Below, piece after piece: positions 1 to 64,000 of a stretch of 64,000 bases of DNA. Below the pieces are notes generated by a model that was given only the letters and a program-made list of their open reading frames with translations, did no database searches and was not told the DNA's origin. The translations under genes and the position numbers were made by a program. Numbering within the stretch: position 1 is the first letter of the stretch; each line of letters begins with the position of its first letter. Source of the DNA: an uncultured Lachnospiraceae bacterium (lineage in GTDB: Bacteria > Bacillota > Clostridia > Lachnospirales > Lachnospiraceae); assembly GCA_946614165.1 (NCBI GenBank), contig CAMOGQ010000002.1, forward strand, positions 1-64,000. Reading direction: 5' to 3'.

Positions 1-2
1 GA

Positions 3-239
3 CCGGACTGGCAGGTCTCCGGGTCCTTCCTGGAGCATGATTATGAGATCACCCACCACGGCATGCCCATCGTCAGCGTCCATAAGGTATGGCTCTCCTG
101 GGGCGACGCCTACGAGATCGACATAGAAGACGGACAGGATGAGGCCATGGTCCTTTCCGTGGTCCTGGCCATCGACGCGGTCCTGGATTCGGAGGCTGCA
201 GCTGCGTCCGCATCCGCAGGCTCTTCTTCGGGCAGCTGA
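3..239 (+). CDS. C-terminal fragment of a LURP-one-related/YxjI-like protein (5' truncated by window edge)
   Basis: Open frame from the window edge to TGA at 237-239: PDWQVSGSFLEHDYEITHHGMPIVSVHKVWLSWGDAYEIDIEDGQDEAMVLSVVLAID, which resembles LURP-one/tubby-like C-terminal sequence. Confidence 0.7.
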   Translation, partial: PDWQVSGSFLEHDYEITHHGMPIVSVHKVWLSWGDAYEIDIEDGQDEAMVLSVVLAIDAVLDSEAAAASASAGSSSGS

Positions 240-333
240 TTCTCTTTCCCGGTACGCAGTGGCGTGCCGGGACTTTTTTTAATATAATGAGGACAGGATC
301 CCGGAAAGGAACGTCAGGAAGGAGAAGAAAGAC

Positions 334-1266
334 ATGGAACTGAGATATCTGATCATAGGCGCAGGCGGAACGGGCGGCGCCATCGCTGCATACATGAAAA
401 GAGCAGGAAAGGACGTGACCCTGATCGCCAGGGGAGAAAAGCGCCTGGCCATACGTCAGAAAGGCCTCAGGGTCCGGAAGGACAAAGCGGAGTGGTCCGT
501 GGCTCTTCCCGCTATGACGGAGGAGGAATACGAAGAACTCCTTTCCGGCGTTGCTCCAAAGCCCGATATTATCTTCCTGTGCACCAAGTATTATTCGGTG
601 GAGGAGGTCTATGACATCCTGCAGAAGGCTGCGGGAGAGAGAACCATCGTAATTCCCATCCAGAACGTATACGGGACCGGGGAAAAGATCGCCAGGGACC
701 TGCCGGGACTTCATGTCCTGAACGGCTGCATGTATATCGCCGCCTCCGTGGAAGAGCCAGGCGTCATCCGCATGGTCAGTGATATTTTCCGCGTCCTTTA
801 CGGAGAAGTGGACGGCAGCATGGGCAATCCCCTTCTGGAACAGGTGAAAAAGGACCTGGAGGAGGCCGGCATCACGGCGGTCTACTCCGACAACATCCGC
901 CGGGATACCCTGCAGAAGTTCTCCATGGTCTCTCCCAACAGCGCAGTGGGGCTTTACTATGACTGCACGGCAAAGGCTCTGCAGAGGGAAGGAGAGCCCA
1001 GGCAGATGTATATCGAATGCGTCAGGGAGATCGAAGAGATCGCCAGAGCCATGCACATCACCTTCGATACGGACCTGGTGGAGACCAATCTGAAGATCCT
1101 GGATTCTCTGGATCCTTCCTTTACCACCTCCCTGCAGAAGGATGTAAAACTGGGCGGCAGGTCGGAGATCGACGGCCAGATCTTTGAAGTCTGCCGTCTT
1201 GGCAGGAAATACTATATTCCGGTTCCGGCCTATGACAGGGCGGCCGCGAAATTCGGATTCAGGTAA
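334..1266 (+). CDS. Ketopantoate reductase (PanE/ApbA)-family oxidoreductase
   Basis: N-terminal Rossmann motif YLIIGAGGTGGAIAAYMKRAGKDVTLIARG; PanE/ApbA-like C-terminal domain. Confidence 0.8.
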   Translation: MELRYLIIGAGGTGGAIAAYMKRAGKDVTLIARGEKRLAIRQKGLRVRKDKAEWSVALPAMTEEEYEELLSGVAPKPDIIFLCTKYYSVEEVYDILQKAAGERTIVIPIQNVYGTGEKIARDLPGLHVLNGCMYIAASVEEPGVIRMVSDIFRVLYGEVDGSMGNPLLEQVKKDLEEAGITAVYSDNIRRDTLQKFSMVSPNSAVGLYYDCTAKALQREGEPRQMYIECVREIEEIARAMHITFDTDLVETNLKILDSLDPSFTTSLQKDVKLGGRSEIDGQIFEVCRLGRKYYIPVPAYDRAAAKFGFR

Positions 1267-1379
1267 AATGTAGACAGTTTCTTAGGAAAAAGGTCACTAT
1301 CTTTATATATCTTTTTTGGAATCTCCAGTGTATAATATAACGCACTGAGAAGAATGCTGTATATCGGCTGATCAGATTG

Positions 1380-1420
1380 AAAAGGGACTTCACTGCTTTT
1401 TTGCAGTGAGTTCCTTTTTT
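1380..1420 (+). terminator. Rho-independent terminator-like hairpin between a candidate promoter and ldh
   Basis: aaagggacttcactgc-tttttt-gcagtgagttcctttttt; TATAAT at 1331-1336 lies upstream of it. Confidence 0.7.
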
Positions 1421-1455
1421 GACCATATATATCTGAAGGAGGATTGCTTCATTTC

Positions 1456-2418
1456 ATGAATATGCATATCGGAAACAGAAAGGTCGTCATCATAGGCGCA
1501 GGATACGTCGGTTCATCCATCGCCTATGCACTGACCATCCGCAACCTGGCCCGTGAGATCATCCTGATCGATAAGAACGAGCCCAAGGCTGTGGGAGAGG
1601 CCCTGGACATCCAGCACGGTATTCCCTACATGGGATCTTCGTCCGTCCGCTGCGGCGGCTATGAGGATATCCGGGACTCCGACCTGATCATTATTACCGC
1701 AGGACGAAGCAGAAGGCCCGGTGAATCCAGACTGGAGCTGATCCAGGACAACGTTCAGATCATGAAGAGCGTTGTGGACTCTATCCTGGAGTATTACACC
1801 AGAGGGACCATCATGGTGGTCTCCAACCCCGTAGACATCATGACCTATGTATGCGACCGCTGGATGGACCTGCCTGCCGGCCGGGTCTTCGGCACCGGCT
1901 GCGTGCTGGATACTTCCCGTCTGGTGCGGGGAATCGCCAACTATACCAGGATCCACGTGGAGGCTGTCAAGTGCAACATCGTGGGAGAGCACGGAGATAC
2001 CCAGTTCCCCGTATGGAGCAGACTGGCCATAGCGGGCGTTCCCATGGACGAGTACTGTCAGAACGTGAAGCTTGCCTGGGGCGACGCACAGAAGGAAGAA
2101 CTGTATGAAAGGGTCAAGAACATGGGCGCCGAGATCATAAGGGCCAAGGGCAGGACCCACTACGGCATCGCTACCTGTGTATGCTCCCTGGCGGACGCGG
2201 TCCTGAACCAGCGCCTGACCATTGCACCCGTCACCTCCACCCTGCAGGGCGAATACGGACTGTCGGGAGTGGCCATTTCGCTGCCTTCCATCATCGGTGT
2301 GGCCGGCGTGGAGCAGCGTCTGGAAGAAAAATGGACCCGCCATGAGTATGACCTGCTGGAAAAGAGTGCCGCCAAGATGCAGGAAGCCATCCGGATCGCG
2401 GATTCCGTTCTGGCATAA
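1456..2418 (+). CDS. ldh: L-lactate dehydrogenase
   Basis: VVIIGAGYVGSSIAYAL, IIITAGRSRRPGESRLELIQDN, GEHGDTQFPVWSRLAIAGVP (LDH catalytic motif). TTG 1444 is an alternative start. Confidence 0.92.
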   Translation: MNMHIGNRKVVIIGAGYVGSSIAYALTIRNLAREIILIDKNEPKAVGEALDIQHGIPYMGSSSVRCGGYEDIRDSDLIIITAGRSRRPGESRLELIQDNVQIMKSVVDSILEYYTRGTIMVVSNPVDIMTYVCDRWMDLPAGRVFGTGCVLDTSRLVRGIANYTRIHVEAVKCNIVGEHGDTQFPVWSRLAIAGVPMDEYCQNVKLAWGDAQKEELYERVKNMGAEIIRAKGRTHYGIATCVCSLADAVLNQRLTIAPVTSTLQGEYGLSGVAISLPSIIGVAGVEQRLEEKWTRHEYDLLEKSAAKMQEAIRIADSVLA

Positions 2419-2449
2419 TAAAAGCGCACTGACATAAAGAAAGACCGAG

Positions 2450-2490
2450 ATCCTGACTGTAAATGGAGTTTTGCAGTCGGGGTTTTTTTT
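2450..2490 (+). terminator. Rho-independent terminator after ldh
   Basis: cctgactgtaaa-tggag-ttttgcagtcgggg followed by T8. Confidence 0.75.
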
Positions 2491-2726
2491 GAGAAAACAG
2501 CTTTTTAAGACCGGGGGAGGGCAAGGCAGAGCGGGAACCGGATAAGAGCGGAAGCCGGACCGATCTGCAGAAAGCATGGGCTCGCACCGGATCAGGAGAG
2601 CGTGAAAAAGGAAGTCAGGATGAAAATGTTATTTTTTCTTTCGGAAGGCAACAGAAAGGCTGCCGGCGGATACTGTATCTATAGAAGCAGAAAATGATGT
2701 TGCCCGGCGGGCAGGAGGCAGAAAAA

Positions 2727-4058
2727 ATGAGAAACAGGAATTTATATAAGAAGCTGACAGCAGTCCTTCTTGCCGCAGTCCTTATGACCGGCTGCGGCGG
2801 GGCCGGTGATCAGTCTCCTGGGGAGGACGTGGTTCCCCTGGAAGAAAGGGAAAGCCCGGAGGAAGATATAAGTGAGGAAGAAGAGCCGGATGAGGAAGCC
2901 GGTCCGATGGAAGAGGAAGACGACATGTACGAACTGAAGCAGGAAGAGATTAAGGGCCTCAGAGCTTTTTTCCTGGATTCCGCTCCTGTCTTTCTGGGAG
3001 AAGAGGACGGAAAAAACCATATTTATTCCCCTGTAAACGTGTATATGGCCCTGGGACTTCTGGCCGAGGTCACGGATACGGAGACCCGGCAGCAGATCCT
3101 GGACGCCGTCCATGCGGGATCCCTGGAGGAAATGGAGGAAAGGACCGCTGCCATATGGAAGGGAATCAGCCGGGACAGTGAGGAGGGCAAGTGCCTTCTG
3201 GGCAATTCCCTCTGGATCGACGGCTCCGGCAGCTGCAGAAAGGATACGGCGGACCGGATGGAGGAAAAGCTCCATGCCTCCGTTTTTGAAGGGGAAATGG
3301 GCTCTGCCGAAATGAACAAAGCCTTCCGGGACTGGCTGAACGAGATGACGGGAGACCTTCTGAAGGAGCAGACATCGTCTCTTGGATTTGATCCCGATAC
3401 CATAGCGGCCCTGGCGTCCACCATATGGCTCAAGGCCAGATGGGTGAACACCTTTGAGGAAGCCTTCACGGTTCCCGATACCTTCCACGGAGCAGGAGGC
3501 GACAGGCAGGCGGATTTCATGCATGAGGACGGCATCGGCACTCTCTACCTGGGAGAGAATTTTACGGTCTATGAAAAGTATCTGACGGGCACAGGGTCCA
3601 TGCTCTTTATCCTGCCGGCAGAGGGGGTAAGCCCCGAAGCTCTGCTTAAGGACGAAGAACTGGGACGTTTTCTGACCATGGAAGATCCCTGGGAATGGGA
3701 TAATTCCAAAAATGTCATGATCCATGCGGCCATTCCGAAATTTGACCTGACCAGCTCCCTGGACCTGATCTCCGGCCTGAAAGAGCTGGGGATCGAGAAG
3801 GCCTTTGATGCCAAGGCATCGGACTTTACCCCCCTGACAGAGGTCCCGGAGATCTGTATCAGCAGGGCGCTTCATAATGCCAGAGTCAAAATCGATGAAG
3901 AAGGCATTGAGGCAGCGGCCTATACGGCCATCATGGCAGCCGGCGCAGCCCTGGTGGAAGAGGAAGCATACTTTACCCTGGACAGACCCTTCGTCTTTGC
4001 TGTCCGCTCTTACGAAGGGGTTCCCCTTTTCACAGGCGTTGTTAATCAGACAGAATAA
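2727..4058 (+). CDS. Serpin-family lipoprotein (serine protease inhibitor)
   Basis: Lipobox VLMTGC; acidic linker; serpin hinge KIDEEGIEAAAYTA and C-terminal signature DRPFVFAVRSYEGVPLFTGVVNQ. Start placed at 2727 after a caggagg RBS. Confidence 0.9.
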   Translation: MRNRNLYKKLTAVLLAAVLMTGCGGAGDQSPGEDVVPLEERESPEEDISEEEEPDEEAGPMEEEDDMYELKQEEIKGLRAFFLDSAPVFLGEEDGKNHIYSPVNVYMALGLLAEVTDTETRQQILDAVHAGSLEEMEERTAAIWKGISRDSEEGKCLLGNSLWIDGSGSCRKDTADRMEEKLHASVFEGEMGSAEMNKAFRDWLNEMTGDLLKEQTSSLGFDPDTIAALASTIWLKARWVNTFEEAFTVPDTFHGAGGDRQADFMHEDGIGTLYLGENFTVYEKYLTGTGSMLFILPAEGVSPEALLKDEELGRFLTMEDPWEWDNSKNVMIHAAIPKFDLTSSLDLISGLKELGIEKAFDAKASDFTPLTEVPEICISRALHNARVKIDEEGIEAAAYTAIMAAGAALVEEEAYFTLDRPFVFAVRSYEGVPLFTGVVNQTE

Positions 4059-4145
4059 GATTTGAGCCTTCCGCCGGATATGTTATAATCTGATGCAGAG
4101 CCGGACAAAGGTCCGGTTCTGCAAAGGCTGAAAGGAAGGACGCAG

Positions 4146-4685
4146 ATGGAAGAGTTTCTGACAAGTAAGGCAAAGAACCGCATATGGGAGATCCCTGTTA
4201 TGGCAGTACTGCTGCTCTTTATCCTTGCGGGCATCAGTATTGTGGCGGATGATATGGGATACGGAATGACGAGCACGGATATCGTTGCGGATGCTCTTGT
4301 TCTTTTCATTTTTGTCTTCCCCTTTGCCAGGATCCTGATCAGAAGGGTCCGGGTACGGTATGCCAGGCGGATCGCCCAGGCCCTTGACCGTACATCCGGG
4401 TCCAGCATCAGCCTTTCCGGTCTGCAGAGGGAAGCCCGGGTCCGGGGCAACATGGAAAGGATCCTGCAGATCCTGCTGGACAAGAACTTCATGACCGGCA
4501 TAAGGCCCGATTTCGGAGCCGGCAGGGTCTTTCTGGTCACTGCCGCCAGGGAAGAGAAAGTCCAGGAAGAAATGGAGAATACGCTGGTGGTGGAATGCCC
4601 CGGCTGCGGTGCCAGGAACACGGTGATCAGAGGCAGGAACAACAAGTGCCAGTACTGTGACTCTCCCCTGAAGATCCGGCCTTAA
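4146..4685 (+). CDS. Membrane protein with C-terminal zinc ribbon, unknown function
   Basis: Two N-terminal hydrophobic segments; middle region reads like a helical/winged domain; C-terminal CPGCGARNTVIRGRNNKCQYCDSPL zinc-ribbon motif. Confidence 0.7.
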   Translation: MEEFLTSKAKNRIWEIPVMAVLLLFILAGISIVADDMGYGMTSTDIVADALVLFIFVFPFARILIRRVRVRYARRIAQALDRTSGSSISLSGLQREARVRGNMERILQILLDKNFMTGIRPDFGAGRVFLVTAAREEKVQEEMENTLVVECPGCGARNTVIRGRNNKCQYCDSPLKIRP

Positions 4686-4715
4686 GGTACCGGCGGACAA
4701 AAGAAATGCATCATG

Positions 4716-4757
4716 GACACCCGGAAGGATAAAGTCTCCCTTCCGGGTGTTTTTTTA
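4716..4757 (+). terminator. Rho-independent terminator
   Basis: gacacccggaagg...cccttccgggtgttttttt. Confidence 0.85.
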
Positions 4758-4857
4758 TGCTGCCGGAGGGCCAAAACTGATTGCAAATGTCTCCCCGCTC
4801 CCTTTATATTGTTGAAAGAGACGTTTTTCATTTACAAAAAGGGGAGAGGTATTCATT

Positions 4858-6291
4858 ATGATTCTGAATTTTCTGACGGCGGTCTCCGACTTTATGTGGG
4901 GCACCTGGATGACGGTCCTTCTGGTGGGAACGGGCCTTTATCTGTCCATCCGCTTCGGCTTCCGCTACAACTTCCGCAACATAGGCTTCCATTTCAGAAA
5001 CACCTTCGGAAAGATGTTTTCCAAAGGCGAAGGGACGGGAACCGTCTCCGGCTTTGCCGCAGCCTGCACCGCCATGGCCAACACCATAGGGGTGGGCAAC
5101 ATAGGCGGCGTTGCCACGGCCATCGTGGCCGGCGGCCCCGGCGCGGTCTTCTGGATGTGGGTATCCGGCCTTCTGGGCATGTCCACCAAGGCCTGCGAGA
5201 TCATCCTGGGTCAGAGATTCCGGGTCAAATACAGCGAATCCGTGGATGAATACATGTGCGACCGGTCCTTCGTCATGAAGAATGCCCTGGGCTGGAAGGG
5301 CGGGGCCATGGTCCTGGCCGCTGCCTGCTTTGTTCTGGGTCCCTGGACCTGCTGCGTACAGACGGAGTCCGTGACCAGCTCTCTTCAGGAGGGCTTCGGA
5401 ATCGCGCCCATCGTTTCCGTCACAGTCCTGGGTATTACCTGCTTTCTGACCATCTGGGGCGGCTTAAAGCGCATCTCTTCGGTCATGGAAAAAGTGGTCC
5501 CTCTGATGGCCATGGCCTATATCCTGGGCGGCCTGGGCATTCTTGTGACCCATCTGCCCATGGTCCCTTCCGCCCTGGGCCTGATCTTCAGATCGGCCTT
5601 TACGCCCATGGCCGGCATCGGCGGCTTTGCCGGCGCCACGGTCAGGGACGCCGTCCGCTACGGCGTGGCCAGAGGCCTGTATTCCAACGACGCGGGCACA
5701 GGCTACGGCATCATCGCCCATGCCTCTGCCAAGACAGATCATCCCGTCCGCCAGTCTTCCTGGGGCTGGGGCGAGGTCTTCCTGGATACCATCGTGGTCT
5801 GCTCGGTGACGGCCCTTTCTCTGATCCTGACCAATGTCTACGTGGATTATCCCGGCGTAGACTCCGCCCAGCTGACCACCGTGGCCTTCAAGGTCTCCTA
5901 CGGCAGCTTCGGAGGATATTTCATGTCGGCGGCCATAGCGGTCTTTGCCTGGACCACCATCATCGGCATGTACTACTCCTGCGAGAAGTCCATCAACTAT
6001 GCCTTCGGGGATACGGAAAAGAACAGGATCGCCACCAGGGTCTACATGATCTACTACATGCTGCCCTGCGTCCTTTTCTACAACATTGAGGCGGCTTCCC
6101 TCTGGGCCATGACGGATATCCTGTCCGCCGTCTATATCCTGATCACCATGACCTTTATTTATACCCAGCAGAAAGAAATTATGCGGCTCTTCCATGATTT
6201 CTGGGACAGATTCATTCCGGCCAAGGAAAGGGGAGAGAATCCTCCGGACGTGGCCTTCGGCATGATCGACGAAAAAGCTGAGAAAGGATGA
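4858..6291 (+). CDS. Sodium:alanine symporter (AGCS) family protein
   Basis: GTGTVSGFAAACTAMANTIGVGNIGGVATAIVAGGPGAVFWMWV and GLYSNDAGTGYGIIAHASAKTDHPVRQ are AGCS hallmarks. Confidence 0.92.
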   Translation: MILNFLTAVSDFMWGTWMTVLLVGTGLYLSIRFGFRYNFRNIGFHFRNTFGKMFSKGEGTGTVSGFAAACTAMANTIGVGNIGGVATAIVAGGPGAVFWMWVSGLLGMSTKACEIILGQRFRVKYSESVDEYMCDRSFVMKNALGWKGGAMVLAAACFVLGPWTCCVQTESVTSSLQEGFGIAPIVSVTVLGITCFLTIWGGLKRISSVMEKVVPLMAMAYILGGLGILVTHLPMVPSALGLIFRSAFTPMAGIGGFAGATVRDAVRYGVARGLYSNDAGTGYGIIAHASAKTDHPVRQSSWGWGEVFLDTIVVCSVTALSLILTNVYVDYPGVDSAQLTTVAFKVSYGSFGGYFMSAAIAVFAWTTIIGMYYSCEKSINYAFGDTEKNRIATRVYMIYYMLPCVLFYNIEAASLWAMTDILSAVYILITMTFIYTQQKEIMRLFHDFWDRFIPAKERGENPPDVAFGMIDEKAEKG

Positions 6292-7265
6292 AACAGATGG
6301 AAAGAACAAATCTGAAGGACCTGTTTGACAAAAAAAGACTTCTGGTGGTGGACGGCTCCATGTCCACGGCCCTGGAGGGACTTGGCTGCAATTTAAATGA
6401 CCGTCTCTGGACGGCCAGAGTCCTGGCGGAAAGACCGGAGCTGGTAAAGGAAGTCCACCTCCAGTATCTGAGAGCCGGGGCCGACCTCCACATCACGGCC
6501 TCCTATCAGGCCACCATTCCGGGACTTACGGAAAACGGATACACAAATGAAGAAGCGGAGGAGATCATCCGCCGGTCGGTCCGCATGTTCCATGCGGCCC
6601 GGGAAGAGTGGTGGCAGGAAGAAGGAAAAGAAAGCGGCCGCCCCTATCCTATCTGCGGGGGCGCCATCGGCCCTTACGGGGCCTATCTGGCGGACGGCTC
6701 CGAATACCGTGGCGGCTATGATATTTCCGATGAGGACCTGGACACCTTCCACAGACGCAGGATGGAACTGCTCTGGGAAGAGGGAGCGGATCTTCTTCTC
6801 ATTGAGACCCAGCCCTCCCTCAGGGAAGCCCTGGTCTGCGCGCGGATAGCGGAGGATCTGGGAGCTCCCTACTGGATCAGCTTTTCCTGTAAGGACGGAA
6901 AGCATATCTGTGAGGGAGACAGGATCCGGGACTGCGCGGCGGTCCTCTCCAAAGACCATCCCGGTCTTGTAATGATCGGCGTCAACTGCACGGCGCCCAT
7001 GTTCATCGAGAGCCTGATCCGGGAGCTTAAGTCGGGCACGGACCTTCCCATTGCGGTCTATCCCAACTCCGGAGAGACCTATGACCCTGTGACCAAGACC
7101 TGGCACGGAAAAGAGGGCCAGCGCCCCTTCGGAGACTGCGCCAGGGATTATTACCTGGCAGGGGCAGCGGCTGCAGGCGGCTGCTGCACCACCGTGGCCA
7201 GCCATATCCGCCAGGTGAACGCGGTCCGCGAGGAACTTCTGAAGAGCCCTGCCCATATGCGGTAA
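6288..7265 (+). CDS. mmuM: Homocysteine S-methyltransferase
   Basis: LLVVDGSMSTALEGLGCNLNDRLWTARVL, GVNCTAP, C-terminal GGCCTT zinc-Cys motif; overlaps the upstream stop (ATGA). Confidence 0.88.
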   Translation: MKQMERTNLKDLFDKKRLLVVDGSMSTALEGLGCNLNDRLWTARVLAERPELVKEVHLQYLRAGADLHITASYQATIPGLTENGYTNEEAEEIIRRSVRMFHAAREEWWQEEGKESGRPYPICGGAIGPYGAYLADGSEYRGGYDISDEDLDTFHRRRMELLWEEGADLLLIETQPSLREALVCARIAEDLGAPYWISFSCKDGKHICEGDRIRDCAAVLSKDHPGLVMIGVNCTAPMFIESLIRELKSGTDLPIAVYPNSGETYDPVTKTWHGKEGQRPFGDCARDYYLAGAAAAGGCCTTVASHIRQVNAVREELLKSPAHMR

Positions 7266-7299
7266 AGAGATCCGCCCCGGATTTTTATATGACTGATAA

Positions 7300-7345
7300 A
7301 AGGAGATCGAAGCACTTTGTCAAAAAGCGCTCCGGTCTCCTTCTT
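7300..7345. terminator. Convergent (bidirectional) terminator
   Basis: aaggagatcgaagcactttgtcaaaaagcgctccggtctccttcttt between convergent genes. Confidence 0.65.
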
Positions 7346-7368
7346 TGTTTCAGCCGTCAGATTTCACG

Positions 7369-8262
7369 TTACCGGGCATCGGCCGTCAAAAGCTCCATGA
7401 ACTGCCGTCCCGCTTCGGAAAAGGGCACGTTGGGGTTGGTGGCGATGTAAAGGGAGCGGGTCTCCGGGAGAGAAGTCATCTTCAGCTCCATCAGAGTCCC
7501 GGATGCAAGGTCTGCGGCCACATATTCCCGGGGCAGGATCCCGATGCCCAGGTCCTCCCGGATGAACTGGGCCACCATGCTCATGTTCCGGACCGTATAG
7601 GCGGGATTTAAGAGGGTATGGTTTTCGAAGAACCATTTTTCCAGCAGCTGGCGGACGATGTTTTCCTCGGATACGGAAATCAGGGGCCATGCCGTCAGGT
7701 CATCCGGACTGTAGATCCTGTCAGGATCCAGGCCCAGCTTTTTTGAGACTACGGGCACGTCCTGAAAGTCGCGCACATGGGTGGTATGGAAGCTGTAGCC
7801 TTCCGGCAGCGGGGAGATGACCAGCCCGATATCCATCTCGCTGTTTTCGATCAGCCGGCAGAGGTCATGGGTCGTCGCGCCCCGGAAGATCAGACGGATA
7901 TCCGGATGGGAGGACCGGAAGTGCCGGATCTTGTCCATCAGATAGAAGCGGATACAGGTCTCGGTGGCCCCGATCACCAGCTCTCCGGTCTTGAGGGCGG
8001 ACAGCTTTGACACATAATATTCGGCGCTGTGCAGCTCCTTCATGACGATTTTGACATGGCGGAAGAGTTCTTGCCCTTCGGCGGTAAAAAACATGCTTTT
8101 GCCGCTGCGGATAAAGAGGGTGCAGCCCAGCTCCTCCTCCAGGCGGCGGATGCTCTGGCTTACGGCGGGCTGGGAGACGCAGAGGTAGTCCGCGGCTCTG
8201 GTGAAGGAAAGAAAACTTCCCACTGCAAAAAAGGTCCTGTAATATTCAAGATTCGAGATCAT
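7369..8262 (-). CDS. LysR-family transcriptional regulator
   Basis: N-terminal HTH NLEYYRTFFAVGSFLSFTRAADYLCVSQPAVSQSIRRLEEELGCTLFIRSGKS; divergent from the CitMHS gene. Confidence 0.92.
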   Translation of the reverse strand: MISNLEYYRTFFAVGSFLSFTRAADYLCVSQPAVSQSIRRLEEELGCTLFIRSGKSMFFTAEGQELFRHVKIVMKELHSAEYYVSKLSALKTGELVIGATETCIRFYLMDKIRHFRSSHPDIRLIFRGATTHDLCRLIENSEMDIGLVISPLPEGYSFHTTHVRDFQDVPVVSKKLGLDPDRIYSPDDLTAWPLISVSEENIVRQLLEKWFFENHTLLNPAYTVRNMSMVAQFIREDLGIGILPREYVAADLASGTLMELKMTSLPETRSLYIATNPNVPFSEAGRQFMELLTADAR

Positions 8263-8365
8263 CGCTTCTCCTTCCGCACTTGTTTCTGTCTGTTTTCCCT
8301 TATCCGGGGGCATGTCAGAGCTTCCCTGCTGCATTTTTACTGTCTTTCAGGAGGACTGCATATAC

Positions 8366-8380
8366 ATAAGTTTAACTTAT
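8366..8380. promoter_or_regulatory. Candidate LysR-type operator (T-N11-A dyad)
   Basis: ATAAGTT-T-AACTTAT perfect dyad in the divergent LysR/transporter intergenic region. Confidence 0.55.
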
Positions 8381-8497
8381 AAAAAGATAAAATACAATGA
8401 TTTGAATTATAGTATATTCCTTTTTATCATATTTGTAGATACCTTTCCGCATATTTTTGCGGGAAAAAAACATTTCATATTTCAAGAGGAGGAATAT

Positions 8498-9934
8498 ATG
8501 TTAGCGTTTCTGGGTTTCTTAACCATCATTCTGGTCCTGACCCTGATCATGAGCAAGAAAAGCTCTACCCTGATTGCTCTGATCATCGTCCCCGCCGTCA
8601 CGGGCTTTATTACCGCCTTCGTTACCGCTCCGCAGACCATCATCGATGCGGCGGCCGCTAAAGCGGAAGAAGCCGGTGCAGCCTTTACTCCGCCGGTCGT
8701 TACCTTCGGAGACCAGCTCACACAGACCTTCAAGTCTCTGTCCGGATGGATGGGCTCCGGCCTTTCCTCCATCGTCGCCACCGGCGTCATGTTCATCTTC
8801 GCGATTCTTTTCTTCTCCATCTGCTCCGACGCGGGCGTATTCGATCCCATCATCAACAAGATCCTCAAGCTGACAGGCAATGACCCCGTCAAGATCTGCA
8901 TCGGCACCTTCGTGATCGGCTGCATCTGCCATCTGGACGGTTCCGGCGCCACCACTTTCCTGATCGCCATCCCCGCCTGCATGCCTCTGTTCAGAAAGAT
9001 GAAGATGAACTTCTGGGTGGAAGCCACCATCGTAGCGCTTGCGGCAGGCATCATGAACGTAATGCCCTGGGGCGGCCCCACCATCCGTGCAGCCAGCGCC
9101 ATTTCCGGTCTCGGCTATGAAGTTTCCGCTTCCCAGCTCTGGGTCGGCATCATGCCTTCCTGGATCGCAGGTCTTGTCATGGCTCTTCTCTGCTCCGCAT
9201 GGCTGGGCAGAAAGGAAGCAAAGCGTCTTGCAGCCGGCATCCCCGCTGATCCCTGCGAAGTGGAAGAGATCAAGGCCGACACCCCTGAGAACAAGGACCT
9301 GGTCCGCGAAGGATGGAGATGGTATTTCAACATCTGCCTGATCATTGTCCTGCTCTTCATCCTGATCAAGGGACTGCTTTCTCCCGCAGCCACCTTTATG
9401 ATCGGCCTCTGCATCCTGCTGATCGTCAACTATCCCAACGTCAAGCAGCAGCATGACATCATCAACTCCCATGCAAAGGCCGCTTTCCTGATGGTCTCCA
9501 TCGTATTCGCGGCCGGCGCCTTTACCGGTGTCATGAAGGGCTCCGGCATGCTGACAGCCATGACAGACGCCCTGGTAGCCATCATCCCCAACTCCGTGGG
9601 CAAAGTCATGGCACCCGTTGTCGGTATCCTGAGCGTACCGCTCTCCCTCCTGTTCGATCCCGACTCCTTCTACTACGGCGTCATGCCTGTTATTGCCAAC
9701 GCAGTGGCAGCCATGGGCGGTTCCGCAGTGGCAGTCGCAAAGGCTTCCATCATGGGCCAGATGACCCTGGGCTTCCCGCTGTCTCCTCTGACCGGCGCCA
9801 CCTTCCTTCTGCTGGGTCTGGCCGGACAGGATCTGGGCGATCACCAGAAGCACACCCTGCCCTATGCATGGCTGATCTCCGTGGTCATGGTCATCATCGG
9901 ATGCCTCTTCTGCGGACTCCTGGCTTCTGCTTAA
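8498..9934 (+). CDS. CitMHS-family (citrate/di-tricarboxylate type) transporter
   Basis: Polytopic protein MLAFLGFLTIILVLTLIMSKKSSTLIALIIVP...CHLDGSGATTFLIAIPACMPLF...MNVMPWGGPTIRAAS, typical of CitMHS; RBS aagaggagg. Confidence 0.85.
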   Translation: MLAFLGFLTIILVLTLIMSKKSSTLIALIIVPAVTGFITAFVTAPQTIIDAAAAKAEEAGAAFTPPVVTFGDQLTQTFKSLSGWMGSGLSSIVATGVMFIFAILFFSICSDAGVFDPIINKILKLTGNDPVKICIGTFVIGCICHLDGSGATTFLIAIPACMPLFRKMKMNFWVEATIVALAAGIMNVMPWGGPTIRAASAISGLGYEVSASQLWVGIMPSWIAGLVMALLCSAWLGRKEAKRLAAGIPADPCEVEEIKADTPENKDLVREGWRWYFNICLIIVLLFILIKGLLSPAATFMIGLCILLIVNYPNVKQQHDIINSHAKAAFLMVSIVFAAGAFTGVMKGSGMLTAMTDALVAIIPNSVGKVMAPVVGILSVPLSLLFDPDSFYYGVMPVIANAVAAMGGSAVAVAKASIMGQMTLGFPLSPLTGATFLLLGLAGQDLGDHQKHTLPYAWLISVVMVIIGCLFCGLLASA

Positions 9935-10094
9935 TAGAAAATCAGAGTATAATCAAAGTATATTAGTATATTAAGAATTTATTGACAGCAAAGAGGTGGC
10001 CTGCGGGTCATCCGGGGACCGGAGAGGAGCGCTTCCGGTCTCCGGGCTCTGGCTGCACAGTATGCCAGCGCTCCGAAAATGAGAGGTAACAGGA

Positions 10095-11312
10095 ATGAAT
10101 AATCGTTATGAAAATCAGCCCCAGGCCCTGGCAGGCGTAACCGTTCTGGATCTGACCAGAGTGGTTGCCGGTCCTTATGCTGGATCCATTCTCGGAGACT
10201 TCGGTGCCAATGTCATTAAGATCGAGGTTCCCGGCAGAGGCGACGACGCCAGAGCATACGGTCCCTATAGGAATGGCGAAAGCGTCTATTACGCAAACCT
10301 GAACCACAATAAGAAGGGCATCACCCTCAACTTCAAGACCGAGGAAGGGAAGGATGTTTTCAAGAAGCTGGTGGAAAAAGCCGATGTAGTGATTGAAAAC
10401 TACAGGCCCGGCGTCATGGAAAAGCTGGGACTGGGCTATGAATCTGTTCTTAAGAAGATCAACCCCCGTCTGATCTACGGCGCGGTCTCGGGCTTCGGCT
10501 CCTACGGCCCCTATTCCCAGAGGCCCGGCTATGACATCATCTCCCAGGCCATGGGCGGTCTGATGAGCATCACCGGCGCAGAGGGCGGCGACGAGACCAG
10601 ATCCGGCAATGCCATGGGCGATATCCTGGGCGGCATGAACCTGGTCATGGGCATCAGCATGGCCCTTTATGCCAGAGAAAAGACAGGCATCGGCCAGAGA
10701 GTCGACGTCTCCCTGGTAGACTCCGTGGTGGCCAGCCTGGAGAACGCCTACATCCGTTACTTTGAATCCAAAAAGCTCCCTGTCCGCATGGGCAACGCCT
10801 ACGCCTCCATCGCTCCCTATGATTCCTATCAGGCCAAGGACGGCAAGGTCATCATCGCCTGCGGCAACCAGAAGCTTTATGAGAAGCTCTGCCGTGAGGT
10901 CCTGGATATGGAATGGATGATCACGGACGAACGCTTCCTCACCGTTCCCCTTCGTGTACAGAACAACAAGATCCAGAAGAAGTACATTGAAGAGTGGACT
11001 ACAAAACGTACAGTGGCCGAAATCGTGGACATCATCCTGGGCAAGGGCATTCCCGCAGGTCCCATCAACAACGTGAAGCAGATCGTGGAAGACCCCCACA
11101 TCCGGGATGCCAGGGAAATGTTCGTGGAAGTGGAGCATCCTGTCATTGGCTCCATGGTGGTCAACGGCAACCCCATCAAGCTCATGGAGATGATGCCCAG
11201 GGTCACCTGCCCCGCTCCCACGCTGGGCCAGCACAACGAAGAGATCCTGAAGGGCATGCTGGGCATGACCGACGAAGAGATCGCAGATCTCCGCGAGAAA
11301 AAGGCTATCTGA
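10095..11312 (+). CDS. Class III acyl-CoA transferase (CaiB/BaiF family)
   Basis: LAGVTVLDLTRVVAGPYAGSILGDFGANVIKIEVPGRGDDAR; NLNHNKKGITLNFKTEEGKDVFKKLVEKADVVIENYRPGVMEKLGLGYE. Confidence 0.93.
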   Translation: MNNRYENQPQALAGVTVLDLTRVVAGPYAGSILGDFGANVIKIEVPGRGDDARAYGPYRNGESVYYANLNHNKKGITLNFKTEEGKDVFKKLVEKADVVIENYRPGVMEKLGLGYESVLKKINPRLIYGAVSGFGSYGPYSQRPGYDIISQAMGGLMSITGAEGGDETRSGNAMGDILGGMNLVMGISMALYAREKTGIGQRVDVSLVDSVVASLENAYIRYFESKKLPVRMGNAYASIAPYDSYQAKDGKVIIACGNQKLYEKLCREVLDMEWMITDERFLTVPLRVQNNKIQKKYIEEWTTKRTVAEIVDIILGKGIPAGPINNVKQIVEDPHIRDAREMFVEVEHPVIGSMVVNGNPIKLMEMMPRVTCPAPTLGQHNEEILKGMLGMTDEEIADLREKKAI

Positions 11313-11358
11313 TCCTTGGGATAGTCAGTTATATACACTATAAACAGGAGGAAACAGC

Positions 11359-12726
11359 ATGAAGAAAATAGCGATTGGCGGCGGCCAGGGCTTCTGGGGA
11401 GATTCCCCGGATGCGGCGATCCACATGATCCGTCATGCGGACATCCAGTACATGGGCTGCGATTACCTGGCTGAACTGACACTGTCCATCATGGCAAAGC
11501 AGCAGCTTAAGAATCCTGAAAAGGGATTTGCTCCCGATTTCCAGACCCGTATCCTGAAGGAAGCCGGAAAGGAAGCCTGGGAAAAGCACATCCGCATCAT
11601 GACCAATGCGGGCGGCATGAATATTAAGGGCTGCGTGGACGGAATCAAAAACTGGGCCGAAGGCGAAGGCATGAAGGGCTATAAGATCGGCTACGTCCTT
11701 GGCGACAACATCAAGGATAAGATCCCTCAGCTTTTGAAGGACGGATGGACCTTCCCCAACTTCGACTACGACGGCAATTTCAACGATATCGTTGATAAGA
11801 TCTATAACTGCAACGTCTACCTGGGACACGAAGGTATTGAAGGATGTCTGGACCAGGGCGCCGACGTGGTCATCACCGGCCGCGCTGCGGATTCCGCTCT
11901 CTTCCTGGCACCCCTCAAGTATGAATTCGGCTGGGCTGCCGATGACTGGGACAACCTGGCCAGAGGCATTATGGCAGGACATCTCCTGGAGTGCGGCGGC
12001 CAGGGCGCCGGCGGCAACTACATGTATGACTGGAGAGGCGTTCCCCGCATGGATGAGCTGGGCTTCCCCATTGCCGAACTGACCGAGGATACCTTCGATA
12101 TCACCAAGGCTCCCGACTGCGGCGGCATCATCTGCGAGCAGTCCGTCAAGGAGCAGTTCCTCTATGAAGTCCATGATCCCGCCAACTATATCACGCCCGA
12201 CGTCAACGTGGACGTGAGCCATGCCACTCTGACCCAGATTGGTGACAACAGAGTCCGTGTGGGCGGCGTCAAGGGCAAGCCCAGACCGGATACCTTAAAG
12301 CTCTGCGTAGGCTATCACAAGGGCTGGAAGACCGTCAGCATGCTGAGCTTCGCATGGCCGGATGCCTATGAGAAGGCCCAGTACTGTGCCGAAGTCATCA
12401 TGAAGAAGATGCAGAGAAGAGGCATGAAGGCCGATGATATCCATATCTCCTACATCGGACTCAACTCCCTGCACCTGGGCGTAGCCGATATGAGTGAGGA
12501 AGCGCTGAAGAACCTGAACGAATGTGTCCTTCGTATCGCTGTATTCTCCGAGGATAAGGCGGAATGCGCCAAGATCATCCCCGAGATCAGCCCTCTGCAG
12601 CTGAACGGACCGCCCGGAGCATCCTTCTTCGGCGGACGCTCCCACGTACAGGAAGTCATGGCCCTGTGGCCCACTACGATCCCAAGAGACGTGGTGCAGG
12701 TCGAGAGCCATATCCTGGAAATCTAA
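11359..12726 (+). CDS. AtuA/DUF1446-family protein (N-terminal domain as stand-alone protein)
   Basis: KKIAIGGGQGFWGDSPDAAIHMIRHADIQYMGCDYLAELTLSIMA...GADVVITGRAADSALFLAPL...GHLLECGGQGAGGNY, matching AtuA/DUF1446 motifs. Confidence 0.85.
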   Translation: MKKIAIGGGQGFWGDSPDAAIHMIRHADIQYMGCDYLAELTLSIMAKQQLKNPEKGFAPDFQTRILKEAGKEAWEKHIRIMTNAGGMNIKGCVDGIKNWAEGEGMKGYKIGYVLGDNIKDKIPQLLKDGWTFPNFDYDGNFNDIVDKIYNCNVYLGHEGIEGCLDQGADVVITGRAADSALFLAPLKYEFGWAADDWDNLARGIMAGHLLECGGQGAGGNYMYDWRGVPRMDELGFPIAELTEDTFDITKAPDCGGIICEQSVKEQFLYEVHDPANYITPDVNVDVSHATLTQIGDNRVRVGGVKGKPRPDTLKLCVGYHKGWKTVSMLSFAWPDAYEKAQYCAEVIMKKMQRRGMKADDIHISYIGLNSLHLGVADMSEEALKNLNECVLRIAVFSEDKAECAKIIPEISPLQLNGPPGASFFGGRSHVQEVMALWPTTIPRDVVQVESHILEI

Positions 12727-12744
12727 GATGAAAGGAGACAAAAA

Positions 12745-13074
12745 ATGGCTGAGATCTACTTAAATGACATTGCCCACGGCAGAAGCGGCGACAAGGGCGA
12801 TACTTCCAACGTCTGCGTTTACGCCAGAAAGCCCGAGTATTACAAGATCATCGAAAGAGAAGTCACTCCCGAAAAGCTGAAAGCTTATTTCGGCGACATG
12901 GTCAAGGGAGAGATTACCCGTTATGATGTTCCTTCCCTGGGAGGTTTCAACTTCGTTATGAAGCACGCCCTGGGAGGCGGCGCCACCATGAGCCTGAGGC
13001 TTGACAGCCTTGGCAAGTCCATGGGCAGCGCAGTGATGAGAATGAAGATCCACGTGGAGGACGGAGAGATCTGA
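12745..13074 (+). CDS. Small AtuA C-terminal-domain-like protein
   Basis: YLNDIAHGRSGDKGDTSNVCVYAR...YDVPSLGGFNFVMKHALGGGATMSLRLDSLGKSMGSAVMRMKI resembles the C-terminal domain fused in longer AtuA proteins. Confidence 0.75.
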   Translation: MAEIYLNDIAHGRSGDKGDTSNVCVYARKPEYYKIIEREVTPEKLKAYFGDMVKGEITRYDVPSLGGFNFVMKHALGGGATMSLRLDSLGKSMGSAVMRMKIHVEDGEI

Positions 13075-14495
13075 TGACAGAGCAGGCGATGCAGATCTGG
13101 TCGCTTGCAATAGAAGAGGTCCTGCTGGCGTATCACTTTCTTGTGAACGCCACAGGACACTTTTCATTTGTATGGACCAGCGGGGCAGGGAGTCCCCTGA
13201 CAGACGGACAGCGTATATATATGGATGAGGAGGCCCTGATCCGGGCCTTTGCCAGGGACCGGGACTGGCCCGCCCATGCCCTTCTCCACATGCTTCTCCA
13301 CTGCATGTTCGGCCATCCCTTCCGGCGGAAGGTGCAGGAGGGGGACCTCTGGGACAGAGCCTGCGACATCGCGGTGGAAAAGGTGATCTCTGACCTGGCA
13401 AGGGAGCGGGAGGAAGAGAGCTTTCTGTCCGTGAGCGGCGAAGTCAGGGAAGCCCTTTTCAGGATCGAAAACAGGGCGGGCGTCATGACCGCGGAAGGCA
13501 TTTACAATGCCTGTATGGACGATCCCAGAGTCCGGGAGGACGTGGAGAGACTCTCGCCTCTCTTTTTTATGGACGATCATTCTCTGTGGAGAAACAGGGA
13601 TGCCGCAGGCAGGCGGAAGGTGAAAAGAGGTCTTCTGCTTCCCGATCCGGAAGACGGAAAAGAGGAGTCCGAATCCGGAGAGCCCGGCATGACCGCAGAA
13701 GATCTGGAGGACCTGATCGACGAGAGGGCTTTCAGAAATGCCGAGAAAAAGTGGAGAAATGAAGCCCGGAAGGTGCAGATGGAACTGGACAACTTCCAGA
13801 ACCGGTTCGGCAGCCGGGCCGGCCGCTTTGCCGACCAGCTGGGATCCATCCTCTGGGAGGAGATCGACTACGGGGAATTCCTCAGAAACTTCGGCGCCGT
13901 TCAGGAGACCCTGAAGATTTCTGACGACGCCTTTGACATTGCCTATTATAAATACGGGCTGGAGATCTACGGCAACATTCCCCTGATCGAACCTCTGGAA
14001 TTTGCCGAAGAGAAAAGGATCCGGACCTTTGTCATCGCCATCGACACCTCCGGCTCTGTCCAGGGGGAGATTGTACAGAGCTTTCTGCAGAAGACCGTGG
14101 ACGTCCTGCGAAGCACAGGCTCTTTTACCCGTATGGTGGACATCCTCCTGATTCAGTGCGACGCCCAGATCCAGACCATGGAGCGGATCACGGACATGGA
14201 CCAGCTGGAAGACCTGATTCCCCGCCTTGTGCTCAGGGGCTTTGGCGGAACGGATTTCAGGCCGGTCTTCGACTTTGTGGACAGGCGGATCCGGGAGGGA
14301 AAGATGGAGATGCCGGACGGACTCTTATACTTCACGGACGGCGTGGGAGCCTATCCGGAGAAGGCGCCGGAATATAAGACCGCCTTTATTTTCAACCGCG
14401 ACGACCACATTTCGCCCAATGTGCCCTCCTGGGCCATCCGGGCGGTGCTTTCCACGGATTCCATCAGGCTGCTGAAGAAGAACGAATTGGAGTAA
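13074..14495 (+). CDS. VWA-like / DUF2201-type protein
   Basis: N-terminal metallopeptidase-like LLHMLLHCMFGHP region; C-terminal VWA with MIDAS IAIDTSGSVQG, GGTDF and LYFTDG. Start overlaps the previous stop (TGATG). Confidence 0.8.
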   Translation: MTEQAMQIWSLAIEEVLLAYHFLVNATGHFSFVWTSGAGSPLTDGQRIYMDEEALIRAFARDRDWPAHALLHMLLHCMFGHPFRRKVQEGDLWDRACDIAVEKVISDLAREREEESFLSVSGEVREALFRIENRAGVMTAEGIYNACMDDPRVREDVERLSPLFFMDDHSLWRNRDAAGRRKVKRGLLLPDPEDGKEESESGEPGMTAEDLEDLIDERAFRNAEKKWRNEARKVQMELDNFQNRFGSRAGRFADQLGSILWEEIDYGEFLRNFGAVQETLKISDDAFDIAYYKYGLEIYGNIPLIEPLEFAEEKRIRTFVIAIDTSGSVQGEIVQSFLQKTVDVLRSTGSFTRMVDILLIQCDAQIQTMERITDMDQLEDLIPRLVLRGFGGTDFRPVFDFVDRRIREGKMEMPDGLLYFTDGVGAYPEKAPEYKTAFIFNRDDHISPNVPSWAIRAVLSTDSIRLLKKNELE

Positions 14496-14502
14496 GATAA
14501 GA

Positions 14503-15858
14503 ATGAACATAGCGACCGCAAAACAGCAGATCAAGAACGCAATCACGGTATATCTGCAGAAGGATCAGGAGGGACGTTATAAGATCCCTGTGGTGCGCCA
14601 GCGCCCCGTCTTCCTGGTGGGACCGCCCGGCCTTGGGAAAACGGCCATCATGCAGCAGGTGGCGGACGAAATGGGGATCGGCCTGGTTTCCTATTCCATG
14701 ACCCATCATACCCGTCAGAGCGCTCTGGGACTTCCCGTGATCGTGGACAGGGAATTTGAAGGCTTCCACTATCAGGTCAGCGAATATACCATGAGCGAGA
14801 TCCTGGCTTCTGTCTATGAATGCATGCAGAAGACCGGCAAAAGAGAAGGCATCCTCTTTCTGGACGAGATCAACTGTGTCAGCGAGACCCTGTCTCCCGC
14901 CATGCTGCTCTTTCTCCAGTACAAGGTCTTCGGAGGCCACAGGGTACCGGACGGCTGGGTCATTGTGACGGCAGGCAATCCGCCCCGTTTCAACAAGAGC
15001 GCCAGGGAACTGGATGCCGCCACCAGAGACCGCCTCAAGGTCATGGAAATCTCTCCCGACTATGCCGCCTTCAAGGCCTATGCCCTGACAAACGGGGTGG
15101 CCAGATGCATTGTCAGCTACCTGGACATCCGTCAGGACGATTTCTATAAGGTGACGACCCAGGTGAACGGCATGAACGTGGTCACGCCCAGGGCCTGGGA
15201 GGATCTGTCGGAGATGATCCTGAACCAGGAGGAGCTGGGGATCCCGGTGGATGCCGCCCTGATTTCCCAGTACCTGCAGGATACGGATACGGCCAGAGAC
15301 TTCGCCCTTTACTACCAGCTCTACCAGAAGTACAGGAAGGCATGGAAGATCGATGCCATCCTGCAGGGGGACTATGACGAAAAGACCCTGGAGGAGGCCA
15401 GGGAAGCCGCCGTGGATGAAAGGATCACCCTGGTGGGCCTTCTGCTGGAAGAGGTCATGGGGAGGATGGACGCCTGTGTCAGGACCCACGATGCCCTGGC
15501 CCTGCGGGTAAAAGAACTGAAAGAAAAGAAGGCCCGGATGGACCAGGGCCAGGCAGTATCTGCGGGTGAAAGGCAGCTCTGGCAGGAGGAGAGGCTCTCC
15601 CTCCTTAAGGAAAGAGACCTTCTGAAGGAAGACGTGGCGTCTGTACAGAAAAGGATCGGATCCCTTCTGGCCTTTCTGAAGGATGCCTACGGAAGAGGCA
15701 TGGAACTGAATCTGGCAGTGGGAGATCTTTCGGTCTCTCCCAGGGCCACCGCTTTTATAGGACAGTTCCTGTCCAGGGAATATTTTGAGGAAAGCAGGGA
15801 CCTGCTCCTGCATAAAAGAAAGGACCAGCTCCTGGCGGAGCTGCAGATCCCCATGTAA
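14503..15858 (+). CDS. MoxR-like AAA ATPase
   Basis: Walker A VGPPGLGKTA, Walker B ILFLDEINCVS, sensor region VIVTAGNPPRFNKSARELDAATRDRL; long helical C-terminus. Confidence 0.88.
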   Translation: MNIATAKQQIKNAITVYLQKDQEGRYKIPVVRQRPVFLVGPPGLGKTAIMQQVADEMGIGLVSYSMTHHTRQSALGLPVIVDREFEGFHYQVSEYTMSEILASVYECMQKTGKREGILFLDEINCVSETLSPAMLLFLQYKVFGGHRVPDGWVIVTAGNPPRFNKSARELDAATRDRLKVMEISPDYAAFKAYALTNGVARCIVSYLDIRQDDFYKVTTQVNGMNVVTPRAWEDLSEMILNQEELGIPVDAALISQYLQDTDTARDFALYYQLYQKYRKAWKIDAILQGDYDEKTLEEAREAAVDERITLVGLLLEEVMGRMDACVRTHDALALRVKELKEKKARMDQGQAVSAGERQLWQEERLSLLKERDLLKEDVASVQKRIGSLLAFLKDAYGRGMELNLAVGDLSVSPRATAFIGQFLSREYFEESRDLLLHKRKDQLLAELQIPM

Positions 15859-15878
15859 AAGGGTACGGGGCAGCGGCA

Positions 15879-17141
15879 ATGGAAAATATTTTTACTTATA
15901 AAACAGAGGAAGGCCTGAAGATAGAGCTTTTTGAAAATCCGGACGGGAGCCTGACGCTGTTGTCCTGCAGCAGAAAGCCCAGGGAGGCCATGCCGGATAC
16001 CTTAAGGCTCCGCGGCTTCGTGGGAGATAAGCCCATCCGGCGGATCGCCCCCCTGGCCTTTGCCCCCTTCCACATGGAAGAGAACCGCTTCCGCAGACTT
16101 TTCCATGCCCCTTACAGCTTCAACATGTTTGTCCTGATGAACGGGGGATGGCTTGTCAGGGAAAAGGAAGAAAGCGGCGGCCCGGCCCGGAGGATCCTGC
16201 TTCCGGATACGGTAGAGGAAATCGGCCCTTATGCCTTCTGGCACTGTCATGGAACGGAGGAGATCCGGATCCCGGACGGCGTAAAGGTCCTTGGCCCCGG
16301 AACCTTCGGGGAATGCGCAGATCTTAAAAGCGTCCATCTGCCGGAGAGCCTGGAAGTCCTGGGACTTGCCCTCGGGGATCCCGGGAAGGGAAACTGGTCC
16401 TTTAGCGGGGAAATGGTCCGGGGCATGCCGGACGTAGGCGCCTTCTTCGGCTGCCACAGCCTGAAAAAGCTGGTCCTGCCCTCCGGCATCCGGGCCCTGG
16501 GTCCCCATACCTTCAACTCCTGCGGGATCACGCATCTGATCCTGAAGGAAGGGGAAGCGCCCGGGCAGAAGACGGATCCTCCCCTGATCTGCGAGAATGC
16601 TTTTGACCATGCGGTCTCCCTTGTCTGGATGGAAAAGCAGGATCCTCATGGAAGGGTACTGACCAGGATCGGCCTTCCCGCAGCCAGGGACAAGATCCTT
16701 CTGGCAGACCGGAAATTCGGCCGCCTGAAGCATGTGCCGGAAGACTTCTTTTCCAGGGAGGTTTCCTATTTCGACCATCTTGCCAGAGAGATCTTCCGCA
16801 TGGACTTTGCGGCCCGCATGGCTCTGGCCAGGCTTTCCTTCCCCAAGGAGCTCTCTGACGGGAATGCGGCCTGGTACAGGGACCTTCTGACCCGGTATTT
16901 CGAAAAGGCGCCTCTCTTTATGCCGGAATATCTGCCGGGCCTGGAAGATGAGGACCTGGACCCCTGGGAAAGGCTCTTTGCCTTCCTGAAGGAAAAAGGG
17001 CGCCTTCGGGCCGAAGATGTGACAGCCCTGATCCGGACATGCGGGGAAGTGCCTGTCAGCGCAGGGCTCATGGATGCCATGATCACCTTCCGGACCCGGG
17101 AATTTGCCGCGGCAACGGGCTTTGAAGACCTGGATATCTGA
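15879..17141 (+). CDS. BspA-like leucine-rich-repeat (LRR_5) cytoplasmic protein
   Basis: Repeats such as LPDTVEEIGPYAFWHCHGTEEIRIPDGVKVLGPGTFGECADLKSVHLPESLEVLG; no signal peptide. Confidence 0.75.
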   Translation: MENIFTYKTEEGLKIELFENPDGSLTLLSCSRKPREAMPDTLRLRGFVGDKPIRRIAPLAFAPFHMEENRFRRLFHAPYSFNMFVLMNGGWLVREKEESGGPARRILLPDTVEEIGPYAFWHCHGTEEIRIPDGVKVLGPGTFGECADLKSVHLPESLEVLGLALGDPGKGNWSFSGEMVRGMPDVGAFFGCHSLKKLVLPSGIRALGPHTFNSCGITHLILKEGEAPGQKTDPPLICENAFDHAVSLVWMEKQDPHGRVLTRIGLPAARDKILLADRKFGRLKHVPEDFFSREVSYFDHLAREIFRMDFAARMALARLSFPKELSDGNAAWYRDLLTRYFEKAPLFMPEYLPGLEDEDLDPWERLFAFLKEKGRLRAEDVTALIRTCGEVPVSAGLMDAMITFRTREFAAATGFEDLDI

Positions 17142-17200
17142 AAGAGGAATATTGCTATGAGGGACTGCGGTCAGCCGGTTTAAAAGGATCCGCAGCCGGT

Positions 17201-17230
17201 TGCCCGGGGACCTGGTCCCCGGGCATTTTT
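17201..17230 (+). terminator. Rho-independent terminator
   Basis: tgcccggggacctggtccccgggcattttt. Confidence 0.9.
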
Positions 17231-17302
17231 ATGTCACTTCCTGCTGGGAAGCGCCCTTCTTCGTGATATAATGCCTTCAGAATCAGAGCGGGAGGCGGCA
17301 GT

Positions 17303-18121
17303 ATGAGCCTTTATGAAGCAAAGACAAGAGAAGAGATGAAAGAGAGACTGTCCCGGGTGAAGTGCTTCGTCCTGGATATGGACGGGACCATCTATCTTGA
17401 AAACGATATTTTTCCCTTTACCCTGGACTTTTTAAGGAAGGCCCGGGAGACCGGCAGGGACTACTGCTTTTTTACCAACAACTCCTCCGCCAATCACGGA
17501 GACTATGTAAAAAAGCTCTCCCGCATGGGGATCGACGTAAGTCCGGAGATGATCTTCATATCCACCCATGTCATCATCCGTTATATAAAAGAAAAATATC
17601 CCGGCATGACCTGCTACGTGGTGGGGACCCCCAACCTGGAAAAGGCTTTTGACGATGCGGGCATTTCCCGGGACGATAAAAACCCCGATGCGGTGATCCT
17701 GGGCTTTGACAAGACCCTGACCTACGAAAAGATGGCAAAGGCCTGTCACTTCGTCCGCCACGGAGCCGTCTACTACGGGGTCAATCCCGACTGGAACTGT
17801 CCCATGTCGGGAGGGGAATATATCCCTGACTGCGGATCCATGGCAAAGATGGTGGAGGCTTCCACCGGAAGATGGCCCGAATTCTTCGGAAAGCCCACCC
17901 GCCACGCCTTTGACTACGTGGTGGATCAGACCCGCTGCAGGGAAGAAGAGCTCTGCTTTGTGGGCGACCGAATCTATACGGACATCGCCATCGCAGTGGG
18001 GACGAAGGCCCTGTCTGTCATGGTCCTGACGGGGGAAACAAAGATGGAGGATCTGGAAAAGTATGATTACTGCCCGGATATCATTCTTCCCTCCCTGGCT
18101 TCTGTTACGGAACTGTTATGA
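17303..18121 (+). CDS. HAD-IIA (NagD-like) phosphatase
   Basis: CFVLDMDGTIYLENDIFPFTLDFL, YCFFTNNSSANHGDYVKKL, CFVGDRIYTDIAIAVGTKALSVMVLTGE. Confidence 0.9.
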   Translation: MSLYEAKTREEMKERLSRVKCFVLDMDGTIYLENDIFPFTLDFLRKARETGRDYCFFTNNSSANHGDYVKKLSRMGIDVSPEMIFISTHVIIRYIKEKYPGMTCYVVGTPNLEKAFDDAGISRDDKNPDAVILGFDKTLTYEKMAKACHFVRHGAVYYGVNPDWNCPMSGGEYIPDCGSMAKMVEASTGRWPEFFGKPTRHAFDYVVDQTRCREEELCFVGDRIYTDIAIAVGTKALSVMVLTGETKMEDLEKYDYCPDIILPSLASVTELL

Positions 18122-18157
18122 ATTTAACTGCCCCTCTCCGGCAGGGAGAAGGATCTT

Positions 18158-19735
18158 ATGAGGAAGGAGGACATCATGGATCAGAAGTCTGTGCAGAAAG
18201 CAGACAGGACCTATATCGCCATTGACCTCAAGTCCTTCTATGCCTCCGTGGAATGCAGGGAGAGGGGACTGGACCCCCTGACCACTCATCTGGTGGTGGC
18301 GGATCCTTCCCGGACCGAAAAGACCATCTGCCTGGCGGTCTCTCCCTCCCTGAAAGCCTATGGCCTTCCCGGCCGCTGCCGCCTCTTTGAGGTGGTGCAG
18401 AAGGTGAAAAAGATCAACGAGGGAAGACGCCGGGCGGCGGGAGGAGCCTTTCAGGGAGACTCCTGCGATCAGGAAAAGCTCTCCGCGGATCCTTCTCTGG
18501 AACTGTCCTATCTGACGGCCGTGCCCCGCATGGCCCTCTACATGGACTATTCCACCAGGATCTATCAGATCTATCTCAAATATGCCGCCCCCGAGGACAT
18601 CCATGTCTATTCCATAGACGAGGTCTTCATGGACGTGACGGACTATCTGCCGGCCCTGGAGATCGGCCCCCACGAGCTGGCCAGGCGGATCATAGGGGAC
18701 GTCTATGCTTCTACCGGCATAACTGCCACGGCGGGGATCGGGACCAATCTCTACCTGGCCAAGGTGGCCATGGACATCGTGGCAAAGCATATCCCCGCGG
18801 ATGAGGACGGGGTCCGCATCGCTTCTCTGGACGAGATGACCTACCGCCGCCTTCTGTGGACCCATACGCCCCTGACGGATTTCTGGCGGGTGGGAAAAGG
18901 GACCCAGAGAAAGCTGGAGGGCTGCGGCCTTTATACCATGGGGGACATTGCCAGGTGCTCTCTGGGAAAGAAAACGGATTATTATAACGAGGACCTGCTC
19001 TATAAGCTTTTCGGAGTAAACGCAGAGCTTCTCATAGACCATGCCTGGGGCTGGGAGCCATGCACCATGAAGGAGATCAAAGCCTTTGTGCCCGAGTCCT
19101 CCTCGGTGGGAGAGGGCCAGGTCCTGGACTGCCCTTCGGACTATCGGAGGACAGGCATCGTGGTCCGGGAGATGGCAAGAAATCTGTCCCTCCACCTGAT
19201 GGAAAAGGGCCTTGTGACGGACAGGATCGTTCTCTACATAGGCTTTGACAGGGCCAATCTTCCGGAAATGGGAGGGACGTATCAGGGGGAGATCTCAGAC
19301 AGCTTCTACGGCATACGGGTTCCAAAGCCCGCCCGCGGGACCGTAAACCTGAAACGCCTTACATCTTCCTCCGATCAGATATCGGAGGCGGTCATGAAGC
19401 TGTTCGGAAAGATCGTGGATCCTTCCCTGCTTTCCAAAAGGATCTACCTGACGGCGGTGCATGTGGAAAAGAGCGCCGCCGGGAGCGGGGAAACGGTCTA
19501 TGAACAGATGGACCTCTTTGCCGATTTCGGCATGGGAGAGGATGAAAAGCACTCAGAAGAGGGGAGTCTCCGGGAGAAGGAAGAGAAAAGGCTCATGAAG
19601 GAAAAGAAGGCCCAGGAGGCGGTCCTTGCCCTGCAGAAGAAGTTCGGGAAGAATGCAGTCCTTCGGGCAGCGGATCTGCAGGAAGGGGCCACCGCAAGAG
19701 AGCGCAACAGCCAGATCGGAGGCCATAAGGCATGA
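18158..19735 (+). CDS. Y-family DNA polymerase (UmuC/UvrX-like)
   Basis: YIAIDLKSFYASVECRERGLDPLTTHLVVADPSRTEKTICLAVSPSLKAYG; VYSIDEVFMDVTDYL; AGIGTNLYLAKVAMDIVAKH. Confidence 0.93.
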   Translation: MRKEDIMDQKSVQKADRTYIAIDLKSFYASVECRERGLDPLTTHLVVADPSRTEKTICLAVSPSLKAYGLPGRCRLFEVVQKVKKINEGRRRAAGGAFQGDSCDQEKLSADPSLELSYLTAVPRMALYMDYSTRIYQIYLKYAAPEDIHVYSIDEVFMDVTDYLPALEIGPHELARRIIGDVYASTGITATAGIGTNLYLAKVAMDIVAKHIPADEDGVRIASLDEMTYRRLLWTHTPLTDFWRVGKGTQRKLEGCGLYTMGDIARCSLGKKTDYYNEDLLYKLFGVNAELLIDHAWGWEPCTMKEIKAFVPESSSVGEGQVLDCPSDYRRTGIVVREMARNLSLHLMEKGLVTDRIVLYIGFDRANLPEMGGTYQGEISDSFYGIRVPKPARGTVNLKRLTSSSDQISEAVMKLFGKIVDPSLLSKRIYLTAVHVEKSAAGSGETVYEQMDLFADFGMGEDEKHSEEGSLREKEEKRLMKEKKAQEAVLALQKKFGKNAVLRAADLQEGATARERNSQIGGHKA

Positions 19736-20178
19736 CAGAAGAAGGAAAAAGTCCTTATGAGGACATCATTGATCTGCCTCATCATGTATCGCAGAAGCAC
19801 CCTCCCATGGACATGGAAAAGAGGGCTGCCCAGTTCATGCCCTTCCGGGCTCTGACGGGCCATGAGGAAGCCGTGGCGGAGACGGCAAGGCTTACGGAGA
19901 GAAAGATCGATCTGTCGGAGGAGGAGAGGGCGGACCTGGACAGACAGCTGAAGATTCTGGAGGAGCATCTTCCGGAGAGGCCCTTGGTTCAGGTGACATA
20001 TTTTCTGGTGGATCCCCTGAAGGAAGGCGGATCCTACGAAGAGATGGCGGGGAGGATCCGGCGGATCGATCCCGTTGAAAAATGTCTGGTGTTTGCAGAT
20101 GGAGCAAAGATCCCCCTGGAGGATATCCTCTCTCTGGAGGGAGAGATTTTAAGCCGGAAAGAAAGGAGTCATGTATGA
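19732..20178 (+). CDS. YolD-like protein
   Basis: MDMEKRAAQFMPFRALTGHEEAVAETARLTERK; overlaps the UmuC-like stop (ATGA). Confidence 0.8.
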   Translation: MTEEGKSPYEDIIDLPHHVSQKHPPMDMEKRAAQFMPFRALTGHEEAVAETARLTERKIDLSEEERADLDRQLKILEEHLPERPLVQVTYFLVDPLKEGGSYEEMAGRIRRIDPVEKCLVFADGAKIPLEDILSLEGEILSRKERSHV

Positions 20179-20738
20179 AGATTCTGCTGTTTGGCCCGGA
20201 GTGCATGGGAAAGGGCGTCATAGGAGAACTTCTGGCCCGGAGGCTGGGGATCCCCTTCTTTGATCTGGATGACCAGATCGGGAAAAAGTACGGGATCAGT
20301 ATGGAAGAATTCGAAAAGACCGTGTCTCCCGGGGAAAGGGACAGAAAACGGGGCGTGATGATCAGAAAACTCATGAGAAAGAATGAGAATCTGGTCCTGT
20401 CGGTCACGCCCCTGACCGATCCGGAATTTTTTAAAGAAAAGCTCTACGGACCCGACGTACTTTCCGTGGAACTGTATGACTTGCCTGAAAATATTTTTTC
20501 CAGGTTAGGCCTGACCGAAAAAGACAGGAAAGGCGACAGTGATTTTGACATATTAGAGGAAGTGGAGATACTCAGTCAAAGGGCACATATACTCGGGGAT
20601 TTATTTAACTACGAAAAGGAACAGGAAAGGCCCCCTGTCTTAAAGATCTTTGACATGGAAGGCGATCCTCCGGAGAGGGTGGTGGAAAGGCTGCTGGAGA
20701 AATACTGTATCAAGGCTGACGAAACTAAAAAACAGTAA
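20175..20738 (+). CDS. Shikimate-kinase-like P-loop protein
   Basis: KILLFGPECMGKGVIGELLARRLGIPFFDLDDQIGKKYGISMEEF; overlaps the YolD stop. Walker A ends GKG rather than GKS/T. Confidence 0.65.
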   Translation: MKILLFGPECMGKGVIGELLARRLGIPFFDLDDQIGKKYGISMEEFEKTVSPGERDRKRGVMIRKLMRKNENLVLSVTPLTDPEFFKEKLYGPDVLSVELYDLPENIFSRLGLTEKDRKGDSDFDILEEVEILSQRAHILGDLFNYEKEQERPPVLKIFDMEGDPPERVVERLLEKYCIKADETKKQ

Positions 20739-20746
20739 CAGACGAA

Positions 20747-20791
20747 AAATGCCTGATCCCGGCCGAAGGCCGCGGATCAGGCATTCTTTTT
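20747..20791 (+). terminator. Rho-independent terminator
   Basis: aaaatgcctgatcccggccgaaggccgcggatcaggcattctttt. Confidence 0.88.
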
Positions 20792-20896
20792 ATGTCAGAG
20801 GCCCATGTTCGTGATATAATTTATCCGTGTGAAGCGTTGCTCTGCTGCTTCATAAAACCACCAGCTTCCAAATCTACGGGGAGAAAGGAAAAGCTT

Positions 20897-22000
20897 ATGA
20901 AAGTCGTATTAGAGAATCTGACAAAACGGTTTCCCAACCGCAACCGCAAGGGCGATGACGTCATTGCCGTCAACAATTTCAATTTTGAAATTCCCGACGG
21001 CAAGCTGATCGGTCTTCTGGGCCCCTCCGGCTGCGGCAAGTCCACATGCCTGAGTCTGATCTGCGGTCTGCAGAGGCCTTCGGAAGGAAAGATCTTTTTC
21101 GGTGACGAGGATGTCACGAATCTGCCTCCGGAGAACAGGGGCGTGGGCATGGTCTTCCAGAACTATGCTCTCTATCCGCATCTGACAGTCCGCCAGAACA
21201 TCGTATTCCCTCTGGAGAACCTCAAGGGGGACCAGAAGATGACAAAGCAGGCCATGGAAGCCAAGGCCATGGAAGCGGCAAAGCTGGTCCAGATCGAGCC
21301 CTTCATGGACCGCCGTCCCTCCGAGCTCTCCGGCGGCCAGCAGCAGCGCGTGGCCATTGCCAGAGCCCTGGTCAAGACTCCCAGAGTCCTTCTTCTGGAC
21401 GAGCCTCTGTCCAACCTGGACGCCAGACTCCGCCTCCAGACCAGAGAAGAGATCCGCAGGATCCAGACCGAGACCAAAGTCACCACCATCTTTGTTACCC
21501 ATGACCAGGAAGAGGCCATGTCCATCTCCGACATGATCATCGTCATGAAGCTGGGTGTGATCCAGCAGATTGGAAAGCCCCAGGAGGTCTATGACGATCC
21601 GGTCAATCTTTTCGTGGCCAAGTTCCTGGGCACTCCCCCCATCAACGTATTCACGGGGACCGTAAAGGGAGAAAAGCTCTATATCGACGGCAGCCAGGTC
21701 CTGGACGTTCCCGGCGTATCCGACCAGGAGGTCTACGTGGGCATCCGTCCCGAGGGCTTTATTCTCCATGACCAGGGACCTTTCCAGGTAAGGTTCGGTG
21801 CTGTGGAGGTCATGGGCCGCGATATCTCCATCGTTTCCTATTCCGACGCCTCCGAAAATCCTACCATCCGCTCCATCATCGACTCCTCCAATAAGGTGGA
21901 GCCCGAAGGCGGCATCATCCGCTTTGCCTTAAAGTCGGAGAAGGTCCATCTGTTCAGTAAGGAAACGGAAGAGCGGATCCGGGTCACCAGAAACAGGTAA
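20897..22000 (+). CDS. ABC transporter ATP-binding protein (MsmK/UgpC/MalK type)
   Basis: Walker A GPSGCGKST, signature LSGGQQQRVAIARAL, VLLLDEPLSNLDARLR, MalK-like C-terminal domain. Confidence 0.92.
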   Translation: MKVVLENLTKRFPNRNRKGDDVIAVNNFNFEIPDGKLIGLLGPSGCGKSTCLSLICGLQRPSEGKIFFGDEDVTNLPPENRGVGMVFQNYALYPHLTVRQNIVFPLENLKGDQKMTKQAMEAKAMEAAKLVQIEPFMDRRPSELSGGQQQRVAIARALVKTPRVLLLDEPLSNLDARLRLQTREEIRRIQTETKVTTIFVTHDQEEAMSISDMIIVMKLGVIQQIGKPQEVYDDPVNLFVAKFLGTPPINVFTGTVKGEKLYIDGSQVLDVPGVSDQEVYVGIRPEGFILHDQGPFQVRFGAVEVMGRDISIVSYSDASENPTIRSIIDSSNKVEPEGGIIRFALKSEKVHLFSKETEERIRVTRNR

Positions 22001-22011
22001 GGAGGAAAAAG

Positions 22012-22902
22012 ATGGATTATAAAAGCAATAAGGCCTGGTTATACCTGCTGCCCGCCATCCTTTTCCTGGGCGTGTTCATGGTATATCCCCTGATCGACGT
22101 TTTTATCTATTCCTTTGAGGAAGGATACAATTCGGCGTCCCAGACCTCTTTCGGCGTGGGTGCCTACAACTATTCCTATGTCCTGCACGATCCCTATTTC
22201 CTGCAGGCCCTGAAGAATACCTTCCTTCTGGTCATTATCACGGTGCCCCTTTCCACCGGCATCGCTCTGCTGATCTCGGCCGCCCTCAGCTCCATCAAGG
22301 TCTTAAAGGACGCTTTCCAGACCATCTTTTTCCTGCCCTACGTGACCAACACCCTGGCAGTCGGTCTGGTCTTCATGATCCTTTTCCAGAAGACCCCCTA
22401 TTCGGACGGCTTCATCAACAACATCATAGGCTTCTTCGGCGGATCCGCCGTGGACTGGATCGACGGTCCCTACTGGGCCAAGATGTTCGTCCTGTGCCTC
22501 TATACCATCTGGATCGTCATGCCCTTCAAGATCCTGCTCCTGACCGGCGCCCTGGCATCGGTCAACCAGGACTATTACAACGCCGCCAGAGTGGACGGGA
22601 CCTCAAAGCCCAGGATCTTCTTTAAGATCACCCTGCCCATGATTTCCCCCACCATCTTTTATCTGGTCATCACGGGCTTTATCGGAGCCTTCAAGGCCTA
22701 TTCGGACGCGGTCGCCCTCTTCGGCACAGACCTGAACGCGGCCGAAATGAATACTATCGTCGGCTATATCTACGACATGCTCTACGGGGATTCGGGCGGC
22801 TATCCCTCCTACGCGTCCTCGGCGGCCATCGTCCTCTTTGCCATCGTCCTGACCATCACATGCATCAACCTCCTGGTCTCCAGGAAGCATGTCCACTATT
22901 AA
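22012..22902 (+). CDS. Sugar-type ABC transporter permease (MalF/UgpA-like)
   Basis: Polytopic; EAA-like loop YYNAARVDGTSKPRIFFKITLPMISPT. Confidence 0.9.
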   Translation: MDYKSNKAWLYLLPAILFLGVFMVYPLIDVFIYSFEEGYNSASQTSFGVGAYNYSYVLHDPYFLQALKNTFLLVIITVPLSTGIALLISAALSSIKVLKDAFQTIFFLPYVTNTLAVGLVFMILFQKTPYSDGFINNIIGFFGGSAVDWIDGPYWAKMFVLCLYTIWIVMPFKILLLTGALASVNQDYYNAARVDGTSKPRIFFKITLPMISPTIFYLVITGFIGAFKAYSDAVALFGTDLNAAEMNTIVGYIYDMLYGDSGGYPSYASSAAIVLFAIVLTITCINLLVSRKHVHY

Positions 22903-22918
22903 GAAGGGAGGCATACAG

Positions 22919-23788
22919 ATGGATAATTCCTATGATCAGATCAAAAAGAATGCCTCTGCCCGCACCAGAGCGCTGAATATCGCGGTCTACGTCCTCCTGG
23001 GCTTCTGGGCCCTTATGGTCCTCTTCCCCTTCTACTGGATGATCCTGACCTCCATCAAGAGCTACAGCGAGTATTCCTCGGAGTGGGTGCCCAAGCTCTA
23101 CAGCGCAAGTCCCACCTTCCAGAACTACGTGGACGCCTTTACCACCGTCAACCTGAGCCGCTACTTCCTCAATACCCTGATCTTCACCCTCATTACCACC
23201 GGGGCCATGATCATCGTCATCACCCTGGCGGCCTATGCCTTCGCAAGACTGGAATTCAGAGGCAAGGACCTGCTTTTCACCCTCTTCCTGTCCCTGATGA
23301 TGATCCCCAACGAACTGGTCATCATCACCAACTTCCAGACCATCACCAACGCAGGGCTGCGCAACACCTTTACCGGTCTGATCCTGCCCTCCATTACGTC
23401 GGTCTTCTATATTTACCTGCTGAGAGAGAACTTCCTCCAGGTGCCGGATGAGCTTTACTATGCGGCCAAGGTGGACGGGACCAGCGACCTCAAGTATCTC
23501 TTCAAGGTCATGCTGCCCATCTGCCGTCCCACCCTGATCACCATCATCATCCTCAAGGTCATCGAGTGCTGGAATTCCTATGTATGGCCCAGACTGATCA
23601 CCGACGACGAGGCTTACTACCTGGTGTCCAACGGTATCCAGGAGATTCGCCAGAACGGCTTCGGCCGCGAGAACGTGCCGGCCATGATGGCGGCCGTGGT
23701 GGCCATCTCCGTACCGCTGATCGTTCTCTTCCTGATCTTCCGCAAAAAGATCATGGCAGGCGTTTCGAGAGGAGGTATCAAGGGATGA
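22919..23788 (+). CDS. Sugar-type ABC transporter permease (MalG/UgpE-like)
   Basis: EAA loop YYAAKVDGTSDLKYLFKVMLPICRPTL; MalG-type topology. Confidence 0.9.
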   Translation: MDNSYDQIKKNASARTRALNIAVYVLLGFWALMVLFPFYWMILTSIKSYSEYSSEWVPKLYSASPTFQNYVDAFTTVNLSRYFLNTLIFTLITTGAMIIVITLAAYAFARLEFRGKDLLFTLFLSLMMIPNELVIITNFQTITNAGLRNTFTGLILPSITSVFYIYLLRENFLQVPDELYYAAKVDGTSDLKYLFKVMLPICRPTLITIIILKVIECWNSYVWPRLITDDEAYYLVSNGIQEIRQNGFGRENVPAMMAAVVAISVPLIVLFLIFRKKIMAGVSRGGIKG

Positions 23789-25404
23789 AAAAGACCGGAA
23801 GAAGATTTCTGCCCCTTATGCTGGCGCTGGTTCTTGTATGCGGCATTCTGCTGACAGGCTGCCACGGATCTGCCAGGCGTGTGTCCTTTGAGCTGCCCGA
23901 AGAGTTCGACACCTCCAGGGACTACAACATTACCTTCTGGGCCAAGAACGATACCAACAAGACCCAGGTCAAGATCTATGAAAAGGCCATAAAGGACTTT
24001 GAGTCCTACTACCCCAACATCCATGTGAATATCCGTACCTATACGGACTACGGCACCATTTACAACGACGTCATCACCAATATTTCCACCAACACCACCC
24101 CCAACGTCTGCATTTCCTATCCGGACCACATCGCCACTTACCTGACCGGCGAGAACGTGGTGGTCCCTCTGGACAACCTGCTGACCGATGAGAAATACGG
24201 CCTGGGCGGGGCCGGGGTCCTCTTTGACGGGCCTTCCAAGGACGAGGTGGTGCCGGAATTTCTGGACGAGTGCACCATAGGCGGGGTCTACTACGCCCTG
24301 CCCTACATGCGGTCCACCGAAGCCTGCTATGTCAATAAGACCTACGTGGAGAAACTGGGCTTTGAACTGCCCGAGACCCTGACCTGGGACTTTGTCTGGG
24401 AGGTGTCCGAGGCGGCCATGGAAAAGGATAAGTCCGGCAGCTTCAAGGTCAACGGACAGAACGTCCTGATCCCCTTCATCTATAAGTCCACCGACAACAT
24501 GATGATCCAGATGCTGGCCCAGAAGGACGCTCCCTATTCCACGGACGGGGGAGAGATCCAGATCTTCAACGACGACACAAAGGATCTTCTTTATACCATC
24601 GGCGAGCATGCCAGAACAAAAGCCTTCTCCACCTTCAAGATCGGCGGCTATCCGGCCAACTTCCTCAACGCCGGCCAGTGTATCTTTGCGGTGGACTCCA
24701 CCGCCGGATCCACCTGGATGGGGAGCGAGGCTCCTCTGGTGGACATCGCGGCGGACAAGCTGGTGAAATTCGAGACGCAGGTCATGACCGTGCCCCAGTT
24801 CGATCCCGAACATCCGAAGATGATCTCCCAGGGCCCTTCCGTATGTATCTTCAACAAGGAAGACCATCAGGAAGTCCTGGCCTCCTGGCTCTTCACCCAG
24901 TACCTGCTGACCAACGACGTTCAGATCGCCTATGCGGAGACCGAAGGCTATGTACCGGTCACCCTGAAGGCCCAGCAGGCGGAGGAATATCAGGACTATC
25001 TTAACCGGGGCGGCGAGGACAATACGGACCACTACCAGGTCAAGATCGATGCCACACAGCTTCTGATCGACAACATCGCCAATACCTTTACCACTCCCGT
25101 CTTCAACGGCTCCGCCTCCCTCAGAGACGCGGCGGGCCAGCTAATCGAAAATGTGACCAAGTCCGAACGCCGCAAGGAGAAGGTGGACGACAAGTACATG
25201 AAGGAGCTTTTCTCCTCTGTCACCTCCCTGTACCGTCTGGACCAGATCGTGACCAGCGAAGGATCCGGCGGCAAAAAGGATCTGGGCCCCCTGCCCGCGG
25301 GCTCCAAGGCTCTGATCGGCACCCTGGTCCTGGCCTGGATCCTGATCGGCCTCTACGTGCTCAGGGACTACCGGCAGACAAAGGCAAAAGGCGGGGGCAA
25401 ATAA
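23785..25404 (+). CDS. Extracellular solute-binding lipoprotein with C-terminal transmembrane segment
   Basis: Lipobox GILLTGC; NITFWAKNDTNKTQVKIYEKAIKDFESYYPNIHVNI; C-terminal LIGTLVLAWILIGLYVLRDYRQTKAKGGGK. Confidence 0.88.
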   Translation: MKKTGRRFLPLMLALVLVCGILLTGCHGSARRVSFELPEEFDTSRDYNITFWAKNDTNKTQVKIYEKAIKDFESYYPNIHVNIRTYTDYGTIYNDVITNISTNTTPNVCISYPDHIATYLTGENVVVPLDNLLTDEKYGLGGAGVLFDGPSKDEVVPEFLDECTIGGVYYALPYMRSTEACYVNKTYVEKLGFELPETLTWDFVWEVSEAAMEKDKSGSFKVNGQNVLIPFIYKSTDNMMIQMLAQKDAPYSTDGGEIQIFNDDTKDLLYTIGEHARTKAFSTFKIGGYPANFLNAGQCIFAVDSTAGSTWMGSEAPLVDIAADKLVKFETQVMTVPQFDPEHPKMISQGPSVCIFNKEDHQEVLASWLFTQYLLTNDVQIAYAETEGYVPVTLKAQQAEEYQDYLNRGGEDNTDHYQVKIDATQLLIDNIANTFTTPVFNGSASLRDAAGQLIENVTKSERRKEKVDDKYMKELFSSVTSLYRLDQIVTSEGSGGKKDLGPLPAGSKALIGTLVLAWILIGLYVLRDYRQTKAKGGGK

Positions 25405-25470
25405 GGGATTAACGGGGATTGAGGTTGACGGATTTCTCCAAAATCCTTATAACTGAAGTGTAACCTGACA

Positions 25471-25549
25471 GATCGGGTTTACATGTGACACGGCTGCTCC
25501 CTGAGGGGAGAAGCCGGCGATCAAAAGGAGAGGCCGCCAAAGAGCGGCC
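25471..25549 (+). promoter_or_regulatory. Candidate structured 5' leader of the downstream lipoprotein gene
   Basis: Nested inverted repeats gatcg...cggct-g-ctccc-tgag-gggag-aa-gccg...cgatc, then ggccgc-caaaga-gcggcc just before the RBS. Confidence 0.35.
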
Positions 25550-25564
25550 GGAAAGGAAAAAGAT

Positions 25565-26389
25565 ATGAAAAAGAAACTGGTTGTACTGCTTACAGCATCC
25601 CTGGTCCTTGGACTGACAGCCTGCGGCGGCTCCAAGCCCGCAGCAGAGCCCGCAGCCGAGGAAAAGACGGAAGAAGAAGCCCCTGCCGAAGAAGAGGCTC
25701 CTGCTGAAGAGGAAGCTCCCGCAGAAGAAGAGGCTCCCGCAGAGGTCATGTCCTATGCCGATTTCATGGCAGCAGAAGTGGACGATCCCGTGACTGTCGA
25801 GACCTATGTACAGGCCAAGCAGGGCTGGTGGGACGGTGCCGTTACCATGTACACACAGAATGAAGAAGGCGCTTACTTTATCTACAACATGCCCATCTCT
25901 GAGGAAGACAACGAAGCTCTGGTTCCCGGAACCAAGATCCGCGTCTCCGGCTACAAGGCAGTCTTCTCCGGCGAAGTCGAGATCAGCGACGTACAGTCCT
26001 ATGAAGTCATCGATGCAGAGCCCTATATCGCAGAGGCCACCGATGTGACCGCAGCTCTGGGCACAGACGATCTGGAGACCTACATGAACTACTTCGCAGC
26101 TTTCAAGGGCCTGACCGTAGCTCCCTCCACTGATCCCGACGGCAACGAAGTCGCTTACCTTTACAAGTGGGACGGCTCCGGCAACGACGGCGACGACCTG
26201 TACTTCAATGTAACAGACGGAACCAACACTTATTCCTTCACCGTAGAGTCCTATCTGACAGGCGCCGGCACCGACGTTTACGAAGCTGTCAAGGCTCTGG
26301 AGATCGGCCAGAAGATCGATATGGAAGGCTTCCTCTATTGGTATGAAGGCCCCAACCCTCACATCACTTCCGTGACTGTCGTGGAATAA
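25565..26389 (+). CDS. Lipoprotein with acidic EEEAPA repeat linker, unknown function
   Basis: MKKKLVVLLTASLVLGLTACGG lipobox; four EEEAPA-type repeats; C-terminal beta-rich OB-like region. Confidence 0.8.
   Translation: MKKKLVVLLTASLVLGLTACGGSKPAAEPAAEEKTEEEAPAEEEAPAEEEAPAEEEAPAEVMSYADFMAAEVDDPVTVETYVQAKQGWWDGAVTMYTQNEEGAYFIYNMPISEEDNEALVPGTKIRVSGYKAVFSGEVEISDVQSYEVIDAEPYIAEATDVTAALGTDDLETYMNYFAAFKGLTVAPSTDPDGNEVAYLYKWDGSGNDGDDLYFNVTDGTNTYSFTVESYLTGAGTDVYEAVKALEIGQKIDMEGFLYWYEGPNPHITSVTVVE
25670..25744 (+). repeat. In-frame 18-nt repeat encoding EEEAPA
   Basis: gaagaagcccctgcc/gaagaagaggctcctgct/gaagaggaagctcccgca/gaagaagaggctcccgca; synonymous variation between copies. Confidence 0.8.
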
Positions 26390-26453
26390 GAGGCATCTTT
26401 CACAGCTGAGAGAAAAAAGAATCTTATAAGAAAGCCGGCCCTGCCGGCATGAC

Positions 26454-26490
26454 AAGGCCCCTGCACCGCCCGATGCAGGGGCCTTTGTTT
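26454..26490 (+). terminator. Rho-independent terminator
   Basis: aaggcccctgcaccgcccgatgcaggggcctttgttt. Confidence 0.88.
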
Positions 26491-27246
26491 CCGGTTTTCA
26501 GTTCTGTTATTTCCCTGCGGATGTTCCCGCAGGGGCCGGAAAATGCTCCGGATAATCAGACAGCCCCGGCTTTGGGGGCCGGGGCTGATTCTGATTCATA
26601 TGAGGGGGAGATAATTTCGTCTTCTTTCTGTTCACAGCTAATACGATAGCATACAATTCTAAAATCCCAATAAACAGGGGGAGAAATATTCCGAAAATTT
26701 ACTGAACAAAACGAAAACATAAGAAGACGCTTCTCCGGGGGTCAGCCGGCTGCCTTTTCGACTGAAGCTGTGTCCTCTGCCTTTGCCGCGGGTTCTGCAT
26801 CCGGACTCACCGGAGGCCTGCGTCTTGCGAAAGATGAAGTGATGGGACGGGACACCTTTCTGTTTGCCGGTCTGGGCTTGGGCGGTGCTACGTAAGCGGT
26901 ATTGGGCAGTGAAGATACTTTGATTTTTGCATATGCCATTCTTGCACACTCCGTTTCTGATGACTGATTTGCTTTATCTTCTTTATTATTATACCACACG
27001 GGTGTCAAGGGACTGGAGAGACAAATTTTCACTGAATTTTCGAGCTTTTCAGACAATTATTGGTCATTATCACTATCGGTCCGGAATAGGTTGACGGTTT
27101 TTGAAATTTATCATCGGTTCTTGCGCTTTCCTTTTTTCCCGCTGTCTTTCTGACTGGGGGACAAAAGCCTTGTGAGCCCTCTCCGAACGTGTCATAATAT
27201 GCTTAGCACCCGGCACAGTACTATATATTTCAGCGAGGAAAGACAA

Positions 27247-27900
27247 ATGGATGATCGGATCTTTGAGATAAAAGAAGAAGACGAAAACAAAGAAAAGGAA
27301 TGCATCATCATCGGCATCGCGGGAGGCACCGGCAGCGGCAAGTCCACCTTTACCAGAAGGATCAAGGAAGCCTTCGGCGACCAGGTGACGGTGATCTATC
27401 ATGACAACTATTACAGGCGCAACGACGGGATTCCCTTTGAGGAGAGGAAAAAGATCAATTACGACCATCCGGACGCCCTGGAGACCGATCTTCTGATCGA
27501 GCATCTGACAGAACTGCGCCACGGCCGGCCCATCCAGTGCCCCGTCTATGACTATGCGGTCCACAACCGTTCGGACAAGACCATACCCATCCTGCCCTCC
27601 AGGGTCATCCTGGTGGAAGGCATCCTGGTCCTTTCCGACGAAAGGCTCAGGGACCTTCTGGATATCAAGATCTACGTGGAGGCGGATGCCGACGAAAGGA
27701 TCCTCAGAAGAGCCCTCCGGGACATGGAGGAGAGAGGCAGGGACCTTCGGGGCATCATCGACCAGTATCTGACCACGGTCAAGCCCATGCACTACCTTTA
27801 TGTGGAGCCCACCAAGGCCAAGGCGGACATCGTGATCAACAGCGGCAAAAACAAGGTAGCCTTTGAAATCGTAAAGGCCAGGATCATGCAGCTACTGTAA
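27247..27900 (+). CDS. udk: Uridine kinase
   Basis: IIGIAGGTGSGKSTFTRRI, VIYHDNYYRR, NYDHPDALETDLL, VYDYAVHNRS. Confidence 0.93.
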   Translation: MDDRIFEIKEEDENKEKECIIIGIAGGTGSGKSTFTRRIKEAFGDQVTVIYHDNYYRRNDGIPFEERKKINYDHPDALETDLLIEHLTELRHGRPIQCPVYDYAVHNRSDKTIPILPSRVILVEGILVLSDERLRDLLDIKIYVEADADERILRRALRDMEERGRDLRGIIDQYLTTVKPMHYLYVEPTKAKADIVINSGKNKVAFEIVKARIMQLL

Positions 27901-27915
27901 GGGCGGGGGAGACAG

Positions 27916-28491
27916 ATGGCGAAACTGTATTTCAGATACGGAGCCATGGGCTCCTCCAAGACGGCCAACGCTCTGATGGTCCGTTACAACTATGAGGAAA
28001 AGGGCCAGCACGCGGTCCTCTTAAAACCCAGATTCGAAAAGAGGGACGGAGAGACCATCATCCGCTCCAGGATCGGCCTGCAGGCTGAGGCCCTCTTTGC
28101 CGAGGATTTTCTGGACAGCTGCAAAGACAGAGAGGACTGGTCGGGCGTGGCGGCCATCATCGTGGACGAATGCCATTTCCTGGATCCCTCCTATATCGAC
28201 CAGCTGGCATATATCGTGGATACCTATAACGTGCCGGTCCTCTGCTACGGGCTCAGGACAGACTTCCGCAGCGAACTGTTCGCCGCTTCCAAAAGACTCA
28301 TGGAGCTGGCGGACCGCCTGGAAGAGGTCCCCACGGTCTGCTGGTGCGGAAGACGCGCCCATTTCAACGCCAGATTCGTGGACGGAAAGATCGTCAGGGA
28401 CGGCGAGCAGTTCATGCTGGGCGCCAACGAAAGCTATACATCACTCTGCAGGAAGCACTACATGGAAGGCAGGCTTAAGGGCGATGACTGA
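27916..28491 (+). CDS. tdk: Thymidine kinase
   Basis: LYFRYGAMGSSKTANALMVRYNY, IIVDECHFL, VLCYGLRTDFR, CWCGRRAHFNARFV. Confidence 0.94.
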   Translation: MAKLYFRYGAMGSSKTANALMVRYNYEEKGQHAVLLKPRFEKRDGETIIRSRIGLQAEALFAEDFLDSCKDREDWSGVAAIIVDECHFLDPSYIDQLAYIVDTYNVPVLCYGLRTDFRSELFAASKRLMELADRLEEVPTVCWCGRRAHFNARFVDGKIVRDGEQFMLGANESYTSLCRKHYMEGRLKGDD

Positions 28492-29440
28492 GATCAGGAG
28501 AAAAAAGCACGGAATCGTAGTGACAGGCGCCACCTTTGTGGACGTGAAGGGCTATCCCCTGGGGGCCTATCTGCCCGGAGGGAGAAACGCGGGCACGGTG
28601 GTCCAGGTCCACGGAGGCGTCAGCCGCAATATCGCGGAGGACATAGCCAACCTGGAGCTGCGGCCCACCTACCTGACCATCCTGGACCGTTCTGGGATCT
28701 CCACCGATGTCCGGACCCGGATGGAAAAGCATAAGGTGGACATGTCCTATACGATCTATTCGGAAAAGGGCCTGGGACTCTGGCTGGCGGTCTTTGACAG
28801 CGACGGGGAGGTCACGGCCTCCGTGTCCCAGAGGCCCGACCTCCTGCCCATGTGCAGCCTGCTGGACGAAAAAGGAGACGAGATCTTCTCGGAGGCGGAC
28901 TCCGTGACCCTGGAGGTGGACATGGACCCCCGCCTGATCAAGAGGATCCTGGCCCTGGCGGAGAAATATCAGATCCCTGCCTTTGCCGTGGTCTCCAACA
29001 TGACCATAGCCGTGGAAAGGCGGGAACTTTTCCAGAGAACAGCATGCTTTGTCTGCAACCAGCAGGAGGCGGGGATCTATTTCGCCGACGACTACAGCCG
29101 CTACAGCCCGGAAGAGATGCTGGAGATGCTGAAGGAGAAGGTCAAGACCGCCCGGATCCCCCGGATCGTGGTGACCATGGGAGGCCAGGGCAGCGTATAT
29201 GCTTCCGAAACGGGAGAGAGCGGCATCGTTCCCGCCTTCAAGGTGGACGTGGTGGATACCACCGGGGCGGGAGACGCCTTCTTTGCCGGCGTGACCTGCG
29301 GTCTGACCTACGGCAAGAGCCTTGGAGAGGCCTGTGAGATCGGGACCCGGGTGGCGGCCTCCGTTCTTATGACCAAGGAGAATGTCTGTCCCAGGTTCAG
29401 GCCTGAGGAATTCGGCATTGAGATCCCGGACGGGGAGTGA
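28484..29440 (+). CDS. PfkB-family carbohydrate kinase (pseudouridine-kinase/PsuK-like)
   Basis: VHGGVSRNIAEDIANLELRPTYLTILDRSG; C-terminal VVDTTGAGDAFFAGV; overlaps the tdk 3' end. Confidence 0.85.
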   Translation: MTEIRRKKHGIVVTGATFVDVKGYPLGAYLPGGRNAGTVVQVHGGVSRNIAEDIANLELRPTYLTILDRSGISTDVRTRMEKHKVDMSYTIYSEKGLGLWLAVFDSDGEVTASVSQRPDLLPMCSLLDEKGDEIFSEADSVTLEVDMDPRLIKRILALAEKYQIPAFAVVSNMTIAVERRELFQRTACFVCNQQEAGIYFADDYSRYSPEEMLEMLKEKVKTARIPRIVVTMGGQGSVYASETGESGIVPAFKVDVVDTTGAGDAFFAGVTCGLTYGKSLGEACEIGTRVAASVLMTKENVCPRFRPEEFGIEIPDGE

Positions 29441-29578
29441 GATCCGGGACCTGCCGGCCCTGCTTTTGCGCCTGCTTTGTTTTTTTTAATGTTCCTGTGG
29501 TTTATTTTCCGGACCGATATGCTACAATAAAGGGTAGTTGTTGAAAACAGGGGAATATCCCCGGAAAAGGAGAAAAGT

Positions 29579-30655
29579 ATGAAAAAGAAAATCCTTGCAG
29601 TATTAATGGCAGGCGTCATGGTGCTGGGGCTTGCAGCCTGCGGCGGCGGTTCAGGCACTTCCGCACCTGCTGAGACCCCCGAGGGCGGCGAAGCTGAAAC
29701 CGAAGCTCCTGCAGAGGCTTCCGAAATCTCCATCGGTCTGGTCACCGATGTAGGCGGCGTCAACGACGGTTCCTTCAACCAGTCCGCATGGGAAGGTCTT
29801 CAGAGGGCCCAGAAGGACATGGGCATCCAGGTCAACTATCTGGAATCCAAGACCGATGCCGACTACACTCCCAACATCGAAGCTTTCATGGATGAGGACT
29901 GCGACCTGATCATCTGCGTCGGCTACATGCTTGCAGACGCTACCCGCGCAGCTGCGGAAGCCAATCCCGATCAGAAATTCGCCATCATCGACGATGCCTC
30001 CATCGAACTGGACAACGTTGCCTGCCTGATGTTCAAGCAGGAGCAGGCTTCCTACCTGGTAGGCTATGTGGCAGGCATGATGACAGAGTCCAACACAGTA
30101 GGATTTGAGCTGGGCATGGCCAACGACACCATGAACACCTTCGGCTACGGCTACTGCGCAGGCGTCCTGGATGCCAACCCTGATGCCAAGATCCTTCAGA
30201 AGAACGCCAACAGCTTCGGTTCTCCCGAGACCGGCTCCTCCGACGCCAACGCCATGATCACCAACGGTGCCGACATCATCTATCACGCTGCAGGCGGCAC
30301 CGGCATCGGCGTCATCAAAAAGTGCCAGGAAGCCAACATCTATGCCATCGGCGTAGACTCCGACCAGTCCGTGATCGCTCCCGAGACCGTTCTGACCTCT
30401 GCCATGAAGAGAGTCGACAACGCAGTTTATGACTGCTCCGAAGCCGTTGTAAACGGCAGCTTCGAGAGCGGCGTAAAGACCTATGACCTGTCCGTCGGCG
30501 GCGTGGACATCGCTCCCACACAGGATCTGCTGACAGACGAAGTCAAGACAGCCATTGAAGACGTCAAGGCAAAGATCATCTCCGGCGAGATCACAGTTCC
30601 CGCTTCCAAGGCTGATTTCGAAGCCAAGTACGGCGACGTATACGAGCTTGACTGA
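29579..30655 (+). CDS. BMP-family (nucleoside-type) ABC substrate-binding lipoprotein
   Basis: Lipobox LGLAACGG; ISIGLVTDVGGVNDGSFNQSAWEGLQRAQKDMGIQVNYLESKTDADYTPNIEAFMDEDCDLII. Confidence 0.92.
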   Translation: MKKKILAVLMAGVMVLGLAACGGGSGTSAPAETPEGGEAETEAPAEASEISIGLVTDVGGVNDGSFNQSAWEGLQRAQKDMGIQVNYLESKTDADYTPNIEAFMDEDCDLIICVGYMLADATRAAAEANPDQKFAIIDDASIELDNVACLMFKQEQASYLVGYVAGMMTESNTVGFELGMANDTMNTFGYGYCAGVLDANPDAKILQKNANSFGSPETGSSDANAMITNGADIIYHAAGGTGIGVIKKCQEANIYAIGVDSDQSVIAPETVLTSAMKRVDNAVYDCSEAVVNGSFESGVKTYDLSVGGVDIAPTQDLLTDEVKTAIEDVKAKIISGEITVPASKADFEAKYGDVYELD

Positions 30656-30736
30656 TCTCTGAAAAAGCCGAAAAGATTTGGGCCTGAGCGAAATTCAGGC
30701 ATCATTTTCCCGGCAAACAGGCTATAATGAATACAG

Positions 30737-30775
30737 GGCCGGCCGACGTGGTTTGTGCGTCGGCCGGCCTTTTTA
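30737..30775 (+). terminator. Strong intrinsic terminator between the BMP lipoprotein gene and yjjI, placed just after a TATAAT box
   Basis: ggccggccgacg-tggtttgtg-cgtcggccggccttttt (12-bp perfect stem); TATAAT at 30723-30728. Confidence 0.85.
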
Positions 30776-30880
30776 TAAAAGGCCTTTCTTTCTGCAGAGG
30801 GACGCGTCCTGCCCCGCCTCTGTGCAGGGGGAAATGCCGCTTACAGACCGCTTTTCTTTTTATTGAAGGAGGAAACAATC

Positions 30881-32425
30881 ATGCGGGATATTTCCATGGA
30901 AAGAGTCAATACCACCAGGCAGGAGATCCTGGACATCATCAAATCTCCCACCCTGACCCATGAGCAGAAGATGGTCTGCCTGGCCGGCAAGGCCGATTCC
31001 CTGCTGGAGGTCATGGATCTGCCGGAGGGGCTGGACGAGCTTTTGAATGCTCCCATCGAGACCCAGTGCATCTGCGACCTGAATGAGGGCCACGCCCCCA
31101 TGCGTCCCAGATACATTGCTCCGGACTATGAAAAGTTTTTGAAAAACGGCAGCGCCTTTCTGCAGCTGGAGCCTCCGACGGACCTGTTCGAAGCCCTGAA
31201 CGCCCTGCTCATCATCTACAAGCACGTACCCAGCATCACCAACTACCCGGTCTATCTGGGACAGCTGGACGACCTTCTGGAGCCCTATATCGACACTGTG
31301 GACGAAAAGACGGCAAGAAAGCTGATCCGCCTCTTCCTCCTGCAGGTAGACAGGACCATCCTGGACTCCTTCTCCCACGCAGACATAGGTCCAAAGCCCA
31401 CCAGGGCCGGCCTTTATGTCCTGGAAGCGGAAAAGGAACTGGAGGACGCCGTCCCCAATCTCAGTCTCAAATATGAAGAAGGGGTCACAGACGATGCCTT
31501 CATGCTCTCCGCCATAGACTGCGCCCTGCACAGCGCAAAGCCCAGCTTCGCCAACCATCTCATGTTCCGCAGGGAACTGACGGACCGCTATGTCATCGCT
31601 TCCTGTTACAACGGTCTGCCCCTGGGAGGCGGCTCCTACACCCTGTGCCGCCTGATCCTGGGCAATATCGCAAAGAGAGCCTCCGGCATAGAGGATTTCA
31701 AGACCAGGGAACTTCCCCGGGTCATGGAGATCATGGCCGCCTACATGGACGAGCGAATCCGCTTTGAAGTGGAGGAGAGCGGCTTCTTCGAACACAACTT
31801 CCTGATCCAGGAAGGGCTGGTGGAGAGGGAGCGCTTTACCGCCATGTTCGGTCTGGTGGGCCTTGCGGAAGCCGTCAACATCCTTCTGGAAAAAGAGGGA
31901 AGAAAAGGCCGCTTCGGCCACGACCAGGCAGCCAATGATCTGGGCGTGGAGATCATGGAGGTGATCGACGCCTTCAACCAGGCCCATGTCAATCCCTACT
32001 GCGAGGTGACGGGAGGCCATTTCCTCCTGCACGCCCAGGTGGGGATCGCCAGCGACGTGGGGGTGACCCCCGGCACCAGGATCCCCATCGGAGAGGAACC
32101 GGAAGAACTGATCGACCAGCTCCTGGTCCTTTCCCGCTTCCACCACTATTTCCCTTCGGGGACCGGAGACATCTTCCCCATCGACGTGACGGTCCACAGG
32201 AATCCCGAGTACGTGCTGGACATCATTAAGGGCGCCTTCCGCAAGGATCTGCGCTATCTGTCCTTCTATTCCTCCGATTCGGACGTGATCCGGGTCACGG
32301 GATACCTGGTCAAGCGGTCCGAAATGGAGAAGCTGGACGCAGGGAATGCCGTCCTGCAGGATACCACGGCACTGGGCCTTGGAGCTTCCAAAAACGGGAA
32401 GATCCTGGAGCGGAAGGTCCGCTGA
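30881..32425 (+). CDS. yjjI: YjjI-family glycyl radical enzyme
   Basis: Glycyl radical motif VIRVTGYLVKRS near the C-terminus; SCYNGLPLGGGSYTLCRL candidate thiyl-Cys region; next to a YjjW-type activase. RBS gaaggagg. Confidence 0.85.
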   Translation: MRDISMERVNTTRQEILDIIKSPTLTHEQKMVCLAGKADSLLEVMDLPEGLDELLNAPIETQCICDLNEGHAPMRPRYIAPDYEKFLKNGSAFLQLEPPTDLFEALNALLIIYKHVPSITNYPVYLGQLDDLLEPYIDTVDEKTARKLIRLFLLQVDRTILDSFSHADIGPKPTRAGLYVLEAEKELEDAVPNLSLKYEEGVTDDAFMLSAIDCALHSAKPSFANHLMFRRELTDRYVIASCYNGLPLGGGSYTLCRLILGNIAKRASGIEDFKTRELPRVMEIMAAYMDERIRFEVEESGFFEHNFLIQEGLVERERFTAMFGLVGLAEAVNILLEKEGRKGRFGHDQAANDLGVEIMEVIDAFNQAHVNPYCEVTGGHFLLHAQVGIASDVGVTPGTRIPIGEEPEELIDQLLVLSRFHHYFPSGTGDIFPIDVTVHRNPEYVLDIIKGAFRKDLRYLSFYSSDSDVIRVTGYLVKRSEMEKLDAGNAVLQDTTALGLGASKNGKILERKVR

Positions 32426-32434
32426 TAAAGAACT

Positions 32435-33307
32435 ATGAAAAAGACAGACAAGACCACTGCGGTGGTCAATAAGATCATCCCCTTTTCCAGCGTGGACGGT
32501 CCGGGCTGCCGTACAGCGATTTTTCTGCAGGGCTGCAATATTAACTGCAGATACTGCCACAATCCCGAGACCAGGGCCCTGTGCAGCGCCTGCGGAGACT
32601 GCGTCCGGGCCTGCCCCGGGGGCGCTCTGCAGAGAGCCCGGGCGGCCGGAGGGGGCCTGCGGATCCTCTGGGACAGGGAAAAATGCCTGGGCTGCGATAC
32701 CTGCATCCGGATCTGCCCCTATGGGGCTTCGCCCAAAGTCCGGGTCATGACCCCTTCCCAGGTCATGGAAAGGGTAAGGCGCCAGATCCCCTTTATCCGG
32801 GGCATCAGCGTCTCCGGGGGCGAATGCATGCTTTACCCGGAATTTCTTACAGAACTGTTCACCCTGGCCCGGCAGGAGGGCCTGGGGACCCTGATCGACT
32901 CCAACGGGACCATTCCCTTCCGGGACCATCCGGATCTTCTTGAAGTGTCCGACGGGGTCATGCTGGATATCAAGGCTTTCGACAGCGGGGATCATGAGAG
33001 GATCACGGATGCTCCCAATGCCCTGGTCCTGGACAATGCTCTTTTTCTAGGAGAGAGGGGAAAGCTCTATGAGGTCCGCTTCGTGATCGCGCCCCATCTC
33101 TATGATTGTGAAAAGAGCACGGAGGCGGCAGGGCGCTTTCTTCGGGATATCTACAGGGACCATCCTTTCCGGATCAAACTCATTGCCTGCAGGCCCATGG
33201 GCGTGCGGAAAGAGTATGCGGACTTCAGATCTCCATCGAAGGAATACCTGGAAAGGCTCCGGGAGGTGCTTTCCCGGATGGGATACCGGGAGATCATCAT
33301 GATCTGA
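32435..33307 (+). CDS. yjjW: YjjW-family glycyl radical enzyme activase (radical SAM)
   Basis: Radical SAM CNINCRYC, ferredoxin-like CSACGDCVRACPGGAL and CLGCDTCIRICPYGA, GISVSGGECMLYPEF. Confidence 0.9.
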   Translation: MKKTDKTTAVVNKIIPFSSVDGPGCRTAIFLQGCNINCRYCHNPETRALCSACGDCVRACPGGALQRARAAGGGLRILWDREKCLGCDTCIRICPYGASPKVRVMTPSQVMERVRRQIPFIRGISVSGGECMLYPEFLTELFTLARQEGLGTLIDSNGTIPFRDHPDLLEVSDGVMLDIKAFDSGDHERITDAPNALVLDNALFLGERGKLYEVRFVIAPHLYDCEKSTEAAGRFLRDIYRDHPFRIKLIACRPMGVRKEYADFRSPSKEYLERLREVLSRMGYREIIMI

Positions 33308-33313
33308 TCTGAA

Positions 33314-33334
33314 AAAAACGCCTTCCGGCGTTTT
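33314..33334 (+). terminator. Short hairpin after yjjW
   Basis: aaaacgccttccggcgtttt. Confidence 0.5.
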
Positions 33335-33422
33335 AAAGCTGGCAGCAGAGCCTTCGGCCTCCTTCCCCTTAGGGGCCGGCGGGCTTAAAAAGATAAAGAC
33401 AAAGAGGGAGGTAGATGCAGCG

Positions 33423-34961
33423 GTGAGTGTAAGTCACATGGATGAGAAGACCGTAGTCATCGAAATGAAAGACATTGTTAAGAAGTTCGGTGATTTTACG
33501 GCCAACGACGGTATTAATCTTACCGTCCACAAGGGAGAGGTGCATGCCATCCTGGGGGAGAACGGCGCCGGCAAGAGTACCCTGATGAATGTCCTTTACG
33601 GACTTTATCAGCCTACCAGCGGCCAGATCTTCGTCAAGGGAAAAGAGATGCATTTCAATGGTCCCAAGAATGCCATTGAAAGCGGCATCGGCATGGTCCA
33701 TCAGCATTTCATGCTGATCCAGCCTTTTACCGTTACCGACAACATTATTCTGGGCGTGGAACCCACCAAAGGCCTGGTGGTGGACAAGAAGACGGCCAGA
33801 CAGAAGGTGGTGGAGCTGTCCGAGCGCTACGGCATGGCCGTGGATCCGGACGCCAAGATCCAGGACATTTCCGTGGGCATGCAGCAGAGAGTGGAGATCC
33901 TCAAGGTCCTCTACAGAGGCGCGGACGTCCTGATCCTGGACGAACCTACCGCGTCCCTGACCCCTCAGGAGATCGAAGAACTGATGGGCATCATCGAAAA
34001 TCTGACGGCAGACGGCAAATCCATCATCCTGATCACCCATAAGCTCAAGGAGATCAAGGCCTGCTCGGATTCCTGCACCATCATCCGTCAGGGCAAATAT
34101 ATCCAGACCGTCAGGGTGGCGGACTGCTCGGAGAACGATCTGGCAGCCATGATGGTGGGACGCGCGGTTTCCTTCAGCGTCAACAAGCAGGAACAGGAAC
34201 CCGGCGACGTGGTCCTGGAGGTAAAGGACCTGCGGGCCAAGGACTACCGCGGCGTTGAGATCCTGCAGGGACTCAACCTGACAGTCCGCAGCGGCGAGAT
34301 CGTGGGCCTGGCCGGCGTCGACGGCAACGGCCAGACAGAACTGGTGGAGATCCTGACGGGCCTTAAAAAGGCCGAGTCCGGATCCGTGACCATGCTGGGG
34401 ACCGACATCTTCAACAAGACCCCCAGAGAGGTCTTCCAGTACGGCGTATCCTCCATCCCCGCCGACAGGCAGAAGCACGGACTGGTCCTGGATTTCTCCG
34501 TAGAGGACAACCTGATCCTCCAGCACTTTGAGGAAGAGCCCTTCTCCTCCAGAGGTTTCCTGAACCGGGGCCCGATCCGCAGCCAGGCATCCGAACTGAT
34601 CGAGAAGTTTGACGTCCGGCCCAGAGCTTCCGAACTCAGGCCTGCCGGTACACTCTCCGGCGGCAACCAGCAGAAGGTCATCATCGCCCGTGAAGTCACC
34701 AATGACAAGGAACTGCTGATCGCTGTCAACCCCACCAGAGGCCTGGACGTGGGAGCCATCGAATTCGTGCATAAATACATCGTAGAACAGAGAAACAAAG
34801 GAAGAGCAGTCCTTCTGGTCTCCTTCGAACTGGATGAGATCATGGATCTGTCCGACAGGATCGACGTCATCTTCGACGGCCAGATCACCGGCGAGGTCCC
34901 CGGAAAGGACGCCAACGAGAAGGAACTGGGATTCATGATGGCAGGAGGTAAAAAGGCATGA
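33423..34961 (+). CDS. Nucleoside-type ABC transporter ATP-binding protein (duplicated ABC domains)
   Basis: GENGAGKSTLMNVLYGLYQPTSGQI; two ABC halves; LSGGNQQKVIIAREVTNDKELLIAVNPTRGLDVGAIEFVH, as in BMP/Nup importers. GTG start after gagggaggt. Confidence 0.92.
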   Translation: MSVSHMDEKTVVIEMKDIVKKFGDFTANDGINLTVHKGEVHAILGENGAGKSTLMNVLYGLYQPTSGQIFVKGKEMHFNGPKNAIESGIGMVHQHFMLIQPFTVTDNIILGVEPTKGLVVDKKTARQKVVELSERYGMAVDPDAKIQDISVGMQQRVEILKVLYRGADVLILDEPTASLTPQEIEELMGIIENLTADGKSIILITHKLKEIKACSDSCTIIRQGKYIQTVRVADCSENDLAAMMVGRAVSFSVNKQEQEPGDVVLEVKDLRAKDYRGVEILQGLNLTVRSGEIVGLAGVDGNGQTELVEILTGLKKAESGSVTMLGTDIFNKTPREVFQYGVSSIPADRQKHGLVLDFSVEDNLILQHFEEEPFSSRGFLNRGPIRSQASELIEKFDVRPRASELRPAGTLSGGNQQKVIIAREVTNDKELLIAVNPTRGLDVGAIEFVHKYIVEQRNKGRAVLLVSFELDEIMDLSDRIDVIFDGQITGEVPGKDANEKELGFMMAGGKKA

Positions 34962-36025
34962 AGAAAAAATTCAATCTCTTTGAAGCCGATGTATTCTATA
35001 CCATCCTGGCGATCATCATCGGCTTTATCATCGGCGCCATTTTCCTGGTCATCGCGGGCATCAGCCCGGCAGTGGCCTACGGCAAGCTTTTCAGCAGCGT
35101 TTTCTCCAAGCCCAAGTACCTGATCTGGACCCTGATCTATGCCAGCCCGGTCATCTTCACCGGTCTGTCCGTGGCCTTCTCCTTCCGTACCGGCGTCTTC
35201 AACATCGGCGCCGAGGGCCAGTATATCGTAGGGTCCCTGACCGCCTGCGTCCTGGGCATCCTCTTAAAGATGCCTCCCGTCCTGCACGCTGTCGTCTGTA
35301 TTCTCGGCGCGGCCCTGGCAGGCGCTCTCTGGTCCTTTATCGTAGGCCTGATGAAGGTCAAGCGGGGCATTCATGAGGTCCTTTCCTTCATCATGTTCAA
35401 CTGGATCGCCTTCTATCTGTCCAACTACGTGGTCAATCTGGAGATCATCCACAAGGAGGGCGGCGGCGAAGCCACCAAGGACGTGGCCGCGTCGGCCAGG
35501 ATCCTCTTCCCCCAGGCCATCATCAAGCTGACAGACTGCTCCGCGGCCAACATCGGATTTATTCTGGCAGTGGCGGCAGCCATCGCCATGTGGATCATCA
35601 TTGAAAAGACCACCCTGGGCTTCCGTCTCAAGGCCGTAGGCTTCAACCGGAACGCGGCAGAGTACGCCGGCATCAACGCCGACGCCTCCATCCTGACGGC
35701 CCTGTCCATCTCCGGCGCCCTGGCCGGCATCGGCGGCGCGGTCCAGATCCTGGGCATGGGCGGCAGACTTTCCCAGCTGGCAGCCCAGGAGGGCTTCGGC
35801 TTCGAAGGCATCACGGTAGCCCTGGTGGGAAGCTCCAGCCCCATCGGCTGCATCTTCTCGGGCATCTTCTACGGCGCCATGAAGTACGGCGGATCCAAGC
35901 TGACCATGGTCAAGGCGCCTTCGGAAGTCATCAACATCATCATGGGCTGCGTCATTATCTTTATAGCGATCTCCCATGTGTTCAAGGCGCTGTTCAACAG
36001 ATTTTCCAGAAAGGGGGCCAAATAA
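34958..36025 (+). CDS. Nucleoside-type ABC transporter permease
   Basis: Polytopic; VAFSFRTGVFNIGAEGQYIVGSLTA typical of BMP-system permeases; overlaps the ATPase stop. Confidence 0.92.
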   Translation: MKKKFNLFEADVFYTILAIIIGFIIGAIFLVIAGISPAVAYGKLFSSVFSKPKYLIWTLIYASPVIFTGLSVAFSFRTGVFNIGAEGQYIVGSLTACVLGILLKMPPVLHAVVCILGAALAGALWSFIVGLMKVKRGIHEVLSFIMFNWIAFYLSNYVVNLEIIHKEGGGEATKDVAASARILFPQAIIKLTDCSAANIGFILAVAAAIAMWIIIEKTTLGFRLKAVGFNRNAAEYAGINADASILTALSISGALAGIGGAVQILGMGGRLSQLAAQEGFGFEGITVALVGSSSPIGCIFSGIFYGAMKYGGSKLTMVKAPSEVINIIMGCVIIFIAISHVFKALFNRFSRKGAK

Positions 36026-36952
36026 ATGTTAACCAATCTCGGTCTTCTGATCAACGCGACTCTGATCGCCACACCGCCCCTTCTGTTCGCGGCCCTGGGA
36101 TCCTGCTTCTCGGAGCGCAGCGGCGTGGTCAACATCGGTATCGAAGGTATGATGACGGTCGGCGCCTTTACCGGCGCGGTGGTGGCCTACTTTACCGGCT
36201 CCTGGTGGATCGGCTTCCTCTGCGGGGGCCTCTGCGGCGCTCTGCTGGCTTCCATCCACGCTCTGGTCTGCATACAGTTCCATGCCGACCAGACCATTGC
36301 CGGCACAGCCATGAACTTCCTGGGAACAGGCCTGGCCCTCTTCCTGTGCAAGTCCATCTTTGAGAACTCCTCCGATACGCCGGCTCTGCCCACCACCGCC
36401 ACCATGCCCAAGTTTTTTGCCGGCATCCTTAAGGTAGGCACCTTCTCGGGCAACGTATTCGGCGGCTATATCATGTCCTACCTGGTATTTGCTCTGGCAG
36501 CCCTGTGCTGGTTCGTATTCTACAAGACCAGGTTCGGCACCCACCTTCGGGCCTGCGGCGAGCATCCCGAAGCCTGCGAGTCCCTGGGCATCGACGTTTA
36601 CAGAGTCCGCTACATCTGCGTGATCCTGTCCGGCTTCCTGGCAGGTCTGGGCGGGTCCTTCGTAACGCTGGCAACGGTCAACCAGTTCCGTCCCAACGTT
36701 ATCGTAGGTCAGGGCTTTATCGCCATCGCGGCGGTTATCTTCGGCAAGTTCTCCCCCGGCGGCGCCACGGGAGCCTGCCTCCTGTTCGGCCTGTGCACGG
36801 GCATCAAGACCCTGGCCGGCATGACCAACGCGGTCTCCCCTAACCTGATCTCCATGATCCCCTACATCGTTACCATCCTGGCCCTGGTCCTGGTGGTAGG
36901 CCATGCTGCGGCACCCGCCGCCAACGGCAAGCCTTTCGTCAGATCCAGATAA
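36026..36952 (+). CDS. Nucleoside-type ABC transporter permease
   Basis: GSCFSERSGVVNIGIEGMMTVGAFTGAVVAY; FVTLATVNQFRPNVIVGQGFIAIAAVIFGKFSPGG. Confidence 0.92.
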   Translation: MLTNLGLLINATLIATPPLLFAALGSCFSERSGVVNIGIEGMMTVGAFTGAVVAYFTGSWWIGFLCGGLCGALLASIHALVCIQFHADQTIAGTAMNFLGTGLALFLCKSIFENSSDTPALPTTATMPKFFAGILKVGTFSGNVFGGYIMSYLVFALAALCWFVFYKTRFGTHLRACGEHPEACESLGIDVYRVRYICVILSGFLAGLGGSFVTLATVNQFRPNVIVGQGFIAIAAVIFGKFSPGGATGACLLFGLCTGIKTLAGMTNAVSPNLISMIPYIVTILALVLVVGHAAAPAANGKPFVRSR

Positions 36953-37045
36953 GGGCCTGTCTGTCAGATAAAACAGTATTTCCCAAGGCGCTGCACTGCG
37001 GCGCCTTGCGGTGTCTTTGCCAAAAGAACAAGGAAAGGAAAAACT

Positions 37046-37705
37046 ATGGATATCAGAGAAATCCTCGGAAAATGCGACCATACCCTGCTTCTGCAGACAT
37101 CCACCTGGGAGGAGATCAAAGCCCTTCTGGACGATGCCATCCGGTACGGAACGGCTTCCGTCTGCATTCCCCCCTGCTACGTGAAGCAGGCGGCGGACTA
37201 CGCCGCGGGCCGCATGGCCGTCTGCACGGTCATCGGATTCCCCAACGGCAACCATACGACGGCCTGCAAGGTATTCGAGACCAGGGACGCCATAGAGAAC
37301 GGGGCCGATGAGATCGACATGGTCATCAACGTGGGCCAGCTCAGGGCCGGCAACGAGGACTATGTGCTGAATGAGATCCGGGAAATCAAAGCGGCCTGCG
37401 GGGAAAAGATCCTCAAGGTCATCATCGAGACCTGCCTGCTGACTAGGGAGGAGAAGATCACCATGTGCCGCCTGGTCACCGAGGCCGGAGCGGACTATAT
37501 CAAGACCTCCACCGGCTTTTCCACGGCCGGCGCCACCTTTGAGGACGTGGCCCTCTTCGCGGAGTATGTGGGAGTGAATGTGAAGATCAAGGCGGCCGGC
37601 GGCATCTCCTCCATAGCGGATGCCGAGAAGTTCATTGAGCTGGGCGCTTCCAGGCTGGGCACCAGCCGGATCGTAAAGATCGTCAAGGCGGAAAAACTCC
37701 TGTAA
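37046..37705 (+). CDS. deoC: Deoxyribose-phosphate aldolase
   Basis: [70 protein letters not shown]. Confidence 0.95.
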
Positions 37706-37736
37706 ATCCAGTCACCATCAGAAAGAAAGAACGTAC

Positions 37737-38774
37737 ATGAACAGCAGCAGTTTTATAAAAGAGATGCCCAAGATCGACCTTCACTGTCATCTGGACGGCT
37801 CCCTTCCCATACCCACGGCGAAAAGGATCCTGAAGGACCTGGGAGAAGAGTGGGACGAAGAGTTGCTTTATGAGAAAATGGGGGTCCCGGACGACTGCCC
37901 CTCCCTTGCGGCCTATCTGGCCTGTTTTGACCTGCCCATCCGCTGCCTGCAGACAGCGGACGCCCTGGAGACGTGTGCCAGAGACATGGCGGTAAAGGCG
38001 GCGGAAGAAAATACCGTCTATCTGGAAGCCCGTTTTGCTCCCTCCACCCAGCTCATGAAGGGGCTGAGCGTCCGGAGCGCCATAGAGGCGGTGGACAGGG
38101 GTCTTAAGAGGGCGGAAAAGGAGACCGGCATCATGACGGGAATCATCGTCTGCGCCATGCGCCATCTGCCGGAAGAGACCAACCTTGCCATGTTCCGCCA
38201 GGCCAGGGAGATGCTGGGAGAAGGCGTTTTGGCCTGCGACCTGGCGGGAGACGAAGCCTCCTTCCCAATGAAGGACTTCCGGAACCTGTTCGGGGAAGCT
38301 GTGCGTCTTGGCCTCCCCTTTACCGTCCATGCCGGCGAGTGCGGGAGCCGGACCAACATCCGGGAGGCCATAGAACTGGGGGCTTCCAGGATCGGCCACG
38401 GAACGGCTGCCTCCGGAGATCCTGAGCTGATTGAACTTGCAGCGGACAGGGGCATCGGCTTTGAGCAGTGTCCCACCTCCAACATCCAGACAAAGATCCT
38501 GGAGGACTTTTCCCTGAACCCCGTCAGAGAGTTCCTCAGGGCCGGGATCCCCGTCAGCGTGGGGACCGACAACAGAACGGTCAGCCGGGTGAACCTTACG
38601 GAAGAATTCTCCAGGCTTTCCGCCTTCTCGGGCCTGACCCGGGAAGAGGCGGAAAAGATCTATTTTGACAGCGTTTCCATGGCCTTTGCCGGGGAGGAGG
38701 TCAAAGAGAGGCTCTGGAGAAAAGGAAGGGACTTTTTTGGCAGGCCCCTGGGAAATGAGGAGACCGGGAGATGA
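37737..38774 (+). CDS. add: Adenosine deaminase
   Basis: MPKIDLHCHLDGSL, FTVHAGECGSRTNIREAIELGASRIGHGTAA, VSVGTDNRTVS. Confidence 0.93.
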   Translation: MNSSSFIKEMPKIDLHCHLDGSLPIPTAKRILKDLGEEWDEELLYEKMGVPDDCPSLAAYLACFDLPIRCLQTADALETCARDMAVKAAEENTVYLEARFAPSTQLMKGLSVRSAIEAVDRGLKRAEKETGIMTGIIVCAMRHLPEETNLAMFRQAREMLGEGVLACDLAGDEASFPMKDFRNLFGEAVRLGLPFTVHAGECGSRTNIREAIELGASRIGHGTAASGDPELIELAADRGIGFEQCPTSNIQTKILEDFSLNPVREFLRAGIPVSVGTDNRTVSRVNLTEEFSRLSAFSGLTREEAEKIYFDSVSMAFAGEEVKERLWRKGRDFFGRPLGNEETGR

Positions 38775-39673
38775 TTTCCAGATATTCCATCTTCTGCAGA
38801 GTCGTGGAGAGCGGCAACTTTACCAGAACGGCCCGGGAGCTGGGCTGCTCCCAGAGCGCGGTCAGCCAGGCTGTCCGGTCCCTGGAAAAGGAGCTGAACC
38901 TGGTCCTGATCGACAGGAGAAAGAAGGACCAGGTCCGTCTGACCGACGACGGCAGGCAGATTTATCCTTACATCAAAGCCATTGACGGCGCCCAGACGGC
39001 CCTGGACAGGAAAAAGAAAGAAATGGAGAGCCTGGAGGATTCGGTGATCCGGATCGGGACCTTCACCAGCGTCAGCCGCAACTTCCTTCCCGTCCTGTTA
39101 AAGACTTTTAAAGAAGAACACCCCGGCGTGGAATTTTTCCTGCGCCAGGGTGAATATACCAGTATTGAGAAATGGATCCGGGAGGGAAGCATAGACCTGG
39201 GCTTTCTCAACGCGGATCTGTGCCAGGGTCTTGAAACGGAGATCCTCTATACGGATCCCATGCGGGCGGTCCTGCCGCCGGGCCATGCCCTTTCGGGCAG
39301 GGATCAGGTGTCCATGCAGGAGCTGGCGGGAGAGCCCTTTATCCTTCTGGACGAGGGCGATTTTTCCCTGCCCCTGTCCACCTTTGTGTCCCTGGGCCTG
39401 ACGCCCAGGATCGAATACAGGGTCTATGACGACTATTCCATCCTGGCCATGGTGGAACAGGGCCTGGGGATCTCCATGATGTATGAAAGGGTCCTCAGGG
39501 GATTCGATGCCAGGGTCAGGGTGGTGCCCGTCCGGGAAAACCCGGAAAGGACCATTGCCCTGGGCTGGAGAAACGAAGAGACCATTCCCAGAGCCGCCCG
39601 TGAATTCGCCCTTTACGCGGTCCGCAGCATCAGGGCCATGGCAGGCACGCTTAAAGAAGATCCCGGGCTCTGA
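38771..39673 (+). CDS. LysR-family transcriptional regulator
   Basis: YSIFCRVVESGNFTRTARELGCSQSAVSQAVRSLEKELNLVLIDR; overlaps the add stop (ATGA). Confidence 0.92.
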   Translation: MISRYSIFCRVVESGNFTRTARELGCSQSAVSQAVRSLEKELNLVLIDRRKKDQVRLTDDGRQIYPYIKAIDGAQTALDRKKKEMESLEDSVIRIGTFTSVSRNFLPVLLKTFKEEHPGVEFFLRQGEYTSIEKWIREGSIDLGFLNADLCQGLETEILYTDPMRAVLPPGHALSGRDQVSMQELAGEPFILLDEGDFSLPLSTFVSLGLTPRIEYRVYDDYSILAMVEQGLGISMMYERVLRGFDARVRVVPVRENPERTIALGWRNEETIPRAAREFALYAVRSIRAMAGTLKEDPGL

Positions 39674-40187
39674 GAGTGCTCATGAGAGAATGCATGGGCC
39701 CGAAAAGGACCAGGCAGATGAAAAAGTTGCCTGCGCAGTGGATGATGTCGTAGGGAATCCCCGCCACCCACCAGGCAAACTGGACCCTGGGCCCCGAAAG
39801 GACCAGGGTGTAGAGAGAACATAAGAAACCGAAAAAAAGACCGAAAGCGCCGGACAGGATGGCATAGTAGAGTGCCCCTGTCCGGCCTTTCCTTCGGGAT
39901 AACATGACCAGCAGGATCAGGACGGGCCAGACATAGTAATAGGTCAGGGTCCAGGGGCCGAAACCGAAGTAGACGCACTCGAAGGTGGCAAAGGCCATGG
40001 CCGCCGCCAGGGTCTTCCAGCCCAGGAACAGGGTGAACAGGATAAAAAGAAAGGAGATCAGCTCTATGTTGGGCACAAGATCCAGGGCCCTTTTGGAGAT
40101 CTCCAGAAGGGCCACCAGGGCCCCGGTGACGGCTATGTCCCTGGCGCTCCAGCCTTTTCTGTTTTCTGATCCGGGGGCGGAAGACAT
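39651..40187 (-). CDS. ECF transporter S component
   Basis: Small polytopic protein ARDIAVTGALVALLEISKRALDLVPNIELISFLFILFTLFLG; second gene of the riboswitch-led unit. Confidence 0.75.
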   Translation of the reverse strand: MSSAPGSENRKGWSARDIAVTGALVALLEISKRALDLVPNIELISFLFILFTLFLGWKTLAAAMAFATFECVYFGFGPWTLTYYYVWPVLILLVMLSRRKGRTGALYYAILSGAFGLFFGFLCSLYTLVLSGPRVQFAWWVAGIPYDIIHCAGNFFICLVLFGPMHSLMSTLRARDLL

Positions 40188-40205
40188 GGGCAGTTCCTCT
40201 TTTCT

Positions 40206-40655
40206 TTACTGGGCGGCATCCGCTTCTTCGGATGCCTGCGCGATTTCATAGACCAGGGAGAAAGAATCCCCGTCCGCTACGGGCTGGGCATCGGCTCCGT
40301 ACATGCCGTATTCGCCGTTGACATAGATGGCCCAGTAGGACCCGTTCTCGTCGTAATTTGCCCCAAGGCCGTTGACGGATTCGATAAAGAGACCGTAGTC
40401 GGACTCGCTCCCTTCATAGGTAAAGTCTCCTGCGGCCTTCAGTTCGTCCATGAGGCCGGCCAGAAATTCGGCGTCGGTCTTTCCGCTGTAGGCCTTTTCG
40501 GTCCCCTGGTCGTCCACGACGGTCAGGCTGTAGGCCTTGGTGCCCTGCTGGGGAGCGGGCCGGTTGTTCAGATATACCACTGCGAAGAGGGCAGCGAGGA
40601 CCGCCAGAAGAACCACGGCTCCTATGAGCTTTCTGTTTCCTGTTTTCTTTTCCAT
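40206..40655 (-). CDS. DUF4430 (transcobalamin-like C-terminal domain) membrane-anchored protein
   Basis: N-terminal TM; FLAGLMDELKAAGDFTYEGSESDYGLFIESVNGLGANYDENGSYWAIYVNGEYGMYGADAQPVADGDSFSLVYE. Confidence 0.82.
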   Translation of the reverse strand: MEKKTGNRKLIGAVVLLAVLAALFAVVYLNNRPAPQQGTKAYSLTVVDDQGTEKAYSGKTDAEFLAGLMDELKAAGDFTYEGSESDYGLFIESVNGLGANYDENGSYWAIYVNGEYGMYGADAQPVADGDSFSLVYEIAQASEEADAAQ

Positions 40656-40682
40656 AAATACTCCTTTCTCTGCCGGAGGCAG

Positions 40683-40708
40683 AAAAAATGCCGGGCAGCC
40701 GCCCGGCA
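40683..40708 (-). terminator. Intrinsic terminator, probable riboswitch expression platform
   Basis: Minus strand tgccgggc-ggct-gcccggca followed by TTTTTT just upstream of the DUF4430 RBS. Confidence 0.8.
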
Positions 40709-40811
40709 AATGGTAAAAGACGCATCAAAACAAAGGCCCGGCATGGACCATCCATGCAGACTGCCTCTCTTTTAAAGCGTGACTATGCCAGTTACTCGTG
40801 GCGCCCCGCAG

Positions 40812-41008
40812 CCTGCAGGCAGGTCTCCTGGCTTACGGATCGCCGCTTTCCGCCGCCTTCCCGGTCTCCCAGTGACATAAGGCCCTGTTCTCTGAACAGA
40901 ACCGGCGGATCGCTCCCCGCTTACAGTGACGAGTTCGTACAGGATTTGCACCTGTTTCCCTTTTCACCGGACCCGGGATCGGATGTCCGATCTGTCCGGC
41001 ACCTGCAG
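40812..41008 (-). ncRNA. Cobalamin (B12) riboswitch
   Basis: Minus strand: GGTGCCGG...GGTGAAAAGGGAAACAGGTGCAAATCCTGTACG...CACTGTAAGCGGGGAG...AAGCCAGGAGACCTGCC, the conserved B12-box order. Confidence 0.93.
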
Positions 41009-41095
41009 CTTTTCATAAGTTACAAGGCTTATAGTAGCATTCCGGCTGACCGCGCGCAAGAGATACCTGCGAAGGGCCAGCCGGGAAAGGGAACT

Positions 41096-42319
41096 TTATT
41101 CTTCGTTATCTTCTGTCTTTTCTGCCGGAACTTCTTCCTTTCCGGAAGCTTCCTCTGCCAGGAGGGACCGGGCTTCTTCATCCGCCTTCTTCAGCGCATC
41201 TTCTTCCAACAGATCGTCCATGGTGATCAGCATCATGTCGTCCGCGGTGGGATTCTCCAGGGTGGAGACCCTGCGGGCCTGGTTGGTGATGATCTCCTCG
41301 AACATGTTGCGGACCTCACGGGCGTTGGCGAAGTTCTCAAGCTGCCTGAACTTCCTGGCGACGATCTGGGCCCGGATATGGGGCTTTGCCTCTTCGTCCA
41401 CCTTATAATCGTAGCGATTGCAGTTCATGTAGAAGATGGCTTCCAGCTCATCTATGCTGTAGTCCGGGAATTCGATATATTTGTTGAAGCGGGACTTGAG
41501 GCCGGGGTTGGAATTAATGAACTTCTCCATGGGCACGGTATAGCCGGCCACGATTACCACCAGGTCGTCCCGGTGGTCCTCCATGGCCTTCAGGATGGTA
41601 TCTACCGCCTCCTGTCCGAAGGTATCCCTGTCGTCCCCGGTCAGGGCATAGGCTTCGTCGATAAAGAGGACGCCGCCCATGGCTTCCTTGATCTTGTCCT
41701 GACATTTGAGGGCCGTCTGTCCCACATAGCCTGCCACCAGGCCGGACCGGTCCACCTCCACCAGCTGTCCCTTGGACAGGACGCCGATCTTTTTGTAGAG
41801 CTTGGCGATGATGCGGGCTACCGTGGTCTTGCCGGTACCGGGGTTGCCGGTAAATACCAGATGGAGAGAAACGGGAACGGACTTGAGGCCCTGGTCCTTT
41901 CTCAGCTTCTGGATCTTGACGAAGTCCATGAGTTCCTTGACATCGTGCTTGATGTCCTGCAGACCGATCAGCTCGTCCAGAGTCTCCATGGGATCGGGCT
42001 CCTCTGCCGCAGGGGCTTCCTGGACTTTCGGCGCGGCAGCTTCCTGGACGGGAGGCGTTTCCTCCTTCTTTTCGCCTTCTGCCTTTTCCTCTGTCTTCAG
42101 ACCCATGGAAACCAGCTCTTCCTCTGTCAGGAAGTCTTTTACGTCCTGGCCGAAAAGCCTTCTGGCTTCAGACAGGGCATCCTCTGCCTGCTTCAGGGAA
42201 GCCTCGGGACCGGAGGCATATCTTGCCTTCTTTGTTTCCTTTATTCCTTCTTTGACGCCGTCGATCACGGGACCGAAGAAATCATCGTATACGTTCTTCA
42301 GATATTTTTTATCAGCCAT
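41096..42319 (-). CDS. CbxX/CfqX (SpoVK-like) AAA ATPase
   Basis: LDELIGLQDIKHDVKELMDFV, LVFTGNPGTGKTTVARIIAKLYKKIGVLSKGQLVEVDRSGLVAGYVGQTALK, GGVLFIDEAYAL; acidic/Pro-rich linker in the N-terminal part. Confidence 0.92.
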   Translation of the reverse strand: MADKKYLKNVYDDFFGPVIDGVKEGIKETKKARYASGPEASLKQAEDALSEARRLFGQDVKDFLTEEELVSMGLKTEEKAEGEKKEETPPVQEAAAPKVQEAPAAEEPDPMETLDELIGLQDIKHDVKELMDFVKIQKLRKDQGLKSVPVSLHLVFTGNPGTGKTTVARIIAKLYKKIGVLSKGQLVEVDRSGLVAGYVGQTALKCQDKIKEAMGGVLFIDEAYALTGDDRDTFGQEAVDTILKAMEDHRDDLVVIVAGYTVPMEKFINSNPGLKSRFNKYIEFPDYSIDELEAIFYMNCNRYDYKVDEEAKPHIRAQIVARKFRQLENFANAREVRNMFEEIITNQARRVSTLENPTADDMMLITMDDLLEEDALKKADEEARSLLAEEASGKEEVPAEKTEDNEE

Positions 42320-42515
42320 GGCGGGGAGATCCTTCCTGCCGCCCGGGGGCGGCTTTTTTCTGGAAATCTTATTTCCTTTCCAGTATATGCAACTGGCGGC
42401 AAAAATGCAAAGATAAGAAGCGCTTCCCTGCAGATCCTCTGTCCGGGCTTCGGTTTTGATTGACTAACTTATGTTTCCTGTCTTATGGTCAGAAAAGACC
42501 CGGGGAGGTGCATTC

Positions 42516-43145
42516 ATGCAGAACACTTTTTATTTTGTTTTCAACAGTATACTGCTGGGATTCGGGCTGGCCATGGACGCCTTTTCCGTTTCCATAGCGG
42601 ACGGCATACAGAACGCTTCCATGAAACGGCGGGAGATGGTCCGGATCGCGGGGACCTTCGCTTTCTTCCAGTGGCTCATGCCTCTTCTGGGGTGGTTCTG
42701 CGTGCACGAAGCTGTCAGGGCCTTTTCCTTTATGGAGAAATTCATCCCCTGGATCGCCCTTCTGCTCCTTGCCTATATAGGAGGGGGAATGCTCCGGGAG
42801 GGAATCGAAGAGTACAGGAAGGCGGCAAAGGCACAGGAGGATCCGGAAAAGACCAGGGAATCCTCCTATGAGAAAAAGCTTGCCTGGAAGACCCTGGCCC
42901 TGCAGGGAATCGCCACTTCCATCGACGCTCTGTCCGTGGGCTTTGCCATAGCGGAGTATTCCGCCCTGGATGCCCTGGCCGCCTCCCTGATCATTGCGGC
43001 GGTGACCCTGGCCGTCTGCCTGTTCGGCGTAAAGATCGGCAGAAAGGCGGGAGTGCTCCTCTCTTCGAGAGCCGCGATCCTGGGCGGGTGCATCCTGATC
43101 TTCATAGGCCTGGAGATCTGGATCAGAGCCATGCTGGGAATATAA
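42516..43145 (+). CDS. mntP: MntP-family manganese efflux pump
   Basis: LGFGLAMDAFSVSIADGI ... QGIATSIDALSVGFAIAEY (paired MDAFSVS/IDALSVG motifs). Confidence 0.9.
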   Translation: MQNTFYFVFNSILLGFGLAMDAFSVSIADGIQNASMKRREMVRIAGTFAFFQWLMPLLGWFCVHEAVRAFSFMEKFIPWIALLLLAYIGGGMLREGIEEYRKAAKAQEDPEKTRESSYEKKLAWKTLALQGIATSIDALSVGFAIAEYSALDALAASLIIAAVTLAVCLFGVKIGRKAGVLLSSRAAILGGCILIFIGLEIWIRAMLGI

Positions 43146-43172
43146 AAGAAAACGAACATACGAAGAATGCTT

Positions 43173-43201
43173 AAGGGAGGACGCGCAGCCTCCCTTTTTT
43201 T
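43173..43201 (+). terminator. Rho-independent terminator
   Basis: aagggaggacgcgcagcctcccttttttt. Confidence 0.85.
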
Positions 43202-43423
43202 CGTTTTTACGGCCGGCCCCCGGCTCCGGGTGCCTTTTCCTGCATGAGAAGGGACTTTTTTGTTGCATAGAGGACCCTTGTACATGGGGGGAAAGTGCTA
43301 TAATACCCTTAGCAAAATTACAGAATATGTGGTTTTGTTAATGCTTTCGGCTGCTGAGACCTGCGGTCTTCAGAGCCGGCGCGGGGCCCTGTTTGATCAG
43401 GGATCTGCAGAAGGGGGAGTCAT

Positions 43424-46400
43424 ATGAAAAAGAAAAAATCATTCCGGTGGGTGCGCCCTGCGGCGCTTCTTCTGTCTTTCATACTTGCGGCAGGGGCCTT
43501 TCCGCTGGGGACCCGGGCGGCAAAGACCTATAATACCTCCTATGAAAGCCTGGTATATAAGTATGGCGATGCCTACAGGGACCGCTATCCCGATCTGCCC
43601 TATATCTCCTGGATGATGGACTTTGCGGATGACCAGATCCACGGCTACGGGACCTACCAGGAAAAGAACGGCGCAGGCAACGGATACGAGCTGGATGTGG
43701 TCTGCTCCACGCTGATCTACTACGGTCTCTACTGCGCAGGCTACAACGTACCGGAATATATTGATATTTCCAGGGATGATGACATAGCCGCCGCCAGGTC
43801 CAGGATCATCAACGTACGGGACAACTTCTGCGCGGAGACCATGTACAGCAGAAAGATCATGACCAAGGCAGGCTTCAGGGCCATCCCCATCACCGGGGCC
43901 ACGAAGATATCCGACCTGAGGGAAGGGGACATTATCTGGATCTTTACCAAAAAACTGAAGGAACAGGACGAGGATGACGAATCCGCATACAGGGAAATGA
44001 CCAACAAGTCAGGCATGTATTATCATGCCGAGGCCGTAGTGGAGGTAGGAGACGGATATTTTGTTACCGTCGGTGCCCACGGCAGAGCGGGCCGCAAGGA
44101 CAACAGGCCGGGAGACAATCCGGCTGTCGACAACGTGGATGAGGTCTGCCTGCAGAGATATACCAACTTACATTATGACAGCAGGCCCGATCTTCCTTCC
44201 TACAACCTGATCTACCGTCAGACGGAGTCCACTCCCGTGGGGGACCCCAGGCCCTACCAGCCCGGTCTGATCCAGAAGTCCAGGGATATCCGCCTGAAGA
44301 TCAGCGGCAAGGGGGACCTCTACTTTGACAACGAGGACGCGCTGATCACCGATACGGCCGTGATCGGAACGGACGTTACGGTCCATGCGGTCCCCGATGA
44401 AGGCTATACGCTCAGGTCTCTGACAGCCAGAAACAGTATCAGCGGTCAGGAGATCACTCTGGAGAACGGAGGCAGTTTCCGCATGCCGTCCATGAGGCCG
44501 GGCGGGGCCATTACCATCCGGGCCAGATTCGTAAAAAGCCAGGAAGAGGAGGAAGGGCCCAGCGGCTGGGTCCAGGACGAAAACGAGAAGTCCTATTATT
44601 ATGAAGGCGAGAAGCTGACGGGCTTCCAGACCATCAAGGGAAATACCTACTATTTCGACAAAGACGGGATCATGCAGACCGGCTGGCAGCACATAAACGG
44701 GAATACCTATCATTTCCGGAAAAACGGCACCATGAGGACCGGCTGGCAGACCCTGTCCCGCAGTCAGTATTATTTTGACGACCAGGGCCGCATGCAGAAG
44801 GGATTTGTGCATGCGGACGGCAGGACCTGGTACACCGACAGGAACGGCGTCATGGTGACCGGCTGGCAGACCATAGGAGGAAAGACCTACTATTTCAGCC
44901 AGCATGAGGGCAGGGTCGGAGAAATGCTGACCGGGATCCGCAGAGTCGGCAGCTGCTACTACTATTTCGGACCCGACGGGGTCAAAAGGACAGGCCTGCA
45001 GGTCACGGAGGACGGCACCTACTATCTGGATCCCAAGTCTTCTCCTTCCGGCAGGATGGTGACCGGGATCCGGGTCGTAGGAGGCAGGAAGTACTTTTTC
45101 GGAGATGACGGAAAGGCAGCTTCGGGCTGGGTCACGATTTCGGGAAAGACCTACTACGTAAATCCTGCCACCAGTGCCGCGGTGACCGGCTTTCAGACCA
45201 TCGACGGCCATTACTACTATTTTGACGCTGGCGGGGTCATGAAGACGGGCTTCCAGACCATCCAGAAAAAGAAATACTATCTGGGCAGCGACGGGGCAGC
45301 CCTGACCGGCTGGCAGACCATAGGAGGAAAGACCTATTATCTGAACGAGAAGGGTCAGGCCAGGACAGGCCTTCAGACCATCGACGGCACCGGATACTAT
45401 TTTGACGGAAACGGGGTCATGAAGACCGGCGCTCAGACCATAGGAAAAAAGAGATATCTTTTTGACGAAAAGGGCAGGGCGTCCACCGGATTCCGGACAG
45501 TGGGCGGGAAAACATACTATGGAGACAGGAACGGCCAGATCCTGACCGGATGGCAGTCCATAGAGGGCCATTACTACTATTTTGACGCAGGCGGGGTCAT
45601 GAAGACGGGCGTCCAGACCATCCAGAAGAAGAAATACTATCTGGGCAGCGACGGGGCGGCCCTGACCGGTTTTCAGACCATAGGAGGTAAGACCTATTAT
45701 CTGAACGAGAAGGGCCAGGCCAGGACGGGCTTTCAGACCATCGACGGCAGGGGATACTTCTTTGACGCAGGCGGGGTCATGAAGACTGGCGTTCAGACTA
45801 TCAAAAAGAAGAAATACTTCTTTGGAGAGGACGGAGCGGCGGCCTTCGGCTGGCAGGAACTGTCCGGCAGAAAATACTACGTGGATGAAAAGGGACTGGC
45901 GGCGACAGGCGTAAGGACCATAGAAGGAAAAACCTACTGCTTCGACGGAAACGGGGTCATGAAGACAGGCGTTCAGACAATAAATAAGAAGAAATACTTC
46001 TTTGGAGAAGACGGCGCCTTAAGGACCGGCTGGCAGACCCTTTCCGGCAGGACCTGTTACGCTGACCAGAAGGGCATCGTCAGGACCGGCTGGCAGACCA
46101 TTGACGGAGCCAGGTACTTTTTTGACGGAAACGGCTATATGAAGACGGGCGTCCAGACCATTTCCAAAAAACAGTATTACTTTGCTTCTGACGGCAGGCT
46201 TGTCACCGGCTTTACAAAGGCCGACGGTAAGATCTTCTTTACCGATCAGAAAGGGGTCATCCAGAAGGGCAGAAGGACCATAGGCGGAAAGGTCTATTTC
46301 TTTGAAGGCTCAGGGGCCGCGTTTACGGGCGGCTTTAAGACCATCGACAAGAGGAGATATTATTTCGGCAGTGACGGAGCGGCCCTGACCGGCTGGCAGA

Positions 46401-46879
46401 CCCTGGGCGGAAAAACCTATTATTTTAACGCAGGCGGGCAGGCCGTCAGCGGCTTTGTCACCATTGAAGGGAAGCTCTACCGCTTCCTGTCCGACAATAG
46501 CCTGGATACGGCCGTGGGCCTCAGGACCATCGGCAGGAAGGTCTATTTCTTCGAGGAGGACCACAGCGCGGCCACCGGCTGGAAAGACCTGAACGGCCGG
46601 AAGACCCTTTTCGGCAAGGACGGGGCCCGCAGGAGCGGCTGGCAGACGGTGGACGGAAAGCGCTATTACCTGGACGGATCCGGAGCCGTAAGGACAGGTC
46701 TTGTGAGGGCCGGCAGATACCTTTACTTCTTTGATGAGGGCGGAGCCATGACGGTCAGTGCCTTTGTCGAGCATGGAGGAAGCACCTACTATTTCGGCAG
46801 GGACGGCAGGGCTTATACCGGCAGCAGGAAGATCGACGGAAAGACCTACAGGTTCGGCCCGGACGGGAAATTAAGATAA
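43424..46879 (+). CDS. Secreted cell-wall-binding-repeat protein with N-terminal NlpC/P60- or CHAP-like domain
   Basis: Signal peptide; ELDVVCSTLIYYGLYCAGYNVPEY ... YYHAEAVVEVGDGYFVTVGAHG (Cys/His candidate); then many ~20-aa TGWQTIxGKxYYFxxxG repeats. Confidence 0.88.
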   Translation: MKKKKSFRWVRPAALLLSFILAAGAFPLGTRAAKTYNTSYESLVYKYGDAYRDRYPDLPYISWMMDFADDQIHGYGTYQEKNGAGNGYELDVVCSTLIYYGLYCAGYNVPEYIDISRDDDIAAARSRIINVRDNFCAETMYSRKIMTKAGFRAIPITGATKISDLREGDIIWIFTKKLKEQDEDDESAYREMTNKSGMYYHAEAVVEVGDGYFVTVGAHGRAGRKDNRPGDNPAVDNVDEVCLQRYTNLHYDSRPDLPSYNLIYRQTESTPVGDPRPYQPGLIQKSRDIRLKISGKGDLYFDNEDALITDTAVIGTDVTVHAVPDEGYTLRSLTARNSISGQEITLENGGSFRMPSMRPGGAITIRARFVKSQEEEEGPSGWVQDENEKSYYYEGEKLTGFQTIKGNTYYFDKDGIMQTGWQHINGNTYHFRKNGTMRTGWQTLSRSQYYFDDQGRMQKGFVHADGRTWYTDRNGVMVTGWQTIGGKTYYFSQHEGRVGEMLTGIRRVGSCYYYFGPDGVKRTGLQVTEDGTYYLDPKSSPSGRMVTGIRVVGGRKYFFGDDGKAASGWVTISGKTYYVNPATSAAVTGFQTIDGHYYYFDAGGVMKTGFQTIQKKKYYLGSDGAALTGWQTIGGKTYYLNEKGQARTGLQTIDGTGYYFDGNGVMKTGAQTIGKKRYLFDEKGRASTGFRTVGGKTYYGDRNGQILTGWQSIEGHYYYFDAGGVMKTGVQTIQKKKYYLGSDGAALTGFQTIGGKTYYLNEKGQARTGFQTIDGRGYFFDAGGVMKTGVQTIKKKKYFFGEDGAAAFGWQELSGRKYYVDEKGLAATGVRTIEGKTYCFDGNGVMKTGVQTINKKKYFFGEDGALRTGWQTLSGRTCYADQKGIVRTGWQTIDGARYFFDGNGYMKTGVQTISKKQYYFASDGRLVTGFTKADGKIFFTDQKGVIQKGRRTIGGKVYFFEGSGAAFTGGFKTIDKRRYYFGSDGAALTGWQTLGGKTYYFNAGGQAVSGFVTIEGKLYRFLSDNSLDTAVGLRTIGRKVYFFEEDHSAATGWKDLNGRKTLFGKDGARRSGWQTVDGKRYYLDGSGAVRTGLVRAGRYLYFFDEGGAMTVSAFVEHGGSTYYFGRDGRAYTGSRKIDGKTYRFGPDGKLR
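44595..46870 (+). repeat. Tandem cell-wall/glucan-binding-type repeats (~20 aa; 180-nt higher-order period in part)
   Basis: GxxTGWQTIxGKTYYF repeats; 'GGGTCAT' + 'GAAGAC' recurs at 45240, 45420, 45600, 45780, 45960, with a variant at 46140. Confidence 0.9.
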
Positions 46880-47016
46880 AGAGCCGGATCGGGGCCAGGA
46901 GGCTCCAATGAATAACAATTTGATGCGCTGAATCGTAAAAGACCTGTTATAATAGGATGCGTGGGCCGGGAACTTCCCCCTGCCTGCGCATCTTTTTTTA
47001 TTCCAAGGAGGTTAAC

Positions 47017-48306
47017 ATGAGCGATTACAGGATCAATACCAAATGCGTGCAGGCTGGCTATACCCCTGAGAACGGCGGTCCCAGACAGATCCCGATCATC
47101 CAGTCCACCACATTCAAATATGATACCAGTGAAGATATGGGTGCCCTTTTCGATCTGGAGGCATCCGGATATTTCTATTCCAGGCTGCAGAATCCCACCT
47201 GCGACATGGTGGCGGCCAAGATCGCTGCCCTGGAGGGCGGTACGGCCGGCATGCTGACAGGTTCCGGCCAGTCGGCCAATTTCTTTGCGCTTTTCAATAT
47301 CTGTGAGGCCGGCAGCCACATCGTGTCTTCCTCCTCCATTTACGGCGGCACTTTCAACCTGCTTTCCGTGACCATGAAAAAGATGGGGATCGATGTGACC
47401 TTTGTGTCTCCGGATGCCGACGAAGAAGAACTGAACGCTGCCTTCAGGGACAATACCAGAGCCATGTTCGGCGAGACCATCGCAAATCCGGCTCTGACAG
47501 TCCTGGACATCGAGAAGTTCGCCAGAGTGGCCCACGCCCACGGCGTTCCCCTGATCGTGGACAATACCTTCCCCACGCCCGTCAACTGCCGGCCCATTGA
47601 ATGGGGCGCCGATATCGTGACCCATTCCACCACCAAATACATGGACGGCCACGGAGTGGCTGTCGGCGGCGCCATCGTAGACAGCGGAAAATTCGACTGG
47701 ATGGCCCATGCGGACAAGTATCCCGGCCTCTGCACCCCCGACGAATCCTACCATGGCATCGTTTATGCCGAGAAGTTCGGTCAGGGCGGCGCCTTTATCA
47801 CCAAGGCCACCAGTCAGCTGATGAGAGATCTGGGTTCCATCCAGTCTCCTCAGAGCGCCTTCTATCTGAATCTGGGCCTGGAATCCCTACATGTCCGTAT
47901 GCCCAGACATGTGGAAAACGGCCAGGCCGTGGCAGAGTTCCTGCAGGCCCAGCCCCAGGTCACCTATGTCAACTATTCCGGTCTTCCGGGCAACAAGTAC
48001 TATGAAACAGCCAGAAAATACATGCCCAACGGAGGCTGCGGCGTAGTTTCCTTCGAGCTCAGGGGCGGAAGGCCCGCTGCCGAGAAGTTCATGAAGAATC
48101 TGAAGCTGGCGGCCATCGAGACCCATGTGGCGGATGCCAGGACCTGCTGCCTCAATCCCGCCACCTCCACCCACCGTCAGCTGACCGATCAGCAGCTGGT
48201 GGAAGCCGGCGTTCCCGCAGGCCTGATCCGCATGTCCTGCGGCCTGGAGGACAAGGAAGATCTGATCGCCGACCTCAGGCAGGCACTGGAAGCCATAGAA
48301 GAGTGA
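47017..48306 (+). CDS. metY: O-acetylhomoserine (thiol)-lyase / Cys-Met metabolism PLP enzyme
   Basis: PIIQSTTFKYDTSEDMGALFDLEASGYFYSRLQNPT, VDNTFPTPVNCRPIEWGADIVTHSTTKYMDGHG, IRMSCGLEDKEDLIADLRQAL. Confidence 0.9.
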   Translation: MSDYRINTKCVQAGYTPENGGPRQIPIIQSTTFKYDTSEDMGALFDLEASGYFYSRLQNPTCDMVAAKIAALEGGTAGMLTGSGQSANFFALFNICEAGSHIVSSSSIYGGTFNLLSVTMKKMGIDVTFVSPDADEEELNAAFRDNTRAMFGETIANPALTVLDIEKFARVAHAHGVPLIVDNTFPTPVNCRPIEWGADIVTHSTTKYMDGHGVAVGGAIVDSGKFDWMAHADKYPGLCTPDESYHGIVYAEKFGQGGAFITKATSQLMRDLGSIQSPQSAFYLNLGLESLHVRMPRHVENGQAVAEFLQAQPQVTYVNYSGLPGNKYYETARKYMPNGGCGVVSFELRGGRPAAEKFMKNLKLAAIETHVADARTCCLNPATSTHRQLTDQQLVEAGVPAGLIRMSCGLEDKEDLIADLRQALEAIEE

Positions 48307-48338
48307 TTCCGTAAAGAAAGTATAAAAGAAGAGAAAAA

Positions 48339-48387
48339 AGCCGCCCTGTCCGGGTACCCTGGGGTACGGGGACAGGGCGGCTGCTTT
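48339..48387. terminator. Strong hairpin between convergent genes
   Basis: aagccgccctgtccgggtaccctggggtacggggacagggcggctgcttt. Confidence 0.7.
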
Positions 48388-48409
48388 CTGGGGAGGGCCC
48401 GGAAAAGCC

Positions 48410-48808
48410 TTAGGTAATTGTTTTTCCCTGCAGGGAAAGGCAGAGAGGAAGCCACTGACATCCCGGACAGCATTCTTCCAGGCGGCTCCTGTTCAGGGGC
48501 TCTGTCAGGGTCAGGAATTCTTTCCAGGGAAGGATCTGCCCCGGAGACAGACCGGTCATGGAAAGGACCTTCCGGTCAAAAAGAGAAGGTCTGGGGGAAG
48601 AGCAGGTCTTTCCCTTTCTGTTGGGACAGGCATCGCAGACCCTGTCCGTTCCCAGGGTCAGGACCACTTTTGTGTCCGGATCCTTTATAAGGCTGTCACG
48701 GATCCGGCTCAGAGAAAGGGTAAATTCGTCGCTGTAGCCTCTGCCCACGAAGTTCTGAAAACAGAGACCGTGGTGGGGGCGGAGGGGCAGGGGAGCTTTC
48801 TCACACAT
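48410..48808 (-). CDS. DUF1284-like Cys-rich protein
   Basis: LPLRPHHGLCFQNFVGRGYSDEFTLSLSRIRDSL; several Cys (CDACPNRKGKTC, CCPGCQWLPLC); start overlaps the bioY 3' end. Confidence 0.72.
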   Translation of the reverse strand: MCEKAPLPLRPHHGLCFQNFVGRGYSDEFTLSLSRIRDSLIKDPDTKVVLTLGTDRVCDACPNRKGKTCSSPRPSLFDRKVLSMTGLSPGQILPWKEFLTLTEPLNRSRLEECCPGCQWLPLCLSLQGKTIT

Positions 48809-49343
48809 GGGCCAGAGCCTTCTCAATCTGACCGGAGAGAGCCGCTGCCGCTGCGATCTTGACAGCGTCCCCGGCCAGGAAGGGCAGGACGCAGGCAGCC
48901 AGTGAGGCGGCCAGATCCATGCCTGTGACATGCATGAACCAGACGGTGCCGAAGGCATAGAGGACCAGGGTCCCTGATGCCATGCCCAGGATCATCCAGA
49001 AGTATCTCTCGCCGCCGGTCTTCTTTTTACCCATATGAAAATAGAAAAATCCTGTAAAGAATGCCAGGAAAAGGTAGCCCAGGATGTAGCCTCCGGTCAT
49101 GCCCAGGACCAGGCCGATGCCGCCGGTCCAGCCGGCAAAAACGGGAAGACCCGCGCAGCCCAGGAGAATGTAGATTAGCTGGCTCATGGTTCCCAGTTTT
49201 TCACCCAGCAGCAGGCCCGAGAGCATGACGGTAAAGGTGGCCAGTGAGACGGGCACTCCGCCCGGTGTGGGAACGGACACGGGTGCCAGTATACAGGTAA
49301 GCGATGCGCACAGTGCGCAGAGGACCATATCTTTTGCTTTCAA
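48801..49343 (-). CDS. bioY: Biotin transporter BioY
   Basis: APVSVPTPGGVPVSLATFTVMLSGLLLGEKLGTMSQLIYILLGCAGLPVFAGWTGGIGLVLGMTGGYILGYLFLAF. Apparent TTG start. Confidence 0.92.
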   Translation of the reverse strand: MKAKDMVLCALCASLTCILAPVSVPTPGGVPVSLATFTVMLSGLLLGEKLGTMSQLIYILLGCAGLPVFAGWTGGIGLVLGMTGGYILGYLFLAFFTGFFYFHMGKKKTGGERYFWMILGMASGTLVLYAFGTVWFMHVTGMDLAASLAACVLPFLAGDAVKIAAAAALSGQIEKALAHV

Positions 49344-49364
49344 TAATGCAGTTTCCTCTCTTGA

Positions 49365-49397
49365 TTGTCAACCTTGTGATGACAATGATGTTAACAA
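49365..49397 (-). promoter_or_regulatory. BirA (biotin repressor) operator upstream of bioY
   Basis: TTGTCAACC-N15-TGTTAACAA, close to the BirA consensus dyad, just upstream of bioY. Confidence 0.85.
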
Positions 49398-49610
49398 TTA
49401 AAAGGGATTCTGTCAACCGTTTTTGTAAGGGCGCCTTAACAGGATCTGCTTTGCATGGCCATATCCTGTCTGATATAAATATAAGGCAGAAAGGCCGGGA
49501 AAGAAGGAAATTAATTCCTAAAATTCCTTAACATGGCGTTATGACGCAGGGCCTGTAATAAAAGGAATCCCCGGCAGGGGAGATCCGATATACAGAACAG
49601 GAGAATCGAT

Positions 49611-50453
49611 ATGAAAAAGAAAGTATTTGCGGCCTGCCTTATGGCAGCTGCCATGACAGCAGTGACTGCCTGCGGGGCAGCAAAGCCCGCAGCACAGAAT
49701 GATTCCGGAAACGGGCAGATGACAGAAGAAGAGCAGGATGCCATGGGGCAGGAGCTTGCACAGGAGACAGACCAGATGGCGGAAGACATGCTGTCCGACG
49801 CCCAGACCATGGAAGACGATTTCCTGGATCAGGTCACCGGAGAGATGGATCTGGAGGGCAACTGGCAGGATGAGACCAGCGGGCGCGCCCAGATGGAGAT
49901 CAGCATGAATGAGGACGGGTCCTGCACGGCAATGATCTACTGGGGCGGGAGCGCCTTTGAGACAGCTGTCTGGGAGATCACAGGCACCTACGATCCTGCC
50001 ATGGGAAGCCTGAACTATGACAGCGCAAGGCACTATCTCCATATGGCGAAGGAAGACGGAACGGATGAGGAATTGGATGAGACCACAACGGACGGGTCCC
50101 TGAGCAAGTCCGGAGACAGGCTGCTCTGGAAGGATTCCGCCAACGATTATGAGGACCATTTCTTTGTAAAGGATGGAGAGGGCAACGGCTTCGACGGCTA
50201 CTATGTCAATGAAGAAGACGATACCCTGACTATTATGGAGGAAGAAGGAGGCTTTTTCGTGGAGATCCTGATCGGCGGAGCCTACTATGAAGGCACCCTG
50301 ACGGATTTTGGCGAAGGATTAAACGGTGATCTGCAGGGAGAAAACGATGAGACTGTCCCGGTGGTCATTCTTCCGGAGGGAGAAGGCATGCAGGTGAGAG
50401 TGGACGGAGGAGAGCCTATGTATTACGAGAACGCCATGAGCGCCATGGAATAA
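49611..50453 (+). CDS. Lipoprotein of unknown function
   Basis: MKKKVFAACLMAAAMTAVTACG lipobox; acidic; beta-rich C-terminal part. Confidence 0.78.
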   Translation: MKKKVFAACLMAAAMTAVTACGAAKPAAQNDSGNGQMTEEEQDAMGQELAQETDQMAEDMLSDAQTMEDDFLDQVTGEMDLEGNWQDETSGRAQMEISMNEDGSCTAMIYWGGSAFETAVWEITGTYDPAMGSLNYDSARHYLHMAKEDGTDEELDETTTDGSLSKSGDRLLWKDSANDYEDHFFVKDGEGNGFDGYYVNEEDDTLTIMEEEGGFFVEILIGGAYYEGTLTDFGEGLNGDLQGENDETVPVVILPEGEGMQVRVDGGEPMYYENAMSAME

Positions 50454-50492
50454 AGCGCTCAGACTGGACCGTTCCAAAAAGAAAGATCCAGG

Positions 50493-50529
50493 GCCGGAGC
50501 GGCAGCAGATGCTGCCGCTCCGGCTTTTT
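50493..50529 (+). terminator. Rho-independent terminator
   Basis: gccggagcggcagcagatgctgccgctccggcttttt. Confidence 0.9.
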
Positions 50530-50587
50530 ATGATACCTTCCTTTTGGATCGGTTCGATTGAGGATTAATAAATTTTTTACAATTTAA

Positions 50588-50614
50588 TTAGCACTCTTTA
50601 ATAAAGAGTGCTGA
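50588..50614 (+). promoter_or_regulatory. CIRCE operator (HrcA binding site) at the lon promoter
   Basis: TTAGCACTC-TTTAATAAA-GAGTGCTGA; CTGACA (50611-50616) and TGATATAAT (50631-50639) form a promoter with 17-nt spacing overlapping the site. Confidence 0.9.
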
Positions 50615-50723
50615 CAAAGTGAAAAACAGGTGATATAATCCTCCTCAGAAACGCCGCCTTTTCATTTGTTAAGGCATTTCCGGGCCCCGCGGCCCGGACC
50701 CAGTAAAAAAAAGGAGCAAAACT

Positions 50724-53009
50724 ATGGCAGCATTACCCATTTACAATATACTGGCGGTTCCGGATTCCAACGTCTATATCCAGACTGCCTATTATCAGAA
50801 CATGACGGGCAAGAGCCCTGTCAGAGAAGAAAAGGTCTATCTGATCTATATGAAGGAGGAGCAGGCCAGGGAGGACCTGACCAACGACAGCTTCCGGAAG
50901 ATCGGCCTGGCCGGTTCCATCACCGACGTGAACGACGACGGCTATATCGTGATCCGGATCAGGAACAGGATCAATATCAATTCGGTGGTGGTCTACAAGG
51001 ACCACAGCATCGATCTGTCCATTTCCAGAAGGGCCGACATCGACGATCTGGACAGGACCACCTACGCGGAAAGGCTCAGGGAGGCGAAAAGCGCTCTGGC
51101 CCAGTTCACGGAGGGCTACCAGTGGGGCCAGACCATGCGGGGCATGATCGCCCAGTGGACCACCATCGGCGAAGTGGCGGCGGCCCTGTCTCCCTGGATG
51201 ATGAACTCTCCCCAGGAGAAATATGACGTCATTGCCGAGGATTCCCTGGCAAAGCGGACCGACATGATGGAGCGCATGATCTATGAGAACCTGGAGATGA
51301 ACAGGATCCAGAGCGAGGCTTCCTCCGCCCAGGAGGAGGACTATCAGAAGATCTACCGGGAATCCGCCATCAAAAAGCAGATCGAATATCTGCAGAAGCA
51401 GTTGGACGACATGCATCCCGAGAACGTGACGGATCTCCGGAAGCTGGAGATCAGAATCGAGGAGTCGGGCATGAACGAAACGGCACGGAAGGAAGCCGAC
51501 AAGGTCATGAACCGGCTCAAGCAGGAGGGGCAGAACAGCGCCGAGTACGGCATGCTCTATGACTACCTGGATTTCCTGACCGGCCTGTCCTGGAAGAAGG
51601 AAAAGGCCAGAGACATCGATCTGGACGAGGCGGAAGCTGTTCTGGAGGAGGATCATTTCGGCCTGGAAAAGGTCAAGAAGAGGATCATCCAGCAGATCGC
51701 GGTCATGAACCTCAAGGGCCAGCAGGCAGGTTCCATCCTTCTGTTCGTGGGCGCTCCCGGCACCGGCAAGACCAGTATCGGCCAGAGCATCGCCAGGGCC
51801 CTGCAGCGCAAGTACGTCAGAGTCTCTCTGGGCGGCGTCCGGGACGAGGCGGATATCCGGGGCCACAGAAGGACTTATATCGGGGCTATGCCTGGCAGGA
51901 TCATGGACGGAATTTCCAAGAGCGGCGTTTCCAACCCGGTCATGGTCCTGGACGAGGTGGACAAGCTGGGCGCTTCCTACAACGGAGACCCGGCCAGTGC
52001 CCTGCTGGAGGTGCTTGATCCCGAGCAGAACGGGACCTTCACCGACCACTACATGAACGTGCCCTATGATCTGTCCGGGGTCATGTTCATCTGCACGGCC
52101 AATTCGGTGGATACCATCCCCGAGCCCCTGCTCAACCGTATGGAAGTCATTCAGTTCCAGGGCTACACCCCTGCGGAAAAGCTGCAGATCGCCAGAAGGC
52201 ATCTGCTTCCCAAGGCCATGAAGGCCGTGGGTATCAAGGAAGAGAACCTGTCCGTCAGCGACCAGGTCCTGGAGACCATCATTTCCGAATATACCAGGGA
52301 AGGCGGCGTCAGGGGACTGAAAAAGCGCATGGATACCCTGTGCAGGTCCGCCGCCGTGGAACTGGTCAGGGGCCATGAAGGCCCGGTGGAGGTCACGGAG
52401 GACAGGCTCAGGGATTTCCTGGATATCCGTCCCATGCGCCACGGAAGAGTGAAGGAGACCGCAAAGCCCGGCATCGTGACAGGCCTTGCCTGGACGGCCG
52501 TTGGCGGCGAGATCCTCTATATCGAGACCCTGCTGACAAAGGGCAGCGGGCGCCTGACCATCACCGGCCAGCTGGGGGACGTGATGAAGGAGTCGGCCCG
52601 GATCGCCGTCAGCCTGGTCAAGTCCATGTTCCCCGACAGGGCGGAAGTCTTTGAAACGAACGACCTTCATATCCATGTGCCGGACGGCTCCACCCCCAAG
52701 GACGGGCCTTCGGCGGGCATTACCCTGACCACGGCGCTTTCCTCCCTGATCACGGGGATCCCGGTCAGGCCCGATACGGCCATGACCGGAGAGATCTCTC
52801 TCCAGGGCGGCGTCAACCCCATCGGAGGCCTGCCCGAAAAGCTGATGGCGGCCCAGAGAGCCGGCGTCAGGAAGGTCTTCATTCCGGAAGAGAACGAGGA
52901 CGACCTGAGGGACGTGGCCCAGGAGGTCAAAGACCAGTTGGAGATCATCCCTGTCAGCGAGGCGTCCCAGGTCCTCAGGGAGCTGGGCATCCTTCCCGGG
53001 GAAGGATGA
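50724..53009 (+). CDS. lon: ATP-dependent protease La (LonA)
   Basis: Walker A VGAPGTGKTSIGQSIARAL, GGVRDEADIRGHRRTYIGAMPGRI, catalytic DGPSAGIT. Confidence 0.95.
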   Translation: MAALPIYNILAVPDSNVYIQTAYYQNMTGKSPVREEKVYLIYMKEEQAREDLTNDSFRKIGLAGSITDVNDDGYIVIRIRNRININSVVVYKDHSIDLSISRRADIDDLDRTTYAERLREAKSALAQFTEGYQWGQTMRGMIAQWTTIGEVAAALSPWMMNSPQEKYDVIAEDSLAKRTDMMERMIYENLEMNRIQSEASSAQEEDYQKIYRESAIKKQIEYLQKQLDDMHPENVTDLRKLEIRIEESGMNETARKEADKVMNRLKQEGQNSAEYGMLYDYLDFLTGLSWKKEKARDIDLDEAEAVLEEDHFGLEKVKKRIIQQIAVMNLKGQQAGSILLFVGAPGTGKTSIGQSIARALQRKYVRVSLGGVRDEADIRGHRRTYIGAMPGRIMDGISKSGVSNPVMVLDEVDKLGASYNGDPASALLEVLDPEQNGTFTDHYMNVPYDLSGVMFICTANSVDTIPEPLLNRMEVIQFQGYTPAEKLQIARRHLLPKAMKAVGIKEENLSVSDQVLETIISEYTREGGVRGLKKRMDTLCRSAAVELVRGHEGPVEVTEDRLRDFLDIRPMRHGRVKETAKPGIVTGLAWTAVGGEILYIETLLTKGSGRLTITGQLGDVMKESARIAVSLVKSMFPDRAEVFETNDLHIHVPDGSTPKDGPSAGITLTTALSSLITGIPVRPDTAMTGEISLQGGVNPIGGLPEKLMAAQRAGVRKVFIPEENEDDLRDVAQEVKDQLEIIPVSEASQVLRELGILPGEG

Positions 53010-53051
53010 TCCTTTCGCCGTACATATATTCTGCAGGAAAATATACATAAG

Positions 53052-53093
53052 ACCGGGGCCTTTCATGAGATTCATGAAGGGCCCCGGTTTTTT
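53052..53093 (+). terminator. Rho-independent terminator after lon
   Basis: accggggcctttcatgagattcatgaagggccccggtttttt. Confidence 0.92.
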
Positions 53094-53184
53094 GAGGAGG
53101 GGATCTCTTTCGGGGTACACTTTGCGGCCTGCGGTGATAAAATGGTATGAAATAAGGTTTACAGCCATTTACGGAGAGGAAGCT

Positions 53185-56088
53185 ATGAAGAAAAAGATGG
53201 GAATTATTCTGGCCCTTCTGCTTCTTATGCAGTCTCTGCCTGTCAGCGCGGCAGATCTGCCGGAACAGACAGAGCCGGCGGCGCAGGAAGCGGCAGTCCC
53301 GGAGGAAAAGGAAGAAAGGGAAACGGAAGCAGAGGCTTTCGGAGATGCAGAGGGGAAGATAGAGGAAACAGACAAAACAGACGAAACTGCCGCGCAGGCA
53401 GAGGAGCCATCCTCTGACAATTTCCCGGCCGGGCCCCTGCCCGAAGAAGAGAAGGAAGAAGGGACAGGGGATGAGGAGGCCGGAGAGGAAAAGGCCCCGG
53501 CTCTTGCGGCGCCCTCTCCTAAAACGGAGATGAAACTGGTCTCCGGGGCCGAGGTGGACGTCGATACGCCCGTCTGCGGCTATCTGCCGCAGGATCCCGA
53601 AGGTTATTCCTACACGGACGGCGTTGAAGTGGCGGAAGTCCACTGGGCACTTTCCTGCAGTGCCGATTCCTATACGCCCCAGACAGAGAAATTTGAGGGA
53701 GATCAGGTCTATACGCCCTGGATCAGGCTGGAAACGACAGAGGGCTATGTCTTTGACCGGGACATAACGATCACCTTTTTTAAGGGAGGAGATTTCGGCC
53801 CTGTTGAAATAAAGCCTCTGTACGTAGACGATGCGGGCCTGGTCTTTGCGGGAGAGATCGTCTGCGAGCATGACTGGGATTATGATAACGAGATAAGGAC
53901 AGAGCCCACCTGTATTCAGGACGGCGAAGTCACCCGCGTATGTCTGGGAGATCCTTCTCATATCCAGCATTATACGCTGAAGGACCCGGACGCCCACCAA
54001 TGGGGGGAATGGGAAATGGTCAGGGAAGCCACCAAGGCCGGTGAAGGTGAACGCGTCAGGATCTGTGGGCTCTGCGGAGAAAAAGAGACCGAAGCCATTC
54101 CCAGAGTGACCCTTCCCTATTCCCGGGTCTACGAACCGGAGACCTCCTGGCCTATGGCCGCCACCATAGCGTGGAAGGCTGACCAGAGCGCCCTGGAAAT
54201 AGCGGGAGAGGAGAAACGCCCCGCCACGGCTTTTGTATGGCTGGACAGGGAACTGAAGGTATATGACAGGAACGGAAAACTTCTTTCCGACGATCTGGAC
54301 GCCTACGTGGACGCCACGGCTCCTTCCGTGATCCCCGCCTTTTATATAAGGGACAGGGAAACGGCGGATAACCTGAAGGAATGGATCTCCGGCTTCGGCC
54401 TCCTGGACTGCTTTGTGGTCTCGGAGCCCGGGAGCAGGGATCTGGTAAAGGACGTGGCAGATCTTGTGCATGTAAGGGGCATGCTGGATTATACCGGCGT
54501 AAAGAACCCTGACAGAGAGACCCTTCTGGACATGGCCGCCTCCACCAACGGAGCCCACGGCAAGGTGCTCCTTCTTTCTCAGGAGGCGGCCACCCGTGAA
54601 AACGTGCGTCTGCTCCAGTCCCTGGCCTCCACGGTCTGGGTACAGGCGGACACGGACTTAAAGTCCCTGGTCACCCTGTATACCAGGGGCGTCAACGGGG
54701 TCCTGGTGGATGATTTCGGTCCCGCCGTCAGCGCGGAAGAACTCTTTCAGGATGAGCTTCCCTCCCTCCTGCGCATTCCCTTTGTGATCGGACACAGGGG
54801 AGATCCTTCCCGGTACGTGGAGAATACCCTGGATTCCGCCATGGGCGCCTTCAGAGAGGGAGCCGATTCGGTGGAGAACGACATTCACCTGAGTTCAGAC
54901 GGCGTACTCTTCATTTATCATGACGATATCCCGGGCCGTCTCATGGACCTTGAGGATGAAGACGAAGACGGGCAGAGTGTCATGATCGAGGCATACAGCT
55001 TCGAGGAGCTTCTGAAGCATCCTCTGGTATGGGAGAAGATCATAGAAAACAATGAAGTGGCCGGCGAGTTTGTCCGTTACGGGACCCTTTACGGCCAGGA
55101 GGAGGAAAAAGTCTATACCCTGCCGACCCTGGAGGAATACATAAAAGCCTTCAAGGGCACAGGCCTGATCCACGATACGGAGATCAAGAGCTATGATCCC
55201 GCCATCATTCCCGTATATAAGGAAATGGTGGACTCCTGTGACGCCTGGGACCAGTTCTTTACCATTACATTCAATAAGGAGATCCTGGACGCCATTTACA
55301 GGGATTATCCCGAGATCTCCATAGGAGCCCTGGGCATGGGGACTTTTACAGAGGTCCAGTATCCCGAATACGGGCCCATCCTGGAAGAAGAAGGCCTCTC
55401 AGCGGCGCTGAAGGTCCTTCTCGGGGAGACGGACCGGTGGAACGCCACCTTCAATCCTGCTCAGGACTGGTGCCCGGACGAGCTTATGAGCGCCATCCGC
55501 CACAGGGGACAGACCATCTGGCCCTGGACCTATTTCCTGGCCGGGGACTTCGCCAGGGATTATCTGAAGGCCGTGACCGGCCTGACCACAGACTTTGCCT
55601 GGCACGGCTCCGATCTGCTTGTGGAGATCTCCGGCGGAGATCAGACAGTCTTATCGGAAAAACAGGTGAAAAAGCCGGTGGGCATTACCCGGAAGGGAGA
55701 AGAGAAGACTCTGGAAGAGGCTGACCTCGTCCGTCTGCAGGATCTGGGAGAGGGGGCCGGCCTTATGATCTGGCGCTTCAGGACTTCCATTGACATCGAA
55801 GGAGAGAACCTTGGGGAATATTATCTATACTCCGAACCTTTTGTTCTGAAGATCACAAAGCCCCAGGGAGGCGCTTCCGGGAAGGACAGCGGGAAGAAAG
55901 ACAGCAGCGCCGGAGAAAAGGCAGGGAAAGAGGGCAAAAAGACGGATAAGACCCGGTCTGTTCCTGCGACAGGCGACAGGTCCGGGGCCCTGGCATGGGC
56001 GATCCTGGCTTTTGCGGCCCTTCTTGGCATGTGCCTTGCGAAAGCATTCAGGGGCCTCAAGTCTGAAGGGCGGCAGGTTGCTTTTTGA
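53185..56088 (+). CDS. Large surface protein with glycerophosphodiester phosphodiesterase domain
   Basis: Signal peptide; acidic linker; GDPD motif IGHRGDPSRYVENTLDSAMGAFREGADSVENDIHLSSDGVLFIYHDD; C-terminal VPATGD + TM + basic tail (sortase-like). Confidence 0.85.
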   Translation: MKKKMGIILALLLLMQSLPVSAADLPEQTEPAAQEAAVPEEKEERETEAEAFGDAEGKIEETDKTDETAAQAEEPSSDNFPAGPLPEEEKEEGTGDEEAGEEKAPALAAPSPKTEMKLVSGAEVDVDTPVCGYLPQDPEGYSYTDGVEVAEVHWALSCSADSYTPQTEKFEGDQVYTPWIRLETTEGYVFDRDITITFFKGGDFGPVEIKPLYVDDAGLVFAGEIVCEHDWDYDNEIRTEPTCIQDGEVTRVCLGDPSHIQHYTLKDPDAHQWGEWEMVREATKAGEGERVRICGLCGEKETEAIPRVTLPYSRVYEPETSWPMAATIAWKADQSALEIAGEEKRPATAFVWLDRELKVYDRNGKLLSDDLDAYVDATAPSVIPAFYIRDRETADNLKEWISGFGLLDCFVVSEPGSRDLVKDVADLVHVRGMLDYTGVKNPDRETLLDMAASTNGAHGKVLLLSQEAATRENVRLLQSLASTVWVQADTDLKSLVTLYTRGVNGVLVDDFGPAVSAEELFQDELPSLLRIPFVIGHRGDPSRYVENTLDSAMGAFREGADSVENDIHLSSDGVLFIYHDDIPGRLMDLEDEDEDGQSVMIEAYSFEELLKHPLVWEKIIENNEVAGEFVRYGTLYGQEEEKVYTLPTLEEYIKAFKGTGLIHDTEIKSYDPAIIPVYKEMVDSCDAWDQFFTITFNKEILDAIYRDYPEISIGALGMGTFTEVQYPEYGPILEEEGLSAALKVLLGETDRWNATFNPAQDWCPDELMSAIRHRGQTIWPWTYFLAGDFARDYLKAVTGLTTDFAWHGSDLLVEISGGDQTVLSEKQVKKPVGITRKGEEKTLEEADLVRLQDLGEGAGLMIWRFRTSIDIEGENLGEYYLYSEPFVLKITKPQGGASGKDSGKKDSSAGEKAGKEGKKTDKTRSVPATGDRSGALAWAILAFAALLGMCLAKAFRGLKSEGRQVAF

Positions 56089-56154
56089 GTCTTTGTATCA
56101 TATATTAGGATAGAAGATTCCAAGAAACGCACACCCATGTGAAAAGGAAAGAAA

Positions 56155-56841
56155 ATGGCCAACGATACCAAGATCAAGATCGGCGGACGCACGATCACTT
56201 TAAGCGGCAGTGAAAGCGCCGAATATATGCAGAAGGTGGCGGAATACCTGAACGGCAAGAGGAACAGCTTCAACGAGGATTCCTCATTCTGGACCCTGCC
56301 CGAGGATATGAAGAATATCATGATCCAGCTGAACCTGGCGGATGACTATTTCAAGGCCAGGGAACGGGGAGAGAAGCTGGACAAAACCATCGAAGCCATG
56401 AAGGAGGCCCATGTCAAAGAGCTGGAAGAGGTCAGGGAAGAGAGCCGGCAGGAGCTGGAGAGGGCCCTGCATCAGTCCCAGGATGACAACATCCTGGAGA
56501 TCGAATCCCTGAAAAAGCAGCTGAGCGAGACAAAGACCCAGCTGACAGGGACCCAGACCATTATGAAGCAGCTCCAGGCATCTCTTCAGAAGGAGAAGAC
56601 CAGGACTTCGGAAGCGGAAGAGACCCTGGAGAAGGAAAGGGCAGCCATAAAGGACAAGGAGCAGAGACTTTCCCGGGATGTGAAGAATGCCCAGGACAGC
56701 GCCGACAGGGCAAGGGCGGAGCTGGCCCAGAGAAAAACCTTATGCGAAATGACCGCAAAGGAGATCGATGCCCTGACCCAGTCCAAGGCAAAAATGGACG
56801 CGGTCATTGCAAGGCTCCAGGAAGTCAGGAGGAATTTCTGA
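56155..56841 (+). CDS. ZapA-domain protein with C-terminal coiled coil
   Basis: IKIGGRTITLSGSESAEYMQKVAEYLNGK...MKNIMIQLNLADDYFKARE (ZapA-like), then a long heptad-rich region. Confidence 0.8.
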   Translation: MANDTKIKIGGRTITLSGSESAEYMQKVAEYLNGKRNSFNEDSSFWTLPEDMKNIMIQLNLADDYFKARERGEKLDKTIEAMKEAHVKELEEVREESRQELERALHQSQDDNILEIESLKKQLSETKTQLTGTQTIMKQLQASLQKEKTRTSEAEETLEKERAAIKDKEQRLSRDVKNAQDSADRARAELAQRKTLCEMTAKEIDALTQSKAKMDAVIARLQEVRRNF

Positions 56842-56908
56842 CGCCCGGACCACAGACTAAGGAAGGAAAAAGGAGGTCTGTATCTGCGGACCTCAGGTTA
56901 AAAGATCA

Positions 56909-58147
56909 ATGAGCGAACTGAAAGACATCAAGATCACCATAGGGGGCAGGACCCTGGTCCTGTCCGGCGAGAGCGAAGAATACATGCAGAAGGTGGCTGC
57001 CTATCTGAACGGAAAGCGCAAAAGCTTTCATGACGATTCCAACTACTGGAAGCTGACGGAAGATATGAAGAATATCATGCTGCAGCTGAACCTGGCAGAT
57101 GATTATTTCAAGGAGCAGGACAAAGTCGCGGAACTGGAAAGACGCATGGACGGCATCCGACAGCAGGCCAGAGAGGAAGTGGGGGAAGAACTCACTTCTC
57201 TGAAGCAGGAACTGCAGGATACCAGACAGACGGCCGCTGCAGAGCTGAAGGAGACCAGAGACCGGGCAGACGCAGCCTACAGGGACCTGGAGGAATCCTC
57301 CGCCAGAGAGCTGAACCAGACAAAGGCCTCCCATGCCGTGCAGCTGAGGGAGATCCGGGAAGCTGCCGCGGCAGAGCTCTCCTCTGTCAGGGAGAAGGCG
57401 GCCGCAGACCTGGATGAGACCAGAAGGAACGCCGCCCAGGCCATGGAACAGGCCAGGGAGGCGGACAAGAAAGAGATCACTTCCCTGAAGGGACGCTTGG
57501 CCTCCATCGACATGGAGCATGCCAGGCAGGTCCGCGAGATCCGTCAGGAGGCAGACAGGAAGCTTTCTGCCCTCAGGGCGGAGACCTCAAAGGCCTATGC
57601 CGATATGGAGACTTCTCTGAAGGAGACCATAGAGAGCGAGAGACAGGACCGCCAGAAGCTGGTGGATGCCGAGAAGGCCCGTCTGCGGGAGCAGTTTGCC
57701 AGAGCCCGGGAGGAGGACCGTCAGAAGATGGAAGCCGCCCGGAAGAAGATGGACGAAGAAATGGAGGCGGCCCAGGAGCTGATCGGTGAGCAGCAGGATG
57801 AACTGGACCGGCTGAAAAAAGAGCTGGAACAGGGCAGGGAGCAGGCCAGACAGACGGCCGCGGAACTGAGCGCAAGGATCGCCGCCCTGCAGAAGGAGAA
57901 GGAAGGTCTGACGGGTGAGATCGCCGGCCTGAATGAGGAGCTTGGATCTCTTCAGGAAGAAAAGACAGGGCTGGAGATCAGCATGGAAGAAATGCGCGCC
58001 GAGACCGAGACCTTAAAGGACGACATCGCCGCCAGGAAACAGGTGGCAAAGGTGACCGCCGCCCAGATCGAAGCCCTGACCAGGTCCAGGGAAGCCATGG
58101 ACGAAGTGATCGGCAGACTGGAAGAGATCAAAGAAAAACTTGCATGA
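56909..58147 (+). CDS. ZapA-domain protein with extended coiled coil (paralogue of upstream gene)
   Basis: IKITIGGRTLVLSGESEEYMQKVAAYLNGKRKSFHDDSNYWKLTEDMKNIMLQLNLADDYFKEQ, then ~300 aa coiled coil. Confidence 0.8.
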   Translation: MSELKDIKITIGGRTLVLSGESEEYMQKVAAYLNGKRKSFHDDSNYWKLTEDMKNIMLQLNLADDYFKEQDKVAELERRMDGIRQQAREEVGEELTSLKQELQDTRQTAAAELKETRDRADAAYRDLEESSARELNQTKASHAVQLREIREAAAAELSSVREKAAADLDETRRNAAQAMEQAREADKKEITSLKGRLASIDMEHARQVREIRQEADRKLSALRAETSKAYADMETSLKETIESERQDRQKLVDAEKARLREQFARAREEDRQKMEAARKKMDEEMEAAQELIGEQQDELDRLKKELEQGREQARQTAAELSARIAALQKEKEGLTGEIAGLNEELGSLQEEKTGLEISMEEMRAETETLKDDIAARKQVAKVTAAQIEALTRSREAMDEVIGRLEEIKEKLA

Positions 58148-58776
58148 ACACGAAGATCAAGATCTGCGGACTGACAGACCCCGCCGAAGCGGCTTATCTG
58201 AAGGAAATCCGGGCAGACTATGCGGGCATGGTCCTGTTCTTTCCTTCCAGCAGGCGCTGCATCGATACGGAAAGGGCCGGGGAGATCATAAGGGCCCTGG
58301 AAGGGGAAGTCCTGCCGGCAGCGGTCATGGTATCCCCCTCTCCGGACCAGGTCCGGGAGGCCTGCGGGGCGGGCTTTTCCATCCTGCAGATCCACGGCAG
58401 CCTGACGGAGGAAGCCCTTTCGGCCTCACGGGTCCCCGTATGGAAGGCCTTCAATGTAAAAGACATGGACCAGGCTGTAAAATACAGGGAGGATCCCCGC
58501 ATCACGGCCTTTGTGTTTGATGCGGTCCTTCCGGGAAGCGGAAAGAGCTTCGACTGGGACCTTCTGAAAAAGATGCAGGATCCCGGAAAGCCCTTCTTTC
58601 TGGCAGGCGGCCTTGACGCCGGGAATGCGGAGGAAGCCGTTCTGCGGGTCCGTCCCTTCGGGGTGGATGTATCCTCCGGCGTGGAATATAAAGACAGAAA
58701 AGGCAAGGATCCCGAAAAGATCCGGGCCTTTGCATCGGCCGTCAGGGCAGCTGACAGGCTTCTATGGGGAGAGTGA
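58144..58776 (+). CDS. trpF: Phosphoribosylanthranilate isomerase
   Basis: KIKICGLTDPAEAAYLKEIRADYAGMVLFFPSSRRCI...ILQIHG...FLAGGLDAGNAEEAV...GVDVSSGVE; overlaps the upstream stop. Confidence 0.92.
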   Translation: MNTKIKICGLTDPAEAAYLKEIRADYAGMVLFFPSSRRCIDTERAGEIIRALEGEVLPAAVMVSPSPDQVREACGAGFSILQIHGSLTEEALSASRVPVWKAFNVKDMDQAVKYREDPRITAFVFDAVLPGSGKSFDWDLLKKMQDPGKPFFLAGGLDAGNAEEAVLRVRPFGVDVSSGVEYKDRKGKDPEKIRAFASAVRAADRLLWGE

Positions 58777-58779
58777 CCT

Positions 58780-59958
58780 ATGAGACACCGGATCACCGCA
58801 CTTATCATATCTGTACTCCTTGCCTTCCAGGCCTCAGGCTGCAGCGCGGTCACGGAAAAGGCCCAGGAAAATGCCCAGGAGAAGGCGGAGCAGGCCGCCG
58901 AAGAAATGGCAGCCCAGGGAAAGGTGGAAGAGGATGCGGAGCCTGAGCGCAGGGCGCTGAAGGCTGCGGTGCTTTACGATTCCCTGGAAGACGCCAAGAC
59001 CAGGGCCATCGCGGGACATCTGCGCGAGAAGCTGAAAGCCATTGACGTCAAAGCGGACGAGTATGAAGCCGGGGGCGATTTTGACCTGCAGCTGCAGCAG
59101 GCCGTATCTGCCATAGAGAAGGGCACCGATGTCCTGATGGTGGAACTGGTGGATGAAGGCTATTCCAACGAAGCGGAAGAGATCTGCAGGGCCGCTGCGG
59201 ACCAGGGCGTTCCCGTGATCTTTTTCTACAGGGAGATCGAGCTGAGAGATGAACAGGGACTGATCCTGGACCACTATGACAATACGGCCTTTGTGGGACC
59301 TTCCGTCAGAGCGGCCGGCCGTGTCCAGGGAGAAATGATCGGAGAGTATGTCAGGGACCATTACAGCGATCTGGATCTTAACGGCGACGGACGGATTTCC
59401 TATGCTCTCTTCAAGGGAGACAACCTGTCCGAGAAGGCGGACCTGCGGACCAGGACCAGCGTGGAGAATGCTTCTTCCGTCCTGACGGAGGCAGGCTATC
59501 CGGCCCTGACCTATTTTGACGAGAGCAATTCCTACGGCTACCAGCTGGACCTGACGGAGACCTGGTCGGCTTTTTCCGTCAGGGACTACATGGAGACCAA
59601 TCTGGCCCTCTATAACGAGGAAAAGGGAAACATGATCGAACTGGTCATCTGCAACAGCGACCAGATGGCGGAGGGAGCCGTGCAGGCCCTGAACGCCGCG
59701 GGCTATAACCTGGGAGATGACGAAAGCACCACCATTCCCGTATTCGGGATCGACGGGACCTATATGGGCAGGGAACTGATCCAGGGAAGGAAGATGACAG
59801 GAACGGCAGTGTGCGACGCGGGAAAGATCGCGGAAAAGATGGCCGCCCTGGCAGACAATTTGTGCCTGGGAAAGGAACTGACCGGGGATTCGGACAAAAA
59901 GCGCTTTACGGTGGACTACGAAAAGGTCATGGCAATGGAAGAGAAAAAGGAAGAATAA
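58780..59958 (+). CDS. Periplasmic-binding-protein-like (MglB/RbsB-type) lipoprotein
   Basis: Lipobox QASGC; sugar-BP fold motifs AVLYDSLEDAKTRAIAGHLREKLKA, LNGDGRISYALFKGD (MglB-like), VFGIDGTYMGRELI. Confidence 0.85.
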   Translation: MRHRITALIISVLLAFQASGCSAVTEKAQENAQEKAEQAAEEMAAQGKVEEDAEPERRALKAAVLYDSLEDAKTRAIAGHLREKLKAIDVKADEYEAGGDFDLQLQQAVSAIEKGTDVLMVELVDEGYSNEAEEICRAAADQGVPVIFFYREIELRDEQGLILDHYDNTAFVGPSVRAAGRVQGEMIGEYVRDHYSDLDLNGDGRISYALFKGDNLSEKADLRTRTSVENASSVLTEAGYPALTYFDESNSYGYQLDLTETWSAFSVRDYMETNLALYNEEKGNMIELVICNSDQMAEGAVQALNAAGYNLGDDESTTIPVFGIDGTYMGRELIQGRKMTGTAVCDAGKIAEKMAALADNLCLGKELTGDSDKKRFTVDYEKVMAMEEKKEE

Positions 59959-59984
59959 GGTATCCTGAAAAAGGATCCGGGACA

Positions 59985-60021
59985 TGCAGACAGACACAGG
60001 GGACCCCCTGTGTCTGTCTGC
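59985..60021. terminator. Long near-perfect inverted repeat between convergent genes
   Basis: gcagacagacacagggg-acc-ccctgtgtctgtctgc; no T-tract on the + strand. Confidence 0.5.
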
Positions 60022-60065
60022 GTTCCGGGACCATTAGGAGAGGAGCAATTTGGTTTCTTTCGGTT

Positions 60066-62375
60066 TTATTTCTCCGCTGTAATAGCCACCCGGGCTGATG
60101 CGGAGGATTTGCCGTCCCAAGCGGTGACGGTAAAGGCGCCTTCCTTTCCCGCGCGGACGATGGCAAGGCTCCTCCCGTAATAGGTCCGGAAGGACCCGGT
60201 ATGGTACTGTTCCTTTGTGCAGGGATTGGCGGATCCGAAAGCCAGAAGCTCGCCGCCCTCTACGGTGACGGTAAGGGCGCGGTCGGCGGAGGATTCCACG
60301 GTCCCGTCAGAGCCTTCGATATTGACAGGAACATACACAATTTCACCGGGCTTTGCCTGTTCTTTCTCCGGCCGCACGGCGATTTCAAGGGTGCCTTTTG
60401 CGGAAGAAAGGCTGGATCGCCCTGTCTCCCGGCCGCCGGCGTCATAAGAGACAGCGGTCAGGGTGCCGGGGACGTACCTGGTCTTATAGACCGCCCGGCA
60501 TTTCTTTACCTTTTTCTTTCCAAGGCTTTTGCCGTTTAAGAAAAGCTCCACCCGGTCCTGATCGGAGTAGACCTCCACCAGGGCCTTGTTGCCGTCACAC
60601 CCGGACCAGCTCCAGGAGAGGATGGCGTTGGTGCCTCTCCATACGGATTTGGATACCCGCACCCCCGGATGATTGACTGGGCGCACCGCGATCACAGGCC
60701 GATCCTCCAGGCCCCAGACCGTGGAGGCATACTTACAGCTGCCGTCCGGAATGCCCAGGATGTCGATCACCCCGGCCCCTGCCAGGAGCCAGGGGTAAGG
60801 CCGGTTGAAGGGCATGCCGCCGGTATAGCTCCAGGCGCCTATGCCGGCTTCGCCAAGATAGTCCCAGGCGGTCCACATGAAGTCGCCCACCAGATAGGGG
60901 TACTTCTTTACCATCTGCCAGTTCTTCCAGATGTCCTGGGGGAAGGTCTCCGACCCGAAGATGACCCGGTCCGGATGGGCCTTTGCCTCCAGGGGATAGC
61001 GGCCGGAGCCGTAATTGTAGCCCGCGATATCCAGAAGGTCCAGGAAGGGCGTTGTCAGGGCGTCCACCTTTTTTGAGTTTCCTCCCCTGTTCATGCCGGA
61101 TCCCACGAAGGAGGCCATGATGTTGAACATGAGAGAAGCGTTCTGCCCCTCCTTTTCTGCTTTTCCTTCTCCGCCGCCGGTGGTCTGCTGGCCGTCCTGA
61201 TAGATGCCCTTTCCTCCCGCGGCCCGGCCGATGATCATGAGATTGGTGCCGCAGGTGACGGGGCGGGTGGGATCCAGGCTCCTGCAAAGCTCAATAAGCT
61301 TCCGTCCTGTCTCCAGGCCTCTTTTTTCGGCCGGCTCCGCTACTTCGTTGCCTATGGAGTAAAGGATGACAGAGGGGTGATTGAAGTCCCGCCGTACCAT
61401 GGCAGCCGTATCGGCCTGCCAGTTCTTTTCAAAGTCCAGGCCGTAGTCATAGGGGTTCTTGCGGTTGTACCACATGTCGAAGGCCTCGTCCATGACATAC
61501 ATGCCCAGCCGGTCGCAGGCATCCAGGAGGGCTTTTGAGGCAGGGTTATGGGAAGACCGGATGGCATTGAAGCCGTTCTCCTTCAGGATCCTGACCCGGC
61601 GCTCCTCGCTTTCGGCATAAGTGGCGGCTCCCAGGATGCCGCTGTCGTGGTGGACGCAGCCCCCGCGGAGAAGGGTCTCTTTTCCGTTGATAAAAAGGCC
61701 TCTGTTCGACCAGGTGATCTGACGGATGCCGAAGGGGATCTCCATGGTGTCCCCTTCCCCGGCGGTGATCCTGGCGGTATAAAGATGCGGATCTTCATCG
61801 CTCCAGAGGGCCGCGTCAGGGATGGTCAGGGTAAAGTCCGTGCCCCGGCCCCGGATACCGTCCACGTCGGCCGTTACCGCTGCGGGACTTTCAATCCGTA
61901 TGACGGCGGGATCCAGGGAAAGGGTGGATATTTTTACGCTCTCCGGGCGAAGGCCTTCTTTTTCGCATATGTGCAGCCATACGGGCCGGTAGATGCCGGC
62001 GCCGCAGTACCAGCGGGAGTTGGGGAGCTTCGAATTGTCCGCCCTGACGGTCAGGGTATTATCCTGGCCGATCTGGATATCTGTCAGCTCGGCAAAGAAG
62101 CCGGTATAGCCGTAGGGATGGAAGACCAGCTCCTTTCCGTTCAGGGAAACGGAGGCGTTTTTATAGACGCCCTCGAACTCTGCCAGGACAGTCTTTCCTT
62201 CCCACTCCGCAGGAGCGGCAAAGACCTTTTCATAGGTATAGATCCCTCCGGGAAAATAGCCGTGGCCGCCGCCCCCGACGTCTGCCCCCCGCTTTTCCCT
62301 GATCTGGGCGTCGTGGGGCAGGGTTACGGGCACGCCGCTGCAGGTCCAGTCTGTATTAAAGGAAATGGTTTTCAC
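60066..62375 (-). CDS. Glycoside hydrolase family 2 (beta-galactosidase-like)
   Basis: RGGCVHHDSGILGAATYAESEERRVRILKENGFNAIRSSHNPASKALLDACDRLGMYVMDEAFDMW; SIGNEVAE. Confidence 0.92.
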   Translation of the reverse strand: MKTISFNTDWTCSGVPVTLPHDAQIREKRGADVGGGGHGYFPGGIYTYEKVFAAPAEWEGKTVLAEFEGVYKNASVSLNGKELVFHPYGYTGFFAELTDIQIGQDNTLTVRADNSKLPNSRWYCGAGIYRPVWLHICEKEGLRPESVKISTLSLDPAVIRIESPAAVTADVDGIRGRGTDFTLTIPDAALWSDEDPHLYTARITAGEGDTMEIPFGIRQITWSNRGLFINGKETLLRGGCVHHDSGILGAATYAESEERRVRILKENGFNAIRSSHNPASKALLDACDRLGMYVMDEAFDMWYNRKNPYDYGLDFEKNWQADTAAMVRRDFNHPSVILYSIGNEVAEPAEKRGLETGRKLIELCRSLDPTRPVTCGTNLMIIGRAAGGKGIYQDGQQTTGGGEGKAEKEGQNASLMFNIMASFVGSGMNRGGNSKKVDALTTPFLDLLDIAGYNYGSGRYPLEAKAHPDRVIFGSETFPQDIWKNWQMVKKYPYLVGDFMWTAWDYLGEAGIGAWSYTGGMPFNRPYPWLLAGAGVIDILGIPDGSCKYASTVWGLEDRPVIAVRPVNHPGVRVSKSVWRGTNAILSWSWSGCDGNKALVEVYSDQDRVELFLNGKSLGKKKVKKCRAVYKTRYVPGTLTAVSYDAGGRETGRSSLSSAKGTLEIAVRPEKEQAKPGEIVYVPVNIEGSDGTVESSADRALTVTVEGGELLAFGSANPCTKEQYHTGSFRTYYGRSLAIVRAGKEGAFTVTAWDGKSSASARVAITAEK

Positions 62376-63670
62376 AGTTTTTCTCCGTTGGATTCGATGA
62401 TCCGGGCGTAATACCTGGCAGAATCCTTGATGGTCCGTTTCTGGGTGTCATAGTCTACATGGATCAGGCCGAAGCGGGGGCCGTAGCCGCTGCACCATTC
62501 AAAGTTGTCCATGATGCTCCAGTGCTGATAGCCCAGCACCGGGATGCCCTCGTCCGCGGCCCGCTTCATGCTGGCGATAAAGTCGTGGAGGAAGGTCCTG
62601 CGGATCTCGTCATGGACATGACCGTCTTCGCCCACTTCGTCGGGGTTTGCCATGCCGTTTTCCGTCACCATGACGGGCAGATGGTAGCGCTCCCAGTACT
62701 GCCTTATGGTCCAGTAGAGGCAGCGTCCGTCGATGACCCAGTCCAGCATGGTTTTGGGCAGTTTTTCCGTGTCGTAGCCTTCCTTGTCCAGCAGGGGGTT
62801 GGAGGGCTGATAGACGTTTACGCCCACGAAATCCATGGGCTCGGAAATGATCTTCAGATCCTCCTCACTGAGGATTCCGGCCGTCATGGGGCTGGCCTTT
62901 CCCAGGGCGATGGGGTCCATATACAGGGCATTGCTGCCTTCGCCCACCTGGGAGAGAAAGGATTTTTCAGCCGCATCCGCAAGGCCTGCGGCATCCTCGC
63001 TGCGGGGAATGTAAGTGGTGGCTGCCATGGCCAGGCCGATCTTCGGCGTCTTTTTCGCGGTCTCCCGGATCAGTTTCACGGCCTTTCCGTGGGATAGCAG
63101 CATATGGCGCAGGGCTTTCATGCAGGCCTGGGGATCACTTATAAAGGGAGCAAAGCTGCCCAGGGCGTAGGAGAGCATGATAAAGACGGAGGGTTCGTTG
63201 AAGGTCATCCAGTACTGCACCCGGTCCGAAAGGGCATCTACCACCACTTTGACATAGTCCAGGTAGGCATCGATGATTCCGGGGGCGGGCCAGCCTCCTT
63301 CCTCGTGGGCCCAGAGGGGCAGATCCCAGTGGTAGAGGGTCACCAGAGGCTCGATCCCGGCTTTTTCCAGCTCCGAGATCAGGTTCTGATAGAATTCGAT
63401 CCCCTTCTGATTGACTACGCCCTTTTCCGGCATGATCCGGGGCCAGGAGACGGAGAAGCGGTAGCTTTTCAGTCCCAGTTCCTTCATCAGGGCCACGTCT
63501 TCCTTATATCTGTGGTAATGGTCGCAGGCTCTGTGGCAGTCCTGACCGCCCTGGATATGGTCCCCGGCTGCGTCCCAGATGCTGGGACATTTGCCGTCTT
63601 CATTCCAGGCGCCTTCTACCTGGGCCGCGGCGCTGGCCGCGCCCCATAAAAAATCTTTGGAAAAACTCAT
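62372..63670 (-). CDS. Glycoside hydrolase family 1 (6-phospho-/beta-glucosidase)
   Basis: FLWGAASAAAQVEGAWNEDGKCPSIWD, YRFSVSWPRI, WMTFNEPSVF, VTENGMANPD; overlaps the GH2 start. Confidence 0.94.
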   Translation of the reverse strand: MSFSKDFLWGAASAAAQVEGAWNEDGKCPSIWDAAGDHIQGGQDCHRACDHYHRYKEDVALMKELGLKSYRFSVSWPRIMPEKGVVNQKGIEFYQNLISELEKAGIEPLVTLYHWDLPLWAHEEGGWPAPGIIDAYLDYVKVVVDALSDRVQYWMTFNEPSVFIMLSYALGSFAPFISDPQACMKALRHMLLSHGKAVKLIRETAKKTPKIGLAMAATTYIPRSEDAAGLADAAEKSFLSQVGEGSNALYMDPIALGKASPMTAGILSEEDLKIISEPMDFVGVNVYQPSNPLLDKEGYDTEKLPKTMLDWVIDGRCLYWTIRQYWERYHLPVMVTENGMANPDEVGEDGHVHDEIRRTFLHDFIASMKRAADEGIPVLGYQHWSIMDNFEWCSGYGPRFGLIHVDYDTQKRTIKDSARYYARIIESNGEKL

Positions 63671-63722
63671 ATATGCTCCTTTCCGAAAGGGCGGAGGGCC
63701 GTCCCCCGCCCGGCAGCCTTTC

Positions 63723-64000
63723 TTACTTTTCTTCTGCTTTGTGCAGGCTCTCCCGCATCTTTGAGCGCACTTCGTTGGTGATGGGATAGCGGCGCTCGAT
63801 CAGGTAGGCGATGATGCCCAGTACGAAGGGGATCAGGCCCATGATCACGATGAACCAGTTGAGCATGACCGGCATGCGGCTCAGGTCGCCCGCAAAGTCG
63901 CCTGTCTCGGAGTCCACCACGTAGCCGATGCCTGCCAGCATGAAGCCAACGACGCTTGCGCCGACAGCGTTCTGGGCCTTATTGATAAAGCGGTTGAGGG
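63723..64000 (-). CDS. C-terminal part of GPH/MFS-type sugar:cation symporter (5' end beyond window)
   Basis: Frame continues past window edge; NRFINKAQNAVGASVVGFMLAGIGYV...WFIVIMGLIPFVLGIIAYLIERRYPITNE typical of GPH transporters. Confidence 0.75.
   Translation of the reverse strand, partial: LNRFINKAQNAVGASVVGFMLAGIGYVVDSETGDFAGDLSRMPVMLNWFIVIMGLIPFVLGIIAYLIERRYPITNEVRSKMRESLHKAEEK

Follow-up and report, generated by a model that had tools for sequence, protein, structure and literature searches.

A short minus-strand locus in the 64,000-nt window (the whole stretch of DNA analysed here) is in all likelihood an operon of the CbrS-CbrT type that takes up corrinoids under repression by B12, and it very probably constitutes the B12 uptake system of its host, a gut Lachnospiraceae bacterium. 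The assignment draws on a cobalamin riboswitch, a terminator, the homologies of both encoded proteins, the conserved pairing of their genes and the absence of BtuC, CbiC and CobS from the host assembly. From these we infer that B12 would repress the operon, that the DUF4430 protein would bind corrinoid and hand it over to the S-component, and that the S-component would use a shared ECF module. The features are listed in Table 1.

Table 1. Coordinates of the window locus and of the riboswitch-headed toroid operons compared with it
Feature	Location	Strand	Evidence
Cobalamin riboswitch aptamer RF00174, full length	41021-40801	-	cmscan 108.5 bits, E 3e-26, model 1-189/189
Intrinsic terminator hairpin + TTTTTT, predicted riboswitch expression platform	40708-40689	-	pattern scan, fold
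DUF4430 gene, 149 aa, N-terminally TM-anchored	40655-40206	-	PF14478, AF2, Foldseek, PDB homology
CbrT-family ECF S-component gene (by homology), 178 aa, polytopic	40187-39651	-	6FNP_A homology, conserved motifs
Riboswitch-headed toroid operon	L099:4445-15159		
Riboswitch-headed toroid operon	L100:2242-10952		
Riboswitch-headed toroid operon	L101:4973-14030		
Riboswitch-headed toroid operon	L102:5298-15453		
Riboswitch-headed toroid operon	L111:1564-13952		
Riboswitch-headed toroid operon	L032:6585-13411		

The original prediction had placed a B12 riboswitch on the minus strand, and Rfam returned RF00174 over the whole 189-position model against a gathering threshold of 31.5 bits. Nothing else in the window matched Rfam, and the genome as a whole yielded no second cobalamin riboswitch. 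The predicted elements are present within the span first given (39651-41010), but the 5' end of that span clips about 11 nt of the aptamer, which begins at 41021. A terminator ahead of the DUF4430 ribosome-binding site had also been predicted, and a pattern scan located it as the hairpin and T run TGCCGGGCGGCTGCCCGGCA-TTTTTT, with an 8-pair stem containing 7 GC pairs and a free energy of -17.4 kcal/mol when the hairpin was folded alone. It lies 34 nt upstream of the DUF4430 ATG, which is preceded by the ribosome-binding site AGAAAGGAG. In two close sister loci, L116 and L117, a terminator stands at the equivalent position, its stem or loop differing in sequence. No promoter emerged from a simple scan for sigma-70 elements. 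Since riboswitch and terminator both precede the genes, the leader is built like an OFF switch that works by transcription termination, and by analogy with the riboswitch family B12 is expected to repress the operon through the leader RNA. High intracellular cobalamin would bind this RNA, the terminator would form and transcription would end before both genes; scarce B12 would permit read-through, and the DUF4430 protein and the S-component would be made.

The S gene follows the DUF4430 gene by 18 nt. Riboswitch and pair are flanked by genes for an AAA ATPase and a LysR regulator, with no dedicated EcfT and duplicated ATPase beside them. The ATPase gene immediately precedes the riboswitch (41096-42319, minus strand); its product is SpoVK/CbbX-like and scores under the curated cut-offs of named NCBIfam families. 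Elsewhere in the window, 43424-46879 on the plus strand encodes an 1151-aa protein with a signal-like start that consists mostly of cell-wall-binding-like GW/YYF repeats.

The S protein alone gave no Pfam match. A phmmer search against the PDB returned CbrT of Lactobacillus delbrueckii (6FNP_A, E 9e-11) as its sole significant relative, and a family profile of 25 relatives, in which the motifs PN, GFGxW and WWxxGIPxDxxHxxxN are conserved, reached 6FNP at E 1.3e-21 and no other chain up to E 10; the S protein is thus not close to other solved S-components. Judged by homology, the 178-aa protein is a CbrT-family (cobalamin/cobinamide) ECF S-component. Other S-component specificities were set aside because the PDB profile search returned CbrT only. 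The small polytopic ECF-type S protein of the original prediction, expected in a corrinoid rather than a different vitamin clade, is in agreement with these searches. In the tree, the window S-component groups with other DUF4430-paired S-components in a clade with good support, and CbrT is placed in the other half together with other paired and CbrTUV-type S-components, the branching order being poorly resolved. Within this S-component family, ATP-dependent transport of cobalamin and cobinamide is proven only for L. delbrueckii: its ECF-CbrT has been reconstituted as an ATP-dependent Cbl/Cbi importer for which hemin does not compete, and CbrT without its ECF module fails to support growth (PMC5997447).

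The host genome is a 3.78 Mb MAG, 88% complete, in which absences are provisional. It carries one S gene of the CbrT-like family and one DUF4430 gene. An EcfA1-EcfA2-EcfT-truA cluster lies outside the operon (L112, G000:C108), a CbiMQO-like metal ECF system is encoded separately (L113), and the one protein with a B12-binding domain is a MetH-type methionine synthase (L114). Searches of this 88%-complete genome gave no match for a FecCD/BtuC permease (PF01032; 13 of 14 controls were positive), for CbiC or for CobS. We therefore set aside BtuFCD-type uptake on the lack of a FecCD permease, and de novo or late corrinoid synthesis on the lack of both CbiC and CobS, each as judged at this completeness. 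The proposal that the pair acts in place of BtuFCD fits the permease result, and the simplest reading is a B12-using, non-synthesising cell in which the pair is the only recognised B12 importer. A two-protein acquisition system had been proposed; both protein identities stand, but the energising ECF module is absent from the operon and encoded elsewhere.

The DUF4430 protein matched PF14478 with 49.3 bits (Pfam cut-off 23.8), and its AlphaFold model (pLDDT 91) consists of an N-terminal TM helix at residues 7-31 and a beta domain, as expected of the membrane-anchored DUF4430 protein predicted at the outset. It has no clear lipobox. In a single-sequence PDB search it matched 3U7Z of Ruminococcus gnavus (E 1.5e-9), and haptocorrin weakly (E 0.74). 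A profile of 17 bacterial relatives ranked haptocorrin (8.6e-5), intrinsic factor (0.009) and transcobalamin (0.018) all ahead of unrelated proteins. Foldseek against the PDB gave 19 matches at E<=1e-3, every one of them 3U7Z or a transcobalamin, haptocorrin or intrinsic-factor chain, and the next match stood at 0.013; the 19 include 5NP4, the isolated human transcobalamin (TC) beta domain with CNCbl. The suggested likeness to transcobalamin and intrinsic factor is borne out by the profile and Foldseek searches, and on sequence homology together with the match of the modelled fold we regard the protein as homologous to the beta domain of transcobalamin, haptocorrin and intrinsic factor. It is a candidate accessory corrinoid-capture protein that presumably binds corrinoid. 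Among its relatives, long lipoprotein linkers occur, and one DUF4430 partner (L062:5711-6496) has two tandem DUF4430 domains.

The pairing of the two genes is widely conserved. An S homologue was found in 70 of 200 genomes of the host's family, and nearly all standalone copies have a DUF4430 gene directly upstream, the reading frames usually overlapping or nearly so. Among 80 loci from other, named genomes, the majority Lachnospiraceae and the remainder including Erysipelotrichaceae, a DUF4430 gene adjoins the S gene in 77, and two of the three exceptions start at a contig edge. The pair was seen outside the family in 12 of 29 inspected loci, and also on a Subdoligranulum plasmid. On the Enterococcus faecium conjugative plasmid p114-2 (L229:4947-5838), an S-component and a DUF4430 gene are adjacent in reversed order.

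Linkage to the riboswitch was assessed in two sets. In the first, a cobalamin riboswitch lay 300-1200 nt upstream, on the same strand, of 23 of 49 standalone S genes, and these genomes together carried 62 riboswitches, 23 of them 300-1200 nt upstream of an S gene; the chance of such placement is about 1e-71 under uniform placement, a figure that treats related genomes as independent, which they are not. In the second set, of about 49 loci, positions compared by hand put 18 of 27 riboswitches 480-850 nt upstream of an S gene. In roughly half of the relatives, among them a 57-60% identical sister (G049/L052/L119), a cobalamin riboswitch was not detected at the pair; permissive Rfam filters on 20 loci still detected none at those pairs, and Rfam found no other riboswitch family before the riboswitch-less relatives. 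Riboswitch control of the pair is common, not universal. A Clostridiales-1 RNA (RF01699, an sRNA) occurs near the pair at L016:2488-2641 (minus strand, directly upstream) and at L031:2618-2780 (plus strand), and is probably incidental.

In the corrinoid uptake operon that we favour, the membrane-anchored DUF4430 protein would bind corrinoid on the external side of the membrane in the manner of the transcobalamin beta domain. The CbrT-family S-component would take the corrinoid, possibly by direct hand-over, and dock on the shared EcfA1-A2-T, and ATP-driven toppling would import the corrinoid; the pair would stand in for BtuFCD and supply at least MetH. The role of the DUF4430 protein would be accessory at most, raising affinity, selectivity or local concentration and not being essential, because L. 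delbrueckii CbrT transports without an added accessory protein: CbrT and the ECF module suffice, whether in E. coli or in proteoliposomes (PMC5997447). That result also suits an alternative, unlikely in our estimate but deserving of weight, in which the S-component and the ECF module import B12 alone and the DUF4430 protein is a non-binding stabiliser, anchor or gate of the S-component; the often overlapping genes look translationally coupled, as expected for obligate partners. Against a non-binding role, the DUF4430 fold is specifically that of the beta domains of B12 carriers, the isolated TC beta domain binds both Cbl and Cbi and crystallises with both (PMC5599065), and the tandem DUF4430 domains of L062 and the long lipoprotein linkers suit an extracellular binder better.

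Corrinoid uptake by the pair might also be directed mainly at an incomplete corrinoid such as cobinamide, rather than a complete cobamide, and cobinamide is bound by both CbrT (PMC5997447) and the TC beta domain (PMC5599065). This preference appears improbable, since no CobS was detected in the 88%-complete MAG and the cell is probably unable to complete the lower ligand. Import of another tetrapyrrole or a metal (heme, cobalt or nickel) instead of a corrinoid could appeal to the naming of R. gnavus 3U7Z as a putative metal-binding protein, to the known ECF transporters for heme (PMC7299338) and Co/Ni and to the half of the relatives without a riboswitch, but it is highly improbable given that the S profile matches CbrT alone among PDB chains, that the CbiMQO-like metal ECF (L113) is already present separately and that riboswitches are strongly enriched at the pair.

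The operons of more distant S homologues include a dedicated EcfT and a duplicated ATPase, the latter fused in some cases to the S domain, a layout that matches CbrV-CbrU-CbrT (PMC6722938). All six Lachnospiraceae operons of this CbrTUV type that we examined are preceded by a cobalamin riboswitch (Table 1) and encode a large alpha/alpha-toroid surface protein and, as a separate product, a DUF4430-like protein, an assignment that Pfam confirmed in L099, L102 and L111; in L099, toroid and DUF4430 domains are found in one 1959-aa chain. Lactobacillus plasmids carry an equivalent set of toroid, DUF4430 and CbrT-type genes, with no Rfam riboswitch match. On the L. plantarum plasmid pMF1298-5, a 'fucose-binding lectin II' (L226:9653-10705) located between CbrT and the DUF4430 gene is a toroid homologue, and its annotation is probably wrong. 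In PDB comparisons the toroid model scores much the same against transcobalamin as against terpene cyclases or prenyltransferases, and Pfam Cobalamin_bind gave weak matches to two of seven toroids (best E 0.0036). We set aside a specifically transcobalamin-like toroid because of these similar PDB scores, which support the fold alone. By analogy, the toroid and DUF4430 set resembles the two domains of transcobalamin, and the riboswitch-headed toroid operons are possibly a bacterial transcobalamin-like system.

Capture of cobamides by Firmicutes (PMC8941943), and by Gram-positive gut bacteria, is poorly known, and the locus offers a small pair marked by a riboswitch, in a host that depends on B12 and apparently does not synthesise it. 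Structure, gene order and regulation together tie the uncharacterised DUF4430 to corrinoid capture. We tentatively suggest, with somewhat less than even confidence, that Firmicutes DUF4430 proteins are counterparts of the TC beta domain that capture corrinoids extracellularly for CbrT-type ECF transporters; the CbrTUV toroid would be the other half of a two-part or, as in L099, single-chain carrier, and in the window the part of the alpha domain, closing over the corrinoid, would fall to the S-component itself. If DUF4430 does bind B12, homologous domains serve the uptake of one vitamin in mammals and in gut bacteria, and where transcobalamin came from can be put to the test.

An analogue in operation is BtuG/BtuH of Bacteroidetes (PMC6143338, PMC8941943), where surface B12 capture precedes membrane transport; BtuG/BtuH act with outer-membrane transport, and the analogy is one of function, with no homology claimed. 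The beta domain of transcobalamin, intrinsic factor and haptocorrin shares with the window protein its fold, detectable sequence homology and an aligned conserved Trp of the YW motif. The window protein, by contrast, is membrane-anchored, its corrinoid binding is putative, and it lacks the alpha6-alpha6 barrel, consisting of a single TM helix and the beta domain, so we do not file it as a transcobalamin; in TC, the association of alpha and beta domains depends on Cbl (PMC5599065). The CbrTUV systems (CbrV-CbrU-CbrT; L. plantarum pMF1298-5) have a homologous S-component and a DUF4430 protein, but their operons contain their own EcfT, duplicated ATPase and alpha/alpha-toroid surface protein, none of which is present at the window locus.

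Among the closest systems is ECF-CbrT of L. delbrueckii (6FNP), with a homologous S-component of equal size, conserved motifs and the use of a shared ECF module, although the window S-component is distant in sequence and belongs to a separate well-supported clade. The two-gene neighbourhood is also alike, cbrS being likened by its place beside cbrT only; cbrS-cbrT clusters with nrdJ and pduO (gene order nrdJ-cbrS-cbrT-pduO; PMC5997447), whereas the window pair stands alone behind its cobalamin riboswitch. In L. rhamnosus, the DUF4430 protein LGG_02295 is encoded beside rtpR, the gene for a B12-dependent reductase, and the entry K8Q211 carries the name 'additional lipoprotein component of putative cobalamin ECF transporter' (PMC9963975); in our reading the two are the same protein. 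Its cobalamin-ECF assignment is by annotation only, and the window protein differs in having no clear lipobox and in lying behind a riboswitch. The literature searched contained no paper that treats DUF4430, transcobalamin and ECF transport together. The DUF4430/CbrT pairing itself is not new, having been anticipated by cbrS-cbrT and by the L. rhamnosus annotation, and the window locus is a further member.

Follow-up and report, generated by a model that had tools for sequence, protein, structure and literature searches.

The window, a 64 000-nucleotide stretch of DNA from an uncultured Lachnospiraceae bacterium, contains two tandem genes for ZapA paralogues with long coiled-coil stalks, which are accessory to an ordinary ZapA (115 aa, encoded beside ruvB) in the same genome. 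The chances that these long-stalked paralogues act as cross-linkers of the Z ring are judged to be about evenly balanced. The genome carrying the window amounts to 3.78 Mb in 288 contigs and is 88% complete.

Both ORFs were found in tandem, head to tail on the + strand, where the first-pass annotation had placed them (Table 1); of the sizes given there (229 and 412 aa), the larger was borne out and the short protein was found to have 228 residues. The proposed layout of similar heads, a variable middle and a shared tail was recovered, the two heads being 76% identical, the middles 27% and the tails 44%. In comparison with the nearest relative, G019, the overall dN/dS was 0.10 for both genes, and the heads had accumulated five (short) and eight (long) synonymous changes and no amino-acid change in either protein. 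The stalks gave values of 0.105 and 0.13 and the tails 0.163 (short) and 0.043 (long), so that in this comparison the tail of the short protein is constrained no more than its stalk. This purifying selection and the unaltered heads show that the pair consists of real genes.

Table 1. Features of the extended zapA pair (window positions) and of a repeat array in a related long gene (locus positions)
Feature	Position	Strand	Evidence
Short extended zapA paralogue	56155..56841	+	ORF, 228 aa; Pfam ZapA 52.6 bits; dN/dS 0.102 vs G019
ZapA-like head, short protein (residues 1-67), SFWTL in alpha1-alpha2 loop	56155..56355	+	Pfam residues 6-93; AlphaFold strands 5-9, 12-16, helix 18-32; 0 amino-acid changes vs G019
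Coiled-coil stalk, short protein (residues 68-195)	56356..56739	+	single helix 50-227, pLDDT >90; hydrophobic period 3.58
Tail, short protein (residues 196-228)	56740..56838	+	14/32 positions identical to tail of long protein
Long extended zapA paralogue	56909..58147	+	ORF, 412 aa; Pfam ZapA 29.9 bits; dN/dS 0.103 vs G019
ZapA-like head, long protein (residues 1-68), NYWKL in alpha1-alpha2 loop	56909..57112	+	Pfam residues 7-102; 0 amino-acid changes vs G019; AlphaFold strands 7-11, 14-18 (low confidence)
Hendecad (11-residue) coiled-coil stalk, long protein (residues 69-378)	57113..58042	+	hydrophobic period 3.65; self-similarity lags 11, 33, 22
Tail, long protein (residues 379-412)	58043..58144	+	44% identity to tail of short protein; dN/dS 0.043
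33-bp array in long zapA	L035 9430-9531; same gene in L036		one unit difference between close relatives G033 and G043

The proposal that the heads are ZapA-like was upheld by several signs. Scored on the whole protein, both exceeded the gathering score of Pfam ZapA (PF05164, 23.8 bits); the NCBIfam equivalog NF010724 'cell division protein ZapA' (cut-off 80 bits) was not reached (24.6 and 14.6 bits). AlphaFold placed a strand, a strand, a helix and a long helix in the ZapA order in both proteins, with a head pLDDT of only ∼50-65, and Foldseek ranked ZapA entries 1-5, none of them significantly (E = 0.46-2.2). Among the positions that contact FtsZ in the E. coli/K. pneumoniae complex, Gly12, Arg13 (as R or K) and Asn60 are kept in the extended heads, and Arg16, Asn18, Gln23, Arg46 and Thr48 are changed, most of the latter being lost in the ordinary ZapA of the same genome as well. 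In the solved complex Asn60 contacts the N-terminal tail of FtsZ, and the α1-α2 loop is the part of ZapA that changes shape in order to recognize this tail (PMC12216130). It is this loop that carries the motif [YF]W.L, present in 21/21 extended and 0/28 ordinary ZapAs; a different ligand may be bound there.

A search among relatives for the same head-plus-tail architecture found extended ZapAs in 17 of the genus's 62 genomes; as many of the assemblies are incomplete, the absence of a gene from one of them proves little. Four carriers (G000, G019, G033 and G043) have the tandem pair, G047 has a short form alone, eleven have a solo long form (319-417 aa) and G046 has a divergent one. Their heads are 76-86% identical, and a tree of the heads separated all extended from all ordinary ZapAs with support of 100/100, the columns being few and the inner forks unsure. 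The nearest named genome with both genes was Lachnospiraceae bacterium UBA3287, the only match in a contig scan using the single long protein as the query. A solo-family profile, applied at E ≤ 1e-27 to the other genera of the family, matched only ordinary-length ZapAs, and a search of 395 family and 387 class genomes for the [YF]W.L DNA pattern found no ZapA besides the window's own; both searches were strict and could miss diverged relatives. ZapAs carrying the motif outside the genus were rejected, as the pattern matches in five other genomes all lay outside ZapA genes. In the open-access library of papers that was searched, no description of such long or duplicated ZapAs was found.

The coiled-coil middle that had been read from the sequence appeared in single-chain AlphaFold predictions as a long helix in both proteins, with a pLDDT above 90 in the short one. 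A hydrophobic period near 11/3 together with 11-residue self-similarity was found in the long protein (period 3.65, power 16.9 against a shuffle 99th percentile of 7.8; self-similarity peaks as in Table 1) and not in the short one, the stalk of which is mixed (period 3.58, power 7.6 against 6.8). Solo-family stalks peak nearer 3.5, as mixed heptad/hendecad coils. A side observation in the solo long stalks (L038-L048) is a strongly conserved stretch at about residues 126-172, with KRFGAEKSRA.

Stalk lengths, counted between the LNLADD of the head and a fixed position of the tail, fell on a grid of 11 residues. The six distinct lengths of the solo family (239, 294, 305, 316, 327 and 338) are all 8 modulo 11, with one exception (279); those of the long pair members (337, 359 and 370) are all 7 modulo 11; and those of the short pair members (155 and 144) are both 1 modulo 11, with 126 as an exception. 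Head-to-tail length differences were multiples of 11 in 8/10 comparisons, which was reached in 0 of 200 000 random-length simulations (P < 5e-6); the modulus was picked after the data had been seen, and the period of the long stalk is a separate sign. There was no excess at any other modulus from 5 to 19, and heptad quantization was rejected, modulus 7 being common to only 1/10 comparisons. At the DNA level, a 33-bp tandem array occupies the same place in the long zapA of G033 (3.1 copies) and G043 (2.4 copies), the proteins of which differ by exactly one 11-residue gap, and 33-bp or 66-bp tandem repeats were found in G033, G043, G009 and G018. Tandem duplications of 33 bp thus supply the 11-residue steps. 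Slippage alone gives multiples of 11, and the steps therefore show a mutational mechanism; the near-absence of other surviving lengths suggests selection for phase. Most extended genes no longer contain the DNA repeat (many genomes are incomplete assemblies, in which short repeats may be collapsed), yet their lengths keep to the grid. The first-pass annotation had supposed that a distance is set by the length of the stalk. A fixed ruler is unlikely, because the stalks of orthologues in related species are one to several 11-residue units apart in length; likely instead is a rod that keeps its phase and tolerates changes in length.

The two tails of the window share 14 of 32 ungapped positions, a number reached by 0/20 000 shuffles and higher than the 12 of the best match between the stalks, aligned without gaps at every offset. 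A shared tail is therefore retained from the earlier description, with the correction that the short protein reads RLQEV where RLxEI had been quoted. It had further been supposed that this tail docks a common partner. The tails are indeed alike within the genome, but identity between the pair-type tails and their G033 orthologues is only 28-34%, and a different, strongly conserved tail (82% identical against 60% in the stalk) occurs in the solo family, with no homology to the pair type detected by hhalign. Because the tails diverge between species, they point only weakly to a common docking partner.

The genome of the window encodes one FtsZ and one SepF. No FtsA scored over the cut-off in 12 genomes (G000 and 11 related), all of which encode SepF; in C. 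difficile, which is without ftsA, zapA and sepF are essential (PMC12548448). A second FtsZ as a private partner of the extended proteins was rejected, one FtsZ being present in 27/27 genomes checked. Within the genus, 27 genomes have a true MreB, among them none of the 17 carriers of extended ZapA; matches near 1e-22 in ORFs of ∼640 aa were taken to be DnaK. Extended ZapA is thus carried by 17/35 MreB-less against 0/27 MreB-bearing genomes. The 35 MreB-less genomes, some of them 97-98% complete, group as one clade (100/97) of an FtsZ tree, with 16 carriers in one sub-clade (84/73) and G046 apart. The absence of MreB from the whole clade suggests a single loss and non-rod cells, with the extended ZapA perhaps gained once. 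An independent statistical link between the two traits was rejected, since a single clade counts as one event.

Ordinary ZapA is a dumbbell-shaped tetramer that bridges FtsZ filaments (PMC12754632, PMC12216130). By analogy, the extended heads would dimerize and bind FtsZ filaments in the same way, and the stalks would assemble into a rod, its stiffness and antiparallel packing being assumed; like the stalk of the ZapA tetramer, it would probably be an antiparallel four-helix bundle. With a helix rise of 0.15 nm per residue, the reach of such a cross-linker would be ∼24 nm for the short and ∼51 nm for the long protein, against ∼7 nm for the ordinary ZapA of the genome. Z-ring filaments could then be bundled or spaced over a longer reach in a clade without MreB and recognizable FtsA, and stalk length would be tolerated as long as the coiled coil keeps its phase. 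The conserved ends could reflect an antiparallel bundle in which the tail lies on the opposite head, or docking of the tail to another partner. A fuller scenario can be put forward only tentatively: a ZapA sub-family confined to the genus, its modular stalk evolving in phase by single 33-bp units, may have been recruited as a long-reach Z-ring organizer in the MreB-less, FtsA-less lineage, the two tandem lengths (∼24 and ∼51 nm) building a layered ring.

Alternatively, the proteins might be tethers, close to what the first-pass annotation had in mind: a parallel dimer with its heads on the Z ring and its tails 24-51 nm away, docking a membrane, nucleoid or wall-synthesis partner, the two proteins linking a single partner at two distances. 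The similarity of the two tails, above that of any stalk stretch, the low dN/dS of the long tail and the conserved solo tail all speak for this arrangement, which is regarded as possible and less probable than cross-linking; the orthologous pair-type tails have diverged, however, the genus has two tail types without homology, and tail conservation would be explained just as well by contact with the opposite head in an antiparallel bundle. It seems unlikely that the paralogues have abandoned FtsZ altogether and become a scaffold for some structure unrelated to division, binding another ligand through the changed loop. Such a change of function would account for a motif confined to the extended ZapAs in the very loop that faces FtsZ, and it agrees with the retention of an ordinary ZapA and with neighbouring genes for transport and metabolism, not division; against it stand the high conservation of the heads and the kept Asn60 and Gly12 positions.

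Least probable by far is drift, in which the 11-residue steps are mere slippage of a 33-bp repeat, length is uncritical and the proteins do nothing special that ordinary ZapA does not. The tandem repeats in four genomes mean that slippage alone can supply the steps, but stalk dN/dS values of 0.10-0.13, and lengths that stay on the modulus-11 grid in genes from which the repeat has gone, speak against it.

Under the preferred reading as Z-ring cross-linkers, the near-identical heads sit on rods of ∼37 to 52 nm in the solo family and 24/51 nm in the pair, which would form a natural set for testing whether cross-linker length governs Z-ring architecture.

Ordinary ZapA (PF05164), a Z-ring cross-linker of ∼85-150 aa, has the same head domain, a helix following the head and the Asn60 and Gly12 positions in common with the window pair, which differs in its stalks of ∼160 and ∼340 residues instead of ∼45, in the [YF]W.L loop and in occurring beside an ordinary copy. 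The closest solved relative by sequence, an uncharacterized 138-aa protein (PDB entry 3hnw), aligns with the head over residues 3-87 (E = 1.8e-16), but is shorter and has the loop ESYRRM without tryptophan. Other Clostridia (L121, L122, L123, L124 and L126) have long ZapAs of 282-649 aa, in most cases with a heptad stalk and often as the only ZapA found, and ZapA stalks have therefore been elongated more than once. Those of L121 (538 aa) and L122 (649 aa) likewise combine a ZapA head with a long coiled coil; they differ in being the sole ZapA found in their genomes, in their heptad period (3.50-3.51) and in the absence of [YF]W.L. The long ZapA of L124 (534 aa) is a second copy beside an ordinary one and has a period of 3.58. 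ZapB, ZauP and EzrA are also long helical proteins of the Z ring that act with FtsZ or ZapA, but as separate chains without a ZapA head. SMC arms are coiled-coil rods between conserved ends that are limited to certain lengths (PMC5344682), but they are heptad-dominated, change in steps near 100 residues and have unrelated ends. The extended ZapAs offer a clean natural case of a coiled coil changing length in 11-residue units.

A promoter scan of the pair gave nothing convincing, and there were no Rfam matches in 50000-64000. The long zapA and a PRA isomerase (trpF-like) gene overlap by ATGA, and the pair is preceded by the gene for a GDPD-domain protein and by lon. No division genes are adjacent to the extended zapA loci of the pair or solo type, the neighbours being transport and metabolism genes. 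A conserved division-gene neighbourhood was accordingly rejected: the pairs are located near lon and a Peripla_BP_4 gene, and the solo long zapA keeps its place between PTS_EIIC_2 and Na/Pi cotransporter genes in most carriers (L038-L048). The large GDPD-domain protein directly 5' of the pair (53065-56088) has a signal-like start and a PATG motif plus hydrophobic C-terminus and looks sortase-anchored; its gene is absent between lon and the zapA pair in G043. Further upstream in the window (46139-46879), an ORF consists of repeated G-[WF]-x-x-[IL]-x-G-x-x-Y-[YF]-F units, which resemble cell-wall-binding repeats.
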